A stretch of 64,000 bases of DNA, from the NCBI GenBank assembly GCA_025360005.1, contig JANYDA010000049.1, positions 1-64,000 of the forward strand, given 5' to 3'. Position numbers and translations under genes: made by a program. Positions 1-64,000 of this stretch are shown here, piece after piece (the stretch's first letter is position 1; each line of letters begins with the position of its first letter). The stretch is from Fibrobacteria bacterium (lineage in GTDB: Bacteria > Fibrobacterota > Fibrobacteria > UBA11236). The notes under the pieces are model-generated. The model had not been told where the DNA came from. It did no database searches and saw only the letters and a list, made by a program, of their open reading frames with translations.

Positions 1-520
1 CGCCCACCACGCCCGCCACCGCGTTGATGAAGATGATGCGGCGCATCAGCTCCTTCACGTCCTTGGGCCCGCGCTTGATCAGATCCGAAAAGTTGGGCCC
101 GTCCACGTAGTCCATCATGGTGAAATAATGCTTGTTGTGCAGGTTGCCGTAGTCGAAGATCTTGACCACGTTGCGCACGTTCTGGGAGGTGAGGTAGGTG
201 TTGTAGAAAATCTCCGCCAGGAAGGTCTTGATCACGCGGTTATTGGACATGCTGTCCGGCGTGCGGTACAGGGAGGGACGTAACACGCGCAATACCACGG
301 TCTGCGGCCCCTTCCCGGGCACGTTCACCAGGGGCACCAGGAACACGTCGCAGAATCCGCCCGAACCCAGCCAGCGGCCCAGCGTGAAGCCGGGATCATA
401 AGCCTTGAAATCCGCCTCCACCGCTTGGCGGTACACTTCGAGAAATTCGCTTCCCCGTTCGGGAACCTTGTTTTTGCCGACCGTAAGCCAATTGGTGATG
501 GTATTGAGGGAGAAGTCCAT
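1..520 (-). CDS. protein kinase-like protein, N-terminal part (runs off left edge)
   Basis: The frame opens at ATG 520 and stays open to the window edge, giving at least 173 residues. The start has an AAGGA ribosome-binding site about 10 bases upstream. A glycine-rich loop (GSGGFCDV, residues 52-59) is followed by a strand where the ATP-binding Lys would be expected. That strand reads VVLRVLRP, so Arg78 seems to replace the Lys. An alpha-C-like segment with Glu103 and a hinge-like stretch (MMDYVDG, about 135-141) follow, matching the N-lobe of Hanks-type Ser/Thr kinases. The catalytic loop lies outside the window. Activity is therefore open, and the Lys-to-Arg change raises the chance of a pseudokinase. 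Confidence 0.75.
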   Translation of the reverse strand, partial: MDFSLNTITNWLTVGKNKVPERGSEFLEVYRQAVEADFKAYDPGFTLGRWLGSGGFCDVFLVPLVNVPGKGPQTVVLRVLRPSLYRTPDSMSNNRVIKTFLAEIFYNTYLTSQNVRNVVKIFDYGNLHNKHYFTMMDYVDGPNFSDLIKRGPKDVKELMRRIIFINAVAGVVG

Positions 521-791
521 GGCTCAAAAGTCCTTACATTTCGCAAATGCCGCAATCGAAGAAGTAATGATATATAGTATTAGCCGCCACGGTAAAGGGA
601 ACATCAGGCGATCCGCCGGGATAGCGGCGGAATATGGGTGGAATATCGCCTGCATGACAGGCCCGGCCAACTTGCGCCCGGCCGCCATTTGGGCTATTTT
701 GAAGGGGCGTCGGGCGCGCCGGTAAACGCCGGCTAGGACGCCGGCAACGCCGACGTAAGGCAAAACCGTCATTCCCTTCTCCTTCAGGTCA

Positions 792-1967
792 ATGCGCATG
801 GAACCAGGAAACGAAAGCAACTCCGGCAAACTCGTGGCGGTGGCCATGAGCGGCGGTGTCGATTCCTCCGTGGCCGCGCTTTTGATCCGGCAAGCGGGCT
901 ATCGCGCCGTGGGCATCACCATGAAGTTGTGGAGTCCGCCGACGCAAGGCGTCGGTTCGCCGGCACCGGGCGCCGGATCTCCCGAAACCGTTGCCGATAC
1001 CGCTTGCGAACTGGATGCCAATTCCGAAAAAACCTGTTGCACGGCGGACAGCGCCATGGACGCCAAGCGCGTCTGCGATCAAATCGGCATCCCGCATTTT
1101 ACCTTGGACATGCAGGAGGATTTCGAGGAGCGCGTTATCCAGCCCTTCTACGAATCCTATCTCGCCGGGGAAACCCCCAATCCCTGCGTCAATTGCAACA
1201 GCTTCGTGAAATGGGACGCCCTCTGGAAACGCGCCAGGGCGGTGGGCGCGGACTATATCGCCACCGGCCATTATGCCATGACCGAGGCCGGGAACGGCCG
1301 CACCTACATCCTGCGCGGCGGCGACGCGGCCAAGGACCAAAGCTATTTCCTATGGGGCATCCCCCCGGAAACGCTGGGCCGGACCCTGTTCCCGCTGGCG
1401 CACCTGACCAAGCCGGAAGTGCGCAAGCTGGCGCTCGACTCGCGCCTGCGCACCGCCACCAAACGCGAGAGCCAGGACATCTGCTTCATCCCGGACGGCA
1501 ACTACCGGGATTTCATCGGCAACCGCGCCAAAGAACAAGGCGCCGCCATCCCGGAAGGCCGCATGCGCGGCCCGGACGGCAAGGATCTGGGGCCGCATCA
1601 GGGTCTTCCCTTCTACACCATCGGCCAACGCAAGGGCCTGGGCGTAGCGGCGGCGCAGCCATTGTACGTGAAAAAACTGGATCGCGCGACCAACACATTG
1701 CTGCTGGCCAAGAAGGAGGAACTCTATTCATCCGGCTTCCGCGCGGACCGGGCCAACTTCTTTGAGCCGCTGGCGGGGGAGCGGGAATGCTCGGTCCAAT
1801 ACAGGTACCGTTCGCCGGTAAAGGCGGCCTCCATCCGGGACGAGGGTAACGGGTGGATTACGGTAACCCTGAAGGAACCCGGGTATTGCGTGAGCCCGGG
1901 GCAGTCCGCGGTGTTCTACGACGGGGACAGGCTGCTGGGAGGGGCGAGGATCAGGGAGACGTTTTAG
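792..1967 (+). CDS. mnmA: tRNA-specific 2-thiouridylase MnmA
   Basis: This cytoplasmic enzyme transfers sulfur to U34 of tRNA Lys, Glu and Gln. The 391-residue product has the PP-loop SGGVDSS (20-26) that adenylates the uridine. The two redox cysteines are Cys132 in NPCVNC and Cys231 in SQDICFI. The DQSYFLW and GQRKGLG signatures and the C-terminal beta-barrel region are also present. ATG 798 is an alternative start; neither has a strong ribosome-binding site. An unusual Gly/Ser/Pro/Ala-rich stretch of about 30 residues (48-80) follows the first strand, where most homologues are compact. It stands alone between a divergent kinase gene and a convergent lipoprotein gene. Confidence 0.96.
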   Translation: MRMEPGNESNSGKLVAVAMSGGVDSSVAALLIRQAGYRAVGITMKLWSPPTQGVGSPAPGAGSPETVADTACELDANSEKTCCTADSAMDAKRVCDQIGIPHFTLDMQEDFEERVIQPFYESYLAGETPNPCVNCNSFVKWDALWKRARAVGADYIATGHYAMTEAGNGRTYILRGGDAAKDQSYFLWGIPPETLGRTLFPLAHLTKPEVRKLALDSRLRTATKRESQDICFIPDGNYRDFIGNRAKEQGAAIPEGRMRGPDGKDLGPHQGLPFYTIGQRKGLGVAAAQPLYVKKLDRATNTLLLAKKEELYSSGFRADRANFFEPLAGERECSVQYRYRSPVKAASIRDEGNGWITVTLKEPGYCVSPGQSAVFYDGDRLLGGARIRETF

Positions 1968-2117
1968 GTTAACGCCCATACCGGCCGCGGGGACCCGCAC
2001 GGCCCACTGGTGCGTCCCTCCAAATGGATCATTTTGTATGGAGTTCCATTCGCATCGGGTTGAAATCAACGGCAGCAGTTAGCTGAAAGGCTCTACCCCA
2101 TCGGCTCCGCCCGGGGG

Positions 2118-2960
2118 TTACTTCAAGGGATAGCTGGAACCGGCCGCCGCCAGCTCGCCCCCCGTCAAGGTAACCCGCAAGGGACCCCCGAAGGTAAACG
2201 TGATTGACAGGGTCACCGGTTCCTTGGAATCCAGCGTCTCCTGCGGCGCTTTGAAAAAATTCTCAGCCTCCGTGGCGTATGCGAACACGCCTCTTCCACC
2301 CGCACTGCTCCAGGCAATCGACAGGACGGCCCCCGGCGGATTCCGCACCTGCACCAGCGACCAATAGGGATTGCTCCCTTCCTTAACGAACAATGCCGGA
2401 GCCCCATCGGAAACTCCCGCCTGGCCCTCGCAAGATACCCATTCCCAACTGCCGGAATATCTACCCGGCTGGGTACCCATCAGGGTCTTGGCCGGCTCTC
2501 CCCCCAAATCGATGCCGCAATTGGCGTCCGGACATTTGTCCATGATCCGGACCACTGTGGACTTGACTCCCTCCAGCGTGCGGGCCTCCACTTTGGCGCA
2601 TTGCCCGCAGATTTTACCGCCCTGCCATTGGCCCTTAGCGTCGCCCGGCAGCATGTTAACGTCGATGGCGGCGAACCCGGCGACCCCGGTCTCCCCGTAA
2701 TTGCAGGCGCCGCCCCGGCTGGGCATGGGATCGGAGACGCTTCCGTAGGTCGTTACGTTTCCAATCGATCTGGAAACGCCGATGACGGGCGGGACCGCAT
2801 TCGCGTTATCGGGATTGCCCACCCAGGGAATGGTATCCGTCGGAGCGGAGGAATCCTGCTTCGGCCCGGAAGCGGAAGCCGCGCCGGAACCGCGATCGCA
2901 GGCGAGCATGAGAAACAAGCCGAGGAGGCACAACGCGTGTCGGATCCGAAATCGTTTCAT
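2118..2960 (-). CDS. expansin-like lipoprotein
   Basis: The 280-residue product has a lipoprotein signal peptide ending at LACD, so it is probably anchored to a membrane and exposed. Residues about 80-180 form an expansin D1 / RlpA-like double-psi beta-barrel: GGACNYG, a CGQC pair, then MDKCPDANC and IDLGG, which supplies the conserved Asp. Residues about 185-280 resemble the expansin D2 carbohydrate-binding domain (CBM63), with GSNPYWSLVQVRN as the clearest match. Bacterial expansins loosen cellulose and plant wall without hydrolysis. This fits the GH8 and GH88 enzymes elsewhere in the window. A strong hairpin at 3073-3096 separates it from the upstream reductase gene, so it probably has its own promoter. 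Confidence 0.85.
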   Translation of the reverse strand: MKRFRIRHALCLLGLFLMLACDRGSGAASASGPKQDSSAPTDTIPWVGNPDNANAVPPVIGVSRSIGNVTTYGSVSDPMPSRGGACNYGETGVAGFAAIDVNMLPGDAKGQWQGGKICGQCAKVEARTLEGVKSTVVRIMDKCPDANCGIDLGGEPAKTLMGTQPGRYSGSWEWVSCEGQAGVSDGAPALFVKEGSNPYWSLVQVRNPPGAVLSIAWSSAGGRGVFAYATEAENFFKAPQETLDSKEPVTLSITFTFGGPLRVTLTGGELAAAGSSYPLK

Positions 2961-3061
2961 GTCCGCTGTTCCAAGGGGAAAACCCTAAGGTAACATCGGG
3001 CCGAATCAGCCAGGCCGCATTTTTTTTTGGACTTGGCTCGCTTGCGGGATTGCGCAATGCG

Positions 3062-3097
3062 GAGAAAAGAAAGGGCGGACCCCGGAAGATCCGCCCC
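3062..3097 (-). terminator. intrinsic terminator after the reductase gene
   Basis: Read on the minus strand, a perfect 7-bp stem (GGGCGGA/TCCGCCC, arms 3073-3079 and 3090-3096) with a 10-nt loop is followed by a T-rich run (TTTCTTTTC). It lies just downstream of the gene that ends at 3206. Confidence 0.75.
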
Positions 3098-3205
3098 AGT
3101 CAAGCCCCGACTATCAGGCAATGGCGGTCTTGCGACCGATCCCACGCCCCGGCAGGCTATTTGAATCTTAGACGCCGAACCGCCCACCGCAGGTAACCCG
3201 GAAAT

Positions 3206-4717
3206 TCAAACCTGAGCCTTGGCCGCTTCCTGCACGGATTTCAGCTTTTCTTTCTGATCCTTCTTGAACTTGCGCACCGCTTCGCCCGCCTCGCTATTGC
3301 GATAGTATTCGTCCAGGGGAAAGCAGCCGGATTTGATGCCGTTGCGCGGCGCGGTGGTGCAATCCGAAAACGTGCGGCAGATATACTTGGTTTCCAGGGC
3401 GCCCTTCTCCAGGGAATCGGCGATGATGCGCGGATAGGAGAGCACCATGCGGCCCACGCCCGCGAAGTCCGTCCAACCCTGGCGGACCAGAGCCTGCGAC
3501 ACCTGGGGCAGGTACTCCTGCAGGTAGGTGAGACCGGAGCTGACCAAGGCCATTTCCGGGACCGCCGCCTTGAGCCGGCGCACAACCTGGATCTGGCGCT
3601 CCACGTTGATGATGGGATCCTCGGCCGGCTGATAACCGTCCGAAGGCGGGAAAAGCGCCGGGCGCTGGATGTGCGGATTGTAATAGGGCGAGCCCGCGGA
3701 AACGTTTACCACGGAAACGCCCCAGGACTTCATCATCTTCAGGTACTGGGCGGTCTCGGCCAAATCGTAGGCGACGGGATTGTTCTTGTCGATTCCGAAG
3801 CCGTATTTATAGGGCAGGCACTCGGAATAATCTTCCGGCGTGCCTGGGCCCAGGTTGCCGCCGGAGGCCAGCACGGGATTGGGCTTGAAGGGCACGAAGT
3901 CGAAAGCGGAAAGGCGTACGCCGATGATGAGCTTGGGCGCCACCTGCCGGATGGCGGAGATGATCTCGCGCGCGAAGGAGGCGCGTTCATGCAGGGTCTC
4001 GCCGCCGTAGGGGCCCTTGCGCGTGAAGGCGGAAAGGAACTCATGCCCCAGATAGCCATGGCATTGCTTGATATCCACGAAAGGCACTCCGGCCTTATCG
4101 GCCAGAATGGCGGCCTTCACATAATGCTCGATGAGATCCTTGATATCGTCATCGGTCATGACGGGATAGTCCGCAGGCAGATTGAACTTGCGGTTGAGGA
4201 TAGGATGGGAGTAGACGAGCTTGGGCTCCAGCTTCTTCTTGTCGACGGGTCGGCAGAAGCGGCCGGAATGGGTGAGCTGGAAACCCCAAAGCAAATCGGA
4301 AGTAGTACCGAAGGAAGCCGCGTGCGCGTCCAGGCATTGATCCGCGGCGCGGCGCAACTCATCCATGGTATCCGGTTTGGCCATCAACTGGTTGGGATTG
4401 GCCCGGCCGTCGGGGCGGACCGCCACCGCTTCCATGCCCCACATGAACTTGGCTCCGGATTCCCCGAAGCGACGCCAGCGACGGATCAAATCGTCGGTGG
4501 GATGACCATCGGTAGTTGCATCCCAACCTTCCATGGGATGGATGCAATAGCGGTTTCCCACTTTGAATCCGCCCAGATCGATGGGTTGCGAAAGGGGGGA
4601 TTCGCCTGATTTCAGAATGGAATCGTCGATGGGGAGATCTAAGGACAGGTCTTTCATCCTATCCCGGAATGCAGCCGGGGTTTTGATAGAAGTGAGTCGT
4701 TTGATATCCAGCTCCAT
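3206..4717 (-). CDS. NADH:flavin oxidoreductase (Old Yellow Enzyme family)
   Basis: The 503-residue product follows the FMN-binding TIM-barrel pattern of the OYE family. It has IHPMEGWDATTDG near residue 60, LTHSGRF near 150, the DIKQCHGYLGHEFLS strand-loop near 220 with the substrate-binding His, the RKGPYGG segment, IIGVRLSAFDF near 275, and a late GVGRMVLSYP strand. The N-terminal about 45 residues and a Cys-containing C-terminal tail extend the usual 350-400 residue core. Start ATG 4717 has GGAG eight bases upstream. It is divergent from the uronate cluster and shares a 168-bp promoter region with it, so co-regulation is likely. The substrate is unknown; family members reduce alpha,beta-unsaturated carbonyls. 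Confidence 0.88.
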   Translation of the reverse strand: MELDIKRLTSIKTPAAFRDRMKDLSLDLPIDDSILKSGESPLSQPIDLGGFKVGNRYCIHPMEGWDATTDGHPTDDLIRRWRRFGESGAKFMWGMEAVAVRPDGRANPNQLMAKPDTMDELRRAADQCLDAHAASFGTTSDLLWGFQLTHSGRFCRPVDKKKLEPKLVYSHPILNRKFNLPADYPVMTDDDIKDLIEHYVKAAILADKAGVPFVDIKQCHGYLGHEFLSAFTRKGPYGGETLHERASFAREIISAIRQVAPKLIIGVRLSAFDFVPFKPNPVLASGGNLGPGTPEDYSECLPYKYGFGIDKNNPVAYDLAETAQYLKMMKSWGVSVVNVSAGSPYYNPHIQRPALFPPSDGYQPAEDPIINVERQIQVVRRLKAAVPEMALVSSGLTYLQEYLPQVSQALVRQGWTDFAGVGRMVLSYPRIIADSLEKGALETKYICRTFSDCTTAPRNGIKSGCFPLDEYYRNSEAGEAVRKFKKDQKEKLKSVQEAAKAQV

Positions 4718-4740
4718 TATATGCTCCAGTTCACATTTAC

Positions 4741-4755
4741 GGTTATAATATAACC
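4741..4755. promoter_or_regulatory. 15-bp perfect palindrome, candidate operator
   Basis: GGTTATAATATAACC is a perfect inverted repeat with 7-bp arms around one central base. It lies 24 bases upstream of the reductase start, where it would overlap a core promoter on the minus strand. It is a plausible site for a dimeric regulator such as the XRE-cupin protein at 6407. The link to that protein is inference. Confidence 0.5.
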
Positions 4756-4788
4756 CCGGCGTAAAAAATACACGTAATTTATTTTGAC

Positions 4789-4800
4789 AAAAGTACTTTT
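4789..4800. promoter_or_regulatory. 12-bp palindrome in divergent promoter
   Basis: AAAAGTACTTTT is a perfect 12-bp palindrome overlapping the end of a -35-like TTGACA (4784-4789). It lies between the divergent reductase and enolase-superfamily genes. Confidence 0.4.
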
Positions 4801-4839
4801 TGGGGGTAGATTAATTTCAAAGCCTTTGATTCCAATAAC

Positions 4840-4887
4840 TGGTTAGCGTCATTTAGAGTACGATAACGGAAAATTTGGTAGCGTCAT
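4840..4887 (+). promoter_or_regulatory. pair of direct repeats ending on the start codon
   Basis: TGGTTAGCGTCAT (4840-4852) recurs as TGGTAGCGTCAT (4876-4887), differing by one T. The distance is close to 3.5 helical turns. The second copy covers the start codon at 4886, so a bound protein could block both transcription and initiation. The role is inferred from position only. Confidence 0.4.
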
Positions 4888-6343
4888 GGTAAATCCCCCT
4901 CAATTCCGTCTCCGCGAAGCTTCGGTCTTTTCACGGCAGGTGAAGACCCGGATGCCCTTCCGTTTCGGACGATCCACCATGACTCAGATGCCCATCCTGC
5001 ACCTCCGCCTGAAAGTGGAAACGGGCGACGGCAAACTCCTCACTGGAGTAAGCGCCTGCGGCATTCCACCCCTCTGGTTCGATAAAGGCGCCGGGAAGAC
5101 GCATGCGGATAATATCCAGGATCTGTCGCTATCCCTGCGCCTGGCCCTCGATCATTATATGGAGCTGGATGCCGCTCCCGTCTGGTTCCTGCATAAGATA
5201 GCGGAACCGGTCGTGCGGAAGGCCGCCGCCGCCAAGGGTTTGAACGATCTCACCGCCGGCTTCGGCGTGGCTTTGGTGGATTCGGCCCTGATAGACGCAG
5301 CCTGCCGTCACACCGGCGTTACCTTCCACGCGGCCTTGAAGGGCAATCTGCTGGGATACGGAGAGGACTTCGCCGCCATGGTCCCGGAGGCGCCCCTGGA
5401 TCGCATCGCGCTGCGGCATACCGTGGGCCTGGTGGATCCCATCCTGGACGGGGACATCGGCGAACCCGTCAATGACGGTTTGCCGGAATCGCTGGAGCAG
5501 GTGGTCCGTCACTATAAGGCAAAGTTCTTCAAGCTCAAGATTTCCGGGGACGCGGAAGCTTCCCGCGACAGATTGCGCCGTATCGCCTCCGTGTTGGATT
5601 CCCAGGCCGGCGACTACCGGGCCACCCTGGACGGCAACGAGCAATTCCATGATATGGCCGAGTTCGCAGGCTTTATCCGCGATACCTCTAAGGATCCGGC
5701 CTTGCAGAACCTGTGGCACCGCACCCTGCTCATCGAGCAGCCGGTGGGGCGCGGCCACTCCCTGGTCGACGCAGTGGCCGGTCCGCTCAAGGAAATATCC
5801 GCGTTCAAGCCCGTCATCATCGATGAATCGGACGGCAGCGATGAGACGGTGACCCGCGCGTTGGCCTTGGGCTACCGCGGCATCTCGGCGAAGAATTGCA
5901 AAGGCGTGTTCCGCACCCTGCACAGTTTCCGAACCATCAAGGAACTGGAAGCGCAAGGCAAACCCAGCCCCATCCTGTCGAGCGAAGACCTGACCAACGC
6001 GCCCGTGGTGCCCCTGCACCAGGACCTTTGCGTCGCCGCGGCGCTGGGCATCCGCCACAGCGAACGGAACGGCCATCATTACATCATCGGGTTCGACTTC
6101 CTTTCGCCCAAAGAGCGGGAAGCGGCCCTCAGCGAATTCCCTTCCTTGTATCGGCTGCGCGTTGACGCGCAGGGCCGCGAGCAGGGCTCGCCGGTGGTCC
6201 GCATCGAGGACGGTTTCCTGGCGTTGAAAGAACTCAATCAGAACGGTTTCGGCACCGCATCAGAACCGGATTGGGAATACCTGGAGCCCGTGCGGCTTCC
6301 GGAGATCCCCGAAGACGTCATCGAGGAGCGAGGACCCCAATAG
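4886..6343 (+). CDS. enolase-superfamily (mandelate racemase/muconate lactonizing type) enzyme
   Basis: The 485-residue product carries the metal and catalytic set of the superfamily: KLK (Lys216, Lys218) on the second barrel strand, metal ligands Asp249 (TLDGN), Glu284 (LIEQP) and Asp313/Glu314 (IIDES), and Lys336/Lys339 (SAKNCKG) on the sixth strand. Lysines on both sides resemble the MLE-type subgroup more than the Lys/His mandelate racemase type. The first start is kept because KTRMPFRFG belongs to the capping domain and would be lost from a later ATG. The C-terminus has about 60 residues beyond the barrel. As first gene of the uronate cluster it may dehydrate or isomerise a sugar acid. 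The exact substrate cannot be told from sequence. Confidence 0.85.
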   Translation: MVNPPQFRLREASVFSRQVKTRMPFRFGRSTMTQMPILHLRLKVETGDGKLLTGVSACGIPPLWFDKGAGKTHADNIQDLSLSLRLALDHYMELDAAPVWFLHKIAEPVVRKAAAAKGLNDLTAGFGVALVDSALIDAACRHTGVTFHAALKGNLLGYGEDFAAMVPEAPLDRIALRHTVGLVDPILDGDIGEPVNDGLPESLEQVVRHYKAKFFKLKISGDAEASRDRLRRIASVLDSQAGDYRATLDGNEQFHDMAEFAGFIRDTSKDPALQNLWHRTLLIEQPVGRGHSLVDAVAGPLKEISAFKPVIIDESDGSDETVTRALALGYRGISAKNCKGVFRTLHSFRTIKELEAQGKPSPILSSEDLTNAPVVPLHQDLCVAAALGIRHSERNGHHYIIGFDFLSPKEREAALSEFPSLYRLRVDAQGREQGSPVVRIEDGFLALKELNQNGFGTASEPDWEYLEPVRLPEIPEDVIEERGPQ

Positions 6344-6406
6344 GGTTCCGAGACAGCGTAGGCAGGCTCGCCCGCCGCACGAGACAACCATGAATAGGAG
6401 TGCTCC

Positions 6407-7015
6407 ATGATCGAACAAACCGAAAATGCCGCCGCAGTCGAGCAGGATACGGCCGCGGAAGAGAGCATCCCGCGTCATAAGCCGGCCAAGACCCACCCAT
6501 ACGATTTCTCCATCCTCCGCAACCTGCGCAAGGCCCAAGGATTCACCATCGCCGATATCGCGCAGGCATCCGGCATCTCCACCGCCGTGATCTCCCGCAT
6601 CGAACGGAACCAGGCCGTACCGGAATTGGATACCCTTTCCCGCCTGGGCAAGGCTTTCGGCATCTCAGCCACCGATCTGCTCGGCCTCGCCGAGTTCCGC
6701 ACCGCCCAGATCACGGCCTCGCAGCATTATGTATCCGGGGGATTCCAGTTCCAGCACATCAACTTCATGAACATCCAGTGCTTTCTGGGCTCCGCGCTCG
6801 CCGGCGGCACGGTGAATCGTCCGGAGGTCCATCACAACGATCACGAGATCTGCTGGGTGCTGCAAGGCAGCATCGAGATGGTACTGAACGAAGAGCGCCA
6901 CGTGCTCAAGGAAGGCGATGCCATCCAATTCGACGCGGTGCTGTCGCATACCTACCGCGCCCTGTCCGACTGCCGCATCCTCACCCTGCACATCCGCAAA
7001 GGCAAGCAAATCTAA
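6407..7015 (+). CDS. XRE-family regulator with C-terminal cupin domain
   Basis: The 202-residue product has an N-terminal helix-turn-helix (about residues 43-105: LRNLRKAQGFTIADIAQASG, then STAVISRIERNQAVPELDTL). A small beta-barrel cupin (about 120-200) follows, containing HNDHEICWVLQGSIEM and LKEGDAIQFDAVLSHTYRAL, with His residues placed as metal or ligand contacts. In this family the cupin senses a small molecule and modulates DNA binding. An AGGAG ribosome-binding site precedes ATG 6407. It lies inside the uronate cluster, 63 bases after the enolase-superfamily gene, and is the obvious candidate local regulator. Confidence 0.9.
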   Translation: MIEQTENAAAVEQDTAAEESIPRHKPAKTHPYDFSILRNLRKAQGFTIADIAQASGISTAVISRIERNQAVPELDTLSRLGKAFGISATDLLGLAEFRTAQITASQHYVSGGFQFQHINFMNIQCFLGSALAGGTVNRPEVHHNDHEICWVLQGSIEMVLNEERHVLKEGDAIQFDAVLSHTYRALSDCRILTLHIRKGKQI

Positions 7016-7056
7016 ATCAGGGCCGTCGCCCGCCGGCGGCGAACGAAAGGTTCCCC

Positions 7057-7269
7057 ATGCAAACCCAGGACTTCACCCCCGTTTCGGGAGCCACCCGCAC
7101 CATCCTCCTCGGCCGCAACCGCCTCAATCCGCTCGCGGAAAACCGCGCGCCGGTGGTTAAAAGTTTCGACAGCCCCGCTTTGCGCCCTTTCCATACCGTC
7201 CGCAAGGCGAACGCAAGCGCCCCCATCATCGCCCTATCGAACGCTGCCGTCCGCATCGACCACCTGTAA
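7057..7269 (+). CDS. possible small protein, 70 residues
   Basis: An ATG-initiated frame of 70 codons fills the gap between the regulator and the GH88 gene, with a weak GAAAGG upstream. The product is basic and has no signal peptide, membrane segment or motif I recognise. Its position in an operon and its stop just 17 bases before the next start favour a real gene. The short length and high GC content, which keeps many frames open, argue against. Confidence 0.3.
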   Translation: MQTQDFTPVSGATRTILLGRNRLNPLAENRAPVVKSFDSPALRPFHTVRKANASAPIIALSNAAVRIDHL

Positions 7270-7286
7270 CCCCGGAACCGTTGAGC

Positions 7287-8675
7287 ATGATCGAGATCAA
7301 GAACTCCCTGAAGCCCCAGGATCTGGCGCCTAAACTGGATCGTCTGTGGACGGCCTCGGCGGAAAAGATCAAATCCATCGAAAAGAACTGGGACCCGGCC
7401 AACGGTTCTCCGGTCTTCACCGTAAAGGGGAAGTACACGTCCAAAGGCTGGACGGAATGGACGCAAGGCTTCGTCTACGGGTCCGCGCTGCTGCAATTCG
7501 ACGCCACCGGCGATGCGGCCTTCCTGGATATCGGCCGCAACCATACCTTCAAGGACATGGCCGGGCATATCACCCATACGGGCGTGCACGATCACGGCTT
7601 CAACAACGTCAGCACCTACGGCAACCTGTGGCGCCTCATCGGCGAGGGCCGCATCCAGGCGGACGGACGCGAAAAGGATTTCTACGAGCTGGCCCTGAAA
7701 TGCTCCGGCGCCGTGCAGGCCATGCGCTGGACCCCGATCAACAACGGCAAAGGCTATATCCATTCCTTCAACGGGCCCCATTCGCTCTTCGCGGACACCA
7801 TAAGGTCCTTGCGCGCATTGGCATTGTCCCACAAGCTGGGCCACATCTTGCTGGGTGAAAAGGACGCGAAGATCAATCTGCTGCAACGCCTGGTCGACCA
7901 TGCCGCCGTGACCGCCGAGTTCACCCTGTTCTACGGCGAGGGACGCGACAGCTACGATACCCCCGCCCTGCGCGGCCGCGCGGCGCACGAGATCATCTTC
8001 AACACCAACGACGGAAGCTATCGCTGCCCCAATTCCCAGCAGGGCTATGCGCCTTTCACCACCTGGACCCGCGGCCTGGCCTGGGTCATGCTGGGCTATG
8101 CCGAAGAGCTGGAGTTCCTGGCCGCCTTGCCGGATAAGGAATTGGATGCGGTGGGCGGGCGCAAGGCGGTGGAAGCCATGATGCTCAAGGCCGCCAAGGC
8201 TTCTTGCGATTTCTACATCGCGCAGACCCCCAAGGACGGCATCCCGTATTGGGATACGGGCGCGCCCAACCTGCACAAGCTGGGGAATTACCTGGATAAG
8301 CCTGCCGATCCCTTCAACGAGCACGAGCCCGTGGACAGCTCCGCCGCAGCCATCGCGTCGCAGGGCCTTTTGCGCCTGGGCCGTCTGCTGCGCGCCAAAG
8401 GGGAGACCGCCGAAGGCGATCGCTATTGGCAAGCCGGACTCACCGTGGTCGATCGCCTTTTTGAAGAACCCTACCTGAGCACCGATCCGGCGCATCAGGG
8501 CCTGCTCTTGCACAACGTGTATCATCGGCCCAACGGTTGGGATTATATCCCACCCGGAGCAAAAATCCCGCTGGGCGAATCCAGCCAATGGGGCGATTAC
8601 CATGCGCGGGAAGTGGCGTTGTATCTGCAGCGGATCATCAAGAATGGGAAGTACTATACGTTCTTCGGGGCCTAG
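7287..8675 (+). CDS. GH88-family unsaturated glucuronyl/galacturonyl hydrolase
   Basis: The 462-residue product has the alpha/alpha-barrel signatures of GH88. HDHGF (Asp102) and FADTIRS (Asp170) match the two functional aspartates of characterised unsaturated glucuronyl hydrolases. TTWTRGLAW (about 257), IPYWD (about 315), DSSAAAIAS (about 350), LLHNVYHRPNGWD and SSQWGDYHAREVAL follow. The family hydrates the 4,5-double bond left by polysaccharide lyases, releasing 5-dehydro-4-deoxy-uronate. No signal peptide is seen, so it should act in the cytoplasm on imported oligosaccharides. A TTG at 7281 is in frame but ATG 7287 is preferred. The product would feed the dehydrogenase, kinase and aldolase downstream. 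Confidence 0.9.
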   Translation: MIEIKNSLKPQDLAPKLDRLWTASAEKIKSIEKNWDPANGSPVFTVKGKYTSKGWTEWTQGFVYGSALLQFDATGDAAFLDIGRNHTFKDMAGHITHTGVHDHGFNNVSTYGNLWRLIGEGRIQADGREKDFYELALKCSGAVQAMRWTPINNGKGYIHSFNGPHSLFADTIRSLRALALSHKLGHILLGEKDAKINLLQRLVDHAAVTAEFTLFYGEGRDSYDTPALRGRAAHEIIFNTNDGSYRCPNSQQGYAPFTTWTRGLAWVMLGYAEELEFLAALPDKELDAVGGRKAVEAMMLKAAKASCDFYIAQTPKDGIPYWDTGAPNLHKLGNYLDKPADPFNEHEPVDSSAAAIASQGLLRLGRLLRAKGETAEGDRYWQAGLTVVDRLFEEPYLSTDPAHQGLLLHNVYHRPNGWDYIPPGAKIPLGESSQWGDYHAREVALYLQRIIKNGKYYTFFGA

Positions 8676-8689
8676 CTTGGTCAGCGGGA

Positions 8690-8740
8690 TTTTTGCAAAT
8701 TGAAAATTGAAAATCGCGATTTTCAAATTGCAAAATTCTT
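8690..8740. repeat. AT-rich intergenic repeat, copy 1
   Basis: This AT-rich block in a GC-rich region contains GCAAATTGAAAATTGAAAAT and then GCGATTTTCAAATTGC, so it can also fold on itself. The first 27 bases match copy 2 at 9584. It separates the GH88 and SDR genes. Confidence 0.6.
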
Positions 8741-8796
8741 GCTTGCCCCGTCGACTCAATCCCTTAACCTTTATCGTCAACGGAGAATCCTGTAAT

Positions 8797-9567
8797 ATGT
8801 CCAATCGAGTCGCAGCCATTACGGGTGGAGGCCGAGGCATCGGCCTTGGCATTTCCACCTGCCTGGCCAAGGAAGGTTTCGACCTGGCCATCTGCGGGCA
8901 GAAGGAAGAGAAGGACGTGGATTCCCTGGAAGGTCTGCGCAACCTGGGCGCCAAAATCCTTTACATAAAAGCCAACGTGGCGGAAGCGCGCGATCGCGAG
9001 AACTTCCTGGCCGTGGTCCAAGAGAAGTTCGGGCGCCTGGACGTGCTGGTGAACAATGCCGGCATCGCCCCCAAGGTGCGGGCGGATATCCTGGAAGCGG
9101 GCGAGGAGAGCTTCGACGATCTCATCCGCGTCAACCTGCGCGGTCCGTATTTCCTGACCCAGAAGGCGGCCCAGTGGATGATCGCGCAGCGCCGCGAGCA
9201 TCCCGATCGTATGCATTCGATCGTCAATATCACCTCCATCTCCGCCACCGTGGCCTCTGTAAACCGCGGCGACTATTGCCTGGCCAAAGCCGCGCTCGGC
9301 ATGTCCAACCAGCTCTGGTCCGCGCGCCTGGCCGAGTTCGGCATCCCGGTCTATGAAGTGCGCCCCGGGATCATCAAGACGGACATGACCTCCGGCGTCA
9401 CCGGCAAGTACGATGCGCTCATCGCCAACGGGCTTATTCCGCAGAACCGATGGGGCTTTCCGGAAGACGTGGGCAAGGCCGTGGCCATGCTCGCCCGCGG
9501 CGATCTCCCCTATTCCACCGGCCAAGTGCTTATGGTGGATGGCGGGATGACGTTGGCGAGGTTGTAG
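8797..9567 (+). CDS. SDR-family oxidoreductase (FabG/KduD-like)
   Basis: The 256-residue product is a classical short-chain dehydrogenase. It has the nucleotide-binding TGGGRGIG (9-16), NNAG (86-89), and the catalytic Ser147, Tyr160 and Lys164 (YCLAK) with the usual 13- and 4-residue spacing. The start ATG 8797 follows GGAGA; an upstream in-frame ATG at 8707 would translate the AT-rich repeat and is rejected. Between GH88 and KDG kinase, a role as 2-dehydro-3-deoxygluconate (KduD-like) or related uronate dehydrogenase is the natural guess. Sequence alone cannot separate it from other SDRs often labelled 3-ketoacyl-ACP reductase. Confidence 0.88.
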   Translation: MSNRVAAITGGGRGIGLGISTCLAKEGFDLAICGQKEEKDVDSLEGLRNLGAKILYIKANVAEARDRENFLAVVQEKFGRLDVLVNNAGIAPKVRADILEAGEESFDDLIRVNLRGPYFLTQKAAQWMIAQRREHPDRMHSIVNITSISATVASVNRGDYCLAKAALGMSNQLWSARLAEFGIPVYEVRPGIIKTDMTSGVTGKYDALIANGLIPQNRWGFPEDVGKAVAMLARGDLPYSTGQVLMVDGGMTLARL

Positions 9568-9583
9568 GAAAAGACAAGAGAAA

Positions 9584-9625
9584 GATTTTGCAAATTGAAA
9601 ATTGAAAATCGCATTATGCAAATTG
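9584..9625. repeat. AT-rich intergenic repeat, copy 2
   Basis: This is a second copy of the element at 8690, in the same orientation and directly after the SDR gene. It has TTTTGCAAATTGAAAATTG and then AAAATCGC. With copy 3 it forms an imperfect inverted repeat around about 60-75 bases. Confidence 0.6.
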
Positions 9626-9684
9626 GAATACGGAGGTATTCCTTCGCGACTCCGGTAGATCCCGGACGCAATTCGCTTTGTTGG

Positions 9685-9725
9685 TTTTCAATCTTCAATT
9701 TTCAATCTTCAATTTGCGAAAATCC
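9685..9725. repeat. AT-rich intergenic repeat, copy 3 (inverted)
   Basis: CAATCTTCAATTTTCAATC and then TTCAATTTGCG is the diverged reverse complement of copies 1 and 2. It ends about 15 bases before the aldolase start. Paired with copy 2 it could form a long stem in the operon transcript. Confidence 0.55.
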
Positions 9726-9740
9726 TTCGGAGACCCACCT

Positions 9741-10370
9741 ATGAACCCACTCATCGACCGCTTGCAATCCATCCGCCTCATGCCCGTGGTCATCATCGAC
9801 CGGGCTGAAGACGCGTGGCCCTTGTGCCAAGCGCTGAAAGCGGGCGGCCTGCCCTGCGCGGAAGTCACCTTCCGGACTGCGGCGGCCGAAGCGGCCATCA
9901 AGGCCATCGCCAAGGATAAGGACATTTGCCTGGGGGCGGGAACCATACTGCAACCCGATCAGGTCGATCGCGCGATAGCGGCGGGCGCGACCTACATCGT
10001 TTCCCCCGGCTTCAACACCAAGGTGGTCCGGCGTTGCCGCGAGTTGAACGTGCCGGTGTTCCCCGGCGTGGCCACGCCCACGGAAATCCAGATGGCGCTC
10101 GACGAAGGCGTGGAAGTGGTGAAATTTTTTCCGGCGGAATCCATCGGCGGCATCAAGGCCCTAAAAGCCATCGCCGCGCCCTTTTCTATGGTCCGCTTCA
10201 TCCCGACCGGCGGCATCGACTTGGCCAAACTCCCCGATTACCTGGCCTTCAAGGCCGTGGTAGCCGTGGGCGGCAGCTTCATGGTGGCCCCGGAGCTGCT
10301 CAAGACCGGCAATTTCGCGGAAGTAACGCGCCTATCCGCGCAAGCGGTGGCCCTGGCCAAACCGCAGTAA
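9741..10370 (+). CDS. eda: 2-dehydro-3-deoxy-phosphogluconate (KDPG) aldolase
   Basis: The 209-residue class I aldolase has EVTFRT (41-46), the GAGT loop (65-68), SPGF (88-91), PGVATPTE (108-115) and the Schiff-base Lys128 in VVKFFPAE. TGGI near residue 155 binds phosphate. It cleaves KDPG to pyruvate and glyceraldehyde-3-phosphate in the cytoplasm, the last step of uronate breakdown. CGGAG lies upstream of ATG 9741. It is followed after 54 bases by the kinase that makes its substrate. Confidence 0.95.
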   Translation: MNPLIDRLQSIRLMPVVIIDRAEDAWPLCQALKAGGLPCAEVTFRTAAAEAAIKAIAKDKDICLGAGTILQPDQVDRAIAAGATYIVSPGFNTKVVRRCRELNVPVFPGVATPTEIQMALDEGVEVVKFFPAESIGGIKALKAIAAPFSMVRFIPTGGIDLAKLPDYLAFKAVVAVGGSFMVAPELLKTGNFAEVTRLSAQAVALAKPQ

Positions 10371-10424
10371 CATATAAGCTACCCGGCCGCGCCCGGCGCC
10401 CCGGACCTGAATTTTGGAGGAACC

Positions 10425-11525
10425 ATGGCCCTGTTGAACGTAAAGCCCAAGGACAAATGCCGATTCGATCAGATCTCCCTCGGCGAGATCATGCTACGCC
10501 TGGATCCGGGCGATGTGCGCATCAAGACCGCGCGCAGCTTCACGGCCTGGGAAGGCGGAGGCGAATACAACGTAGCCCGCGGCTTACGCCGTTGCTTCGG
10601 CCAACGCACGGCGGTGGTCACCGCTTTCGCGGACAACGAGGTGGGCCGCCTGGTCGAGGATTTCATCCTGCAGGGCGGAGTGGACGCATCCTTCATCAAA
10701 TGGGTTCCCTATGACGGCCTGGGCCGCAGCACCCGCAACGGCCTCAACTTCACCGAACGCGGCTTCGGCGTGCGCGGGGCGGTAGGGGTTTCCGATCGCG
10801 GCCACACCGCCGCCAGCCAGCTCAAGAAGGGCGACATCGACTGGGAAGAAATCTTCGGAAAGCAAGGCGCGCGCTGGTTCCATACCGGCGGCATCTACGC
10901 AGGCCTCTCCGAAACCACCCCCGACGTGATCGAAGAGGCCATGACGGCCGCCAAAAAACACGGCACGCTCATTTCTTTCGATCTCAATTACCGGCCCAGC
11001 CTTTGGAAGAATTTCGGCGGCCAGAAGCGCGCCCAGGAAGTGAACCGGAAACTCGCCCGTTACGTGGACGTGATGATCGGAAACGAAGAAGACTTCACCG
11101 CTTCTTTGGGTTTCAAGGTGGAAGGCACCGACGAGCATCTCTCCAACGTGGAAACCGAAAACTTCAAGAAAATGATCGGCGAAGTCACCAAGGAATTCCC
11201 CAACTTCAAAGTCATCGCCACCACCCTGCGCACGGTCAAGTCCGCCTCCGTCAACGATTGGGGCGCCGTGGCCTGGGGAGAAGGCAAGTTCTTCGAGTCG
11301 GCTATGCGCCGCGGCCTGGAGATCTACGACCGCGTGGGCGGCGGCGACAGCTTCGCATCGGGATTGATCTACGGCCTGATGGAAAAAGGCGATCTGGCGC
11401 AAGCGGTTGAATACGGGGCCGCGCACGGGGCCTTGGCCATGACCACGCCGGGTGACACCTCCATGGCGAGTTTGGCGGAAGTGGAAAGCCTGGTCAAAGG
11501 CGGCGGCGCGCGGGTGCAGCGCTGA
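10425..11525 (+). CDS. kdgK: 2-dehydro-3-deoxygluconate kinase (PfkB family)
   Basis: The 366-residue sugar kinase has the N-terminal PfkB segment GGGEYNVARGLRRCFG (44-59), FDLNYRPSLW (185-194), the NEEDF box (220-224) and the C-terminal signature VGGGDSFASGLIYGL with catalytic Asp308. GGAGG lies seven bases before ATG 10425. Among PfkB kinases, the FDLNYRPSLW motif and the adjacent eda gene point to KDG as substrate. It is the last gene of the cluster. No clear terminator follows it. Confidence 0.92.
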   Translation: MALLNVKPKDKCRFDQISLGEIMLRLDPGDVRIKTARSFTAWEGGGEYNVARGLRRCFGQRTAVVTAFADNEVGRLVEDFILQGGVDASFIKWVPYDGLGRSTRNGLNFTERGFGVRGAVGVSDRGHTAASQLKKGDIDWEEIFGKQGARWFHTGGIYAGLSETTPDVIEEAMTAAKKHGTLISFDLNYRPSLWKNFGGQKRAQEVNRKLARYVDVMIGNEEDFTASLGFKVEGTDEHLSNVETENFKKMIGEVTKEFPNFKVIATTLRTVKSASVNDWGAVAWGEGKFFESAMRRGLEIYDRVGGGDSFASGLIYGLMEKGDLAQAVEYGAAHGALAMTTPGDTSMASLAEVESLVKGGGARVQR

Positions 11526-11991
11526 CGACTATTCGGTGACTTGGCGGCCATACCCGGATCCGTCTTTCGTCATTTCCTTCGCGGCCTTCATGGCGATTTC
11601 AGCCCCTCATCGTTCACGCAAACCCAGGCAGTGACCGCGCCATCTTCAGGAACGCCGTCAAACAGGCGATGGGACTCCCGGATGAAGTTGCGGGTTTTCC
11701 GCCGTGACACCCGCAGATCCGCCTTGGAAAGGTTTCGTCCGCTAGCGCGGCTCTCCTCACGCACTTGCAGCTGGAACGACCATGGGCTCGCATGCGCGCT
11801 AAATCACAACAAATGTGGATGATCCGTATGGCCGCCCGCACCATTCCCCAACAAAAAGGCACCGCCTTCGCCCTTAGAGGCGGCGGCGAAATTCTTCTTC
11901 ACAGGTTTTGTCGGAAACCAAGGACGCTTTTGCGGAAAGGACGCGGCCGGAAGGGGGATTGGCAACGCTCCCCAGGAGCGCATCGCTTTAT
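11526..11991. other. 466-bp intergenic stretch
   Basis: I see no convincing gene here. Short frames exist on both strands but lack ribosome-binding sites and domain signals. The only clear element is the candidate minus-strand terminator at 11852-11884. Confidence 0.5.
11852..11884 (-). terminator. candidate intrinsic terminator for the small membrane gene
   Basis: On the minus strand, CCGCC, a 12-nt loop and GGCGG are followed by TGCC and TTTTT. It lies about 110 bases past the stop of the 62-residue gene. Confidence 0.4.
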
Positions 11992-12180
11992 TTAGTCACC
12001 CAGCCAATGTTCACGGCTCCAGAAGGCCATCAAGCCCACTGCCGTGCAGAATCCGAAGAAGGAGTTCCAGAGCACCAGGCCCAGCACCAAGGTGGCGCCC
12101 AGAGAAAATGCCCAAGCGATGGAAGCGGCCGCGCCGGCAACCCAGATGACGAACAGGAAAATGGCGCCGAGAAGACTCAT
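11992..12180 (-). CDS. small two-helix membrane protein
   Basis: The 62-residue product starts at ATG 12180 with GGAG seven bases upstream, better than the in-frame ATG at 12234. Residues about 3-24 and 28-50 are hydrophobic and form two predicted transmembrane helices (GAIFLFVIWVAGAAASIAWA; LVLGLVLWNSFFGFCTAVGL). A short charged tail, SREHWLGD, follows. I do not recognise a family. It stands alone between the uronate cluster and the DUF1080 locus. Confidence 0.65.
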   Translation of the reverse strand: MSLLGAIFLFVIWVAGAAASIAWAFSLGATLVLGLVLWNSFFGFCTAVGLMAFWSREHWLGD

Positions 12181-12276
12181 GTTCAACTCCGATATCCCCG
12201 GTCGAAGTCCGTCCGGGAACTCCAATAATAACAAAACCCTAATGCGGGTACGAGGTGGGGTAAGGGGTTTTTAAGC

Positions 12277-13302
12277 TTAGGGCAGGGCAGCGGACAGATG
12301 GCGTGAATAGGGATGGCCCCCTATCGACCCGGAAAGGAAATAGCCGCCCCAACCTGGAAGCGGCCCCAGAGAGCGGGTTCCCGGTCCGGAACCCTGCATC
12401 GTCTGCAAGCGCCCTCCGCGCGCATCATCCAACTCCAACCGCCATTCTCCCGGTTGGGTGAACCGCAATTCCACCCGGCCAGACCCCGTTTGTCTTAAGC
12501 TGAGCAAGGGAGCGCCAGCCATCTCGACCGGAGCATGGGCGATTCGAGATGTCTGGTCGGGCCAGATGAAATCCTTATTGACCCAGGGATCCTCCGTCAA
12601 GGGCCGGATCTTGAGATTGCGGTACCATACCGGGCTGGCATGGTCCTGTAGGAAAAGCTTGCCGGCATGGATATCCCCGTAAAGGGGAAAGGTCGAGTAC
12701 TTACTCTTATCGTATTTGGTTTTCCAATCGTCGCTGCCGATCACGTACTCCAGCAAGCGCGTGCCGTTGCCGAAATGGGCCACCCGGTTTTCATACATGA
12801 TGACATGGAAGGTATTGTATTGGTCCGCGGACTTGATCCACGGCTTTGCCGGCGCGTACATGGCATAACAGGCGCCCGGGCTGGTCACCTCCATCCCGTT
12901 CTTATAATCCAGCCGCAACTTGCCGCATACTTGCGACTCCGGGCCGGTGCGGATATTCTCTGAAGCCTCCGTCTCCAGATACCTCAGGAAGATCCCGCTG
13001 TTGCCCGAGTCCGCGATTTTCCAATCGACGGAAATCTCGAAGTTACGGTACACGAAAGCCTCCGGTGCCAAGAGAGCACCCGCCGAGAGGCCGCGCAGAT
13101 AGATGGAACTGTCCTTGACGATCCACCCGTTCCCGCTGATATCCGGCCTGCGGAAAGAGTGCCAGCCGGCCAGGGATTTGCCGTCAAACATCAATAACCA
13201 GCCCCGGGAAGCTTCCTGATCCGTAAGCGTATTAATGGACTGTGAGCGCGCCGAGTAGGGCAATACCGATAGCAATAGCGCCACGACATACAGACGTTTC
13301 AT
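12277..13302 (-). CDS. secreted DUF1080 (3-keto-disaccharide hydrolase family) protein, paralogue 1
   Basis: The 341-residue product has a signal peptide ending near ARS-QS (22). The DUF1080 lectin-like sandwich (about 30-235) follows, with LMFDGKSLAGWHSF, YRNFEISVDWKI and SGIFLRYLE. Characterised DUF1080 members cleave 3-keto-glucosides. A C-terminal beta-rich module (about 270-341), containing ELRFTQPGEWRLELDDARGG, resembles the tail module of its neighbours. AAGG precedes ATG 13302. It is divergent from paralogue 2 across an AT-rich 329-bp promoter region. Confidence 0.87.
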   Translation of the reverse strand: MKRLYVVALLLSVLPYSARSQSINTLTDQEASRGWLLMFDGKSLAGWHSFRRPDISGNGWIVKDSSIYLRGLSAGALLAPEAFVYRNFEISVDWKIADSGNSGIFLRYLETEASENIRTGPESQVCGKLRLDYKNGMEVTSPGACYAMYAPAKPWIKSADQYNTFHVIMYENRVAHFGNGTRLLEYVIGSDDWKTKYDKSKYSTFPLYGDIHAGKLFLQDHASPVWYRNLKIRPLTEDPWVNKDFIWPDQTSRIAHAPVEMAGAPLLSLRQTGSGRVELRFTQPGEWRLELDDARGGRLQTMQGSGPGTRSLGPLPGWGGYFLSGSIGGHPYSRHLSAALP

Positions 13303-13631
13303 CGTGCCTTAATATATCACCGGGAGCCGGGGTTGGGATTTGAATCCCAGTAATTCCATGGGAAACGGTTGCAGACAAACCATTTTGCTTCGTAAAAAAT
13401 CCTACTTTACTCTACTCTTTAGTATCCAAAGCATACTTTAAATACGCAATTAGTATTATTTTTAGCCATTTTTAGCCCAAGCCAGAAATTTTTTTGCTTC
13501 AAAAAAACCATGCTTTTTTTCCAATCTGACGCTAACTTGGACTCCAGGGAAGGGCCGCATCTACGCAAGCCCGGATCAGATGGGTCTGAGTTGGGCCTAA
13601 TGCGTTGAACCGGATGATCAGGAGGCTGAGA
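13303..13631. promoter_or_regulatory. AT-rich divergent promoter region between two DUF1080 genes
   Basis: The 329 bases are clearly AT-richer than flanking DNA, with A and T runs at 13385-13520. A short repeat (TTTTAGCC and TTTTTAGCCC around 13457-13477) is visible. Core promoters for both directions are expected here, but I cannot assign boxes reliably. Confidence 0.45.
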
Positions 13632-14792
13632 ATGAAAGCGAAAATTTACACAGGAATCTTGTTGGGGGCGATGGTGCTTGGCACAGAGGCTAAAGCCCAA
13701 AGCACGGGAACCAACAATATCCTTTCGGCCGCCGAAAAGGAAGACGGTTATAAATTGCTGTGGGACGGCACGAGCTTCACCGGTTGGAAGAGCTATCACC
13801 TCTCCAACGTGAGCGGCACTTGGTCTATCGTGCATCAGAGCGGACTGGAAACCACCTCGCGCAAGAGCGTCGATCCCGACTCGAATATCCTGGAAGTGAA
13901 CGCCAGCGGCCAAAGCATGTTCACGGTGGATACCTCCTTCCAGGACTTCGACTACAAGGTCGAATGGAAGGCCGTGGTCGGCTTGAAAGGGAACAGCGGG
14001 CTTATCATCCATTACCGCGAAGCCGCCGGCGAATACAACGGCGCATCGGGGCCGGAAGCCCAGGTTTCAAATACCCTTTGGACGCAGGAGTGGACTGCGG
14101 AATTGACCGCCGCCGGATGCAACTACGAGATGACCCCGCTCCTGAAGTCGAGGAAAAATCCTGACAACTCCCCCAACTGGGTCAAGCCGGACGGGCAGTG
14201 GAATGAGTTCCGGATCATCTCTTACGGCAAGCGGGTGGCCCATTATGGCAACGGCAAGCGCTTGCTGGAATACCAGATGTTCTCCCCCGCATGGACCGCC
14301 GCCTATAAGGCAAGCAAGTACAACCAGTACCCCAACTACAACAACCTGCATCCCGGGAGCATCTATCTCCAGAACCACGGAGAAAAATGGATGAAGTTCC
14401 GCAACCTCCGCATCAAGAAGTTGACACAAAATCCCTGGGGTTCCGATTCCCCGTACCTGAATAAATCCTCGGCAACGCCGACAGATTCCACCCTGATCGA
14501 TGATTTGGCACTGTCGGCCGATCTCTTCCCGAACACCACCCGCGTCTCCCCTTATGCCATTGTCCCCAAGGAAGCGCGCATCGTTTCCCAGCCCCAGGGC
14601 CTTTCCGTATTGTTCGCCCGCTCCGGAGATTATTCGGTGCGACTGCAGGATCTCAACGGAGTCACCACCTTGGTGAACAATGTTAAGGGCAAAGACCAGA
14701 TCTTCCTGCCAGGCCGCTTCACCCGGCCCCGTATTCTCAGCGTCTACCAGGCTGGCAAGCAAATCCAATCTTCCATCGTAGGTGGTAAATGA
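13632..14792 (+). CDS. secreted DUF1080 protein, paralogue 2
   Basis: The 386-residue product starts at ATG 13632 with GGAGG upstream and a signal peptide cut near AKA-QS. The DUF1080 domain spans about 35-280: LLWDGTSFTGWKSY, DFDYKVEWKAVVGLKGNSGL, YGNGKRLLEYQMFSPAW. A C-terminal module (about 325-386) with YSVRLQDLNG follows. Its stop overlaps the next start by four bases (ATGA), so it is co-translated with the beta-barrel protein. It is much closer to paralogue 3 than to paralogue 1, sharing NNSPNWVKP-like and PDGQWNEFRIIS blocks. Confidence 0.88.
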   Translation: MKAKIYTGILLGAMVLGTEAKAQSTGTNNILSAAEKEDGYKLLWDGTSFTGWKSYHLSNVSGTWSIVHQSGLETTSRKSVDPDSNILEVNASGQSMFTVDTSFQDFDYKVEWKAVVGLKGNSGLIIHYREAAGEYNGASGPEAQVSNTLWTQEWTAELTAAGCNYEMTPLLKSRKNPDNSPNWVKPDGQWNEFRIISYGKRVAHYGNGKRLLEYQMFSPAWTAAYKASKYNQYPNYNNLHPGSIYLQNHGEKWMKFRNLRIKKLTQNPWGSDSPYLNKSSATPTDSTLIDDLALSADLFPNTTRVSPYAIVPKEARIVSQPQGLSVLFARSGDYSVRLQDLNGVTTLVNNVKGKDQIFLPGRFTRPRILSVYQAGKQIQSSIVGGK

Positions 14793-16267
14793 ACCTGTTC
14801 CGTACAACATCCATGAATTCCCTGTTGCCTGCAGCTATTCTCGCCGCCTGCCTGGCGCCATCCGTATCCGCGGAAGATGTCAAGGACAGCATTCTGTTCT
14901 TGAGGCCCACGTTCAAGGTTTCCCAGGAAGTCACCCACATCATCAAAGGCGGAAACCATATCAAGTCCGACGGCCTTGATGATGCCTGGATCGAACCCAC
15001 TAGCGCCTCCGCGGATTTCCAGGTCAAGAAGAACGATCGCTTGGGCCTGGAAATACTGCTGGCTTTCACCTATTTCAGCGCCCCTTACCATTACGACGTA
15101 CCGCAGAACTACGTCCGTAACATATCCGTTACGGCCCCGAAGCTCGATATCAGCTATCTCTTCGGGGATGCCGATCACCCTTTCCTTAGGGCGGATGCGG
15201 GCGTTTTCAATTATAAATACAATGAAAACGCGCGAAACCTGGGCGAATACATGTTCCGCACCTGGGCCTACCCCGGCACCATCCAGACCGGCGGCACCTT
15301 CGGATACCTGGGCGCGAACTCGGCAACCCTCACGGGTCTCAAGCTCAGCCAAAACCTGGGCATGTTCTCTCATGATTTCATCCTCTCGGTGGAAACGGAA
15401 CTCACTCCCGTTTACGATCTAAACCTGACCTATATGGCCCGCCTCAACTACCATAACGTATTGAAGGTAGGCGGCGGTGTGCAGTTGGCGCGTGCGGTGA
15501 ACGCGGACAAATACGCCCAGATGAAGATCCCCTACTTTGAATACAAGGGAGTGTGGTATGCTGGCGGCCCAGCCGGATCGGCCTACTACACCAACTTGTC
15601 CAAGGGAATCCTCGAGGAGTTGGCCAAGCCCGGCGTAGGGGCGGCCGATTCGGCCCGCTTACTATCCGAGCTGGCCCAGGACTCGCTCGCCATTTCCGTA
15701 TTGGATAGCGTCAGCACATCTTTAATCAATCCGAGCATGAAAAAACTGACCGCCCGGGCCATCAAGCCGGCTTTGTACTTCTCCTTCGATCCAAAACCCA
15801 TGTTCGATGCCAGCCTCTTGGGTCCTAAGGATTTAATCCTCTATGGCGAGGCCGCCATCTTGGGAACGCAGAACAATCCGGTTTTTTACAAGGACATCTC
15901 CCGCCGCATCCCCATGATGCTGGGCTTCAACGTGCCTACCTTCAAACTGTTGGACGTCTTATCGATGGAAGTGGAGTACTACCGCTCCCAGTGGCTGCCC
16001 ACCTACCCTTCCTCAGTGGAATTGAACGCATCCCCGGCTCCCTATATGGCCACTTCGTCTTACTATCCCACGCAATGGGACAAGGACAACTTTAAGTGGT
16101 CCATTTACGCGGAGCGCAGCATTCTCAATGGCATTACACTTTCCGGCCAGATCGCGAGCGATCACTCCCGCTCTTGGGATTGGAACTCTTACGGCAAAAC
16201 CTCCTGGGAAATCTACACCACCCCCAGCCAATACTATTGGGGCGTGAAACTTTCCGCGGGCATTTGA
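14789..16267 (+). CDS. predicted outer-membrane beta-barrel protein
   Basis: The 492-residue product has a signal peptide cut near VSA-ED (about 29). Long runs of alternating hydrophobic and polar residues follow, rich in Tyr, Trp and Phe, such as LGLEILLAFTYFSAPYHYDV and YNLTYMARLNYHNVLKVGG-type strands. A helical insertion lies near residues 270-320. The last segment (SQYYWGVKLSAGI) looks like a closing strand. No named family is recognised. Translational overlap with DUF1080 paralogue 2 and co-direction with paralogue 3 suggest one transcript and a shared export, surface-anchoring or uptake role. The role is inference. Confidence 0.72.
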   Translation: MNLFRTTSMNSLLPAAILAACLAPSVSAEDVKDSILFLRPTFKVSQEVTHIIKGGNHIKSDGLDDAWIEPTSASADFQVKKNDRLGLEILLAFTYFSAPYHYDVPQNYVRNISVTAPKLDISYLFGDADHPFLRADAGVFNYKYNENARNLGEYMFRTWAYPGTIQTGGTFGYLGANSATLTGLKLSQNLGMFSHDFILSVETELTPVYDLNLTYMARLNYHNVLKVGGGVQLARAVNADKYAQMKIPYFEYKGVWYAGGPAGSAYYTNLSKGILEELAKPGVGAADSARLLSELAQDSLAISVLDSVSTSLINPSMKKLTARAIKPALYFSFDPKPMFDASLLGPKDLILYGEAAILGTQNNPVFYKDISRRIPMMLGFNVPTFKLLDVLSMEVEYYRSQWLPTYPSSVELNASPAPYMATSSYYPTQWDKDNFKWSIYAERSILNGITLSGQIASDHSRSWDWNSYGKTSWEIYTTPSQYYWGVKLSAGI

Positions 16268-16276
16268 ACCTGACCC

Positions 16277-16297
16277 GAAGGCGGACGGCCTTCTTTT
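16277..16297 (+). terminator. intrinsic terminator after the beta-barrel gene
   Basis: A perfect 6-bp stem (GAAGGC/GCCTTC), 5-nt loop and TTTT lie ten bases after the stop. A second hairpin (GGGCGAG/CTCGCCC) follows at about 16301-16331. Confidence 0.65.
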
Positions 16298-16492
16298 AGG
16301 GGGCGAGAGGGCGACTGTGGCCCCCCTCGCCCGTGTTCTATCCGGGCCGGTTCGCCGGGGCCCGCCTTTGATCCGGGTCTCGTTTACTTTCCGCCGCCTG
16401 GGCCGCAATGCTTTCCCCATCCGATCGCATTCCATCGACCGTATTTCCGAAATCCGTTCTCTCGTCCGCCCTCACAAACATGGAGGCTCACC

Positions 16493-17674
16493 GTGAAATT
16501 GACCCTATTTTATGGTCTTATTTTTTCGTCGCTGGCAGCATCCACGAACACGCAAGCCCAAGTCCGCACGCATAACAACGCGCTTTCCCCGGCCGAAAGC
16601 AAAGACGGCTACCAGTTGCTTTGGAATGGCAGAGATTTCAGCGGATGGAAAACCTACCGCGACACGCTTTCCATCCTTGACCCAAAGCGTTTCAACATGA
16701 ACTTGAGAATCACGCACGCGGACGGATCCGAGGCGAGCGACACGAACGGTTCGGATCCGGATTTCAACATGATTGAGATCTCCGGCGGGGGGCCCAGTCT
16801 TTTCACCCGGGATACATCTTTCCGCGACTTCGATATCAAAATGGAATGGCAGTCCGTGGCGGGCAAAAGAGTCACCAGCGGTCTGAACATCCATTATCTG
16901 GAATCGATGGGGGAATTCTATGGCGCGTCTTCGCCACAAGCCATGTTCGTGAATAAAGCGGCTGTCAATTATTGGAGCGGCGAATTGATGACCGCAGGAT
17001 GCAACTTCGAGATGGTGCCCCTGTTGAAGTCAGTGAAAAATCCGGACGGCTCCCCGAATTGGGTAAAGCCAGACGGCCAATGGAACGAATTCCGGATCAT
17101 TTCCCATGGCAGCCACACTGCCCACTTCGGGAATGGCATGCGGCTGCTGGAGTACCAGATGTTTTCAGCGAAATGGAACGTCGCTTATTCCTTAAGCAAG
17201 TTCATTCCATATCCGGGCTATAAGGATTTGCATCCTGGCAGCTTCTTATTGGTTAGCCACGGCGACGCCGGAATTAAGTTCCGGAACATCCGCATCAAAA
17301 GGTTGACCCGCGATCCCTGGGCCGCGGATTCCCCATACCTCAATAACGTCTCCCTCGCCAAAGGCGACACTGCCTTAATCGACGCCTTACCGACCTCGGT
17401 CGATCTCTTTCCTGTCACCACTTCGCTCCCCCCACCCGGCTCCGAGCCGGTCGCGAAGATCCTCATCGAAGCCGGAGGCGCCAGCGTGTCCGTGCCGCAT
17501 CCCGAGGAGTACTCCTTTCGGTTAAATGATGTCCAGGGAGTCGAATTGCCCTGCGAGCAAATCGGCGCATCAGGTAGGCTACGGGCTTTTCTCCTCGCGT
17601 CGCCCAGAGTTGCCATCCTCAGCCTGTGGCGCAAAGGCGCGAAGATCCAGGAACGAATTCTAACGACGCCTTAA
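16493..17674 (+). CDS. secreted DUF1080 protein, paralogue 3
   Basis: The 393-residue product starts at GTG 16493 behind a strong TGGAGG. The signal peptide ends near TQA-QV. The DUF1080 domain (about 35-285) has LLWNGRDFSGWKTY, DFDIKMEWQSVAGKRVTSGL, FGNGMRLLEYQMFSAKW and FRNIRIKRLTRDPW. The same Pro/Ser linker and C-terminal sandwich as paralogue 2 follow (VSVPHPEEYSFRLNDVQG). It has its own upstream terminator, so it probably has a separate promoter. The near-copy relation to paralogue 2 points to local duplication around the barrel gene. Confidence 0.87.
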   Translation: MKLTLFYGLIFSSLAASTNTQAQVRTHNNALSPAESKDGYQLLWNGRDFSGWKTYRDTLSILDPKRFNMNLRITHADGSEASDTNGSDPDFNMIEISGGGPSLFTRDTSFRDFDIKMEWQSVAGKRVTSGLNIHYLESMGEFYGASSPQAMFVNKAAVNYWSGELMTAGCNFEMVPLLKSVKNPDGSPNWVKPDGQWNEFRIISHGSHTAHFGNGMRLLEYQMFSAKWNVAYSLSKFIPYPGYKDLHPGSFLLVSHGDAGIKFRNIRIKRLTRDPWAADSPYLNNVSLAKGDTALIDALPTSVDLFPVTTSLPPPGSEPVAKILIEAGGASVSVPHPEEYSFRLNDVQGVELPCEQIGASGRLRAFLLASPRVAILSLWRKGAKIQERILTTP

Positions 17675-17865
17675 AAACATCTGTCACCCGAATTTAAACG
17701 GTCCTTACTAAGCTAAAGGCTTCTGTGCAAGAATCCCTCGAACTGACACACCTTGTTTTTAGCCCAATTCAGCATTTATTGCTTATTAACTTATATCAAT
17801 GAATCACGATAAACCGATGCTTTATTATCCGGATTATTGTACAATTGGACCACGGGCCGTGCGGC

Positions 17866-17893
17866 CGCCCCGGTGCAATGAGCGTTGCCGGGC
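17866..17893 (+). promoter_or_regulatory. hairpin in the metK leader
   Basis: CCCG and GCAA pair with TTGC and CGGG across a 6-nt loop, with a 2-nt bulge, about 25-50 bases upstream of the metK start. A second GGCC hairpin precedes it. It could be a control element, but I cannot match it to a known SAM riboswitch class. Confidence 0.3.
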
Positions 17894-17917
17894 CAGAAAC
17901 ACCATCAGGAGTTCTCA

Positions 17918-19111
17918 ATGTCCAGACACCTTTTCACCTCCGAATCAGTCTCCATGGGCCATCCCGACAAAATGGCCGATCAAATTTCCGACTCCATCCT
18001 CGACGCCATGCTGGAGCAGGATCCCCGCAGCCGCGTAGCTTGCGAAACCCTCATCACCACCGGCATGGTGGTAGTGGCCGGCGAGATCACCACCAAGGCC
18101 AACATCGACTTCCAGAAGGTGGTGCGCGAAGCCATCGCCCGCACGGGTTATACCGATGCCGCTTTCGGCTTCGACTCCAAGACCTGCGGCGTGACCATTG
18201 CGCTGGACAAGCAGAGCCCGGACATTTCCCAGGGCGTATCCGAAGGCGAGGGCCTGTTCAAGGAACAGGGCGCCGGCGACCAGGGCATGATGTTCGGCTA
18301 CGCTTGCGATGAGACCGAAGAACTGATGCCGATGCCCATCCATTATTCGCATCGCCTGATGGAAAAACTGGCCGAGCTGCGCCAGAACGGTACTCTGCCC
18401 TGGCTGCGCCCGGACTCCAAGTCCCAGGTCACGGTGGAATACGTGGACGGCAAGCCCAAGCATATCGATACCATCGTGCTCTCGACCCAGCATGACGAGA
18501 AGGTCTCGCATGAGACCATCCAGAAGGAAATCATCGAGAAGTGCATCAAGGTGGTGATCCCGGCCCATCTGCTCAATGCGCAGACCCGTTACTTCATCAA
18601 TCCCACCGGCCGCTTCGTCATTGGCGGACCCATGGGCGATTGCGGCTTGACCGGTCGCAAGATCATCGTCGATACCTATGGCGGCATGGGCCGGCATGGC
18701 GGCGGCGCGTTCTCCGGCAAGGATCCCTCCAAGGTGGACCGTTCCGCGGCGTATGCGGCGCGTTACGTTGCGAAAAACATCGTGGCCGCCGGCCTCGCCA
18801 CCCGTTGCGAAGTCCAGGTGGCCTACGCCATCGGCTATCCCAAGCCCGTTTCCGTTTACGTGGAGACTTTCGGCACCGGCAAGTTGGCTCCCGAGGCCCT
18901 GGAGGCGTTGGTGAACGAGCACTTCGACCTGACCCCGGGCGGCATCATCCGCACCTTGGATCTGTTGAAGCCCCGCTACCGCGCCACCTCCGTGCACGGC
19001 CACTTCGGCCGCAAGGGCGATTCCTTCACCTGGGAAAAGACCGACAAGGCCGATGCCCTGCGCGAAGCCGCTAAGTCGCTCACCGCCAAACCTCAGTTGG
19101 CCAACGCCTGA
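17918..19111 (+). CDS. metK: S-adenosylmethionine synthetase
   Basis: The 397-residue cytoplasmic enzyme makes SAM from methionine and ATP. GHPDK (14-18), [12 protein letters not shown] (about 120) and the [14 protein letters not shown] and [19 protein letters not shown] blocks (about 240-285) are the family signatures. AGGAG lies upstream of ATG 17918; an earlier in-frame ATG (17885) has no such site. A strong terminator follows. It sits next to ahcY, which removes the product of SAM-dependent methylation. Confidence 0.97.
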
Positions 19112-19121
19112 TCCAATCCTA

Positions 19122-19162
19122 AGGCCCGCCGTCGCCCAGGCACGGCGGGCCTTTTCTTTTTC
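19122..19162 (+). terminator. intrinsic terminator after metK
   Basis: A 10-bp perfect stem (GGCCCGCCGT/ACGGCGGGCC), 9-nt loop and TTTTCTTTTT tail lie about 10 bases past the metK stop. Confidence 0.92.
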
Positions 19163-19210
19163 ATGTTTTCACGCAATCGATTTGCAAACGAACCATAAGG
19201 AACAGACCAC

Positions 19211-20686
<1,476 letters not shown>

Positions 20687-20750
20687 TCGTTAGGGGTACC
20701 CCGCTAGCCGGTCCCAGACCCGGCGGAGCGGTCCCGTAGCATGCCTTCCC

Positions 20751-20787
20751 AAAAGCGCCCCTCCCACCGGAAGGGCGCTTTTGTTTG
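20751..20787 (+). terminator. intrinsic terminator after ahcY
   Basis: AAAAGCGCCC pairs with GGGCGCTTTT around a 12-nt loop and is followed by GTTT. It can work in both directions because of the A run at its 5' side. Confidence 0.88.
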
Positions 20788-20829
20788 GCTACAGGCAAAC
20801 CGGGCTGCCGGAATCGCTACTAAAAACCC

Positions 20830-22380
20830 ATGCAGCCGTTTTTCCGCAACCTTCGCGACCTATTCCTGCTTCTACCGATAGGCCTGGGAGCCGCGACGGC
20901 CGGCGCGTTCGGGCCCACCGTTTCCTCGCTGCCGCGCATCGCCGACGCGCGCTTGGACTCCGCCCTCGCCCGCACCGCCCGGGGCATCATCCGGCACAAT
21001 GTCGATCCCTATCCGGATGGCCTGGTCCATCGCCCCAAATCCGAGGAGCCCGGCGACGCGGTCTCCGAGGCGCAAGCTTATGGGATGATCGTCACGCTTT
21101 ACTCCAATGATCAGGCCGACTTCAACCGCATCTGGGACGCGGCCGAGAAAACCATGTGGAGCGCATCCGGCAAGCTGTACAACTGGCGGATAGGGGCCAA
21201 GGGGGCCGTGATCGGGACCGGCATGGCAACGGATGCGGATCAGGATATCGCGCTTATGCTCCTGTTCGCGGATTCGCTGGCCAGGAAAGGGGCCTGGAAG
21301 CCGCATACCGGGCCTAAGGGAGCGGGCTACAAGCAGCGGGCGCTGGACATCATCGGCAATATCTGGGGAAGCGCGGTAGCGGATGGACGCTATCTGGCTC
21401 CGGGTTCCGGCTGGGGCGGCAAGGAATTCGTGAATCCCGGTTATTTCTCCCCGGCCAGTTATCGGATATTCTCCAAGGCCGATCCCGGCCATGATTGGAA
21501 GGGTTTGATCGATCAATGCTATGCCACCTTGGCCGCCAACCCGGGAGCGGCCAACGGACTCTTGCCGGACTGGATGGTGCCCAATGGGACGTTCTTCGAC
21601 GGATCGCTCGGCTATAACGCTTTCCGCAGCGGACGCTCCATGTACAAGGACGCCATCCGCGTGCAGTGGCGGTTGGCGATGGATTGGCTTTGGTTCCGGG
21701 ATGCCCGCGCCAAGCATTGGCTGGACGCGGCCAGCGCGTTCATCCGCACTCCGGATCGCGCCAACTTCTACACCTTGGACGGAGTGGCGCTTCCCGCAAC
21801 GGACACGTTCTCCTTGGGAAGCGGCGAAAAGCGGTCGCGGCGCGAGTACAGCGAACTCACGGTAGGCATGTGGGCTTGCGCGGCGTTTTCATCCGCGGGA
21901 CCGGCGGCGGCCCAACCTTGGGCCGATGCCTTGCTCGCCTTTCTGCCGCCGGACCAGGACCAATGGGGTCTGTCCGCCGACATGGCGATAGCCGATCGAT
22001 CCGGTTCCACGCCCAACGAGGAATACTTCGAGCAATTCCTGGCCTGGTTCGGGGCCGCGGTGCTGGCCGGGCGGTTCTCGGATATCTGGGAGGATCTCAA
22101 GAACCCTTTACCCATCGCGCGGGTGCGACCCGAGCGGACGCCCAGCGTTTATGGTAGGCCGGTGAGGATGGGGTTCTCCCGCGCCGGCCATGGCCTGGCT
22201 TTCCGCACGGACCCGCGGGCCACCATCCGTTGGTTTTCCGCGCGGGGCGCGTTATTGGGGGAATCCCGATCGGATGAGAGCGGTTGGACCGAGTGGATCC
22301 CGCCCGCGGGCTTTTCCGGAACGGTTTGGGCGCGGATTCCCGGGCATAAGGATCAAGGCGCGCTGTTTCCGGCCCCCTGA
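20830..22380 (+). CDS. secreted GH8 endoglucanase-like glycoside hydrolase
   Basis: The 516-residue product has a signal peptide (about 1-26, cut near AGA-FG). The GH8 (alpha/alpha)6 catalytic domain spans about 40-420: VSEAQAYGM with proton-donor Glu80, WRI then ATDADQDIALMLLFA with Asp135/137, YFSPASYRIF, and AIRVQWRLAMDW. The final about 75 residues form a beta-rich tail (IRWFSARGALLGE, then EWIPPAGFSGTVWARI) that resembles the C-terminal module on other secreted proteins here. GH8 enzymes cut cellulose, xylan or mixed-linkage glucan internally; the exact substrate is open. The ribosome-binding site is weak. Confidence 0.9.
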   Translation: MQPFFRNLRDLFLLLPIGLGAATAGAFGPTVSSLPRIADARLDSALARTARGIIRHNVDPYPDGLVHRPKSEEPGDAVSEAQAYGMIVTLYSNDQADFNRIWDAAEKTMWSASGKLYNWRIGAKGAVIGTGMATDADQDIALMLLFADSLARKGAWKPHTGPKGAGYKQRALDIIGNIWGSAVADGRYLAPGSGWGGKEFVNPGYFSPASYRIFSKADPGHDWKGLIDQCYATLAANPGAANGLLPDWMVPNGTFFDGSLGYNAFRSGRSMYKDAIRVQWRLAMDWLWFRDARAKHWLDAASAFIRTPDRANFYTLDGVALPATDTFSLGSGEKRSRREYSELTVGMWACAAFSSAGPAAAQPWADALLAFLPPDQDQWGLSADMAIADRSGSTPNEEYFEQFLAWFGAAVLAGRFSDIWEDLKNPLPIARVRPERTPSVYGRPVRMGFSRAGHGLAFRTDPRATIRWFSARGALLGESRSDESGWTEWIPPAGFSGTVWARIPGHKDQGALFPAP

Positions 22381-22410
22381 TTTCCGTTCCCCGCAAGGCC
22401 CGCGCTGCAC

Positions 22411-22962
22411 CTATTCCCGCGAGAACAAATCGAAGCCGATGCGGAGATCGTCATGGACCGGCACCATCAGTAGGCTGGGGCGGTCCACCTTGAAGTCAGT
22501 CAGCTTGATGTCGAAGGCGCCGGTGATTTCCACCTTGCCTCCCAGGAAATGAGGGGTAACGTGGAAGTTAATGGGCTTGGAGACCCCGTGGAAATTGAGG
22601 ATTCCGGTTACCAGGTAACCGTCCTTCTCGGGTTTTACGGATTGGCTGGAGAATTCCACCCGCGGGTATTTGATCCCATCCACCACTTCCAGCATATGGG
22701 AGTCGCGGCTGGAGTTATGGCTGTCGAAGGTTCGGATTTCCGCGCTGACTTTGATTTGCGAGGAAACCGTGTCCGCGGACAAGTCCACCTGGCATTGGAA
22801 GTCCTTGCTGACCCCGGTGATCTTGTGCATGGGGTGGACCAGTAGGTAACTCAGGGTTGATTCGCCCTTGATGGCCTGGTATGATTTGGCCCATGCCGCG
22901 CCGGTAGGCGCCAGCGCCATGCCCGTCAGGAAAAGCGCGAGTAGGGTTTTCGGGGTATTCAT
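22411..22962 (-). CDS. YceI-like periplasmic protein
   Basis: The 183-residue product has a signal peptide ending near AWA-KS. A lipocalin-like YceI barrel follows: STLSYLLVHPMHKITG, DSHMLEVVDGIKYPRVEFSS, GYLVTGILNFHGVSKPI, GAFDIKLTDFKV. Family members bind polyisoprenoid-like lipids. Start 22962 is chosen because AAAGG is then eight bases away; ATG 22968 would be too close. The gene begins 11 bases after the stop of the b561-like gene, repeating the familiar YceI/cytochrome b561 pairing. Confidence 0.88.
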   Translation of the reverse strand: MNTPKTLLALFLTGMALAPTGAAWAKSYQAIKGESTLSYLLVHPMHKITGVSKDFQCQVDLSADTVSSQIKVSAEIRTFDSHNSSRDSHMLEVVDGIKYPRVEFSSQSVKPEKDGYLVTGILNFHGVSKPINFHVTPHFLGGKVEITGAFDIKLTDFKVDRPSLLMVPVHDDLRIGFDLFSRE

Positions 22963-22973
22963 ATCCATACCTT

Positions 22974-23714
22974 TCAAAACGTCACTGCAACCATGGCGCC
23001 GGCGAACGCCACCGTGGTGATGTAGCCGGATACCTGATGGATGAGGGCTTTGTCGTGATCGATCGTCAATTTGGAAGTTCCCGCGCCCCGTTCCTTCATG
23101 GCGACCCCGCCCGCGAGCACGGGAGTCAGGATCATGCCGGTGAAATGCACGATGGCCAGGCCCTTGTGGATGGAAACCGTGTTCCATTCGTTTCTGCGGA
23201 CCAAAGGCGGAGGGCTGAGCAGAGACATGGCGGCCGTGAAGAAGTACGCGCCGATGGTGATGCCCGCGAGGGTTTTATGGGTATCCCCCAGACTGGAATA
23301 ACCATTCAAGGTCAATTGACCGTAGGTGGCCGTGGCGATCATGGAGGCGAGGGTGGCGAACCCGGCCAGTTCATGTACCGTGAGCATGCCCCGGCGCAGG
23401 CCCATTTCCTTTTCCCGGGACGCCTCCGTAAGGGGATACAACCCGGTGATGCGAAAGAGGCCATGCCGGCCCCACATGATTTTCTCTCCCGGACTGAGCA
23501 CTTCCGGCAGCAACGGGAAGGCCGCTGCGGAATCGAGAGAGAGCGGTTCCGATTTTAGCGGAGCGGCGGTATCGGAAAGGGGAGGCCGCGGAGTCGTGGC
23601 CGGCTCCGGCCGGTCCGCCGATCCGGATTCCGCCCAAACGGCATTCGCCAAAAAAAATATTCCAGCCAACAATAAATTTCTGCGCCCGCCCGGCATGGCA
23701 TCGTGGGAATTCAT
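22974..23714 (-). CDS. cytochrome b561-like membrane protein with Pro-rich leader
   Basis: The 246-residue product has an N-terminal hydrophobic leader (about 12-28) and a Pro/Ser-rich periplasmic-type linker (30-75). Four predicted helices between about 108 and 246 carry conserved-looking His: TVHELAG, DTHKTLAG, SIHKGLAIVHF, LIHQVSG. Paired His on helices suggests haem coordination as in b561 proteins, although the layout is not a standard Pfam match I can name. It is the first gene of a two-gene unit with YceI. Electron transfer linked to YceI is a guess from context. Confidence 0.6.
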   Translation of the reverse strand: MNSHDAMPGGRRNLLLAGIFFLANAVWAESGSADRPEPATTPRPPLSDTAAPLKSEPLSLDSAAAFPLLPEVLSPGEKIMWGRHGLFRITGLYPLTEASREKEMGLRRGMLTVHELAGFATLASMIATATYGQLTLNGYSSLGDTHKTLAGITIGAYFFTAAMSLLSPPPLVRRNEWNTVSIHKGLAIVHFTGMILTPVLAGGVAMKERGAGTSKLTIDHDKALIHQVSGYITTVAFAGAMVAVTF

Positions 23715-23837
23715 CCGAGAAAATTACACATAGGGGACGATGAAACCAACCTATCCGATCGGTTTTCTTGCCGCCGCATGGATAACCCGGCAAAACCGGG
23801 CCATGGAACCAAGAGCTTTTAGGAAAGGGGAAAGGGC

Positions 23838-25031
23838 TCAGAAGCCGTCCAGCGCCTTGAACTTGGCGGCTTCGTTGTCGACCACTTTCACGATCCTCTC
23901 GTTCTTCTCGCGCATCAAATCCACTTGCAGGATCTGCTTCATGGGAAGCGGCTGCCCCTTCTCGTTGCGGAGGATGGAGATGACCGGGCGGGTATGATCG
24001 TCCGGATGGGCGGCGATGACGCGGCCCATGCGCCCGCTGGCCAGCTCCACGTAGGTTCCGATGGGATAGACGGAAAGGTAGCGCAGGAGATTCTTTATCA
24101 GGGCGGGATCCAGGAAGTTCATCTGCCCCATTTTGATAACCTTGTCCAGGGCCATTTGCGGCGTAAGCGCATCGCGGTGGGAACGCTTATGCACCATGGC
24201 GCACAGGGTATCGGCGATGGCCACGATGCGGGCCACCTGGGAGATCTGCGCGTTGGAACGGCGCTGGGGATAACCCGCGCCCGTGATCCTCTCATGGTGC
24301 TGGAAGGCGGCCGAGAGCACGTAGTCGGAAGCGCCTTGGATCTTTTCCAGCAGGGCGAAACTGGTGGAGGGATGGCGGTGGATCTCACCCAGCTCCTGCT
24401 CGGTGAGCTTGCCCGCCTTGAGCAGGATGGCCTCCGGCACCATCATCATGCCCACGTCCGCCAAGAGCGCGGCCTGGCCGATTTCCATCACCTGCCCGCG
24501 CGAGAAGCCGGAAGCGGAAGCCGCCGCCAGCGAGACCAGGCACATGTTCACCGCATGGCGATAAAGGTATTCGGCCAGGTTGGGGGATTGGTACAGGCAC
24601 AATGCCAAGAGGATGTTGCGATCCTTTTCCAGCACGTCCAGGAAGGAACCCACCAAGGTCCGTACGGTACTCATGGAGGTGACTTCGCCCAGACAGATCA
24701 GATCATAGGTTTCCTTGGCTTGGGCCACGGCGGTATCCCAGGTCTTGACCACGGTGGCCTTGTAGGTGAGCGTGCGTTCGGCCACGGAGATCTGCTCCAT
24801 GCCGCGGTTGAGCGGGAGACCGGAAGGCGCATCGCCCGGCTCGCCCTTATCCCATTGGGCTTGCAGCCTGGCCAGGCGCGGATTGGCGGCCATGCGCTTT
24901 TCGATGGACATAGGCGCGGCGCCGCCGGGGTCCCGGAACGATTCGTCTTCCGTACCCAGGGTATCCAACCCGTCCAGGTTCAGCTCCAGGATGGAATTGA
25001 GTTCCTTATCCTCTTCCGAAATCTGATCCAT
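23838..25031 (-). CDS. HD-GYP-domain protein with degenerate HD motif
   Basis: The 397-residue product has an N-terminal region without clear domains (1-150). An HD-GYP-like domain (about 155-330) follows: YRHAVNM (His159), ALLADVGMMMVPE, then QHHERITGAGYP (245-255) and IVAIADTLCAM. The canonical HD pair reads Ala191-Asp192, and the following Lys is Met, so c-di-GMP phosphodiesterase activity is doubtful. The HHE and GYP parts remain, so binding without hydrolysis is possible. A C-terminal part of about 65 residues (GTYVELASGRMGRVIAAHPD) is beta-rich. It starts 39 bases after fapA, with AGGGG next to the start. Confidence 0.82.
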   Translation of the reverse strand: MDQISEEDKELNSILELNLDGLDTLGTEDESFRDPGGAAPMSIEKRMAANPRLARLQAQWDKGEPGDAPSGLPLNRGMEQISVAERTLTYKATVVKTWDTAVAQAKETYDLICLGEVTSMSTVRTLVGSFLDVLEKDRNILLALCLYQSPNLAEYLYRHAVNMCLVSLAAASASGFSRGQVMEIGQAALLADVGMMMVPEAILLKAGKLTEQELGEIHRHPSTSFALLEKIQGASDYVLSAAFQHHERITGAGYPQRRSNAQISQVARIVAIADTLCAMVHKRSHRDALTPQMALDKVIKMGQMNFLDPALIKNLLRYLSVYPIGTYVELASGRMGRVIAAHPDDHTRPVISILRNEKGQPLPMKQILQVDLMREKNERIVKVVDNEAAKFKALDGF

Positions 25032-25070
25032 CCCCTAGCCTTTCAACTTTCCGCTCGGCCATCGCGTCCT

Positions 25071-26558
25071 TCACAGGACCTTGATGCGCCCGTTCTGGTA
25101 CAGGAATACCTTGGGCCCGGCCATCTCCTCTTGCACGCGGAAAACCTCCGGTCCCACCTTGATCACCACTCCGGGATTCACCTTCTTTTCCACCTTGACG
25201 CAAAGTCCCGCGCGCAGGTATCCCTGCCTGATCTGCTCGACGATGTCCAGCTTGCGCTTCTCCAGTTCCGGCAGCCGGATCTGGATCTTCTCCTGCATGT
25301 CCCTCAGCTCCAGCATCAACTTTGCTTCCGAAGCCGTGAGGCGCTTGCGGATGCGGTAGGCTTCCCGGAAACGCGTGAGCTTCTGGTTGATCTTGCCCAG
25401 GTGCGCGGTCAATTCCTTGAGTTTGTCTTCCAGGAGCAGCTTGTTCTCGTGGAGGATATAATCCATCCCCGCTTCCAGATCCGTTTTGGTCCCCAGATCG
25501 TTGCCGGCCACGCGGCAGGTGATTTCCCGGAAGGCCATGGTCAGGCCGCCCACCAGGGGACCGTAGACGGAGATGCCCCGGCGCGAATAGATCTGGCAAT
25601 TGAAGGATTCCTTCTCCAGCACCACGTCCCCATGCGCGCGGATGGTCTGGTTGGAAGAGAAGCCCAGGTTGACGCCGCCCTTGGCGGTGATGAGTCCATG
25701 GCCGGATCCGACGAAGCCCTTTTTAATGAGCACGTCCCCGCCGATCAGCAGCTTGGCTTCGCCCACGCCGCCGCCCACTTCCAGGGCGCCCCCCACGTTG
25801 ACCGTGAATCCGTCGGAGATGTCCCCGCGGATCATCACCGATTGATCGTAAGCAATGTTGCCGGTGGAAAAATCCACGCTGCCGTCCACGATGAAACACT
25901 CGCTGACGCTGAGTACCCCGTCCTTATGCTGGAGGAAACCCGGCACGGATGCCACCACCACGTTGGCATCGGTGGCGGAGATTTCGGTATTCACTCCCAG
26001 CGTGATGGCCATGTCCGCGCCGTCCCCGGCGGGCGCCGGTTGACCCAGCAAATCGATCCCGGGCGCGCCCAGGGTGGCGGGAACCTTCTTGGCCAAAGGC
26101 TGGCTTTTTTTGACGGGCTTGATCAGGTTGAGATTCCGGAAATCTACGTTGCCCCCCTGATCCATCGGCTTGAATTTCAGGGTGGGATCGAGGATGAATT
26201 CCAAATGCGCGTCGACGCCCGGAATCGGCAGGCTGGGCGCTTCCGCTACCTCCCGTTCGGCGACCACCGTATGGGTGGAGTTCCATTCGTCGGCCAGGCC
26301 CTGCGCGACGGCATGGGCGAGCGCTTCCGGATCCAGGCACATCTCCCGCCAGCGGCGCAGGATGAACTCCGCGTCCAAAAACCCTGCCGTGGTTCTGACG
26401 GGGGGATGGATGGCGATGAAAGCCTTGAGCCTATCTTCGGAGACGCGGATGGCCACCCGCGCGGGCGCGGAATCCTCGGAATCGGCGGTAGCCTTGGCCA
26501 AGGCCTCGGAAGCTTCGTCGGAAGCGGAGGTGGGATTAGCCTGATTGCCGGAAAGCAT
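25071..26558 (-). CDS. fapA: FapA / DUF342 family protein
   Basis: The 495-residue product begins at ATG 26558 (ATG 26609 is possible). After an acidic leader and an N-terminal alpha/beta part (about 30-110), a long right-handed beta-helix spans about 170-360. It is built from turns such as SVDFSTGNIAYDQSVMIRGD, VGGALEVGGGVGEAKLLIGG and AKGGVNLGFSSNQTIRAHGD. A coiled coil (about 380-455) and a short C-terminal domain follow. This is the polymerisation-like DUF342 layout. Family members are linked to surface structures and stress signalling in several phyla. No flagellar genes are visible. Co-transcription with the HD-GYP protein is likely. Confidence 0.87.
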   Translation of the reverse strand: MLSGNQANPTSASDEASEALAKATADSEDSAPARVAIRVSEDRLKAFIAIHPPVRTTAGFLDAEFILRRWREMCLDPEALAHAVAQGLADEWNSTHTVVAEREVAEAPSLPIPGVDAHLEFILDPTLKFKPMDQGGNVDFRNLNLIKPVKKSQPLAKKVPATLGAPGIDLLGQPAPAGDGADMAITLGVNTEISATDANVVVASVPGFLQHKDGVLSVSECFIVDGSVDFSTGNIAYDQSVMIRGDISDGFTVNVGGALEVGGGVGEAKLLIGGDVLIKKGFVGSGHGLITAKGGVNLGFSSNQTIRAHGDVVLEKESFNCQIYSRRGISVYGPLVGGLTMAFREITCRVAGNDLGTKTDLEAGMDYILHENKLLLEDKLKELTAHLGKINQKLTRFREAYRIRKRLTASEAKLMLELRDMQEKIQIRLPELEKRKLDIVEQIRQGYLRAGLCVKVEKKVNPGVVIKVGPEVFRVQEEMAGPKVFLYQNGRIKVL

Positions 26559-26669
26559 GCTCGGTTCTTGCGCCTTTATTTTCCCCCGCACCCTTAGGGC
26601 GCGCGGCATTCGCCGTTTCAGGGGATCGATGTGGGTATATTATAGAGGATGGTGGGAAACTAAGTCCAT

Positions 26670-28730
26670 TTGGAAAATCCCCTAAGAGCCTTAATATTGA
26701 TCGCCGGCGGAATGTCGGAAGCCTTTTGGTACGATTTGGGTCGAACCGGGGGTTCCGACGACCTTTTGGGCGCCATCGTGCAGGTTCCCCTCATGTCCAA
26801 GACGGTTCCGGGTGTGATCCTGGAAATCGGCCGTCCCCAGTTGGCCTTCCGTACCAAGCCCATCGCCGCCTTCGCTCCCGGAGGCGCCAAGGTGCCGCCC
26901 GGTTGGTTGGATCTGCTGCATTGGCTGAGCGCGTATTATTTCACTCCCCTGCCCCAGGTATTCTCCGCATGCCTACCCAAGCCGGCGCTGGATTTTCTTT
27001 TCGCTCCGGTGAAGGCGCGTAAGAAAAAAAAGACCGGGGGCGAAGCGATGGCCGCAGAAGGCGGGCCGGGAGGGAAAGCGGAGGCCAAGGTCGAGGCTCC
27101 GATACTGACGCCTATTCCGGAACAAGCCTGCGCCATCGCTGCGGTAGGGGAATCCATGGCGCCTTTCCGCTTCCAGACCTATCTCCTGCACGGCATCACA
27201 GGCAGCGGCAAAACCCTGGTCTACCTGCACCTGGCCCGCCAAGCCCTGGCGGCCGGGCGCCGCGTGCTGGTGCTGCTGCCGGAAATCGCCCTTACGCCGC
27301 AAACGCTGGCGCGCTTCCGCGCCTTCCTGGACCGGCCCGTATTCGCCCTCCACAGTAACCTGTCCGCTACCCATAGGCGCGAACTGTGGGGCGCCATCTA
27401 CGCCGGGGAAGCGGACGTGATCGTGGGGGCGCGTTCGGCCGCCCTCTGTCCCATCGACAACCTGGGATTGATAGTGGTGGATGAGGAACACGACGGCAGC
27501 TATAAGCAGTCGGATGCGTCCCCGCGTTACAATGCGCGCGATCTGGCCCTCTGGCGCGGCCGCCAGCAAGGCTGCCCGGTGGTTCTGGGGAGCGCCACTC
27601 CCGCCGTGGAGACCTACCATTCCGCGCAAGCCGGCAAGTTCCGCCTCCTGGAAATGAACGCGCGCGCTACCGGCTCATCCAAACCGCGCATCAACATCGT
27701 GGACATGCGCGCCCAGCACGAGCTGCAGGGGAGCGTATTACTTTCCATCCCGCTGCGCGAGGCCGTGCAGAAAGCGCTGGCCGCGGGCGAACAGGCCATC
27801 CTTTTCCTCAACCGCCGCGGCTATGCGCACCGCCGCGTATGCAAGACCTGCGGCGCGGCGCGGGAATGCCCGCATTGCATCGCCCCCTTGGTCTACCATA
27901 AATCCAAGCGCGCCCTCATCTGCCATTATTGCGGTTTCCATGTGCCGGCCGACGCGCCTTGCCTGGCCTGCTCCGGGACGGCTTGGCTGGACGTGGGGCG
28001 CGGGATCGAAAAGGTGGAGGAATACCTGGCGGACATTTTCCCGGGTGTGGGCATCGAACGGCTGGACCGCGACAGCGCTTCCGCCATCGGAGGCGCGGAA
28101 AAGATCCTGGCGCGCTTCAGGAGCGGGGAGTCGCGCATCCTGTTGGGCACGCAGATGGTGGCCAAGGGCCATGACTTCCCCAAAGTGAACGTGGTGGGAG
28201 TGGTGGACGCGGACTCGGGGCTGGGGCTTTCCGATTTCCGCGCGCAGGAACGCGCCTTCCAGCTCATCACCCAGGTTTCCGGCCGCGCGGGGCGGCACCG
28301 GGGCGAAGGCGAAGTCTTCCTCCAGACCTTCCGTCCGGAAAACCCTCTCCTGGGGTTCGCGCTCACGCATGACTATGCCAGCTTCTACCGGGCCGAGATA
28401 GGGCGGCGCAAAGAGTTGGACTACCCCCCGTTCCGCCGCCTGCTCATGATCGAGATCACCGGCGACGATGAATCCATGGTGGACGCGCATATGCGCGAGT
28501 TCGCGGACGCCTTCAGGCATTTCGCCGATCAGGCCGATGTGATAGTGCTGGGCCCGGCCTTCGCGGCCATGAAGAAGATCAAGGATCAATACCGCGCCCA
28601 AATCCTTGGCAAAGGCACGGCGCCCAATCGTCTGCAATGGGTTTTCAAGCAAGCCCTGGAACGCTTTAAACCCAAACAGCCCCAGAAGACCAAGCTGCGG
28701 GCGGATATGGATCCTTTGTCGATGCTTTGA
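26670..28730 (+). CDS. priA: primosomal replication-restart helicase PriA
   Basis: The 686-residue product starts at TTG 26670, just after a TATATTATAGA promoter-like stretch. It has the N-terminal 3'-DNA-binding domain (YYFTPLPQVFSACLP near 90), Walker A GITGSGKT (about 173-180), DEEHDGSYKQ, GSATPAVET, and the zinc-binding cysteine cluster (CKTCG, CPHC, CHYCG, CLAC; about 390-435). GTQMVAKGHDFP and QVSGRAGR are helicase motifs V and VI. The protein restarts stalled replication forks. A Lys-rich and Gly/Glu-rich insert (about 112-140) separates the DNA-binding and helicase parts. Confidence 0.96.
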   Translation: MENPLRALILIAGGMSEAFWYDLGRTGGSDDLLGAIVQVPLMSKTVPGVILEIGRPQLAFRTKPIAAFAPGGAKVPPGWLDLLHWLSAYYFTPLPQVFSACLPKPALDFLFAPVKARKKKKTGGEAMAAEGGPGGKAEAKVEAPILTPIPEQACAIAAVGESMAPFRFQTYLLHGITGSGKTLVYLHLARQALAAGRRVLVLLPEIALTPQTLARFRAFLDRPVFALHSNLSATHRRELWGAIYAGEADVIVGARSAALCPIDNLGLIVVDEEHDGSYKQSDASPRYNARDLALWRGRQQGCPVVLGSATPAVETYHSAQAGKFRLLEMNARATGSSKPRINIVDMRAQHELQGSVLLSIPLREAVQKALAAGEQAILFLNRRGYAHRRVCKTCGAARECPHCIAPLVYHKSKRALICHYCGFHVPADAPCLACSGTAWLDVGRGIEKVEEYLADIFPGVGIERLDRDSASAIGGAEKILARFRSGESRILLGTQMVAKGHDFPKVNVVGVVDADSGLGLSDFRAQERAFQLITQVSGRAGRHRGEGEVFLQTFRPENPLLGFALTHDYASFYRAEIGRRKELDYPPFRRLLMIEITGDDESMVDAHMREFADAFRHFADQADVIVLGPAFAAMKKIKDQYRAQILGKGTAPNRLQWVFKQALERFKPKQPQKTKLRADMDPLSML

Positions 28731-28793
28731 GACCTTCCCCTATCCCCCCTCCCGCCCTTAAAATCAAGCCGGTCAGCAGGGATGGGATGTTCC

Positions 28794-30242
28794 ATGGCGC
28801 GGATTTGCATATGGCTTTTCTTGGCATTGATGGGGGTGGGGTGCGCGCCCACGGCCAAGGTGAAACTGGTCATGCAACTGCGGCCGGATCAGGAGTCCCT
28901 TTACCGGGCCCGCATCCTCAAGCCTTTCGAGAAAAAGCACAAGTGCATCGTCGAGCTGCGCACCTACCAGGATCCGGCCAAGCTTCCCGAATTGCTCGCG
29001 GCCGGGGACACCATCGATCTGGTAGATCCGCCCTTGGCCATGACGCGCAGCCTGGTGGCCCGCAACCTGATCGCGCCCTTGGATGAGATAATCCAGCCCA
29101 AGGATCTGGCCGATCTGCGCAAGGAATATTTCCTGATGGATCTGGGATCGATACGCGGCCAGACTTACTTCCTGCCTAGCTACCTGGAAACTCCCGTGCT
29201 CATCTACCTCAAGTCCCAAGTGGCCGAGGCGGTGCAATACTGGGACCTGCGCAAGGACGACATCAACCGCGCGCTGGCCAAATACAACGGCAAAGGCCTC
29301 CCGCGCAATTACGTGCTGGAGAAGGATCCGGCCCAATGGGATTATTTCGATCTTTTCGTGGTGGGCTATTATTGGTCCAACAAGGAAGTGCAAGGCCAGC
29401 GGCGCGGGCGCATGGCGCTGGGGCCGCTGGGATCCCCCTCCACCCCGCAATCCCTGATGGACAAATGCTTCCAGACCGGCGCGGGAGCGGATGCGCTCTT
29501 GCGCATGAACGATGACGCGGTGGTGGATATGTTCCAATGGCAATCCGTATTGGTCCGCGAAGGCATTCTGAATCCGAACCTGGTGAAGTCGCGCTGGTCG
29601 GACGATCAGATCCGCGCCGGTTTCCAGAGCGGCGAGCTTTTCCTTTCGGAAGCGACCCAGATGGATGCCTTCCTCATCCACGGCACCGGCACGCCGGAGA
29701 TGCCGGGCTTCCTGGCCAATCCGGAGGATATGGGCGTGGCGCTTATGCCCAGAGGGAATTCCCTGTTGCTGGATCAGCGATCATTGGCCCAAAGGGAAGG
29801 CCGCCGCAGCGTGGGCACGCGCGGGAACTGGTGGGGGGTAACCCGCCAGTCACGTAACCGCGGGCTTTCCTACCAGTTGGCGCATTACCTTTCCAACACC
29901 CAGAACCAGATCCTGGAAAGCTCGTCCTTCGGGATAATCCCGGTGCGCCAGGATCTGCTCGGAGAGCTGAGCCTCATGTTCGGCGGGGGCTGGACCTCGG
30001 ACGTGTTCCAGACCGCCTCCCAACAACTGGTAGAGAATCGTTTCACGGTGGCGCCCCTGGTGGAGGAATTCGCCGATGTGGGACAGAACTACCTGAACGC
30101 CTACGAGGACATTTGCCTGCCCGGGGGCGGCCAACGGACCCGCTTCGAGGATATCCGGAAAGAGCTTGAGGATCGCTTCATCCCGCGCCAGCGGCAGATC
30201 CTGGGAGCTAAGTATCCTGAGCGGGCGCTATCCAGCCGGTGA
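28794..30242 (+). CDS. extracellular solute-binding protein, probable lipoprotein
   Basis: The product is 482 residues from ATG 28794 (ATG 28782 is also in frame). A hydrophobic leader ends at GVGC, an imperfect lipobox. The body follows the type I (sugar) ABC binding-protein pattern: an N-terminal strand VKLVMQLRP, RILKPFEKKHKCIVELRTYQ, then GDTIDLVDPPLAMTRSLV, GQTYFLPSY, and a late GNWWGVTRQSRNRGLSYQLA segment. No permease or ATPase gene lies beside it, so it is an orphan. Partners must be elsewhere, or it serves as a sensor. Confidence 0.75.
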   Translation: MARICIWLFLALMGVGCAPTAKVKLVMQLRPDQESLYRARILKPFEKKHKCIVELRTYQDPAKLPELLAAGDTIDLVDPPLAMTRSLVARNLIAPLDEIIQPKDLADLRKEYFLMDLGSIRGQTYFLPSYLETPVLIYLKSQVAEAVQYWDLRKDDINRALAKYNGKGLPRNYVLEKDPAQWDYFDLFVVGYYWSNKEVQGQRRGRMALGPLGSPSTPQSLMDKCFQTGAGADALLRMNDDAVVDMFQWQSVLVREGILNPNLVKSRWSDDQIRAGFQSGELFLSEATQMDAFLIHGTGTPEMPGFLANPEDMGVALMPRGNSLLLDQRSLAQREGRRSVGTRGNWWGVTRQSRNRGLSYQLAHYLSNTQNQILESSSFGIIPVRQDLLGELSLMFGGGWTSDVFQTASQQLVENRFTVAPLVEEFADVGQNYLNAYEDICLPGGGQRTRFEDIRKELEDRFIPRQRQILGAKYPERALSSR

Positions 30243-30421
30243 AGAGCGGATTGGATAAGAGCGGCGGGGACGGGAAGCATAGAGCTTCGTAGCGTCTTTC
30301 GCCGGGCGTAATGGCCATGTCCTGCGCCGCGATTGCGCCCCTTAGCCTCGGACGTTAAAATCCTGCTATCTTTCCCCTGGTTCTTATTCCATTTAATCCA
30401 CTTATTCCATCGGAACCTCCC

Positions 30422-30871
30422 ATGCCAGACAAACTCGACCAGTTATTCGCGATGCAGTCCCAGCTCAACGACCGCATCTTCGCCAAGAAGGATATCCGCG
30501 ATCGGGAAGGCAAGACCTTGACCATGGCCTCCCTGATTGCGGAGGCCCAGCAATCCGATTTGGGCCCCAATACCAAGGTGAACGAATGGCTGGGCAAATA
30601 CCTGCAAGCGCTGGACGACGAGTCCCGGGAGTTGCGGGAGGAGCTGCTTTGGAAATGGTGGTCCAAGGATCACCTGGACATGCAGAACATCCGCGTGGAG
30701 ATCATCGACCAGCTGCACTTCTGGATGTCCCTGGCCTTGACCGCCGGCATGGACGCGGAAAGCGTCTTCAAGATCTACATGCAGAAAAACGCGGTCAACC
30801 ATGCGCGCCAGGAAAACGACTACTCCAAGGCCACCAAGAACGAAGCGGACAACCAGACGGTGGCGATGTAG
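30422..30871 (+). CDS. dimeric all-alpha dUTPase-like NTP pyrophosphatase
   Basis: The 149-residue product matches the dUTPase_2 pattern. LFAMQSQLNDRI (8-19) leads helix 1. KYLQALDDESRELREEL then LWKWWSK (59-82) holds the metal-binding acidic cluster (Glu67, Glu70, Glu73/74). EIIDQLHFWMSLALTAGM (93-110) holds the second acidic pair. KNAVNHARQENDYSK closes the fold. The enzyme would hydrolyse dUTP to dUMP and pyrophosphate and keep uracil out of DNA. It is a single gene with a weak ribosome-binding site. Confidence 0.9.
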   Translation: MPDKLDQLFAMQSQLNDRIFAKKDIRDREGKTLTMASLIAEAQQSDLGPNTKVNEWLGKYLQALDDESRELREELLWKWWSKDHLDMQNIRVEIIDQLHFWMSLALTAGMDAESVFKIYMQKNAVNHARQENDYSKATKNEADNQTVAM

Positions 30872-30903
30872 GCTTTATCGACCAGGCGTTATTTGCCTAG
30901 ACG

Positions 30904-32037
30904 TTATTTGTCCAGGCACTTCTCCGCGACATCCCTGATCAGGATGTCGCTGCCCCCGCCCGCGGGCTGCAGTTGCAGGTCGAAAGAGGTCCGCTCCCGC
31001 CCCGCGGAGGGAATGCATTCCGCGTAAGGGATCACCACCGCTACGCTCACATACGTTCCGATGGCGGAGGAAACCGGCTTGGCATCGCTCAATACCAGCA
31101 GCGGCACGCCTACGCTGTCCTGCTTGCCCGCGCCGGGAGTCGATCGCACCACGTTGATGAGCCCGCCTTTGGCCAAGGTATCGCAGGATTTCAACGCCGA
31201 GTTCACCTTGGCGGTGTCCAGCGCCGCTTTGAAGGCCGTGCCGGTATCCATCGCAGCCGAGGCGACAGGGACCGAGGCTATCCTGGCGGCGGAATCCTTG
31301 GGCACGTCCTGGCAGGTATACATGAACTCGCCGGTATCGACGATGGGAATCCCGATGATGGGCGGTTTGGCGACGGACGTTACCTGGCGCACCGAAGTGG
31401 GACTGGAAGAAAAGCGCAGTCCCAAGGCCATCCGGCCGACGTCCTCCGGCAAGGATCCTAGATCATAATTGCCTGCCGAATCCACCCTGGCCGAGCGCGC
31501 GGTGCCCCTGATGAATACGGATCCGGAATCGACGCGCATGCCGGAAGCCAATTTCACCTTGCCCGCGAAAGCCTTGACGGCCCGGGTACGGAACGTGAAC
31601 AGGGAGGAGAGATTCAGATCCGGGACGGCCAGGGTATCGAAGAAGACGGTTTGCCCCGCGGAGACGCCTTCGACCACGAACTTGCCGGCGGCCCGCAATC
31701 GGATAGCGACGTAGCCGGAGGAATCGCTCAGCAAAGCCTTGGCGGAATCGACGAGCGGATCCGGTTGCGCTCCGGGCGAATCCGGCCGGAAAGCGGGGAG
31801 ATAGAGCTTGAGGGAAACGCCACGGAGGGGGACACCGGCGCCGTCCACCACGCGCGCGGAGATGCCCGTAAGCTGCACGGTCCGATTGGGATCCGTCGGC
31901 TGCGGATTTAGGACGCCGTTTTCCGTATCCGTGCCGGTACCGCCCAGGATGCATCCCGCCGCCAACAGGGCCGCGTAAACCGCGGCCGCAATGGAGGCCA
32001 GGCGAAGGCGAAGATGGTAAAGGATGGGGAGTCTCAT
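30904..32037 (-). CDS. lipoprotein with carboxypeptidase-regulatory-like domain
   Basis: The 377-residue product has a lipobox (LLAAGC, about 24-29). The mature N-terminus is ILGGTGTDTENG, a signature I associate with Fibrobacter outer-membrane lipoproteins. A carboxypeptidase-regulatory-like beta-sandwich follows (about 55-150: ISARVVDGAGVPLRGVSLKL, SGYVAIRL). A second beta-rich part (about 155-375) contains three pairs of Cys. Its start overlaps the end of the TIGR02147 regulator gene by four bases, so the two are co-translated. Function is unknown; a surface protein controlled by its partner is the usual reading. Confidence 0.75.
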   Translation of the reverse strand: MRLPILYHLRLRLASIAAAVYAALLAAGCILGGTGTDTENGVLNPQPTDPNRTVQLTGISARVVDGAGVPLRGVSLKLYLPAFRPDSPGAQPDPLVDSAKALLSDSSGYVAIRLRAAGKFVVEGVSAGQTVFFDTLAVPDLNLSSLFTFRTRAVKAFAGKVKLASGMRVDSGSVFIRGTARSARVDSAGNYDLGSLPEDVGRMALGLRFSSSPTSVRQVTSVAKPPIIGIPIVDTGEFMYTCQDVPKDSAARIASVPVASAAMDTGTAFKAALDTAKVNSALKSCDTLAKGGLINVVRSTPGAGKQDSVGVPLLVLSDAKPVSSAIGTYVSVAVVIPYAECIPSAGRERTSFDLQLQPAGGGSDILIRDVAEKCLDK

Positions 32038-32888
32038 GGCTTCCTCTTCTTCCGCGCCGGCGGCGCGGTGAGCGGGAACAATTGCATGTTGAGGTGGTAG
32101 ACGCGATCGGGTTCCTGATCCTCTCCCACCTTGCGGAGCGCTTCCTTGCGCGTCCCCCGGATCAGCTCGATGATCTCCCTATAGGTACGCTCGGACAGGC
32201 TTACCGTGGAAGAGCTGAAATACCTTTCGTCCTTGGGAAAGCGGGTTATCGCCTCTTCGGCCAGGCGCGTCATGGCCTGATGGAACTTGGGGATGAAAAG
32301 CGATTGCACGTCCGGATCGGTGAGGATGAATTTGGAAGCGGCGCGGTAGGATCCGTCATCGGCTTTCTCGATCAAGCCCAGGCCTTCCAAAAGCGCGATG
32401 GATTTCTTCACCTGCTTGGGAGGGACCGCCGGGGAAAGGCGCTTGCCCATATCCGCGGGATTGTCCCGGTATGGGAAGAAGGAAAGCATCTCCCGGATGG
32501 CGACGTTGTGCCAGTCCTTGTAATAATCGTACTGGGCCTTTTCCAAAACGTAGTGGGAATGGGGCGTTTTCAGATCCATCAGGATGCCGAAGCACCGATC
32601 CTTTTCCTCCAGGGTTTCCGCCTGGTTGAAATGGACCAGGTACTTGAAATAGTGGGCCTCCGATTCCGTCAGCGCCAACGCAGAGGCGAATTTGGGGATG
32701 CTGTTGTCGGTGAGGTTGTGCACGCCGTCCATCACGCGTTTGAAATAATTCGGCCCGGACATGCCGGTCTTGGCCATAAAGGCGCGATGGGAAAAACCGC
32801 GCTGGTGGGTCTTGGCCCAGGCATAATACTCGCGGAGAAACCGACGGTAATCCGTATACTCGAAAATGGATTTCAGGGGCGCATCCAT
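32034..32888 (-). CDS. TIGR02147-family regulator
   Basis: The 284-residue product begins at ATG 32888 (MDAPLKSIFEYTDYRRFLRE). FEYTDYRRFLREYYAWAK and GFSHRAFMAKTGMSGPNYFK, with a helix-turn-helix-like N-terminal third, are typical of TIGR02147. A middle helical region and a C-terminal stretch, SLSERTYREIIELIRGTRKE, follow. This family is greatly expanded in Fibrobacter and is commonly paired with a lipoprotein or secreted protein gene, as here. It is probably a DNA-binding regulator. An AT-rich upstream region holds a TATAAT. Confidence 0.9.
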   Translation of the reverse strand: MDAPLKSIFEYTDYRRFLREYYAWAKTHQRGFSHRAFMAKTGMSGPNYFKRVMDGVHNLTDNSIPKFASALALTESEAHYFKYLVHFNQAETLEEKDRCFGILMDLKTPHSHYVLEKAQYDYYKDWHNVAIREMLSFFPYRDNPADMGKRLSPAVPPKQVKKSIALLEGLGLIEKADDGSYRAASKFILTDPDVQSLFIPKFHQAMTRLAEEAITRFPKDERYFSSSTVSLSERTYREIIELIRGTRKEALRKVGEDQEPDRVYHLNMQLFPLTAPPARKKRKP

Positions 32889-32960
32889 GAGGGGCAGTCG
32901 ACGGCTAAAGTTAAGAAAGACAGCATGGACTTGGGTCCGGACAATCAGGTTGTGTAGTGT

Positions 32961-32966
32961 ATTATA
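32961..32966 (-). promoter_or_regulatory. -10 box for the regulator-lipoprotein unit
   Basis: On the minus strand TATAAT lies 73 bases upstream of the regulator start in a very AT-rich stretch. No good -35 box is visible. Confidence 0.45.
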
Positions 32967-33087
32967 GTACAATATATGGAAATAAATAACCATTTTTAAG
33001 CTTATTTTTTAATCCAATTGGGTTTTAAGTAGTGTGATTATTTGGTTTCCGATGCGTCATGGCCCCTGGTTTCCAAAGGGGAAAAAG

Positions 33088-33182
33088 AGGAATGCGGGCG
33101 CCCGGAGAGAGCCCCGCATTCCTGCGCAGGACCTTTTTAGGTCCACGGGTCCGGGGTGGACAAAACCCCGTAGTTGGACCCG
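33088..33182. ncRNA. candidate structured RNA: three consecutive hairpins
   Basis: Hairpin 1 has an 11-bp perfect stem (arms 33088-33098 and 33113-33123). Hairpin 2 is GGACCT/AGGTCC with a TTTT loop (33129-33144). Hairpin 3 nests GGGGT/ACCCC inside CGGGTCC/GGACCCG (33146-33182). No gene ends here on either strand, so plain terminators are not needed. A small RNA or a long structured leader for the downstream NfeD operon are both possible. The strand is not determined. Confidence 0.4.
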
Positions 33183-33372
33183 GCGCGGGTAATGCGGATT
33201 GAAAAAGCGAAAGCTATGCCAGCCATTTACCAGCCATTTGCCGACGTCGGATCGAATCAACCGCGCCAATCCTACCCGTTATGCCATTGCCGTTCCTGCC
33301 AACCCTAAAGGCCGGTCCGGCTTTCACCTGCAAGTTTTGACCGACCCTTCAAAAAACCTACCTTTGGCCCCC

Positions 33373-34890
33373 ATGCGGCTTCCTCGACTTTTGTTCTTCT
33401 GGGCCGCGGCGGTGGGATTCGCAGCGTCGGCCCTGACCGCTTCCGGCGAGGACCCGGCGAAGCCGGGGAAACCGGGGGCAACGATCGCAATCGCCAAGCC
33501 GGTACGCAAAACCGCCGTCATCATCCCCATCGAAGAAGAAGTCGATTTCGGTTTGCATGCTTTTCTGAAGCGGGCCGTGGCCCAGGCTTTAGCCGGGAAA
33601 CCGGACGTTATCGTCTTCAAGGTGAATACCTACGGGGGCGAATTGCAATCCGCTTTCGACATCGTGGATTTGCTGATGGGCGTGTCCCGCTGCAGCACCT
33701 ACGCCTATGTGGAGCAAAAAGCCATCTCGGCCGGAGCTTTGATCTCCCTGGCCAGCAACCGCATCGTGATGGGGAACGGAACCACTATCGGCGATTGCGC
33801 GCCCATCACCCAGGGCAAGGACGGCATCGTGATGCTGGGCGAAAAGATCCAGTCGCCCTTGCGCGCCAAGTTCCGGACCCTGGCGGAGAAGAACGGATAT
33901 CCCAGCCTGTTGGCGCAAGCCATGGTGACCGCCGATATCGGCGTAGTGGTGGCGGAAACAACCAACGCGGGAGCAGGGGAGCGGGAATATTTCACCGTAA
34001 AGCAATGGGACGCCTTGGGCGCCGCCGGCCAGTCCCGCTTCAAGAGCCATAAGATCCTGGTGCCGGAAGGGCAATTGCTCACGCTCACCGATCGCGAGGC
34101 CGCCGCGTACGGTTTCTCGCAAGGTTCCTACGGGAGCCTGAAGGAGTTCCTGGACGCCAAGGGTTGGACGCAGGTCGGGGAGGTGGACACCACCTGGTCG
34201 GAGGATTTGGTGCGCGTGGTGGGCAAGTTCGCGCCCATCCTGATGATGATCGGCTTCGGCGCCTTGTACCTGGAATTCAAGACCCCCGGGATGAGCGTGT
34301 TCGGGGTCATCGGCGCGGTATGCCTGGCCATCGCCTTCGGCAGCAAGTACGCCATCGGCCTGGCCAACCATACCGAACTGCTGATCCTGCTGGGCGGCTT
34401 CGCCTGCGTGGCCGCGGAGATGTACCTGTTCCCGGGAACTTTCATCGCGGGCGCCATCGGTTTGGCGATGATCCTGGTCGCGCTCACCTTGTCCTTGCAG
34501 TCCTTCACCATTCCGGACCCCAGCCTGCCGTGGGAAATGAAAAGCCTGATCGATAACATCTTCACGACCATGGGCTCCATGGTGGCGGCGCTGCTGATAC
34601 CGCTGCTGGCCATCCGATTTCTACTGCCGCATCTGCCCGCGGGAGCCAGGGTGATCGCGGAAACCACCCTGGCGGGCGCGCATACCGTGGTGCCGGAAAC
34701 CGCGCGCCTGAGCGTGGGCCTGACGGGCAGGACCAAAACGCCTTTGCGCCCATCCGGCAAAGCCGTATTCAACGGGGATACCGTGGAAGTGGTCTCGCGC
34801 GGGGAATTCATAGAGGCCGATAAGCCCATCGCCGTGGCCCGCATCGACGGCAACAAGGTGGTGGTGCGGCCGCTGGAAGGTATGGCATGA
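33373..34890 (+). CDS. NfeD-type membrane protein with ClpP-class serine protease domain
   Basis: The 505-residue product begins at ATG 33373; an earlier in-frame ATG at 33199 would add 58 residues with no signal. A signal peptide (about 1-22) is followed by a ClpP/SppA-like domain (about 45-270: VFKVNTYGGELQSAF, then AISAGALISLASN with the likely catalytic Ser). Four or more transmembrane helices (about 295-415) and a C-terminal OB-like NfeD domain (about 430-505) follow. Such long NfeD proteins are encoded with flotillin-like proteins and shape membrane domains. It overlaps the next gene by four bases. Confidence 0.9.
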   Translation: MRLPRLLFFWAAAVGFAASALTASGEDPAKPGKPGATIAIAKPVRKTAVIIPIEEEVDFGLHAFLKRAVAQALAGKPDVIVFKVNTYGGELQSAFDIVDLLMGVSRCSTYAYVEQKAISAGALISLASNRIVMGNGTTIGDCAPITQGKDGIVMLGEKIQSPLRAKFRTLAEKNGYPSLLAQAMVTADIGVVVAETTNAGAGEREYFTVKQWDALGAAGQSRFKSHKILVPEGQLLTLTDREAAAYGFSQGSYGSLKEFLDAKGWTQVGEVDTTWSEDLVRVVGKFAPILMMIGFGALYLEFKTPGMSVFGVIGAVCLAIAFGSKYAIGLANHTELLILLGGFACVAAEMYLFPGTFIAGAIGLAMILVALTLSLQSFTIPDPSLPWEMKSLIDNIFTTMGSMVAALLIPLLAIRFLLPHLPAGARVIAETTLAGAHTVVPETARLSVGLTGRTKTPLRPSGKAVFNGDTVEVVSRGEFIEADKPIAVARIDGNKVVVRPLEGMA

Positions 34891-35363
34891 GGTTCCTTTG
34901 GCCCATCGCCTTGCAACTGATGGCTTTCGGCGTCGCCTTGGCGGAACTGATGCTGCCCTCCTTCGGGGTGCTGCTGGTGTTGTGCCTGGGCATCGCCGGT
35001 TATTCCTGGTACGTGATCCTGGCGCAACTGCCGCATGCGGCGGCCACCTGGTTCGGTATCGCCGATGCGGTTTTGATCCCGGTATTCATGCGATACGCAT
35101 TCGCCTACCTCGGCCGTTCAGCCATCTCCCATGGCACCACCCTGGAGACCGGTTCCGGGCAGGGCGCCGCGGAACGGGAGCTCCAGCGTCACGTGGGCGT
35201 TACCGTCCCGGTGGAGGCCACCTTGCGCCCCACCGGCCGCATCCGCATCGGGGACGATATCTTCGAGGCCCAGACGGGCGGGGACTGGGTGGAAAAAGGC
35301 GCCCGGGTGAAGATCGTATCGGTGATCGGCAGCCGCTTCCAGGTCGAGAAAATCCCGGGATGA
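34887..35363 (+). CDS. short NfeD-family membrane protein
   Basis: The 158-residue product has two or three hydrophobic helices (about 4-22, 25-48, 55-73). A soluble OB-fold NfeD domain (about 95-158: GVTVPVEATLRPTGRIRIGD, GDWVEKGARVKIVSVIGSRF) follows. It starts inside the stop of the long NfeD gene (ATGA) and is followed after 33 bases by floA, the classical NfeD/flotillin arrangement. It probably works as accessory subunit of the membrane-domain complex. Confidence 0.85.
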   Translation: MRFLWPIALQLMAFGVALAELMLPSFGVLLVLCLGIAGYSWYVILAQLPHAAATWFGIADAVLIPVFMRYAFAYLGRSAISHGTTLETGSGQGAAERELQRHVGVTVPVEATLRPTGRIRIGDDIFEAQTGGDWVEKGARVKIVSVIGSRFQVEKIPG

Positions 35364-35396
35364 TCCCGGTCAGCAAACAAATACAGGAGCCTATTC

Positions 35397-36377
35397 ATGG
35401 ATATCAAATTGATCTTTATCGTGGCCTGCGGCGTGGTCGCCATCGTGGCCTTGTTCTTCATCGCGAATTTCTTCGGCCTGTGGTTCCAGGCCCTCACGTC
35501 CAAAGCCAATGTGTCCATGATGTCCTTGCTGGGAATGCGCTTCCGCAAGGTGCCCGCCAAGGTGATCGTAGAGGCCAAGATCATGGGGATCAAGGCCGGA
35601 CTGCAATTGTCCACCGAAGAACTGGAAGCCCATTACATGGCGGGCGGCAACGTGCTGCGCCTGGTCCAGGCCCTGATCGCGGCCGATAAGGCCAACATCC
35701 CCCTGAACTTCAAGCAGGCCTCCGCCATCTCCCTGGCCGGCCGCAACGTGCTTGAAGCGGTGCAGATGTCGGTGAACCCCAAGGTGATCGAGACCCCGCT
35801 GGTGGCCGCCATGGCCATGGACGGGATCCAATTGAAGGCCATCGCGCGCGTGACCGTGCGCGCCAATCTGGACAAGCTGGTGGGCGGCGCGGGCGAAGAG
35901 ACCATCCTGGCCCGCGTGGGCGAAGGCATCGTGTCCACCATCGGTTCGGCCCGCAACCACAAGTCCGTGCTGGAGAATCCCGACCAGATCTCGAAGACGG
36001 TGTTGTCCAAGGGGCTGGACTCCGGGACCGCCTACGACATCCTGTCCATCGACATCATGGACGTGGACATCGGCAGGAACATCGGCGCGGGGCTGGAAAC
36101 CGATCGCGCGGAGGCGGACAAGAAAATAGCCCAGGCCAAGGCCGAGGAACGCCGCGCCATGGCTATCGCCCATGAGCAGGAAATGATCGCCCGCGTGGCC
36201 GAGATGCGCGCCAAGGTGGTGGAAGCGGAAGCGCAAATCCCCATGGCCATTGCGGAAGCCTTCCGTTCCGGCAACCTGGGGGTGATGGATTTCTACCACA
36301 TGAAGAACATCACCGCCGATACGGCCATGCGCGAGAAAATCGGCGGGGTCGGGGAACACAACAAGCCGAAAACCTGA
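35397..36377 (+). CDS. floA: flotillin-like protein FloA
   Basis: The 326-residue product has one N-terminal membrane hairpin (about 4-30), a band-7/PHB-type domain (about 35-190) and an Ala/Glu-rich helical region (about 225-300: [20 protein letters not shown]). [20 protein letters not shown] and [14 protein letters not shown] are close to the FloA family. It organises membrane microdomains. An AGGAG precedes ATG 35397. It belongs to the NfeD operon. Confidence 0.95.
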
Positions 36378-36389
36378 GCGCGGCGATCC

Positions 36390-36902
36390 ATGAACGCGAC
36401 AATCATCATCCTGGTCATCCTGGCCCAAATGGGGCTGGTCCTGTTCAACAAGCGCAATGCCAGGTTGAAGGCGGAAGCGGCGGCGCGCCAGCGATCCGGC
36501 AAACCCGTCCCATCCGGTAGCGGCGGGCGTCCCACCCGATCGGATCCAACGGGCGCCCCCACGGCGGCGCATACGGCGACAACCCCGGCGGCCAAGCCCC
36601 GGGCCCATCGTGCCGCCAGCCGAACCGGAATGGATGAGCGCGGTCCGGATCCCCGCGACGCGGAACCCGCCCGGGCGGCCGCGCGCGCCGCCGCGGAACG
36701 GGCCGAAGAACTCGAGGGCGGCGACAACGCGCCGCGGCCCATACCCGGTAACACGCCCGTGACCCTGGAAGAGGAGCTTTCTTCCCCCACGGCGTTGGCC
36801 CGGGAGTGGCTCGCGGACGCGGAGTCCCTGCGCCGGGCGGTCATCCTCAAGACCATCCTGGACAAACCCCTGTCCTTGCAGGCCCGGCTTCCCGGCGGCT
36901 GA
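36390..36902 (+). CDS. small membrane-anchored protein of the floA operon
   Basis: The 170-residue product has an N-terminal hydrophobic helix (MNATIIILVILAQMGLVLF). A long low-complexity Ala/Pro/Arg/Thr linker (about 25-125) follows. The C-terminal helix reads EWLADAESLRRAVILKTILD. The last helix resembles tails of proteins encoded after floA in other bacteria. It starts 12 bases past the floA stop. Its function is unknown; a scaffold or adaptor of the NfeD-FloA complex is a guess. Confidence 0.7.
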   Translation: MNATIIILVILAQMGLVLFNKRNARLKAEAAARQRSGKPVPSGSGGRPTRSDPTGAPTAAHTATTPAAKPRAHRAASRTGMDERGPDPRDAEPARAAARAAAERAEELEGGDNAPRPIPGNTPVTLEEELSSPTALAREWLADAESLRRAVILKTILDKPLSLQARLPGG

Positions 36903-36960
36903 CGCCTCCGCGCGCCGCGGAAGCTATGTATAATTATCCCCGTAGCACCGGAGGCCAAGC

Positions 36961-38247
36961 TTGTCCAGAAATGCCCACGCAGACGCGCTGATCGCTTTCC
37001 TCAACGCCAGCCCCACGCCCTTCCATGCCGTTGAGACGGCCTCGGAACGACTGCTGGCGCTGGGCGCCACCCGGCTCGACGAAAAGGAAGCCTGGAACCT
37101 CAAGAGCGGTCAGACCGCCTTCGTCACGCGCAACGGCAGCAGCATGGTAGCCATCCGGCTGCCCGTGGACGCTTCCCGTCCCAAGTTCCGTATCGTGGCC
37201 GCGCACACCGACAGCCCCTGCCTCAAGCTCAAACCGCGCGCCCCGGATCCTTCCGCCAACTATCGCCAATGGGGCGTGGAGGTATATGGCGGCGTGCTGT
37301 ACAACTCCTGGCTGGATCGCGATCTGGGCGTGGCCGGCCGGGTTTCCCGCCTGGACGCGGGCGCGGTGAAATCCGTTCTGGTGCGCGGCGAAGGCAAACC
37401 CTTCCGCATCCCGCAACTGGCCATCCATCTCGATCGCGGGGTCAACGACTCGGGCCTTATCCTCAACGCCCAGCGCCATCTGCTGCCGGTGTTGGGGCTC
37501 CAGGAACCGGGCCGGACGGGCCGCTCGCTGGAAGGTTGGCTGGAGGAGTCCATCGGGGCGCCATTCGCTTCGCTCACCTTCGATCTTCACCTGTACGATA
37601 CGTCCCCTGCAAGTTACGGTGGGTTGGACGACGAGTTCGTGTTTTCCGGGCGCCTGGACAACCTGGCCATGTCCCATGCGGCCTTGGAAGCCTTCTGCGC
37701 CGAAGACGCCGGCCGCGACACTATCCAGGTGGCCGCCCTGTTCGACAACGAAGAAGTAGGCAGCACCTCCGCCCAGGGCGCCAACTCCAACCTCATCGAG
37801 GCCGCGCTGGAACGCGCCCTATTGGCTTTGGGGCGCACGCGCGAAGAGACCCTTGCCGCCCTGGCCCGCTCCCATATGGTTTCGGCGGACATGGCCCATG
37901 CCATCCATCCCAACTACCCGGAAAAACACGAGCCGTACCATTACCCGCTCCTCAACCACGGCCCCGTGATCAAAGGCAATGCCGGCATGCGCTATGCCAC
38001 CAACGGGGAGACCTCGGCCTGGTTCCGCGGCCTCTGCGGCAAAGCGGGCGCGCCTTGCCAGGACTTCATCAACCGCGCCGACCTGGCCTGCGGCACCACC
38101 ATCGGGCCCCATGTGGCCGCGGCCCTGGGCATCCCCACCGTGGATGTGGGCAATCCCATGCTCTCCATGCATTCCGCGCGGGAAATGTGCGGATCCGAGG
38201 ATCACGGCATGATGATCCGCACTTTACGCGAATTCTTCCGCGACTGA
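36961..38247 (+). CDS. M18-family aminopeptidase
   Basis: The 428-residue metallopeptidase starts at TTG 36961 behind a GGAGG. HTDSPCLKLKP (about 82-92) supplies the first metal ligand. LDDEFVFSGRLDNLAMSHA (about 222) bridges the metals, and DNEEVGSTSAQGA (about 262) holds the catalytic Glu. MVSADMAHAIHPNY (about 306) and GIPTVDVGNPMLSMHSAREM (about 394-413) complete the set. Family members remove acidic or neutral N-terminal residues in the cytoplasm. It is transcribed in the direction of the floA operon but is 58 bases further on and may have its own promoter. Confidence 0.94.
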   Translation: MSRNAHADALIAFLNASPTPFHAVETASERLLALGATRLDEKEAWNLKSGQTAFVTRNGSSMVAIRLPVDASRPKFRIVAAHTDSPCLKLKPRAPDPSANYRQWGVEVYGGVLYNSWLDRDLGVAGRVSRLDAGAVKSVLVRGEGKPFRIPQLAIHLDRGVNDSGLILNAQRHLLPVLGLQEPGRTGRSLEGWLEESIGAPFASLTFDLHLYDTSPASYGGLDDEFVFSGRLDNLAMSHAALEAFCAEDAGRDTIQVAALFDNEEVGSTSAQGANSNLIEAALERALLALGRTREETLAALARSHMVSADMAHAIHPNYPEKHEPYHYPLLNHGPVIKGNAGMRYATNGETSAWFRGLCGKAGAPCQDFINRADLACGTTIGPHVAAALGIPTVDVGNPMLSMHSAREMCGSEDHGMMIRTLREFFRD

Positions 38248-38368
38248 AGAAGATCCCCCGCCGCCCCGGAACCCAAGCCCGGTGGGCCCGGCAACCTGGG
38301 AGGGCGCGCGGCCGTTAGCTAGATTTTGCGGGAACCGTGCCGAGGCACATCGGGAAAAGGGGCTTAAG

Positions 38369-38569
38369 ATGCAAAACGATATCCGGGCCAAGCTGATCCA
38401 GGTCATAGAAGTGGAGCACCTGCGGGGAGGCGACGAAACCTCCGGGTTACCCGCGCGCTGGGTCAAGACCTATTGGGATCTGAAGGGGAATTTCCTGAGC
38501 GAGAACGATCCCCTGGTGGAGGAGTTGAACCGCAAGGGAACGGCGACCACGGAGACCTTTCGCAGGTAG
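38369..38569 (+). CDS. small hypothetical protein, 66 residues
   Basis: ATG 38369 has AAGGGG upstream. The product is hydrophilic and charged (KLIQVIEVEHLRGGDETSG, then RWVKTYWDLKGNFLSENDPL) with a predicted alpha/beta mix and no membrane segment. The regular spacing of ribosome-binding site and start and the balanced composition favour a real gene. I do not recognise a family. Confidence 0.6.
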   Translation: MQNDIRAKLIQVIEVEHLRGGDETSGLPARWVKTYWDLKGNFLSENDPLVEELNRKGTATTETFRR

Positions 38570-38684
38570 GCATTTACCGGCGCCCATCAATCCGGCCGAA
38601 GCCGGGGAACGTTCGGCTCCTCCTTGCGCCCGTGCAACCGGAGAACGGGTGCGCATCCCGCCCATTCATCGGGAAGATCCGGTT

Positions 38685-39770
38685 TCAGCGTTGGAGCCAT
38701 TTCCTATGGGACCGAGGCTGGACGGCCCGGGCGCCCTTGGCATCATAGCCGGAAAGGCCCGGGATCGCGCTCGCGCGGCCGGCCCCGGGTCCTTTGCCTT
38801 TGATGGCCCGCAGAGCCGTTGTGACGGGTAAGGCCAGAGTGGGAAGCTCCATGCTTTTGCTGACGGTTATGCTTATGGGAGCGGGCAGGGATTTCCCCAG
38901 GTAGCTCGCGTCGATGCTGTAGCTTCCTGACTTAAGGCCGAAATTGAAATGTCCTTCCGTGTCCGTTAACCGGGTGTAGGACTCGCTGACGTTGGTTTTG
39001 CTTACTGCGGTGACGGTCGCTCCCGCTATGGAATCGCGCGTCCCGGACACGACTACGGTTCCGCCCACCTGGAATGCGCCTTTAAGGATTTGGTCGGGAA
39101 CGGTCAGTGGTTTCTTGGCGACCACGGTGAGCACTTGTCCTGGCGGCGAGGTAAAGGGAAGGCTCACCAGCGATAGCATATAGTTTCCCGGCGGAACCTG
39201 GAAGTGGAAGTTTCCCGATCGGTCGGTGGAGTCCTGGTACGACCCGCCAACGTTAAGTAATGTGGAAAGGTAGGCCCTTACGTTTTCGAGGGAATCGCCC
39301 GACTCGGACAGGACCGTTCCTTTCACTTCCACTTCGATGATGATGGTGTTGCCGCAACCGGAACTGTCGGTGGTGAACGTCCCCGTGAACGGGGATTTGG
39401 TTTTGCCGTTCCAGACGCCATAGAACTTATACGCGTATTTCGTCCGAGGGGCCAATCCCGTGACCGCCTGGTTGTTGACGCCGCTAAGGCGGCTGCTTAC
39501 GTCGGCGCATTTGTCCGGGCTGCCGATACCATAGCAGAATATCCGGGTGCCGTCATGGGTTCTTTCGGTCCAGTAAAGGTTGGCGCTGGTTAAGGTGGTT
39601 CTGACTCCGATCAGTTCGGTCGAGGCCGCGGAGGTGGCGTCGCACGACGTCGCCGTCGTCGATGCCATAGCCAGGTTCCAGGAGAATAGTCCCCCCAGGA
39701 CCGCCAAGCCCAATCCTAAAAGCCACCAGCGGCGGGGACCCGATCCAGGGATGAGGAAAATTCGTTGCAT
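38685..39770 (-). CDS. secreted Fn3 / carboxypeptidase-regulatory-like repeat protein
   Basis: The 361-residue product has an N-terminal hydrophobic segment (about 14-36) with a probable cleavage near AMA-ST. A fibronectin-III-like domain follows (about 40-130: GLAPRTKYAYKFYGVWNGKT). Two carboxypeptidase-regulatory-like sandwiches come next (about 135-225 and 228-310: STDRSGNFHFQVPPGNYMLS; TDTEGHFNFGLKSGSYSIDA). The basic C-terminal about 40 residues (RSHRKWLQR) have no clear domain. These modules suggest an adhesive or scaffold role outside the cell; no catalytic residues are seen. It is convergent with the small gene at 38369. Confidence 0.75.
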   Translation of the reverse strand: MQRIFLIPGSGPRRWWLLGLGLAVLGGLFSWNLAMASTTATSCDATSAASTELIGVRTTLTSANLYWTERTHDGTRIFCYGIGSPDKCADVSSRLSGVNNQAVTGLAPRTKYAYKFYGVWNGKTKSPFTGTFTTDSSGCGNTIIIEVEVKGTVLSESGDSLENVRAYLSTLLNVGGSYQDSTDRSGNFHFQVPPGNYMLSLVSLPFTSPPGQVLTVVAKKPLTVPDQILKGAFQVGGTVVVSGTRDSIAGATVTAVSKTNVSESYTRLTDTEGHFNFGLKSGSYSIDASYLGKSLPAPISITVSKSMELPTLALPVTTALRAIKGKGPGAGRASAIPGLSGYDAKGARAVQPRSHRKWLQR

Positions 39771-39987
39771 ATATCCAATCCCTGAAAAGTTGCGTTGCCA
39801 ACTTAATTTCCCCTATCAGATTACACAATATGAAATGGATTAACACCCCGAATTCAGCCTCTCCACAGAGAGCATGTACCGGAGGGAACAAACCTCCTAA
39901 AATTTTTAAAGCAGGCAGGTGCTTGCGCCGGTATGACGATCTTTTTTGCCCGCTGTCGGTCTGCAAATGGAATAGAAGCCTTAGCGT

Positions 39988-40344
39988 CTAACCCCTGAAT
40001 TCCGATCGGGCCGTGCAAGTCTCGTGCAGGATCACGGCGCTGAGCAATGGCAATACGGGTTTTAGCTGTTCCCAGATCCAGCGGCAGATCACTTCCGAGG
40101 TGGGATTCGTTAGCCCCGGAACATCCTCATTGAGGAAACGATGATCCAGCGCAGCCTCTACGGGACGGAACGCTTTTTTGATATCGGCGAAATCCATCAC
40201 CCATCCGCTCAACGGATCCACGGGACCGGTCACTTCGATTTCGCATTTGAAACTGTGGCCGTGGATGCGCCCGCATTTGTGCCCCGCGGGAACATTGGGA
40301 AGAAAATGCGCGGATTCGAACCCGAACGATTTGTAAAGTTTCAT
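39988..40344 (-). CDS. queD: 6-carboxytetrahydropterin synthase QueD-like
   Basis: The 118-residue product fits QueD/PTPS. The zinc ligands are His13 (FESAHF), His28 and His30 (GRIHGHSF), with catalytic Cys24 just before. DFADIKK (51-57), LDHRFLN (66-72), [14 protein letters not shown] and HETC with Glu108 follow. It makes the pterin precursor of queuosine. It has no other queuosine genes next to it. The start is set by the MKLYKSFGF motif; the ribosome-binding site is weak. Confidence 0.93.
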
Positions 40345-40420
40345 CAGGCTGGTATCATTCACGGCCGGGGAATTTAGATAATCTTCCCGCCGCCCAGCAA
40401 ACGCTCTCGAAGGCATATCC

Positions 40421-40846
40421 ATGCGTAAACCAAAGTTCCTCCATTTGCCCGCCCTGCAGGCCATGGCCCTGGCCGCCTCGGCGCTCGCGTTGGCCGGTTG
40501 CGCGGGCACCCGCGCCGTCTCCACTCCTAGGGACGCGGAGAACATCGCCGTGGAATTGGCCAACGACAAATGCCAGCATGAATTCGGGAAACGGCCGTTC
40601 AAGACAGGCGCCTTCCCCGCTGCGCGCTCGGGTGATCGCTGGCTCTGGGGTTGGTTGGACGCCAAGTCGGGCCGGGGCTATACCGCGCAGGTGTCCTTCC
40701 ATTCCGATGGGACCGACCCCCAAGTGGCCGTGAGCTTAGGCGCTGAGGGACAGGTGGACCTGGAAGATCCGGACGCTCCCTCCCTGAACGGCACACCCGA
40801 CGCGAGCGTTTTGACGCGGCAGAAGGAGCCGGAAGAAACGGAGTAG
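40421..40846 (+). CDS. small lipoprotein
   Basis: The 141-residue product has a clear lipobox (LALAGC, about 22-27). A mature domain of about 110 residues follows, with two Trp ([16 protein letters not shown]) and a C-terminal acidic tail. An AAGG-like site precedes ATG 40421. It is divergent from queD with a 76-bp gap. No family is recognised. Confidence 0.7.
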
Positions 40847-40866
40847 GCCGGGCGCCCCGCCGGCCC

Positions 40867-43005
40867 TCACTCCACGCCCAACGCCCGCAGCCCCTGCACC
40901 AAGGCCACCGTCAGCAGATAAGCCGCGCCCGTGTACACGGCCAATTGGACGGCGGCGAATTTCCAGCCTCCCGATTCCGCCTTGGCCACGGCCACGGTGG
41001 AGAAGCATTGCAACGCGATCATGAAAAACAGGATGACGCCCAGCACGGTGGAGACGGTGAACACTTTTTCATGGGTGCCTTCAAAGGTCACTTCCGACAT
41101 GCGCGAAAGCAGGCGATCCGCCAACCCATCGCCCTTGGTTTCGTCGATGCGGTACATCAGGGCCATGGCGCTCACGAACACTTCGCGCGCCGCGAACCCG
41201 CTGATCATGGCCACGCCGCCGCGCCAATCCAAACCCATGGGACGCGTGATGGGTTCTATGAAGTGGCCGATCCGGGCCGCATAGGAGCGGCTCACCGTCA
41301 CGTATTCGCGGGTGCCCGATCCATCCGCGGGTGCCGACGCAACTGCGGGCGCAGAGGCGGCGCGCGCGGGATCCCGGAGCGGGGGAACCGCCGCAACGGA
41401 GGCGATAGGCGCGGCCGCCACGCTGGGCATCTCCACCGGCGGCGTATGCGTCAAGATCCATAGCCCCAGGGAAATGCATACGATGGTCAGGCCCGCCTTG
41501 CGCAGGTATTGTTCGGCCTTGTGGTAGGTGGAGGCGACCACTACCCGCAGCACGGGGAGCCGCAGCGCGGGCAGTTCCAGGATGAATCCGGATATCCCTT
41601 TGTTGCGGCTGAACTTGCTGATGACGGTGGAGACGGCGGCGCCCAGCACCAGGCCCGCCAGGTACAGGCCGGTGAGCGCCAGTCCGCCTATCCAGGGTTT
41701 GCCGTGGGGCGTGATGAAGGCCAGTAGCAGGGTATAGACGGGCAGGCGCGCGCTGCAACTCATCAAGGGGATGATGAAGATGGTCAGATTGCGTTCGTAG
41801 CGGTTGGGGATGGTGCGCGCCGCCATCATGGCGGGAATGGCGCAGGCGTAGCCGGAGAGCAACGGCACAAAGGATTTTCCGTTGAGGCCGATCTTGGACA
41901 GGGGCTTGTCCACCAAGGCCGCGCCGCGCGCCAGGTACCCCGAGTCTTCCAGATAGCCCATCGCGAAGAACAGGATCAGGATCTGAGGCAGGAAAACCAT
42001 CACCGTGCCCACGCCGCCCACCGCGCCGTCCGCGATCAGGTCGACGATCCAGGATTGCGGCAAACCGTGCTTGAGGGCCGCGATGACCCAGCCGAAAGCG
42101 CCGTCGATGAGATCCATGAAAGGCGCGGCCATCCAGAAGATGGACGTGAAGATGACGAACATGGCGGCCAGGAAAATCGCCAAGCCATACACGGGATGCA
42201 GGAGGATGCGATCGGCCGTGGCGCCACCTGCGCCCGCACCGTGGGGCGCGTCCGCTTCGCGCACGGCCACCAGGCGTTCGATTTCATCCAGCGCCGCGTA
42301 ATAGCCGTGCACGCGATCTTCCGTCATGCCCCCCGCGAAAGATCGGTATTCGGCCTCGTCCCCCATACGGCGTCCGGTAGCCGCGCGTCCGGCCAGCCAG
42401 CGCTCTTCCACCAGGCGGCCCAGTTCCCCCGCCTTATCCTTGTTGCGGGGATCGATGGGGATGACCGGGCACTCCAGCAATTCGGAAAGCTTGCGCGCGT
42501 CGATGCCGCGCCCCTTCCGTTGCAACAGATCGGACATGGTCAGGGCCACCACCAGATTGAAACCCAGATCCTGCAATTGCTTGACCAGGTAGAGATGGCG
42601 CGACAGTTGATTGGCGTCCACCACGGCCACCACCACGTCCGGCCTGTGCTTGGCGAACAATGCGTCCACCGTCACCTTCTCGTCGAGCGAAGCCGGGATC
42701 AAACTGGTGAGACCGGGCGTATCCATCACGCGGCAAGGGAAGCCGGGGAAATTCTTCCCGGGGCCGATGGCGAATTCGACGGTGGCGCCGGGATAATTGA
42801 CGGTATTGTAATGCGATCCGGTCAGCAGGTTGAACAGGGTGGTCTTGCCGGAGTTAGCGGAGCCCACCAGCGCCACCAGCGGTTCGGAACCGGAGGATCC
42901 CGCTCCGGAGGCGGCGTTCACGGATACATCGGTGGTGGAAGCGGATCCGGCGCCGCCGGCCGTCGGCACCGCCTGCGCAGGGTTCAGATCCGGACGCGGA
43001 TGCAT
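40867..43005 (-). CDS. feoB: ferrous iron transport protein B
   Basis: The 712-residue product has a cytoplasmic G domain: G1 GSANSGKTT (48-56), the NYPGATVEF switch, and DTPG (95-98). A GDI-like helical part and the polytopic Fe(II) channel follow, with paired Gate motifs such as GYACAIPAMMAARTIP and GFAAREVFVSA. The G4 motif reads TMSD where NxxD is normal, which could alter guanine specificity. A low-complexity Ala/Pro insert (about 535-580) lies between helices. The first about 40 residues are also low complexity. It starts inside feoA (22-bp overlap) and forms the usual feoAB unit. Confidence 0.96.
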   Translation of the reverse strand: MHPRPDLNPAQAVPTAGGAGSASTTDVSVNAASGAGSSGSEPLVALVGSANSGKTTLFNLLTGSHYNTVNYPGATVEFAIGPGKNFPGFPCRVMDTPGLTSLIPASLDEKVTVDALFAKHRPDVVVAVVDANQLSRHLYLVKQLQDLGFNLVVALTMSDLLQRKGRGIDARKLSELLECPVIPIDPRNKDKAGELGRLVEERWLAGRAATGRRMGDEAEYRSFAGGMTEDRVHGYYAALDEIERLVAVREADAPHGAGAGGATADRILLHPVYGLAIFLAAMFVIFTSIFWMAAPFMDLIDGAFGWVIAALKHGLPQSWIVDLIADGAVGGVGTVMVFLPQILILFFAMGYLEDSGYLARGAALVDKPLSKIGLNGKSFVPLLSGYACAIPAMMAARTIPNRYERNLTIFIIPLMSCSARLPVYTLLLAFITPHGKPWIGGLALTGLYLAGLVLGAAVSTVISKFSRNKGISGFILELPALRLPVLRVVVASTYHKAEQYLRKAGLTIVCISLGLWILTHTPPVEMPSVAAAPIASVAAVPPLRDPARAASAPAVASAPADGSGTREYVTVSRSYAARIGHFIEPITRPMGLDWRGGVAMISGFAAREVFVSAMALMYRIDETKGDGLADRLLSRMSEVTFEGTHEKVFTVSTVLGVILFFMIALQCFSTVAVAKAESGGWKFAAVQLAVYTGAAYLLTVALVQGLRALGVE

Positions 43006-43271
43006 TCGGCCTCGCTCTTACGCAATGCGATCGACGTTCCCCGCAAAGCGTAAATGTTGGGATCCCCGAAAGGCGTTGGCATGAGAAATGTGATGGCGCT
43101 GCCCGGCACGAAGCCGAGTTCCATCAAATGCAATTTCATGGCCGGTTCGGCGGTGACCCGGCTGATGGTGCCCCCTTCGCCCCGCTTAAGCGAAACCAGG
43201 GAAACACCCTCTTCCGGGCCGGAAGGGTCTTGCCCCGCGGCCATGGGTTCGCGATTGATGATTTTTACCAT
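42984..43271 (-). CDS. feoA: ferrous iron transport protein A
   Basis: The 95-residue product is an SH3-like FeoA: VSLVSLKRGEGGTISRV, LHLMELGFVPGSAITFLMP, DPNIYALRGTSIALRKSEAE. It partners FeoB in Fe(II) uptake at the inner membrane. The 3' end overlaps feoB by 22 bases. The first Met used is at 43271; Met at 43244 is possible. No Fur box could be confirmed by eye. Confidence 0.92.
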   Translation of the reverse strand: MVKIINREPMAAGQDPSGPEEGVSLVSLKRGEGGTISRVTAEPAMKLHLMELGFVPGSAITFLMPTPFGDPNIYALRGTSIALRKSEAECIRVRI

Positions 43272-43376
43272 ACGGATGCGTTTCCGGGAATAGGAGATCC
43301 TTATCCCAATAATACGCAGGTGGCGGCACAAAATCAAGACTTAGTCTCAATCTCCTTATTGGAGAAAAGGGCTTTT

Positions 43377-44552
43377 TTAGGGGAAGACCCGTCTTCCGTC
43401 GGAAAGGTAAGCAGCGTCCTGACCCAGCAGCGCCCGATGGCGTACCAGAGAGGAGCCCGGTTTCCCGCCTTCGGTTCCTTGCCGTTGGGAATGCGGCCGA
43501 ACCGCTTTTCCTATAACGATGGCGGCTCCGGGGAAGAAGGGATAGGCGGGATCGCCGTCCAGGATCCACATGTTCCGGAAGTAGACCGGATCGCCGTTCT
43601 TTTGCAAGGCGATGTTGACGGCGCTTACCATGGAGCCCAGTTCCCGGCCCGGGTGGATGAGGATGCCGTTATGCCATACCGTCATATATCCCTTGCCCAC
43701 GGCCTCCGAGTCCGCGGATACCGGCGTGATCAAATGGATGTCGTAGGTCTGCCAGGCCAAGGGGGGAAAGCTGGCGACCACGTCCGGCGGGTACTGGACT
43801 TCAATGCCGCCGCATTCATCTTCGCGCGGCTCATTGCCGAAAGAATCCAGGATCTGGATCTCGGCGAACAGGAATTTTGCGATCAGGAATTTCAGGCCGC
43901 TGTTTGCGCGGGTCTGCCCCATGGCGAACGGGATGAAGGGCAAGCGGAACTCCAGGTGCAGGGAAAAGTTCGAGAATTTCCTCCGTGTCATGGCGACGGG
44001 GGCCAAGGGCGCGAAGAAGCGGCGAGCGTCCACTTCAGCGTTGTCCCATTCGGCCAGCGAGCTTCCGTCGAAAAGCACGGTGGCATGGGGGGGCGGCGGC
44101 AAGCCCAGGGTAGGACTTGAGCGGTTCTGCCGGGTCAAGACGTACGGCCATCCCCTCCCGTTCCCGGCCGTGAGCGTATCCCCCACGAGCCTGGCCTGGT
44201 ACGCGTCCCCGGTAACCTGCATGTTACCTGGGCGACCCGAATCGGACTTTGCCGCGTACGCGAACCTTTCTTTCCCGTTCCATCCGTCCCCGGGCAACCC
44301 TCCCGGAAAGAAAATCACGCGGAAATTCCCGTCGCCTTGCGCCACCACTTGCGCGCCCAATCGCCCAGCGACGACCGTATCCGGCCCCGTGAACTTGCCC
44401 GCATATTCCCCCTGGACGGCGAAATCGGGGCCTGCGTCCTGCGGTTCCAGGGCCACCAATTGGGCCGCGGCCGGCGATGCCGAAAACGCTCCCAGCCACA
44501 AAGCGGCGAGGGCGGCAAAGAAGCGGGAGGACTTCCGGCGGGGATCGGTCAT
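43377..44552 (-). CDS. secreted DUF1080-like protein, paralogue 4
   Basis: The 391-residue product begins at ATG 44552 with a signal peptide cut near AAA-QL (about 31). Residues about 35-150 form a beta-rich leader domain (GPDFAVQGEYAGKFTG). The DUF1080 sandwich (about 155-350) follows with ATVLFDGSSLAEWDN, NFSLHLEFRLPFIP and ANSGLKFL, then YDIHLITP and GSMVSAVNIALQ. The C-terminal about 40 residues are polar and show no clear copy of the module seen on paralogues 1-3. It is apart from the other three and precedes feoA on the same strand. Confidence 0.8.
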   Translation of the reverse strand: MTDPRRKSSRFFAALAALWLGAFSASPAAAQLVALEPQDAGPDFAVQGEYAGKFTGPDTVVAGRLGAQVVAQGDGNFRVIFFPGGLPGDGWNGKERFAYAAKSDSGRPGNMQVTGDAYQARLVGDTLTAGNGRGWPYVLTRQNRSSPTLGLPPPPHATVLFDGSSLAEWDNAEVDARRFFAPLAPVAMTRRKFSNFSLHLEFRLPFIPFAMGQTRANSGLKFLIAKFLFAEIQILDSFGNEPREDECGGIEVQYPPDVVASFPPLAWQTYDIHLITPVSADSEAVGKGYMTVWHNGILIHPGRELGSMVSAVNIALQKNGDPVYFRNMWILDGDPAYPFFPGAAIVIGKAVRPHSQRQGTEGGKPGSSLVRHRALLGQDAAYLSDGRRVFP

Positions 44553-44772
44553 GCCGGGAATATAGTCCCGCAAGGTTGTTTTTCGCGGTCGGCGGAAATG
44601 GAAATCGTTCCCTGCCGGGGATACTATCGGGCGCGGGACGAAACCGTTCCGGTTCCGTCGCTTTGATTCCGCGGATTTGGCCGATTCCAAAAAAAAGCAT
44701 TGGAGCGCGCGCTTGAGAAACCTTATTCAGCGGCGGAAGTGCCAGCTTCATCGAGGCAAGGCATAGTCTCCA

Positions 44773-44782
44773 CCCGATCGGG
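44773..44782. promoter_or_regulatory. CCCGATCGGG palindrome upstream of the ice-binding-like gene
   Basis: A 10-bp perfect palindrome lies 23 bases before the ATG at 44806. It could be chance in GC-rich DNA. Confidence 0.2.
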
Positions 44783-44805
44783 ATACTCCACACAAAGGAC
44801 GCAAC

Positions 44806-44897
44806 ATGAAAACTCCCTTTAACCGAATCGCATCGCCGGCTGCCACGATGACGGCATTGCTGTTGAGCCTGAACTTGTTTCCGGGCGAAAGCGCGGG
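44806..44897 (+). pseudogene. signal peptide segment out of frame with the ice-binding-like domain
   Basis: A frame from ATG 44806 encodes a good signal peptide (TMTALLLSLNLFPGESAG) and would end at 45018 in a low-quality tail. The DUF3494 domain continues in the frame one base back. Joining the two frames near GCGGGATGGG (44889-44898) would restore a normal secreted protein. Either one base has been lost or the assembly is wrong. Confidence 0.7.
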
Positions 44898-45872
44898 ATG
44901 GGAATCGCCCGTGTATCGGTCGGTCCGGACACTACCAATCCGGGGCCCGGCACCGGATTCGCAGGGGCGGGTAAAGGCCCCGCTCCCGTTGTGCTGGGGA
45001 AAGCCGGCGGATTCGTGATCCTGGCCAAAAGCGGCATTTCCACCACAGGTAACACCGCGGTTACCGGAGATCTCGGCATCAGCCCGTTCGCCGGCAGTTC
45101 CATAACCGGTTTTTCCATGATTGCCCCGCCGACCACATACGCCACATCCGCCTTGGTAACGGGGCGGGTCTATGCCGCGGACTATGATTCCCCTACTCCC
45201 GAAAACCTCACCAGTAGCGTCTCAGACATGATGACGGCTTACTTGGACGCGGCCGGCAGGGCTCCCGATTATACGGAACTGGGAGCGGGCGATATCGGAG
45301 GCAAGACCCTGGCTCCCGCCGTCTACAAATGGAACACGGATGTTTCGATCCCGGCGGACGTAACCCTATCGGGGGGACCGAATGATGTTTGGATTTTCCA
45401 AATCGCGGGAAACCTGGTCCAAGCTTCCGGGGTGGCCGTAACACTAAAAGGCGGCGCGCTTCCCAAAAACATTTTCTGGCAGATAGCGGGCGCCGCCGAC
45501 CATGCCACTACGGCCCACTTCGAAGGCGTGGAACTATGCGAAACCGCCATCGTTTACAAAACCGGAGCGACCGCCAATGCCAGGTTGATGGCGCAAACGG
45601 CGGTGGTTCTGGATGCGAATACGATAGTGCAGCCGTCCGGCGGGACCACCGGCCTCAGGGAAACCGCGGCCGAAACGCGGGAAATCCGCTTCCTGCCGAT
45701 GGGCGGCCTAGTGAGGCTGGACTTGAACGCTTCCCCCGTCGACCGGACCATTTCCATCTTCGATCTGGGCGGCGTTCTCAGGCATCGGGTTTCCGTTCCC
45801 GCCGGCCAATCGCATACTGTCATCGCGCGCCGATGGGCTCCCGCGAACGGCTACCATTTCCGGTTGAGGTGA
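44898..45872 (+). CDS. ice-binding-like (DUF3494) protein, frame-shifted from its signal peptide
   Basis: The 324-residue product has a clear DUF3494 beta-helix (about 30-240). GGFVILAKSGISTTGNTAVT, GDLGISPFAGSSITGF, TAYLDAAGRAPDYTELGAGD, PAVYKWNTDVSIPADVTLSG, VWIFQIAGNL, KNIFWQIAGAADHATTAHF and ATANARLMAQTAVVLDANTI all fit. Members bind ice or act as surface adhesins. A C-terminal module (about 260-324) with ISIFDLGGVLRH resembles that of the DUF1080 proteins. The first Met of this frame (44898) gives no signal peptide; the matching one is in another frame (44806). Confidence 0.8.
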   Translation: MGIARVSVGPDTTNPGPGTGFAGAGKGPAPVVLGKAGGFVILAKSGISTTGNTAVTGDLGISPFAGSSITGFSMIAPPTTYATSALVTGRVYAADYDSPTPENLTSSVSDMMTAYLDAAGRAPDYTELGAGDIGGKTLAPAVYKWNTDVSIPADVTLSGGPNDVWIFQIAGNLVQASGVAVTLKGGALPKNIFWQIAGAADHATTAHFEGVELCETAIVYKTGATANARLMAQTAVVLDANTIVQPSGGTTGLRETAAETREIRFLPMGGLVRLDLNASPVDRTISIFDLGGVLRHRVSVPAGQSHTVIARRWAPANGYHFRLR

Positions 45873-46026
45873 CTCCGCGAGGGTGAATTAGGTCAGGGAG
45901 GCGCGCCGATGGGGATCCGCGAGGGCCGGAAAAGCTTTACCGGCGCGACGCCGTACCTTAGGGCTAGGTCTACAGGCGTTTTTTTTGCACCTTTGCCAAT
46001 TGCCTCCCTTCCGAAACGGGTATCCG

Positions 46027-46599
46027 ATGCGACCAGCCCCTGCGATTCCGAAAAAATATTTTCCGCTCTTTCTGGCCGCGGCCGCGGCGGCTTTGTGCGT
46101 AGGCTGCGCGAAAGGGCCTAAACATACCCAACCGGACAGGCAGATGGGCGTGAAGGATCTGGACTCCCTCAACCAGGCGGCGGAATACCAGGATTCGGTG
46201 GAGTCCAACCATTTCTTCTACGAGCAGGCGTTCCCGGAGTATCGCGCGCGTTACCCTGGCGTCGACAAGGCGGCCTATCTGCGCATCGCCAAAGGCAAGG
46301 ATCAGGATTTCTGCCTGTTCAAGGCTAACCCGGCGCAAACCTGCCTGGACACCGGGGACAAGTTCAATGCTCTCAATCTGAAGGAGCCCGCCCGGGACGC
46401 CTACCAGGCCGGCTTGCTCTCGGAGGGATACAATGAATCCGGCCAGAACGTGCGCCTATGGGCGAGCATGGCCCAGCTCGCCGTGGACGCCAAGGAATAT
46501 GACGAGGGCAAATCCTTCCTGCTGAAGATCCTGGAAGTGGACGCCAAGAACAAATGGGCCAAGAAACTGCTGGCCAGCCTGCCTAAAAACAAAAACTGA
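46027..46599 (+). CDS. lipoprotein with TPR-like C-terminus
   Basis: The 190-residue product has a lipobox-like LCVGC (about 24-28). A polar linker follows, then a helical region (about 100-185: YQAGLLSEGYNESGQNVRLW; EYDEGKSFLLKILEVDAKNK) resembling two TPR units. ATG 46027 is chosen so that the signal peptide is N-terminal. No partner is obvious; it may belong to an outer-membrane assembly. Confidence 0.7.
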   Translation: MRPAPAIPKKYFPLFLAAAAAALCVGCAKGPKHTQPDRQMGVKDLDSLNQAAEYQDSVESNHFFYEQAFPEYRARYPGVDKAAYLRIAKGKDQDFCLFKANPAQTCLDTGDKFNALNLKEPARDAYQAGLLSEGYNESGQNVRLWASMAQLAVDAKEYDEGKSFLLKILEVDAKNKWAKKLLASLPKNKN

Positions 46600-46702
46600 A
46601 GGCGGCGGGACCAGCCGCTGCGGCGCGGAAGGCGGACGGGGAGGCACAAGGAAAGGGAACTATATTTCCCTTCCCATCGCAACCCGGAAAGCCTTTGCCA
46701 GC

Positions 46703-47227
46703 ATGAATACCCAGGCCATCAACCCCGCCGAAACCGGCTCCCAGACCACCGAGTGGATCCAAGCCGTGGGCGGCTTTTTCCGGAATTTCGCCCTTATCGA
46801 ATTGCTCACCATCCAGTTCGCCGCGCGCATGGCGGACCCGTTCAAGTACAAGTCCATGAAAAAGAAATTCCTGCCCCAGCGGCTTACCTGGATCAGCGAC
46901 AACATCCATGAGCATTGCGCTGCCGGCGCGGACAAGATCGACTCGCTCATCGAAATCCTGGATGCCATCCGGGAGCAATCCTATTTCCGCAATGTGCTGG
47001 CGCATGGCGCGGCCGGCTTCTCTTTTCCGGGAACGGAGGAGGGGGCGGTAGCCGCGCAAGCGGCCCTGGTGGGCGTGCTGAATTTCAAACCCGATGACGA
47101 TACCCAGGACGCGGAAATGATTTCGCTGGAAGAGATCCGGGGACGCTGCGAGGAATCCTCCTCCTTGGCCAAGCGGCTGTTGGATGCCTTGAACGGGTTG
47201 GAGCTGAGCAAGCTTGCCCAAGCCTGA
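46703..47227 (+). CDS. HEPN-like helical protein
   Basis: The 174-residue product is all-helical: TEWIQAVGGFFRNFALIELL, IEILDAIREQSYFRN. It carries RNVLAH (96-101), an Rx4H motif as in HEPN ribonucleases, followed by a polar loop and a C-terminal helix. The motif is suggestive but not proof. There is no nucleotidyltransferase-type antitoxin next to it. The gene sits in a run of unrelated housekeeping genes and starts 103 bases after the lipoprotein. Confidence 0.55.
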   Translation: MNTQAINPAETGSQTTEWIQAVGGFFRNFALIELLTIQFAARMADPFKYKSMKKKFLPQRLTWISDNIHEHCAAGADKIDSLIEILDAIREQSYFRNVLAHGAAGFSFPGTEEGAVAAQAALVGVLNFKPDDDTQDAEMISLEEIRGRCEESSSLAKRLLDALNGLELSKLAQA

Positions 47228-47304
47228 CCCCGCCGCAGTCGCCTGCGGCGGTTCCCGTTCGCCCTGCCTCCGGGAACGCCCCGCTTCCCGACGGGACCCG
47301 GTCC

Positions 47305-48090
47305 ATGGATAAAGCCGCCTACCTGGATTTGAAGCGCGCGCGCCTGGCGCAGGCCGCGACCTTCAAGAAAGAAACCACTTGCTATAAGTGTTATTTGATC
47401 CGCGAGAACTGCCTATGCCGCCTGATCGAGCCCTTCGACACGGATATCCGTTTCGTGATCCTGATGCATTTGAAGGAGGCGAAGAAGGAGAAGGCGGGCA
47501 CGGGACGGATTTGCAAAGCCACCCTCAGGAACTCCGGCATCATCACCGGGATCGATTTCACCCGCAACCCGGAGGTGAACGCCTTGATCGCCGATCCGGG
47601 CAACCATTGCATGGTCATGTATCCGGGCAGGAAATCCCTCAACATTTCCAGCGGAGACGTGTCTCCGTTGCTGGAGGCGAAAAAATCCGGCCGCAAGCTG
47701 GTCATCTTCCTCATCGACGGAACCTGGCAATGCGCCAAGAAGATGATGAAGCTGTCCCTCAACGTACGGAACCTGCCGCGCATCGGCTTCACCGCGAAAC
47801 ATGAATCCATCTTCTACATCAAGGAACAGCCCGCCGCCTATTGCCTATCGACGCTGGAATCCATCCACTTCTTCCTGGGGGAGGCGGACAGACGGGGCGT
47901 GGAATCCCTGCCGGGCAGGCCGCAAGACAACCTCATCAAGGTATTCAAGACCATGATCGACTTCATGGTGCGCTGCGCCCTGGACCCGTCACGTTCCAGT
48001 TACAGAGGCAGCAAGACGGGATACACGGCCAGGGAAACGCGCAAGAAGCGCAAGCCTTCTTCGCAACGCAGCATCGTTTTGCCCGACTGA
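47305..48090 (+). CDS. DTW-domain tRNA-uridine aminocarboxypropyltransferase-like protein
   Basis: The 261-residue product has an N-terminal Cys cluster, CYKC and CLC (26-38), typical of zinc sites in this family. FVILMHLKEAKKEKAGTGRI, LVIFLIDGTWQCAKKMMKL with the DxTW motif (138-141), and a late PGRPQDNLIKVFKTMIDF follow. Members transfer the 3-amino-3-carboxypropyl group of SAM to U47 of tRNA. A basic tail (KKRKPSS) could contact RNA. It is convergent with the TonB receptor gene, 12 bases away. Confidence 0.88.
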   Translation: MDKAAYLDLKRARLAQAATFKKETTCYKCYLIRENCLCRLIEPFDTDIRFVILMHLKEAKKEKAGTGRICKATLRNSGIITGIDFTRNPEVNALIADPGNHCMVMYPGRKSLNISSGDVSPLLEAKKSGRKLVIFLIDGTWQCAKKMMKLSLNVRNLPRIGFTAKHESIFYIKEQPAAYCLSTLESIHFFLGEADRRGVESLPGRPQDNLIKVFKTMIDFMVRCALDPSRSSYRGSKTGYTARETRKKRKPSSQRSIVLPD

Positions 48091-48102
48091 GCGGGGCGGG
48101 CT

Positions 48103-50514
48103 TCAGAATCCCAGGATGAACCCGCCCAGCGGGAAGAACGGCAATTGCTTCACGGTCACGCGCTTGCCGGTGTGATCGTTGTATACATAAGTGAAAACAT
48201 TGTCCCGCGCCAGCACGTTCTGGAAATCGAAATAGAACATCATGCGCAGCCAACCGTAGCCGATGCGCCGCTCCAGGCGCAGATCCAGGGATCGGTAGTC
48301 CGGGAAGCGTTCGGAATTCATCGCTTCGGTGCGCAAGGCCCAGCGGCGGTAGAGCGGATCGTAAGCCAACGGGGTGTATGGCCGGCCGGTGGAATAGCGG
48401 TAACGGAAAGAAGCTTCCATGCGATCGCCCAACGGCACCAGCCAGCATAGCGATTTGAACCACCCGGTTTCCCGCATGTTACGGTACCACTCCTTGCCCC
48501 GCAATTCGTAGACGGCGCCGCCGGTGAGGTTGAGGACGTGGGTGTAGTCGAAATCGGAAGGATACCAATCGCCCGAATTCACGCGTTCAAAATGCGTTTC
48601 GGATCGGGAAAACGAATAGGCCAGGCTGGAAAACCAGTTGCGGGCGAGCTTGCGCTCCAGGAATACTTCCATTCCCCGGCTCAAGGCTTCCCCGTCGTGC
48701 AGCCGATACGGCGAAGTCTCGAACTGGAACAGCGGGGAAGCTTGGGCGTAAACGGAATCCATGATCAGATGATCGTAATGTTTGACGTACAGGTTGAGGC
48801 CCAGATTGGTGAGATAGGCGCGCGGATACCAATCCAGCCCCAGCGAGGCCGTGGCGGCGCGCTTGGAAGGCAGCCAACGGTTTCCGTCCCGGGCCGCATA
48901 GTCGGTCAGGTTCTGGGCCTGCGTCTGCAGGCCGGCCGCCGAGGTAATCTCCAGGTTCTCCCGCAAGTTCCAGCGCAGGCTTGCCCGCGGCAAGGCATGC
49001 CAAGCATCGGAATAATCGAAACGCTCGCCTCTCAGGCCCAAGGAGAAGGTCAACCGGCGCGAGAGCGGGAAATCCACCGAGGCGAACATGGCTTCCCGAT
49101 GCGTGTCCAGGCGCGCAGAAGGCTGGACCCATTTTTCCGTAACGCGGCCGGAAGCGTCCAGCGCGGGCGCGCCCAGGGTATCCGCAGCGGAAGCATAGGC
49201 CCGCAAGGTGTCCGCCTGCCCGTGATCCTGGTCGCGGAAATCGATCCAAGTGAATTCGCCCCCCAGGCTCCACTTGGCGCGGCCGGCGGCGAAATAATCC
49301 GCTTCCCCTTTCCATGTGGTCGCGTATTCGCCCGTCTCCCGGGCGTTCAGGACGGTATCCGCGCCCTGGAAATATTGCTTGCGCCGGATGACGTCCCCGG
49401 TAGCGGAAAGGGTGGAAGAGAAGTCCCAGGCATCGCCCAGGTAGCGCTTGAGCGTGAGGCCGGCCGCATACACGTCCCCGCCCGCCTCGATCACGTCGCC
49501 TTCGGTCCCGAAAGACGCTTGCGCATCCTCGATCCTGATGGCGCTTTTGCCGATCAGGCCATTGGCCGCCAGCGAACCCCCGGGGAAGCGTTGCGCCACC
49601 TTCGCCTGGCCGCCCCAGAAAGTGGGGATGGCCGTGGAGGGTTCAAAATCGGCGGCCAGGTCCAGATAGCTTTTCCGGAAGGAAGCCAGGAAGCCGGCGT
49701 CCCGCCAGAGCGGGCCTTCCGCAAGCATACCCGCCCCCGCGAATCCCAGATCAAGACCGCCCAGGATCATTTTGGAATCCCCGTCCCGCAAATCGATGTC
49801 CAGCACCGAGGAGGCCTTACCGCCGTACCGCGCCGGGGGCGCGCCGGAATTGAAGGTCAGCTTTTTGACCATCAAGGGATTGACGACCGAGATCACGCCG
49901 CCGCCCGTGCCCTGGTTGCCGAAATAATTGGGGTTGGGGATCTCGATGCCGTCCAGGACGAAAAGATTTTCTCCCGGAAAGCCGCCCCGCGCGATGACCT
50001 CATTGACATTGTCCCCGCGCGCCTGCACGCCGGGGAATTTCTGCACCACGCGCTGCACGTCCATCAAGGCGCCCGGAGCGCGGCGGATCTCCTCCGCGTC
50101 GATCACATGGGTGGAGTTGGGCATGTCGTAGATTTTCTGGACGGGATCCGCGTTTACCCGCTTATCTTCCAAGGCAAGCACGGGCGGCAACAAAGAGACT
50201 TCGCGCTCCTCCGCGCCATCGCCGAGCAGGATGACGTTACGGATCAAGGCCGCCTCGAAATCGGGGTGGCGTACCAGCAAATCATAGGCGCCCGAGGCAA
50301 GGCTGTCCACCCGGAAGCGCCCGGCGGAATCGGAGAGGGTTTCGCGTTCGCTCTTGAGGACCAGGATCTTGGCGCCCGCTACGGGCTGGCCGGAAACGGC
50401 GCTGAGCACCCGGCCGCGCAGGATCCCGGCGGAATGGGCATTCGCCGCGGCGAGGAAGGCGAAGACGGCGAGGGCGGGGATCCATGCGGCGCGGCGGCTA
50501 TGCATGGCCTCCAT
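48103..50514 (-). CDS. TonB-dependent outer-membrane receptor
   Basis: The 803-residue product (ATG 50514; 50505 also possible) has a signal peptide. A carboxypeptidase-regulatory-like N-terminal domain follows (about 30-105: LRGRVLSAVSGQPVAGAKIL), as in SusC-like and ferric receptors of the FCB group. The plug (about 125-245: VQKFPGVQARGDNVNEVIAR, GGFPGENLFVLDGIEIPNP) and the 22-strand barrel follow. It ends in FFPLGGFILGF, with a C-terminal Phe. It imports an unknown ligand with TonB energy. It is divergent from the DUF4197 lipoprotein with only 40 bases between starts, including AT-rich promoter-like DNA. Confidence 0.94.
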   Translation of the reverse strand: MEAMHSRRAAWIPALAVFAFLAAANAHSAGILRGRVLSAVSGQPVAGAKILVLKSERETLSDSAGRFRVDSLASGAYDLLVRHPDFEAALIRNVILLGDGAEEREVSLLPPVLALEDKRVNADPVQKIYDMPNSTHVIDAEEIRRAPGALMDVQRVVQKFPGVQARGDNVNEVIARGGFPGENLFVLDGIEIPNPNYFGNQGTGGGVISVVNPLMVKKLTFNSGAPPARYGGKASSVLDIDLRDGDSKMILGGLDLGFAGAGMLAEGPLWRDAGFLASFRKSYLDLAADFEPSTAIPTFWGGQAKVAQRFPGGSLAANGLIGKSAIRIEDAQASFGTEGDVIEAGGDVYAAGLTLKRYLGDAWDFSSTLSATGDVIRRKQYFQGADTVLNARETGEYATTWKGEADYFAAGRAKWSLGGEFTWIDFRDQDHGQADTLRAYASAADTLGAPALDASGRVTEKWVQPSARLDTHREAMFASVDFPLSRRLTFSLGLRGERFDYSDAWHALPRASLRWNLRENLEITSAAGLQTQAQNLTDYAARDGNRWLPSKRAATASLGLDWYPRAYLTNLGLNLYVKHYDHLIMDSVYAQASPLFQFETSPYRLHDGEALSRGMEVFLERKLARNWFSSLAYSFSRSETHFERVNSGDWYPSDFDYTHVLNLTGGAVYELRGKEWYRNMRETGWFKSLCWLVPLGDRMEASFRYRYSTGRPYTPLAYDPLYRRWALRTEAMNSERFPDYRSLDLRLERRIGYGWLRMMFYFDFQNVLARDNVFTYVYNDHTGKRVTVKQLPFFPLGGFILGF

Positions 50515-50554
50515 TGTAGCATATATTCTATTTTCCCCTCACAACCGAGGTCCC

Positions 50555-51544
50555 ATGCCGAAGCATAAACTCCTGTGTACAATGATGGCCGCCGCCGCCG
50601 TATTATCGGCCTCCTGTTCGCCGGATGATTTCCTGGCCACGGCAACCGGCAACGGCCGCGATACCACGCTCTCGGACAAGGTTGTGCTGGGCCTCAAGAC
50701 CGCCTTGAAAGTGGGCATCGACTCCAGCTCCTTCTCCGCCGCCAAGCTCAACGGCTATCTGGCCAATAAAGCCATCAAGATCCTTCTGCCGGAAGAGGCC
50801 GCGCAAGCGCTGGCGGCGGCGCAACAGGTGGGAGCCTATGTAAAGCCTTTCTCCGCCGAACTGGGATTGATGCAGGACCTGGTGAACATCACGCCGGGGG
50901 TGGACAAAAGCGGATTCAAAAGCAACCTGGCGGGATCCGCCACCTTGCTAAGCGATATCGTGGGCCTGGAAACCATCAGCGATTCCCTGGTTTTCTACAT
51001 GAACCGCGCCGCGGAATATGCCGCGCCCCGTTCCGTGCCCATTTTCAAGGACGCCATCACCGGCATGTCCATCGTTGACGGCCTGGCCCTTTTGAACAGC
51101 TCCGACAGCACCGCGGCCACGTCGTTCCTTAACGGCAAGACCTTCGCGCCTCTGGTCGCCGCCTACTCGCCCATCGTGGATTCCACCCTGACCAAGGTAC
51201 CGCTCACCAAATACTGGGCGGAATTCCGGACTACCTACAACACCTTGCTGCTCCAATACGACAACCTGCTCGGCTTCCAGCAAAATTGGAACGGGAATAC
51301 CGTCGTCGCCGCCTTCACGTCCCTGCAAGTCAACGCGCTCAAGCCCGTCTCCTATCAGCCCATCGCCACCTCCAGCCTGGGAGAGTGGACCACCAGCAAG
51401 GCCCTGGGAGGCTTGTTCTATCTGGTGGGCGAGCAAGAGAAGGACATTCGCCGGGATCCCTTCGGTTATATCAAGGGCTTGGCATCCGACGTCTCCGGCC
51501 TGTTGGGCGAGGTGTTCGGGGAGATCATGAAGATGGCGAAATGA
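50555..51544 (+). CDS. DUF4197 lipoprotein
   Basis: The 329-residue product starts at ATG 50555 behind GAGG and has a lipobox near SASC (about 21). The rest is helical with the DUF4197 pattern: LSDKVVLGLKTALKVGIDSS, DAITGMSIVDGLALLNSSDS, ATSFLNGKTFAPLVA, and a C-terminal KALGGLFYLVGEQEKDIRRD, GLLGEVFGEIMK. The function of the family is unknown; periplasmic. The last 20 bases overlap the convergent aminopeptidase gene. Confidence 0.85.
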   Translation: MPKHKLLCTMMAAAAVLSASCSPDDFLATATGNGRDTTLSDKVVLGLKTALKVGIDSSSFSAAKLNGYLANKAIKILLPEEAAQALAAAQQVGAYVKPFSAELGLMQDLVNITPGVDKSGFKSNLAGSATLLSDIVGLETISDSLVFYMNRAAEYAAPRSVPIFKDAITGMSIVDGLALLNSSDSTAATSFLNGKTFAPLVAAYSPIVDSTLTKVPLTKYWAEFRTTYNTLLLQYDNLLGFQQNWNGNTVVAAFTSLQVNALKPVSYQPIATSSLGEWTTSKALGGLFYLVGEQEKDIRRDPFGYIKGLASDVSGLLGEVFGEIMKMAK

Positions 51545-52553
51545 ACGGGGCCACCGTCCACATCCCCTCGCGGTATACCTCTTCATCGTCCAGCCGCACC
51601 GACTCCGTCACCGCGAATACGTCCACGTGATGGCGGCCGTCCTTGCGGCGGAAATCCGGCTTCTGATAGACGGCATGCTTGGCGCCCAGCGAGAGATGAA
51701 TGCCGCACATGCGCTCCACCGTCCCGATGTCGCTGACCATGCGATCGGGCGCAAAGGCCCGGTTCATCCCGAATCCGAGCTCGCGCACCCGGACCTCGCC
51801 TTCATCGGCGCGGATGCCGGCCAGCACCTTTAGGAATTCCGGGGTCGCATCCACGGCCTCGGAGATGCAGCCTTTCCTCACCACCAAGGTGATGGGGCGT
51901 TCCGGTCGGTTCACCATGAAGGTGGTATCCGCGAAGGCGAAAATGCGGATGCGTCCGTCGACCGCCGCCAGGTCCCGCGCTTCCGTGAAAACCTCTCCGA
52001 TGGGGAATTGGCCGCCCGCGTTTTTCATGCCGCGATAATCGCCCACGTTGAGCTTGGCGGATTCCAGGCGCGAGGAAAAGACCAACTCGTCCCCTGCTCC
52101 GCTTCTCACAACGCAGGATGCCGCGCGATCGATGCTGTCCTGCAGCGCCCGGCCCACGCCGCGATAGTAGGCGGGATCGTAAGCCAGCGCATCCACATAC
52201 CAAACCGCCTCCCGGCCGCGCATGCGCTCCAGGTGGGGATGCTCGATCACCTTGAGCCCGCGCTTGAACAACTCCACGCGGAGCCGGAACGCCTCCAGGC
52301 GGAAGTTGTCCGATTGGATCAGGACCGCCAGATCGGAAGGCCGCAACGGATCGAAAGCGGATCTGACGGTAGCGGCGGAATGAGCCTCGAAGTCGAGGAA
52401 GCGGGCGGCAGGCAGGCAGCGGCGATAGGCTTCCGTGAGGAGCGCGGCGAGTTCGCAGCGGGTATCATAGACCACCAGGGCCGATTGCGCGGCCGTATGC
52501 TCGAATGCGATGGAGAGGATGTCGCGGAGATGCTTTTCCGCGGTTTCGATCAT
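51525..52553 (-). CDS. M29-like aminopeptidase
   Basis: The 342-residue product shows the M29-related layout. An N-terminal Rossmann-like part (about 1-150, SALVVYDTRCELAALLTEAY) comes first. The C-terminal metal-binding half follows: RMRGREAVWYVD, FPIGEVFTEARDLAAVDGRI, VRVRELGFGMNRA, HLSLGAKHAVYQKPD, and DGRHHVDVF. The E and H residues in these blocks match expected metal ligands, but I cannot assign each. Members are cytoplasmic aminopeptidases. It ends inside the convergent DUF4197 gene by 20 bases. Confidence 0.75.
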   Translation of the reverse strand: MIETAEKHLRDILSIAFEHTAAQSALVVYDTRCELAALLTEAYRRCLPAARFLDFEAHSAATVRSAFDPLRPSDLAVLIQSDNFRLEAFRLRVELFKRGLKVIEHPHLERMRGREAVWYVDALAYDPAYYRGVGRALQDSIDRAASCVVRSGAGDELVFSSRLESAKLNVGDYRGMKNAGGQFPIGEVFTEARDLAAVDGRIRIFAFADTTFMVNRPERPITLVVRKGCISEAVDATPEFLKVLAGIRADEGEVRVRELGFGMNRAFAPDRMVSDIGTVERMCGIHLSLGAKHAVYQKPDFRRKDGRHHVDVFAVTESVRLDDEEVYREGMWTVAPFISPSS

Positions 52554-52720
52554 GCCGTCATCCCTTCAGTCAGCGTGAGGCCAGGCAAACAGAGAAAGCT
52601 CGGGAAAGCGGGACGTCGGAGCGGACCATGCATGTCCCACAATGTATGGGATCGGCGCCGGTTTTCCAATGGAGCCGACGCGCTTTTCGGGATCGGAGCG
52701 GGGACTTGGACGCCTCATTC

Positions 52721-52748
52721 TGGTGACAAACGATATTTAGCGTCACCA
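52721..52748. promoter_or_regulatory. 7-bp inverted repeat TGGTGAC-N14-GTCACCA
   Basis: Perfect 7-bp arms surround an AT-rich 14-base spacer, about 220 bases before the dehydrogenase start. It looks like a dimer-binding operator. Confidence 0.4.
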
Positions 52749-52812
52749 TGTACAGGACATACCGGACAGAAGCGGATTTTACTCCATCCCAGGCCCGCTG
52801 GGACCTGGGTGA

Positions 52813-52841
52813 GATGTCGCTGCGCCTGGCGCAGCGATATC
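52813..52841. terminator. strong hairpin, candidate terminator or attenuator
   Basis: Arms of 13 bases (GATGTCGCTGCGC and GCGCAGCGATATC) pair at 12 of 13 positions around a CTG loop. A weak pyrimidine tail (TTCCTTCCCTT) follows on the plus strand. It is about 130 bases upstream of the dehydrogenase start. Confidence 0.4.
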
Positions 52842-52969
52842 TTCCTTCCCTTGACCCGGTCCATCCCTCAATGCCCCAGGGGCAGGTAGCTTTGAAGCAT
52901 AGCGGGGGGGGAAACCGAAGTTCCACGCCATCCATTGGCGATACTGAACCTCTTCCCTGAAAGGAGATC

Positions 52970-55075
52970 ATGAAAAGGAAATCCGCCAACCGCCATCCCG
53001 GCCGCATCCTCTGCGCGGTTTTGATCCTGGGGTTGTCCTCCGCCTGGACCCAGACCCTGAAAACCCCCATCGTCAAGACCGGCGACTGCCCTACCCTGAC
53101 GCGTCGCAGCTTCATATTGCCCCACAACTACCAGGGCAATACCATCCAGAACGAGCTCACCCCCGCGCAGTCCATCAATTGCCTGGAGACCGCACCGGGT
53201 TTCAAGGCGGAACTCTGGGCTTCCGAGACGGATACGGGCAACATCAAGGCCCTGATGTACATGACCTTTGATGAACGGGGACGCGTGTGGGCGGTGGAAA
53301 CCTTCGACTACCCGAACACGAAAACCGCGCCCTTCGCCGGGCATGATCGCGTCGTCATCCTGGAAGACACCGACGGCGATGGGGTTATGGACAAGCATAC
53401 TGTCTTCGTCACCGGGCTGAACATGCCGCAAAGCATCGAGCTGACCCCGCAGGGGGTGCTGGTGGCCATGGCCCCGAGCCTGGTCCTTTTCAAGGACGAG
53501 GACGGCGACGACCGTGCCGATAATCCCCAGGGAACAATCCTTTACACCGGCTTCGGCAATGGAGACACCCATTTCACCTGCGCCAACCTCCATTACGGCC
53601 TGGACAACTGGATCTACGGAACCTTCGGATCGGAAGGCATCATCCACGGGACCAACAATACCAACCGCATCATCGTTGGCAAGGATACGGTCCGGCTGGC
53701 CAACACGGGAACCTGGCGCTGCCGGCCGGACGGCAGCAAATTCGAATGGGTGGCCAGCGTGATGAACAATTCCTGGGGGATGGGCCAAGGCGAGGACGGC
53801 CAGATTTTCTGCAACTCCGCGAACGGGGATCATTCCCGGCATGCGATCTTCGCCGATCGGTCGCCGGCCAAGTCCAGCGCCAATATGGCCGCCTCCGGAC
53901 GCGGCCCGGTCTTTTACCCCATTACCTCCGATGTGAATCAATACGACTACCAGGGGCGGTTTACCGCCGGTTCCGGCCACGATATCTATACCTCGCGGCT
54001 ATTCCCCAGGGAATACTGGAACCGCGCCGCCTTCGTCACCGAAGGCACAGGACACCTCGTCAATCAGGACTTCCTGGATCCCGTCGGCAGCACTTGGAAG
54101 GTGACGAGCAATGCGAATGCGCGCAACCTGATCGCCAGCAAGGATGCCTGGACCGCGCCCATCGTGGCCAAGACCGGACCGGATGGGGCCGTATGGGTAC
54201 TGGATTGGAACAACTACCTCTTTCTCCACAACCCCGGCTCCCCGATCGGCGCGGGAGGCGCCGTCATAAGCGAACTGAGGACCAAAAAGTCGAACCGCAT
54301 TTACCGCATCGTTCCCGCCGACGGCCGCTTGGAACCGATCTTGAACCTGGCCAATGCCACCTTGCCCGAACTGGTGGCCACCTTCCGCAATCCGAATTTC
54401 CTCTGGCGCTTGCAGGCCCAGCGGTTGCTCATCCGGAAAGGCCGATCCGCGGAATTGGAAGGGCTTCTGGACAATGCCTTGCTGAGCCGGGACTCCAACG
54501 AGATCGGCAATGATCCGATCTGCGTGCACGCCCTCTGGACGCTCCAGGGCCTGGGTCTTCTGGAAAGCTCCGCAGCCAAGTACGATCCCATTCTCAAGCG
54601 ATTGCTCCTGCACCCCTCGCCTTCAGTCCGCCGGAACGTGCTTCTGGCCATGCCACGGACGGCGGCATCCGGCCAGGCCATCAAGGACCAGGGCCGCGTC
54701 AACGATCCCAACCCCCATGTGCGGCTCCAGGCTTTGATGGCGTTGGCCAAAATGCCGGGCGGAAGCGGAGCCTCCGTTTGGGTCGACTATCGCAACACGG
54801 ATTCCTGGTCCCAGCAAGCCTTCGATTCCGCCCAGGCGGTGCAAGCGGCCGGCCTTCCCGCCATTCCGGCTTTGGAACGCAAAGTCGTCACGGCGGTCGC
54901 GGATCTTCCTGGGAAACCATGCCGGGCCGCATCCGTTTCGCACAGGGCCGCGAAGGCGTTTGGATACCGCAGCCGGATGGCCGGTTGGCGCCCGGCAGGC
55001 TGTTCCTATATGGCTTGCAGGGCAGACTGGCGGCCCAGTCCGGGTATGACGGCCGGAAATGGTCCTCCCCCATAA
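52970..55075 (+). CDS. secreted PVC-type (GDSL/NHL-propeller) membrane-bound dehydrogenase-like protein, C-terminus frame-shifted
   Basis: The 701-residue reading has a signal peptide (about 1-28). A beta-propeller dehydrogenase domain of the PVC-type/TIGR02604 kind follows (about 75-460): FDERGRVWAVETFDYPN, RVVILEDTDGDGVMDK, LVLFKDEDGDDRAD, TCANLHYGLDNWIYGTFGSE, WTAPIVAKTGPDGAVWVLDW, KSNRIYRI. HEAT-like repeats (about 470-640) follow. AAGGAG precedes the start. The last about 45 residues (GWRPAGCSYMACRADW and similar) are atypical. The natural C-terminal module continues in the frame one base back up to 55155. No cytochrome c CXXCH motif is seen. Confidence 0.8.
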   Translation: MKRKSANRHPGRILCAVLILGLSSAWTQTLKTPIVKTGDCPTLTRRSFILPHNYQGNTIQNELTPAQSINCLETAPGFKAELWASETDTGNIKALMYMTFDERGRVWAVETFDYPNTKTAPFAGHDRVVILEDTDGDGVMDKHTVFVTGLNMPQSIELTPQGVLVAMAPSLVLFKDEDGDDRADNPQGTILYTGFGNGDTHFTCANLHYGLDNWIYGTFGSEGIIHGTNNTNRIIVGKDTVRLANTGTWRCRPDGSKFEWVASVMNNSWGMGQGEDGQIFCNSANGDHSRHAIFADRSPAKSSANMAASGRGPVFYPITSDVNQYDYQGRFTAGSGHDIYTSRLFPREYWNRAAFVTEGTGHLVNQDFLDPVGSTWKVTSNANARNLIASKDAWTAPIVAKTGPDGAVWVLDWNNYLFLHNPGSPIGAGGAVISELRTKKSNRIYRIVPADGRLEPILNLANATLPELVATFRNPNFLWRLQAQRLLIRKGRSAELEGLLDNALLSRDSNEIGNDPICVHALWTLQGLGLLESSAAKYDPILKRLLLHPSPSVRRNVLLAMPRTAASGQAIKDQGRVNDPNPHVRLQALMALAKMPGGSGASVWVDYRNTDSWSQQAFDSAQAVQAAGLPAIPALERKVVTAVADLPGKPCRAASVSHRAAKAFGYRSRMAGWRPAGCSYMACRADWRPSPGMTAGNGPPP

Positions 55076-55155
55076 AGGGATTGCGCGGCCCGCTCCTTTT
55101 CTACCTGTTCCAGGGAAGTGATGGCATCAGCTATCAAGGTAAGGTTTCTCTCTGA
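54908..55155 (+). pseudogene. displaced C-terminal module of the PVC-type dehydrogenase
   Basis: In the frame one base back, about 80 codons encode PGRIRFAQGREGVWIPQPDG, then RLFLYGLQGRLAAQSGYDG, SPIKGLRGPLLFYLFQG and SYQGKVSL before TGA 55153-55155. This is the same beta-sandwich tail as on neighbouring secreted proteins. The frame change lies near CCTGGGAAACC (54909-54919). It does not match a canonical -1 slippery heptamer in phase. Confidence 0.65.
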
Positions 55156-55207
55156 CCCCTATGCTTGCCTGGACCATCCTGCCGAGGTAACCCGCCGGGT
55201 ACCGCCG

Positions 55208-55753
55208 ATGCGGCGAATGGATTATCTTATTCCCATGGGGAAACCCGTGGTGGAAATCGGACGTTGGGATGAGGGCGCTTTCGGAAGCCGCAAAGGCTCC
55301 GTAACCGCTTTGGATAGCTTGGAAGCCTTGGCTTGGTTGCTGGACAGCAGCATCCCGGTTCCCGGCACCGGCTTCCGCATCGGCTTGGATTCCCTCATCG
55401 GGCTGGTTCCCGTCATCGGCGATTTGATCGGCGCCGCGCTTTCCGCCTATATCCTTGCCATGGCCGCCAGGCTGGGCGTGCCGCGGGTGACCTTGCTCCG
55501 GATGGGGTTCAACATCGGCTTGGACGCAGTGGGGGGCATGGTTCCCCTTGCCGGTGATCTGTTCGACATGGCTTGGAAGGCCAACCGCCGCAATGTCGCG
55601 CTCCTCCGCGCCCACCTGGAGAATCCAGCCGCGGCCAAACGGGTGGATTGGCTTTTCGCGATCCTGTTCATCATCCTGGTGCTCGCGATGCTGGCGCTAT
55701 TGGGCTGGGCTGGGTTCGCGTTGGTAAGCAGGATATGGACGGGTCTGGCATGA
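55208..55753 (+). CDS. DUF4112 membrane protein
   Basis: The product is about 181 residues from ATG 55208. It carries the DUF4112 core: LAWLLDSSIPVPGTGFRIGL, DSLIGLVPVIGDLIGAALSA, GFNIGLDAVGGMVPLAGDLF, DMAWKANRRN. A C-terminal transmembrane helix (about 150-175: FAILFIILVLAMLALLGWAG) follows. Function is unknown. An in-frame ATG at 55118 overlaps the previous frame and is not preferred. Confidence 0.8.
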   Translation: MRRMDYLIPMGKPVVEIGRWDEGAFGSRKGSVTALDSLEALAWLLDSSIPVPGTGFRIGLDSLIGLVPVIGDLIGAALSAYILAMAARLGVPRVTLLRMGFNIGLDAVGGMVPLAGDLFDMAWKANRRNVALLRAHLENPAAAKRVDWLFAILFIILVLAMLALLGWAGFALVSRIWTGLA

Positions 55754-55765
55754 ATGCGCGCGCCG

Positions 55766-56704
55766 CTAGGCGAGCAACTTGCCGACTTCTTCCCGATAGT
55801 CCTTGAGAAAGCCGAGCAAGACCCGCTGCGGCGTGCCGGAGCCTGCCGCGTGCGTTTTTTGCAAGCGGGCATAGAGCGCTTGCAGGAATGCACGCAATTC
55901 GCCTTCCCGATCGCCCGGGCCGGGAAAGAGCCTCTCCAGGAAGAGCATATCGTCCCCGGCGGCGCCGGCCGGGAATCCTCCAGTAACATTCATGTTACGT
56001 AACAGGAAAAGCCCGGCGGGAATGTCGCTGAGGCCGTGCTGCTTGACGTGCACGATGGATTCCACGATGCGCAAGGCGCGTTCTTCCAGAAAAGCCTTCT
56101 CGGCGCTGAAGTCCTCTCCGGGACTCCGCAAACGATCCAGCCCGGCTTCGATGCGGGCGGCATTGTAGCGGACAATCATGACATGCAGGGACGGGAAGCA
56201 AAAGGAGTTCCGGTCGAAGCATTGGATCAGCAGCCAGTCCAGCCTGGCCGGCCTGCCGCCCCGCCCGGGACCGGACGGCCAGGGACCCGGCGGCCAAAAG
56301 CCGGGCCGCGAAGCCACGGTGGAATCCAATTCCGCGAACACGCCTCGGGCCGCCAGGAAAAGCGATTCCATCCCCTGAACGAATCCCTCCAATTCCGGCA
56401 AAGCGCGATCTCCGAAGCGGATGTGCAGCCATCCCAGCGAACCTTCCCACAAGCGCACGAACCCCAGGTAACATGGAAGCCACGTGGGATCGAAAGGCAG
56501 CCTGGCATCCAGCTCCGTGTCCAGCTGGATCTTGCGATGCCCGCGTCCCTGGAAGAATTGCGGCCGGATATAGGTCCGGAAGATGGTCATGCACAAGCGG
56601 AGATAGGCGCGGCGGAAGCGCGGCTTGGCCAGCAGCAGCCAATACATGCGCCGCACGCTGGCCGCGGATGTAATGGGATGATCGGGAGGTTTGCTGCCGG
56701 GCAT
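55766..56704 (-). CDS. divergent PAP2-superfamily-like protein
   Basis: The 312-residue product from ATG 56704 shows the PAP2/inositolphosphotransferase sequence order. LDARLPF (65-71) and YLGFVRLW resemble the IPF-containing first motif. FPSLHVMIVRY (170-180) supplies His174, and VKQHGLSDIPAG (220-231) supplies His223 and Asp227. In PAP2 enzymes these residues hydrolyse or transfer phospho-lipid head groups. The usual six membrane helices are poorly visible here, and a Pro/Gly-rich insert (about 133-152) interrupts the middle. Its end may extend to 56773 by an upstream ATG. It is divergent from the TPR-AAA gene. Confidence 0.5.
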   Translation of the reverse strand: MPGSKPPDHPITSAASVRRMYWLLLAKPRFRRAYLRLCMTIFRTYIRPQFFQGRGHRKIQLDTELDARLPFDPTWLPCYLGFVRLWEGSLGWLHIRFGDRALPELEGFVQGMESLFLAARGVFAELDSTVASRPGFWPPGPWPSGPGRGGRPARLDWLLIQCFDRNSFCFPSLHVMIVRYNAARIEAGLDRLRSPGEDFSAEKAFLEERALRIVESIVHVKQHGLSDIPAGLFLLRNMNVTGGFPAGAAGDDMLFLERLFPGPGDREGELRAFLQALYARLQKTHAAGSGTPQRVLLGFLKDYREEVGKLLA

Positions 56705-56771
56705 GGGAGTACGGGGAAAATAGGAAATGCGCGGGTTTGGAGGATCGAGACCCGATTTATAAGATTTTCCC

Positions 56772-58136
56772 ATGCCGGCTTCCGATGACTTGATCGCCTC
56801 CCTTCGCGACGCCGTGCGGCTGGCGCCGGAAAACATCTCCTTGCGCGTCCACCTGGGCGAAATCCTTTTGCAACAAGGCGGACCGGGCGAAGCCGAAAAG
56901 GAATTCCGCGCGGCCTTGTCCCAATCCCCATCGCATACGGGCGCGAAGCTAGGGCTGGCGGGATCCTTTTGCCGGCAGGGAAAGAATTCCGCGGCCCTGG
57001 CCATCCTGGAAGGCTGGCTCACCCAAAGCGATGCGCCCGCCGGAGCTTTCCTGTGGGCGGCCCGCGCGCATCTGGAAAACGGAGCTCCGGCGGAAGCGGG
57101 AGACTGCTATCGCAAGGCCTTGGCGCTGGACCCTTCCCTGGCGGACGCGGATTGGGAGGCGCGCCTTAAGGCCAAAGGCGGTTCGGCCTCGGGAGCCGAG
57201 GCGGGGGAAACCGCGGGGCGGGAAACCGTCCGCGTCGGCGGGGAGGAAACCTCCGGGTTACCCTTCGTCCCGGGCGTGGTGGAAAACCCCGCCCTGGACT
57301 TCTCCCACGTGGGCGGCATGGAAAAGCTCAAGGAGGAGATCCATCTCAAGATCATCCATCCCATCCAGCATCCGGAAATCTACCGCGCCTACGGGAAAAA
57401 GATCGGCGGGGGCATCCTCATGTACGGACCGCCGGGCTGCGGCAAAACCCATCTGGCGAGGGCCACCGCCGGCCAGGTAAAGGCTTGCTTCATATCCGTG
57501 GGCATCCACGACGTGCTCAACATGTATCTGGGCCAGAGCGAGCGCAACCTGCACGACATTTTCGAGACGGCCCGCAGCAACACGCCTTGCGTGCTGTTCT
57601 TCGACGAGGTGGACGCGCTGGCCGCCAGCCGCACGGACATGCGCCAGAGCGCCGGCCGCCAGATCATCAACCAGTTCCTTTCCGAATTGGACGGCATCGG
57701 CGCCGGCAACGAAGGCGTGCTGGTATTGGCCGCCACCAACGCGCCCTGGCACCTGGACTCGGCATTCCGGCGGCCGGGCCGTTTCGATCGCATCCTCTTC
57801 GTGCCGCCGCCGGACGCGGCCGCGCGCATCGCCATCTTCCGCATCGTCCTGCAAGGCAAGCCCCTGGAGGATATCGACTATGAAAAGCTCGCCAAGGTCT
57901 CGGAAGGCTTCTCCGGCGCGGACATCAAGGCCGTGGCGGAAGAGGCCGTGGAGGGCAAGCTGCGCGAGGCCATCAAGGCGGGCAAGCCTTCGCCCCTGAC
58001 CACCAAGGATCTGGTCGCGGCCGCCAAGTCGGCGCGGCCATCCGCCAAGGAATGGTTCTCCACCGCGCGCAACTACGCGCTCTATTCCAACCAGGGCGGC
58101 ATCTACGACGATATCCTCGCCTATCTGAAGAAGTGA
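56772..58136 (+). CDS. TPR-AAA+ ATPase
   Basis: The 454-residue product has an N-terminal TPR region (about 5-130: RVHLGEILLQQGGPGEAEKE; FRAALSQSPSHTGAKLGLAG). A linker (about 135-175) and an AAA+ module follow. Walker A is GPPGCGKTHLARA (about 219-231), Walker B is CVLFFDEVDALAASR (about 275-289), and LAATNAPWHLDSAFRRPGRF has the arginine finger pair (about 320-340). GFSGADIKAVAEEAVEGKL is the helical lid. It is of the FtsH/p97-like clade without a protease domain. It starts one frame behind the divergent PAP2-like gene and ends four bases before the TPR-membrane gene, so these two are co-transcribed. Confidence 0.9.
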   Translation: MPASDDLIASLRDAVRLAPENISLRVHLGEILLQQGGPGEAEKEFRAALSQSPSHTGAKLGLAGSFCRQGKNSAALAILEGWLTQSDAPAGAFLWAARAHLENGAPAEAGDCYRKALALDPSLADADWEARLKAKGGSASGAEAGETAGRETVRVGGEETSGLPFVPGVVENPALDFSHVGGMEKLKEEIHLKIIHPIQHPEIYRAYGKKIGGGILMYGPPGCGKTHLARATAGQVKACFISVGIHDVLNMYLGQSERNLHDIFETARSNTPCVLFFDEVDALAASRTDMRQSAGRQIINQFLSELDGIGAGNEGVLVLAATNAPWHLDSAFRRPGRFDRILFVPPPDAAARIAIFRIVLQGKPLEDIDYEKLAKVSEGFSGADIKAVAEEAVEGKLREAIKAGKPSPLTTKDLVAAAKSARPSAKEWFSTARNYALYSNQGGIYDDILAYLKK

Positions 58137-58140
58137 TCGC

Positions 58141-59367
58141 ATGAGCGTGGAAATCGAGCGCGCCCAGCTCCTCATCAACCAATCCCGCTATGATCTGGCC
58201 GAACGCGAATTGCGCAACGCCTTGTCCCAGGACCCCGAAGACTACCGCCCCCATGCCCTGCTCGGCTATTGCCTGTTGCGCCAGGCCAAGAAGGCCAACG
58301 CGCTGGCCGAGGCGGACATGGCGGTGGCCAAGGAACCGGCGGCCCCGTACGCGCATTATATCCGCGCCTTGATCCTGTTGGAAACCGGCCGGCGCGCGGA
58401 AGCCCGAACCGCGGCGCGCGAAGCCATTCAACTCAACCCCAGCGACGCCGATTATTTCGCGCTCCTGGGCGGCATTCACCTGGAAGAAAAGGATTGGAAG
58501 GGAGCGCTCAAGAGCGCCGAGTCCGCCTTGCTGCTGGATGCCGAACACGTACAGGGCGCCAACGTGCGCGCGGTGGCCCTGGTGAAGCTGGGCCGCGGCG
58601 CGGAAGCGGGCTTGACCCTGGATTCCGCGCTGGCCCGCGAACCGGAAAGCGCCGTGACCCATGCCAACATGGGTTGGACGCTGCTGGAAAGCGGCGATCA
58701 TAAAAAGGCGCTGGAGCATTTCCGCGAGGCCCTCCGCCTGGATCCGGAGCACGAGTGGGCGCGCGAAGGCATCGTGGAAGCGATGAAGGCGCGCAACCCC
58801 ATCTACAAGTTCATCCTCCGGTATTTCTTCTTCATGTCCAAGCTCAAGAAAAAGAGCCAGTGGACCGTACTCATCATCGCCTTCGTGGGCACGCGGATCC
58901 TGCGCGCCACCGCGCGCGCCTTTCCCGCCTTCCAACCCACGGCCCTGATCCTGGGCGCGCTCTATCTGGCGTTCATGGTGGCCACCTGGCTGGCCCGGCC
59001 GCTTTTCGACCTGGTGCTGCGTCTGGATTCGTTCGGGCGATTGTGCCTCTCCCGGGATCAGACCAAGGGATCCAACTGGCTGGGTCTGACTTTACTGGCC
59101 TCACTCGCTTTCCTTATCCTCGGGTTCGCCTTCGGGAACGCGGATTTTCTGTTGGCCGCCATCGGCTGCCTGGCCCTGTGCGTCCCGGTGGCGGGGATCT
59201 ACCAGGCCCCGCCGGGGAAGCGCAGGAATTTCCGCGCGGGGTATTCCATCGCCCTGGTGTTGATCGGAATATGCGCTTTGACTTTGCCGGACCAGGGCCA
59301 GCGTGGAACGTCCGGAAGCGTCTTCCTGTTCGGCGTGATCGTCTACACTTGGGTGGCTAATCTTTAG
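58141..59367 (+). CDS. TPR protein with C-terminal membrane domain
   Basis: The 408-residue product has five to six TPR units (about 5-210: RYDLAERELRNALSQDPEDY; LKSAESALLLDAEHVQGANV; MGWTLLESGDHKKALEHFRE). A basic stretch (KFILRYFFFMSKLKKKSQ) follows, then four to five hydrophobic helices (about 240-400). It begins four bases after the AAA+ gene stop, so translational coupling is likely. The pair could be a membrane-anchored chaperone-like complex. Its clients are not identified. Confidence 0.85.
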   Translation: MSVEIERAQLLINQSRYDLAERELRNALSQDPEDYRPHALLGYCLLRQAKKANALAEADMAVAKEPAAPYAHYIRALILLETGRRAEARTAAREAIQLNPSDADYFALLGGIHLEEKDWKGALKSAESALLLDAEHVQGANVRAVALVKLGRGAEAGLTLDSALAREPESAVTHANMGWTLLESGDHKKALEHFREALRLDPEHEWAREGIVEAMKARNPIYKFILRYFFFMSKLKKKSQWTVLIIAFVGTRILRATARAFPAFQPTALILGALYLAFMVATWLARPLFDLVLRLDSFGRLCLSRDQTKGSNWLGLTLLASLAFLILGFAFGNADFLLAAIGCLALCVPVAGIYQAPPGKRRNFRAGYSIALVLIGICALTLPDQGQRGTSGSVFLFGVIVYTWVANL

Positions 59368-59438
59368 CAGAGCGCTTTTGACTCCCTCGCCCGTCTAAAC
59401 TCCATCGTTCCCATTTCGCCACCCCGGAAGGGCCACGC

Positions 59439-60212
59439 ATGCGACTTATCCCTTCTCCCATGTCATTCCTTCTCATCGCAATCCAACCGGGCGCCTCCGC
59501 CCGTGCCCTTCCCATCCTCCCCATCCTCTCCCTCTTGCCTCCACTCTCCCTACTCATGATCGTTATCGGCTGCGCCGGCCCGCGCATGGTGCCGCCCGCG
59601 GAACTTTCCCAAGGCCAACGCCTGGACGTGCCCAAGCGAAGCTTTGCCACCGGCGTGTTCGTCAACGAAGCCTTCGACTTGGGTCCGTATCATGTGACCC
59701 ATGTGGACCGCAAAAGCGTCAAGCAAAGCGGCGCCAACCTGGGCGGCTATGTGACGGGAAGCATCACCACGGGCTACTCGTACCGATTTGAAGGCGGGGA
59801 AGGCGGCAAACCCGCGTGGAAGGGATCCTGCGCGTTCATGGAACGCGAAAAGGGATTTTCCAGCGGCGGGACTTCATTTACATGGGCCAAATCAAACCTG
59901 GCGTGCGAATGTTCGGACGGCCAATCCAAAGGCCGGGTGGAATTGAAATCGGATCAAGGCAAACCCACCGGCGTCCTGGCCGTGTCCGGGCAAACCTATC
60001 CGGTGATCCCCGTAACGACCATGGATAAAAAACTCTACGGCGCGGCACCGGCTGGATTCCGCGCGAACGAAGGCGATAGCGCCGTCGCGGCCGTGGAAGT
60101 ATTGCGTCCCGGGCAGGTTTGGCTGGGGGAGAAGCTCCCGGAAGCGGCGCGCGATCCCACGGCTTGCGTGTTCACCGGCCTGATGTTGTACGTGGAGCCG
60201 ACCGAGCATTAG
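59439..60212 (+). CDS. lipoprotein of unknown function
   Basis: The 257-residue product has a long hydrophobic leader ending in VIGCAG, a good lipobox (about 41-46). GGAAGG precedes ATG 59439. The mature part is beta-rich with a few Cys (about 130-170: GSCAFMERE, LACECSDGQSKG) and no named domain. It is convergent with the lipoprotein at 60224, 11 bases apart. Confidence 0.7.
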   Translation: MRLIPSPMSFLLIAIQPGASARALPILPILSLLPPLSLLMIVIGCAGPRMVPPAELSQGQRLDVPKRSFATGVFVNEAFDLGPYHVTHVDRKSVKQSGANLGGYVTGSITTGYSYRFEGGEGGKPAWKGSCAFMEREKGFSSGGTSFTWAKSNLACECSDGQSKGRVELKSDQGKPTGVLAVSGQTYPVIPVTTMDKKLYGAAPAGFRANEGDSAVAAVEVLRPGQVWLGEKLPEAARDPTACVFTGLMLYVEPTEH

Positions 60213-60223
60213 TCCGCAACCGC

Positions 60224-60898
60224 TCAATCGCCTTTCATCGCCAACCATGTGAAGAAGGCGGTCTTCCGCCGCTTCACATCCTTCGCGATCACGGATCCTT
60301 GCGAGACCCATTGCGAATAGCCGTCCAAATCCTTCCGCGCCGCTTCCGGCGTCCGCTTCCCCAGCAACACATCCAACAATGCTTGCTCGGCCGAGTCGCC
60401 GGCGTCCGGGCCCGGACCCGCATCGCGCTTGGTCCCGCAGGACTTGCCGTCCTTGGCCGCCCGGATGGAAAACGTCCCGGCCGGAAGGACTATGGACACG
60501 ATCGATTTAGGACCGGTGATCCGGTAAGCGACAATGCCGCTGGGCAAGGCTTGCGATTGGTAGGCAAGGATCTCCGCGCCGGCGGCACCGGCCGAAGCGG
60601 GTTGCGGGGGCCATGCCGCGGGAAGCAGGGGGGAAAGTTCAATGCCCGGGAGCCCGCCGGACAAACTGTCCCGCACGCGCTGCTTGAGGGAAGCGAGGAC
60701 GTTTTTTCCGGCGGATGCATCCGTAGTCATAGGCGTCTCCAGGGTATCCGAATGGACTTGCGGACCGCTTGCAGCGGGTGTGGCCGCGGCGGCGCGGGCC
60801 GATCGTTTGCAACCGGCGCCGCCAAGCGCAATGGCAACCGCCACAGCCGCGGCCGGGAAAAGGATAGGCTTCCGGTTTGTCGGGGCTAGGCGCCTCAT
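60224..60898 (-). CDS. lipoprotein of unknown function
   Basis: The 224-residue product has a lipobox-like GGAGC (about 26-30) after a basic, hydrophobic leader. A low-complexity Ala/Ser/Pro linker (about 35-95) and a beta-rich domain (about 105-220: GAEILAYQSQALPSGIVAYR; KSIVSIVLPAGTFSIRAAKD) follow. Its start overlaps the OmpA-domain gene by four bases, so the two are co-translated. No family is recognised. Confidence 0.7.
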   Translation of the reverse strand: MRRLAPTNRKPILFPAAAVAVAIALGGAGCKRSARAAAATPAASGPQVHSDTLETPMTTDASAGKNVLASLKQRVRDSLSGGLPGIELSPLLPAAWPPQPASAGAAGAEILAYQSQALPSGIVAYRITGPKSIVSIVLPAGTFSIRAAKDGKSCGTKRDAGPGPDAGDSAEQALLDVLLGKRTPEAARKDLDGYSQWVSQGSVIAKDVKRRKTAFFTWLAMKGD

Positions 60899-61818
60899 AG
60901 GTTCTTCACCAGCGCCTTCCTTTCCTTGACGGTCTTGCCCGTGACATCATCTATGGTCGTCGGCTTGAACGGCAACAGCAGGTTGAAATTGTCGAAGGCC
61001 AGGAAATCCGTATCCTTCCCCTGCGCTTTGCGCTTGGCGCTGTTCAGCGAGTCCAGCAACTCGTCCGCCGTGGGTTTCATCACCGACTTGTCCAGGTAAG
61101 GATCCATCACGAAGCCAACGCGGGTAGGATTATTGACGATGGCGTCCGCCAGGTTGAAGACGGAGAGGGCGCCGCCCAGGCCCACGCGCGTATTGGCGGG
61201 ATTGGTGGCCTTGGTAGCGATGACATTGTCCGGCACCAGGTTATAGACCACGAAGGCGTGATCGATGTTGGCGTTGCCGGAGAGGATGGCGGCCGCCACC
61301 TTGTTGCCGGGGCCTTTCATGATGCTCCGCAGTACGGAGAAGGAGCAGGTGGCAAGCTCGCCGCAATGCCCCAAGCCGTATTGCAGCGCCAGAGCCGCGT
61401 TCTTGTCCCGGTCACCGGCGACAAGCGCGGCCGTGCAACGCGCGCGCCCCCCGGAAAGCTCGTCGTTATGCGCCTCCGAGCCCGCCCTATCGGTATGCCC
61501 CGCCACCACCAGGCCATGCTTGGGATTATCGTCCATAAAGCGCAACGCGGCCAGGATCACGTCCAGGCCCGGAAAGTCCCCATTCCCGTCGCCATCGTCC
61601 CCGCCCTCTTCCGGTTGGAAATCGCTTTGCTTGGCGGTGTCCACGTAGGATTTGTGCGAGTCCCCCATGGCCTGCCAGAACGCGTCGTTACTGAAATCCG
61701 CGGGCCCGCTATCGGTGCCGGGGGCGGCCTGGGCGAGGCTGGGCAAAAGCACGGAGCTGTCGGTAAGGAAATGGGCCGCCTCCACCAACAAGCGCGGGAT
61801 CCGTTCCTTGACCACCAC
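60895..61818 (-). CDS. OmpA-domain protein without visible signal peptide
   Basis: The 307-residue frame begins at GTG 61818; no ATG start exists upstream in frame, although the frame stays open for tens of codons. It holds LLVEAAHFLTDSSVLLPSLA (about 11-30). A modified OmpA-like peptidoglycan-binding domain (about 75-145) follows: LDVILAALRFMDDNPKHGLV, then AGHTDRAGSEAHNDELSGGR. A C-terminal region of about 150 residues (NLVPDNVIATKATNPANTRV, DPYLDKSVM) follows. The N-terminus may be incomplete. It overlaps the lipoprotein gene by four bases and follows the Helicase_C_3-type gene by 40. Confidence 0.65.
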   Translation of the reverse strand: MVVKERIPRLLVEAAHFLTDSSVLLPSLAQAAPGTDSGPADFSNDAFWQAMGDSHKSYVDTAKQSDFQPEEGGDDGDGNGDFPGLDVILAALRFMDDNPKHGLVVAGHTDRAGSEAHNDELSGGRARCTAALVAGDRDKNAALALQYGLGHCGELATCSFSVLRSIMKGPGNKVAAAILSGNANIDHAFVVYNLVPDNVIATKATNPANTRVGLGGALSVFNLADAIVNNPTRVGFVMDPYLDKSVMKPTADELLDSLNSAKRKAQGKDTDFLAFDNFNLLLPFKPTTIDDVTGKTVKERKALVKNL

Positions 61819-61858
61819 TATGCTATTGGTTTCGATGAATCGATTCGACCCCGCTTTT

Positions 61859-63820
61859 TCACTCCGCGAAAAAACCCCGCTTCGCCAGCTTCTTAAGGAG
61901 CGCGCCCCGCTTGGTCCCGGGCTTCGCCTTCAGCACGATAGGCGACACGCGCTCCAGGTCCTTGGGAAAAGCCGAAAGCAGTTCCGCCAGCATCACCGGA
62001 TCCTCCCCTTCCACGAGAACGGCCTCGGAAAGCCGTATGCCCGGGCGCGCGCGCGTCCAGGCTTCCAGCTCGTGCACGACATTGGCCGGCAGGGCATGCT
62101 TGGACCATGCGCGCAGTGTCAGCAGCATCCCCTCCCCCGAAAGCCCTCGATGCGCGGCTGCTTGCACTGTCCGCCGGGTGATGCGCCAGGCGGATCCGCC
62201 GCCTCCCGGGGATGCTTGCTCGGCGAACTCCCGCAGCTCCAGGAGAAAGTCGGGGGCAGACTCCAGCACGGTCACGGTGAAATCGCCGCCCACCACGGCC
62301 ACGGGCCGGGCGGTTCGGGGAAGGGTCCAACGGTCGAGGCTTCCGTAAAGCCAACGGCCCACCTCGGTCAGGGAAACACCCAGGTTACCATGGGCGTTCC
62401 GATGGAAGGCCAGCGCCCCCAGGGAGGCCAGCCGGCCAGCGTATTGATGGAGTAAGGAACCATAGGTCTCCTCGGGAGTACCCTCCCACCGGGCCCAGCC
62501 GCCCGTGAGATCCACGTCGCCCTCGATATCCTCCAGGAATGGATTGCCCCCGGCCATGGCTCCGGCGACGGCATCGCGCCAATCGACCGGCGTATCCATG
62601 CGGGAGAAAAAGGCGTCCATCCAGGCGAATAGCCGGTCGTTCAATGCCGAATAGGGAAAGGGATTGATCTCGAAGTCCCCGATGAAGTCGAAGCGGGCAT
62701 GGAGTAGATGCCGCTTGCGAGTACCGCAAGGGGAAAGCGCCAACAAGTCTTCCAACCTCGCCTCCCTGGAGGCGGCCAGCCATTCGGCCGCCCGGGACGC
62801 GGGGTGCGCCCGCCAGGACTTGCGACCTTTGCCAAAGGACTCGACCAGCTTGAGCTTCAGCAGCATCCACCACGCGGTACGGGCACGGGACTCTTCCGTG
62901 AACCCGGCGGGGCCGGGAGCATAGGGCAAAGGGCCAAAACCCTTCGCCACCTTGCGGTGATGGGCCACGGGCACACTCATGCCGTCGCTCAATAAGGGTG
63001 CGGGGTCGGCCTTCAGGGCCCGCAGATAGGTTTCCATGTCTTCCAGCAGGAAGGGGCGCGACCAGGTTTCCTGGTGTTTAAAAGGAGGGAATTTGAGACC
63101 GGATGGATCCTGGACCCGCCGCGGGCGCGGGACGAAAACCCGGACGAAAGGCAATAAGGTGTCCGGCATGCGGCCGACGACTGCCGCCCCATAAGCGAGG
63201 GCGAGGAAGAGGATGTCTTCCGGAGCTACGCCTTGGGCGGCCGAAGGGAAGGCTGCGGGCTTGAGAACAAAGGTTGCGGAGGCGCGGGTGAGCGACCCTG
63301 CCAGCCATTCCTTGAGGACGCGATAGCGAACCTCGGTGAGTTCGAGGCCATTTGGATTCCAGCCGCCCACGGACTCCAGGAAATGCGCCCGCGATCGGCT
63401 TTCCACCAACCTGGCGGTGAAGCTCCCATCGCCGAGCAGCTTGTCATACGCGGCGGTCACGGCCACCTGGGAAAGGCCCCGGGCCCCCGTCAAGGCATAG
63501 CGTTGGGCATATGTGGTGTAGAGATCCACGAAGCGCCCGACATCCAGATGATCGGGCCCGCTCCAGGCGCCCAAGCGTTCGATAAAATTCTTAACGCGCT
63601 TGAATCCGGGCGTAGGCCGCTTTCTACCACCGACGTCGGTTTCGAAAAGTAGTTGATCCAGGGCCGGATCCAGATTAGTGAGAGCGGAGAAATTGTACAC
63701 CGGGTTGACATAACTGGCCGGCAGGGAAAGGGCGTCACGGCGCTGATCCAGGGTGAGATCCGTCCAGGCATCGAGTAAGGGAAAAACACACTGCCAGGAT
63801 TCCAGGAGGTAGGCGGCCAT
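61859..63820 (-). CDS. Helicase_C_3-type (XPB-associated) domain protein
   Basis: The 653-residue product has no recognisable domain in its first about 450 residues, which are helix-rich with Trp (KFPPFKHQETWSRPFLLEDM, AAEWLAASREARLEDLLALS). The C-terminal part (about 495-640) reads VVGGDFTVTVLESAPDFLLE, then LREFAEQASPG, RITRRTVQAAAHRGLSGEGM, ARPGIRLSEAVLVEGEDPVM and LAELLSAFP. This fits the Helicase_C_3 helicase-associated family that often precedes an XPB-like helicase. No helicase motor motifs are in this gene. The neighbour to the right is cut at the edge. Confidence 0.6.
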   Translation of the reverse strand: MAAYLLESWQCVFPLLDAWTDLTLDQRRDALSLPASYVNPVYNFSALTNLDPALDQLLFETDVGGRKRPTPGFKRVKNFIERLGAWSGPDHLDVGRFVDLYTTYAQRYALTGARGLSQVAVTAAYDKLLGDGSFTARLVESRSRAHFLESVGGWNPNGLELTEVRYRVLKEWLAGSLTRASATFVLKPAAFPSAAQGVAPEDILFLALAYGAAVVGRMPDTLLPFVRVFVPRPRRVQDPSGLKFPPFKHQETWSRPFLLEDMETYLRALKADPAPLLSDGMSVPVAHHRKVAKGFGPLPYAPGPAGFTEESRARTAWWMLLKLKLVESFGKGRKSWRAHPASRAAEWLAASREARLEDLLALSPCGTRKRHLLHARFDFIGDFEINPFPYSALNDRLFAWMDAFFSRMDTPVDWRDAVAGAMAGGNPFLEDIEGDVDLTGGWARWEGTPEETYGSLLHQYAGRLASLGALAFHRNAHGNLGVSLTEVGRWLYGSLDRWTLPRTARPVAVVGGDFTVTVLESAPDFLLELREFAEQASPGGGGSAWRITRRTVQAAAHRGLSGEGMLLTLRAWSKHALPANVVHELEAWTRARPGIRLSEAVLVEGEDPVMLAELLSAFPKDLERVSPIVLKAKPGTKRGALLKKLAKRGFFAE

Positions 63821-63898
63821 GGGGTAAAAGTAGTCAATGCCCCCTGGATCCTGACCTAAAACGGGGTCATCCCCCGCATTGACCTGGACGATGATCCT

Positions 63899-64000
63899 TT
63901 AAAGGCGCTTCCCCAATTTATCCAGCGCCGCCTCCAGACCGTTGCCGCCCCGCAAAACATCCCGGAACAAATCGCCCTTTTTGGCCAAGCGCTTGGGCAT
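63899..64000 (-). CDS. C-terminal tail of a gene running off the right edge
   Basis: The reading frame from the window edge to TAA at 63899-63901 encodes a short basic tail, KKGDLFRDVLRGGNGLEAAL then DKLGKRL. An ATG at 64000 is in frame, but the open edge makes it likely to be the end of a longer protein. An XPB-like helicase would fit the neighbour, but this is a guess. Confidence 0.45.
   Translation of the reverse strand: MPKRLAKKGDLFRDVLRGGNGLEAALDKLGKRL

Follow-up and report, generated by a model that had tools for sequence, protein, structure and literature searches.

Proteins of the ThuA trehalose-utilisation family (PF06283) have a role in cleaving 3-keto-sugars, as do the DUF1080 (PF06439) 3-keto-disaccharide hydrolases, which include BT2157, the 8rr2/9fbe eliminase/hydratase and Caulobacter CCNA_01705. 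DUF1080 has been given a role in 3'-ketolactose use, within a 3-keto-glycoside pathway proposed as periplasmic (PMC9007349). At the outer membrane, the closest described arrangements are the SusC/SusD pairs of Bacteroidota, in which the gene for a surface glycan protein is repeatedly paired with that for an outer-membrane barrel, and the 16-stranded general or sugar porins, such as OmpM1 and OmpF/OmpK35. A further comparison is offered by the PorP/SprF-type proteins, which serve type-B cargo of the type IX secretion system (T9SS) and whose barrel gene likewise adjoins a T9SS cargo gene. Here, we compare with these systems a locus from an uncultured Fibrobacteria bacterium (GCA_025360005.1), a relative of the fibre-degrading Fibrobacter, that lies in a 64,000-nucleotide stretch of DNA, referred to as the window.

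The first-pass annotation had described three secreted DUF1080 proteins within 5.4 kb, one of them joined to a barrel gene by an ATGA overlap, and both observations held (Table 1). The three open frames, D1, D2 and D3, match PF06439 with scores of 102, 107 and 75 bits (E-values of 4e-29, 1.2e-30 and 9.1e-21), all above the curated cut-off of 26.8, and the overlap is found where D2 ends and barrel B begins. The real start of D2 is probably the ATG at 13614 or 13632, and translation of B might instead begin at the in-frame ATG at 14813. Gene order and strand of the D2-B pair are conserved among orthologues, unlike the overlap itself, with orthologous gaps ranging from -14 to +120 nt. D3 is 48% identical to D2, while D1 represents a separate lineage, divergently transcribed, with orthologues of 56–57% identity at the same position in two related genomes (G002 and G005). 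What did not survive was the idea of a DUF1080 ‘trio’ as the organising unit: the genome has 23 PF06439 genes, one more of them (the fourth) lies within the window, and the count of three is incidental.

Table 1. Features of the locus and its surroundings, in window coordinates
Feature	Position	Strand	Basis or remark
D1, secreted DUF1080 (PF06439) protein	12277-13302	-	open frame, profile match
D2, secreted DUF1080 protein, barrel partner	13605-14792	+	open frame, profile match
AGGTGG Shine-Dalgarno-like sequence	14780-14785	+	just upstream of the ATGA overlap
ATGA stop/start overlap, D2 to barrel B	14789-14792	+	read in sequence
B, 492-aa outer-membrane beta-barrel, unnamed family	14789-16267	+	open frame, signal peptide, ~16 predicted strands
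D3, secreted DUF1080 paralogue of D2	16493-17674	+	open frame, profile match
metK and ahcY	17885-20686	+	conserved neighbours of the D2-B pair
Fourth PF06439 gene of the window	43377-44690		profile match

The DUF1080 fold is directly supported by an AlphaFold model of D2 (pLDDT 73), with the domain spanning residues 48–271 and the tail residues ∼325–395. Its best matches in the PDB were 3u1x and the BT2157-type 3-keto-glycoside eliminase/hydratases, with a probability of 1.00 and target TM-scores of 0.84–0.66 across 3u1x, 8rr2 and 8tda; the model resembles galectin-like and CBM66 folds too. As in the known hydrolases, D1 and D2 retain the E, Q, H, N, Q and H of the GPExQ, EHWxNG and QDHG motifs (in D1, GPExQ and QDHG are intact), for which catalytic roles are presumed. 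D3 is altered at three of the canonical conserved positions (E to Q, Q to M and Q to V), and may function in binding instead of catalysis. Among 52 barrel-adjacent DUF1080s, the GPExQ glutamate is E in 24, D in 18 and Q in 10. Because about half of these proteins, D3 included, have a changed glutamate, there is still room for the other ligand that the first-pass annotation had allowed for.

Where the known DUF1080 hydrolases are plain periplasmic proteins, D1–D3 carry a putative T9SS-type surface tail. The tails of D1–D3, including the C-terminal sorting-like tail of D1, were matched by a purpose-built tail profile only, with no NCBIfam tail match. Several relatives pass the curated cut-off for the T9SS type-A tail (TIGR04183), namely the ThuA protein of locus L073 and the DUF1080s of loci L068 and L078, and the tail at L102 sits at the TIGR04183/PF18962 cut-off. 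The source genome encodes SprA (SprA_N match, 83 bits).

Barrel B has, besides its signal peptide and predicted strands, a helical insertion near residues 240–316. The first-pass annotation had called its family unknown, and we found no sequence match in Pfam, NCBIfam (at E-values up to 0.1) or the PDB, so that a known porin family was rejected at the level of sequence. A SusC-type TonB receptor was also rejected, with no Pfam match for the barrel and none of the 10 matches to the Plug domain (PF07715) in the source genome coinciding with a barrel. Modelling gave a weak Foldseek similarity to 16-stranded porins (E ∼1e-7), a likeness that agrees with the predicted strand number and is tentative because the model is poor (mean pLDDT 49). 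The barrel differs from OmpM1 and OmpF/OmpK35 in its long helical insertion and lack of sequence similarity, and its family differs in having undergone a large expansion, specific to the clade, within enzyme-linked operons. The family has ∼22 copies in 12 loci of the source genome and is present in 37 of the 168 Fibrobacterota genomes searched. A closer alignment scan found five related loci, all in Fibrobacteres/Fibrobacteria or unclassified bacterial MAGs; outside Fibrobacterota, the search consisted of one strict pattern scan.

The defining unit consists of a barrel and a single partner, DUF1080 or ThuA, and recurs throughout the genome and the order. In the source genome, 11 of the 12 barrel loci have a same-strand neighbour that is either a DUF1080 (six) or a ThuA (five), and a simple model with an assumed 4,400 genes puts the chance of at least 11 such loci at ∼5e-23. 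The barrel–DUF1080 pair also recurs in other genomes: across the order, with loci picked by the barrel alone and not by the partner, a same-strand DUF1080 or ThuA neighbour is present in 64 of 73 sampled arrays. For these comparisons the DUF1080 profile was restricted to the domain, as a full-length profile drifts onto the shared tail. Gene pairing, co-inheritance and a lock between partner type and barrel lineage are directly supported, in that the barrel tree shows a single change of partner type (null mean ∼30), and DUF1080 distances follow those of the adjacent barrels (Mantel r = 0.90, 50 pairs, null maximum 0.09). Many copies combine one enzyme with more than one kind of barrel, two or three in a constant order, and many arrays read DUF1080-B1-B2-B3, each barrel position forming its own clade (five changes of array position on the tree versus 37 under the null). 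The ThuA proteins here differ from the described family in being secreted, with a T9SS-type tail, and lie mostly beside two barrels. At two loci (L170 and L138) the adjacent partner is a GH27 alpha-galactosidase. A known porin among unrelated neighbours was not encountered within the order, while the more distant barrel families (f7, f9 and f12) are mostly partnered with other genes, such as those for propellers and cytochrome-c biogenesis.

The D2-B pair lies beside metK-ahcY in all seven orthologous loci (seven other species, two genera), and in G003 metK is on the other side of the pair in divergent orientation. A metabolic link was rejected, as the association looks like shared ancestral position only and the G003 arrangement differs. 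An RNA element or riboswitch was rejected as well, with no Rfam match across the window and eight related loci. We do not think that metK and ahcY are part of the enzyme–barrel system.

Taken together, we consider it somewhat probable that the barrel partners are T9SS-exported 3-keto-glycoside eliminases/hydrolases and the barrels dedicated porins for uptake of the products, and, with similar moderate confidence, that the locus represents a single copy of an enzyme–porin module that is repeated. The DUF1080 proteins, or ThuA at sister loci, would cleave 3-keto-glycosides through elimination/hydration, and the co-encoded, 16-stranded porin-like barrel, perhaps in physical contact with the partner to which it is dedicated, would admit the released sugars into the periplasm. 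A surface system for 3-keto-glycosides, as first suggested, is the best-supported reading, given the fold of D2 and ThuA as the alternative partner, with the enzyme–barrel pair in place of the trio.

The 3-keto group could be supplied by another organism, or by a GSDH-like propeller dehydrogenase acting at the surface, whose gene is located within or close to several sister operons. GFO/IDH and GMC dehydrogenases, the usual partners of DUF1080 hydrolases, had been noted as absent nearby, which was borne out: the contig has no GFO/IDH match and the whole source genome no match to the GMC C-domain, and such a partner was rejected. No known-type 3-dehydrogenase lies near the window, and no GSDH-like gene was found within it. 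Sister loci have a GSDH-like gene within or next to the operon: in L166 and L151 it immediately precedes the barrel, and in L066 it lies two genes ahead of the barrel. GSDH lay within 5 kb of DUF1080/ThuA in 8 of 33 cases (∼2 expected), a modest enrichment, and GSDH enzymes are known to oxidise C1, not C3.

A SusCD-like capture system, in which lectin-like surface DUF1080s bind glycans and pass intact oligosaccharides to the barrel and catalysis is lost or incidental, is less likely but deserves some weight. It would fit the departure from the GPExQ glutamate in D3 and in roughly half of the DUF1080s next to barrels, the galectin-like and CBM66 likeness of D2, and the locking of each secreted protein to one barrel lineage. 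However, D1 and D2 retain every canonical position lost in D3, and the substitutes at other loci, ThuA and GH27, are enzyme families, not lectins. By family search the barrel is not a SusC-like TonB receptor, and its partner is DUF1080 or ThuA instead of SusD.

We regard as improbable a PorP/SprF-like barrel dedicated to secretion or anchoring, which would keep the adjacent T9SS protein on the cell surface instead of acting as a transporter. The T9SS tails of the partners, SprA in the genome and the tight pairing of barrel and cargo genes agree with this role, but the window barrel was not matched by the PorP/SprF NCBIfam model (E-values up to 0.1), and the tails are of type A. The same tail also occurs on DUF1080s that stand alone with no barrel nearby, such as that of L078, and two or three distinct barrels per cargo are hard to account for. 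That numerous DUF1080s and barrels became adjacent by chance and were kept through metK-ahcY synteny finds a basis in the position beside metK-ahcY in the seven other species of two genera, but is very improbable and already contradicted, as a single genome has the pairing at a dozen unrelated sites (∼5e-23) and partner type tracks barrel phylogeny.

The three-lineage arrays pose the question of hetero-oligomeric porins. Speculatively, and with low probability, the porins of the D-B1-B2-B3 arrays may be obligate hetero-oligomers, heterotrimers for instance, of three ancient and distinct barrel lineages around one surface enzyme, forming with GSDH-like propeller dehydrogenases a complete extracellular 3-keto-glycoside pathway at the cell surface, the Fibrobacterota counterpart of SusCD loci. 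Fibrobacterota are plant-fibre degraders for which it is not yet established how sugars cross the outer membrane. In a proteomic study of Fibrobacter succinogenes, a TonB route was merely hypothesised (PMC6851124). The source genome has only 10 TonB-receptor plug matches. The barrel family, at ∼22 copies per genome and locked to 3-keto-glycoside-type enzymes, is a concrete candidate for sugar uptake. If the enzyme–porin reading is true, the 3-keto-glycoside pathway that was proposed as periplasmic (PMC9007349) would shift to the cell surface, and an unnamed barrel family would gain a testable function.

All four genes predicted in the first-pass annotation, the secreted DUF1080 proteins D1–D3 and a predicted outer-membrane barrel of 492 residues (B), are real; PF06439 scores for D1–D3 far exceed the family cut-off in a Pfam profile search. 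B has no match in Pfam or NCBIfam. The ATGA overlap of D2 and B is also present, with AGGTGG a few bases upstream, and an in-frame ATG at 14813 is a second possible start for B. Orthologous D and B genes are spaced −14 to +120 nt apart, which makes the overlap itself incidental; what is conserved is gene order and strand.

Genes of the DUF1080–barrel locus
Feature	Position	Strand	Evidence
D1	12277–13302	−	open frame, PF06439 match
D2	13605–14792	+	open frame, PF06439 match
Barrel B	14789–16267	+	open frame
D3	16493–17674	+	open frame, PF06439 match

Relatives of the locus come from Fibrobacteres/Fibrobacteria MAGs, and D1 is retained in two more species of this organism's own genus. The metK-ahcY genes (17885–20686 in the window) adjoin D2-B in 7/7 orthologous loci from two genera (L090–L096); metK is divergently oriented in the related genome G003, so what is shared is the position more than an operon. 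A riboswitch search at the locus found none. At L106 and L107, metK starts <50 nt 3′ of the barrel, and the orthologous barrel of G003 (L091:8703–10111) lies in two frames, from a frameshift or sequencing error. Elsewhere in the window are a fourth DUF1080 protein (43377–44690, minus strand; domain C-terminal, residues 203–376) with no barrel close by, and what is probably a uronate (pectin) catabolic cluster (6407–11525: HTH-cupin regulator, weak GH88-like protein, SDR, KDPG aldolase and PfkB sugar kinase); related genomes show synteny for its aldolase and kinase genes.

The barrel and its partner are paired and co-inherited. The ∼5.0 Mb genome carries 23 PF06439 genes, only 10 ThuA genes, and ∼22 barrel copies across 12 loci, plus one fragment. 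DUF1080 adjoins the barrel at six loci (window, C32, C29, C49, C14:209k and C40) and ThuA at five (C39, C52, C55, C28 and C25); at the remaining locus, C63, the barrel is accompanied by FG-GAP and GSDH genes. A simple model assuming 4,400 genes gives a chance probability of ∼5e-23 for pairing at 11 of 12 loci. Across the order, a DUF1080 or ThuA gene adjoins the barrel on the same strand in 64 of 73 arrays, a large though non-exhaustive sample chosen by barrel alone, in which orthologous loci are non-independent. On a FastTree phylogeny of 165 barrels (102 labelled DUF1080, 34 ThuA), partner changes once, against a shuffle mean of 30, and position within three-barrel arrays changes five times, against 37 in shuffles. 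The successive barrels B1, B2 and B3 are thus distinct old lineages whose order stays fixed across two types of array; L098 is the single exception. DUF1080 and barrel pairwise distances correlate at r = 0.90 (50 pairs; null maximum 0.09), part of which is shared species and duplication history, as expected of a unit duplicating as a module. TPR-repeat proteins lie between or beside ThuA-barrel arrays (L073:3208–4989 and L074:5306–7387), and an M64 (IgA peptidase family) protein lies 5′ of a barrel-barrel-ThuA array (L069:10902–12212).

Among 61 genomes (this one and relatives) the barrel is confined to its own order. A profile search of 168 phylum genomes found it in 37, several distant families among them, with no more than marginal matches in family f3, probably Fibrobacteraceae (g4 probably Fibrobacter). 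Barrels from the distant family f7 frequently lie amid propeller and cytochrome-c assembly genes, so the barrel family is wider than its DUF1080/ThuA association. L132:1181–11386 and similar f7 loci place the barrel amid HZS_alpha-like, propeller/MauG-like, ResB and cytochrome-c assembly genes, a partner set that gene sizes suggest is repeated within f7.

The D2 model has the DUF1080 fold (pLDDT 73), with structural matches to 3u1x and to 3-keto-glycoside eliminase/hydratases of the BT2157 type (8rr2, 8tda and 9fbe). D1 and D2 retain E, Q, H, N and QxH at the canonical positions, three of which are lost in D3. Of 52 DUF1080s that neighbour a barrel, 24 have E at the GPExQ glutamate position, 18 have D and 10 have Q. 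The main rival to an enzymatic role is that the degenerate DUF1080s are SusD-like binders; both roles may coexist, with D2 an enzyme and D3 a binder. Modelling of B yielded 16 strands and a likeness to the 16-stranded porins OmpM1 and OmpK35, from a weak model (pLDDT 49).

T9SS is present in the genome, which encodes SprA, and a profile of the C-terminal tail, built from DUF1080s with and without a linked barrel, matches many secreted proteins in the loci described here. The T9SS type-A sorting domain TIGR04183 scores above its curated cut-off in a ThuA protein of this genome (L073) and in two DUF1080s, one stand-alone (L078) and one that comes second in the C29 D-B-D locus (L068), and at or slightly under it in others; D1–D3 match the purpose-built profile and not TIGR04183. 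A PorP/SprF-like role for the barrel is disfavoured by stand-alone DUF1080s that have the tail and no barrel, which suggests that the barrel is dispensable for export.

The usual dehydrogenase partners are missing nearby, as first annotated: nine GFO/IDH genes lie in the genome, none on the window contig, and GMC C-domains are absent genome-wide. A GSDH-like gene lies within 5 kb of 8/33 DUF1080/ThuA genes (∼2 expected); a GSDH-like propeller gene immediately precedes the barrel gene at L166 (order D-GSDH-B) and at L151 (GSDH-B), and at L066 it is the second gene ahead. GSDH/DUF7133 propeller dehydrogenase-like proteins are greatly expanded in this genome (34 PF07995 matches), several with sorting tails. 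A GH27 alpha-galactosidase is the adjacent barrel partner in L170 and L138.

In the reading we favour, D1–D3 would be exported to the cell surface, where DUF1080s would cleave 3-keto-glycosides, the 3-keto group would come from a GSDH-type source, and uptake would proceed through the barrel. We found no paper on the barrel-DUF1080 pairing in the open-access literature. DUF1080 enzymes and porins are already known kinds; what appears to be new is the locked, multiply duplicated DUF1080-barrel pairing, together with ThuA as the alternative partner and the arrays of three barrel lineages.
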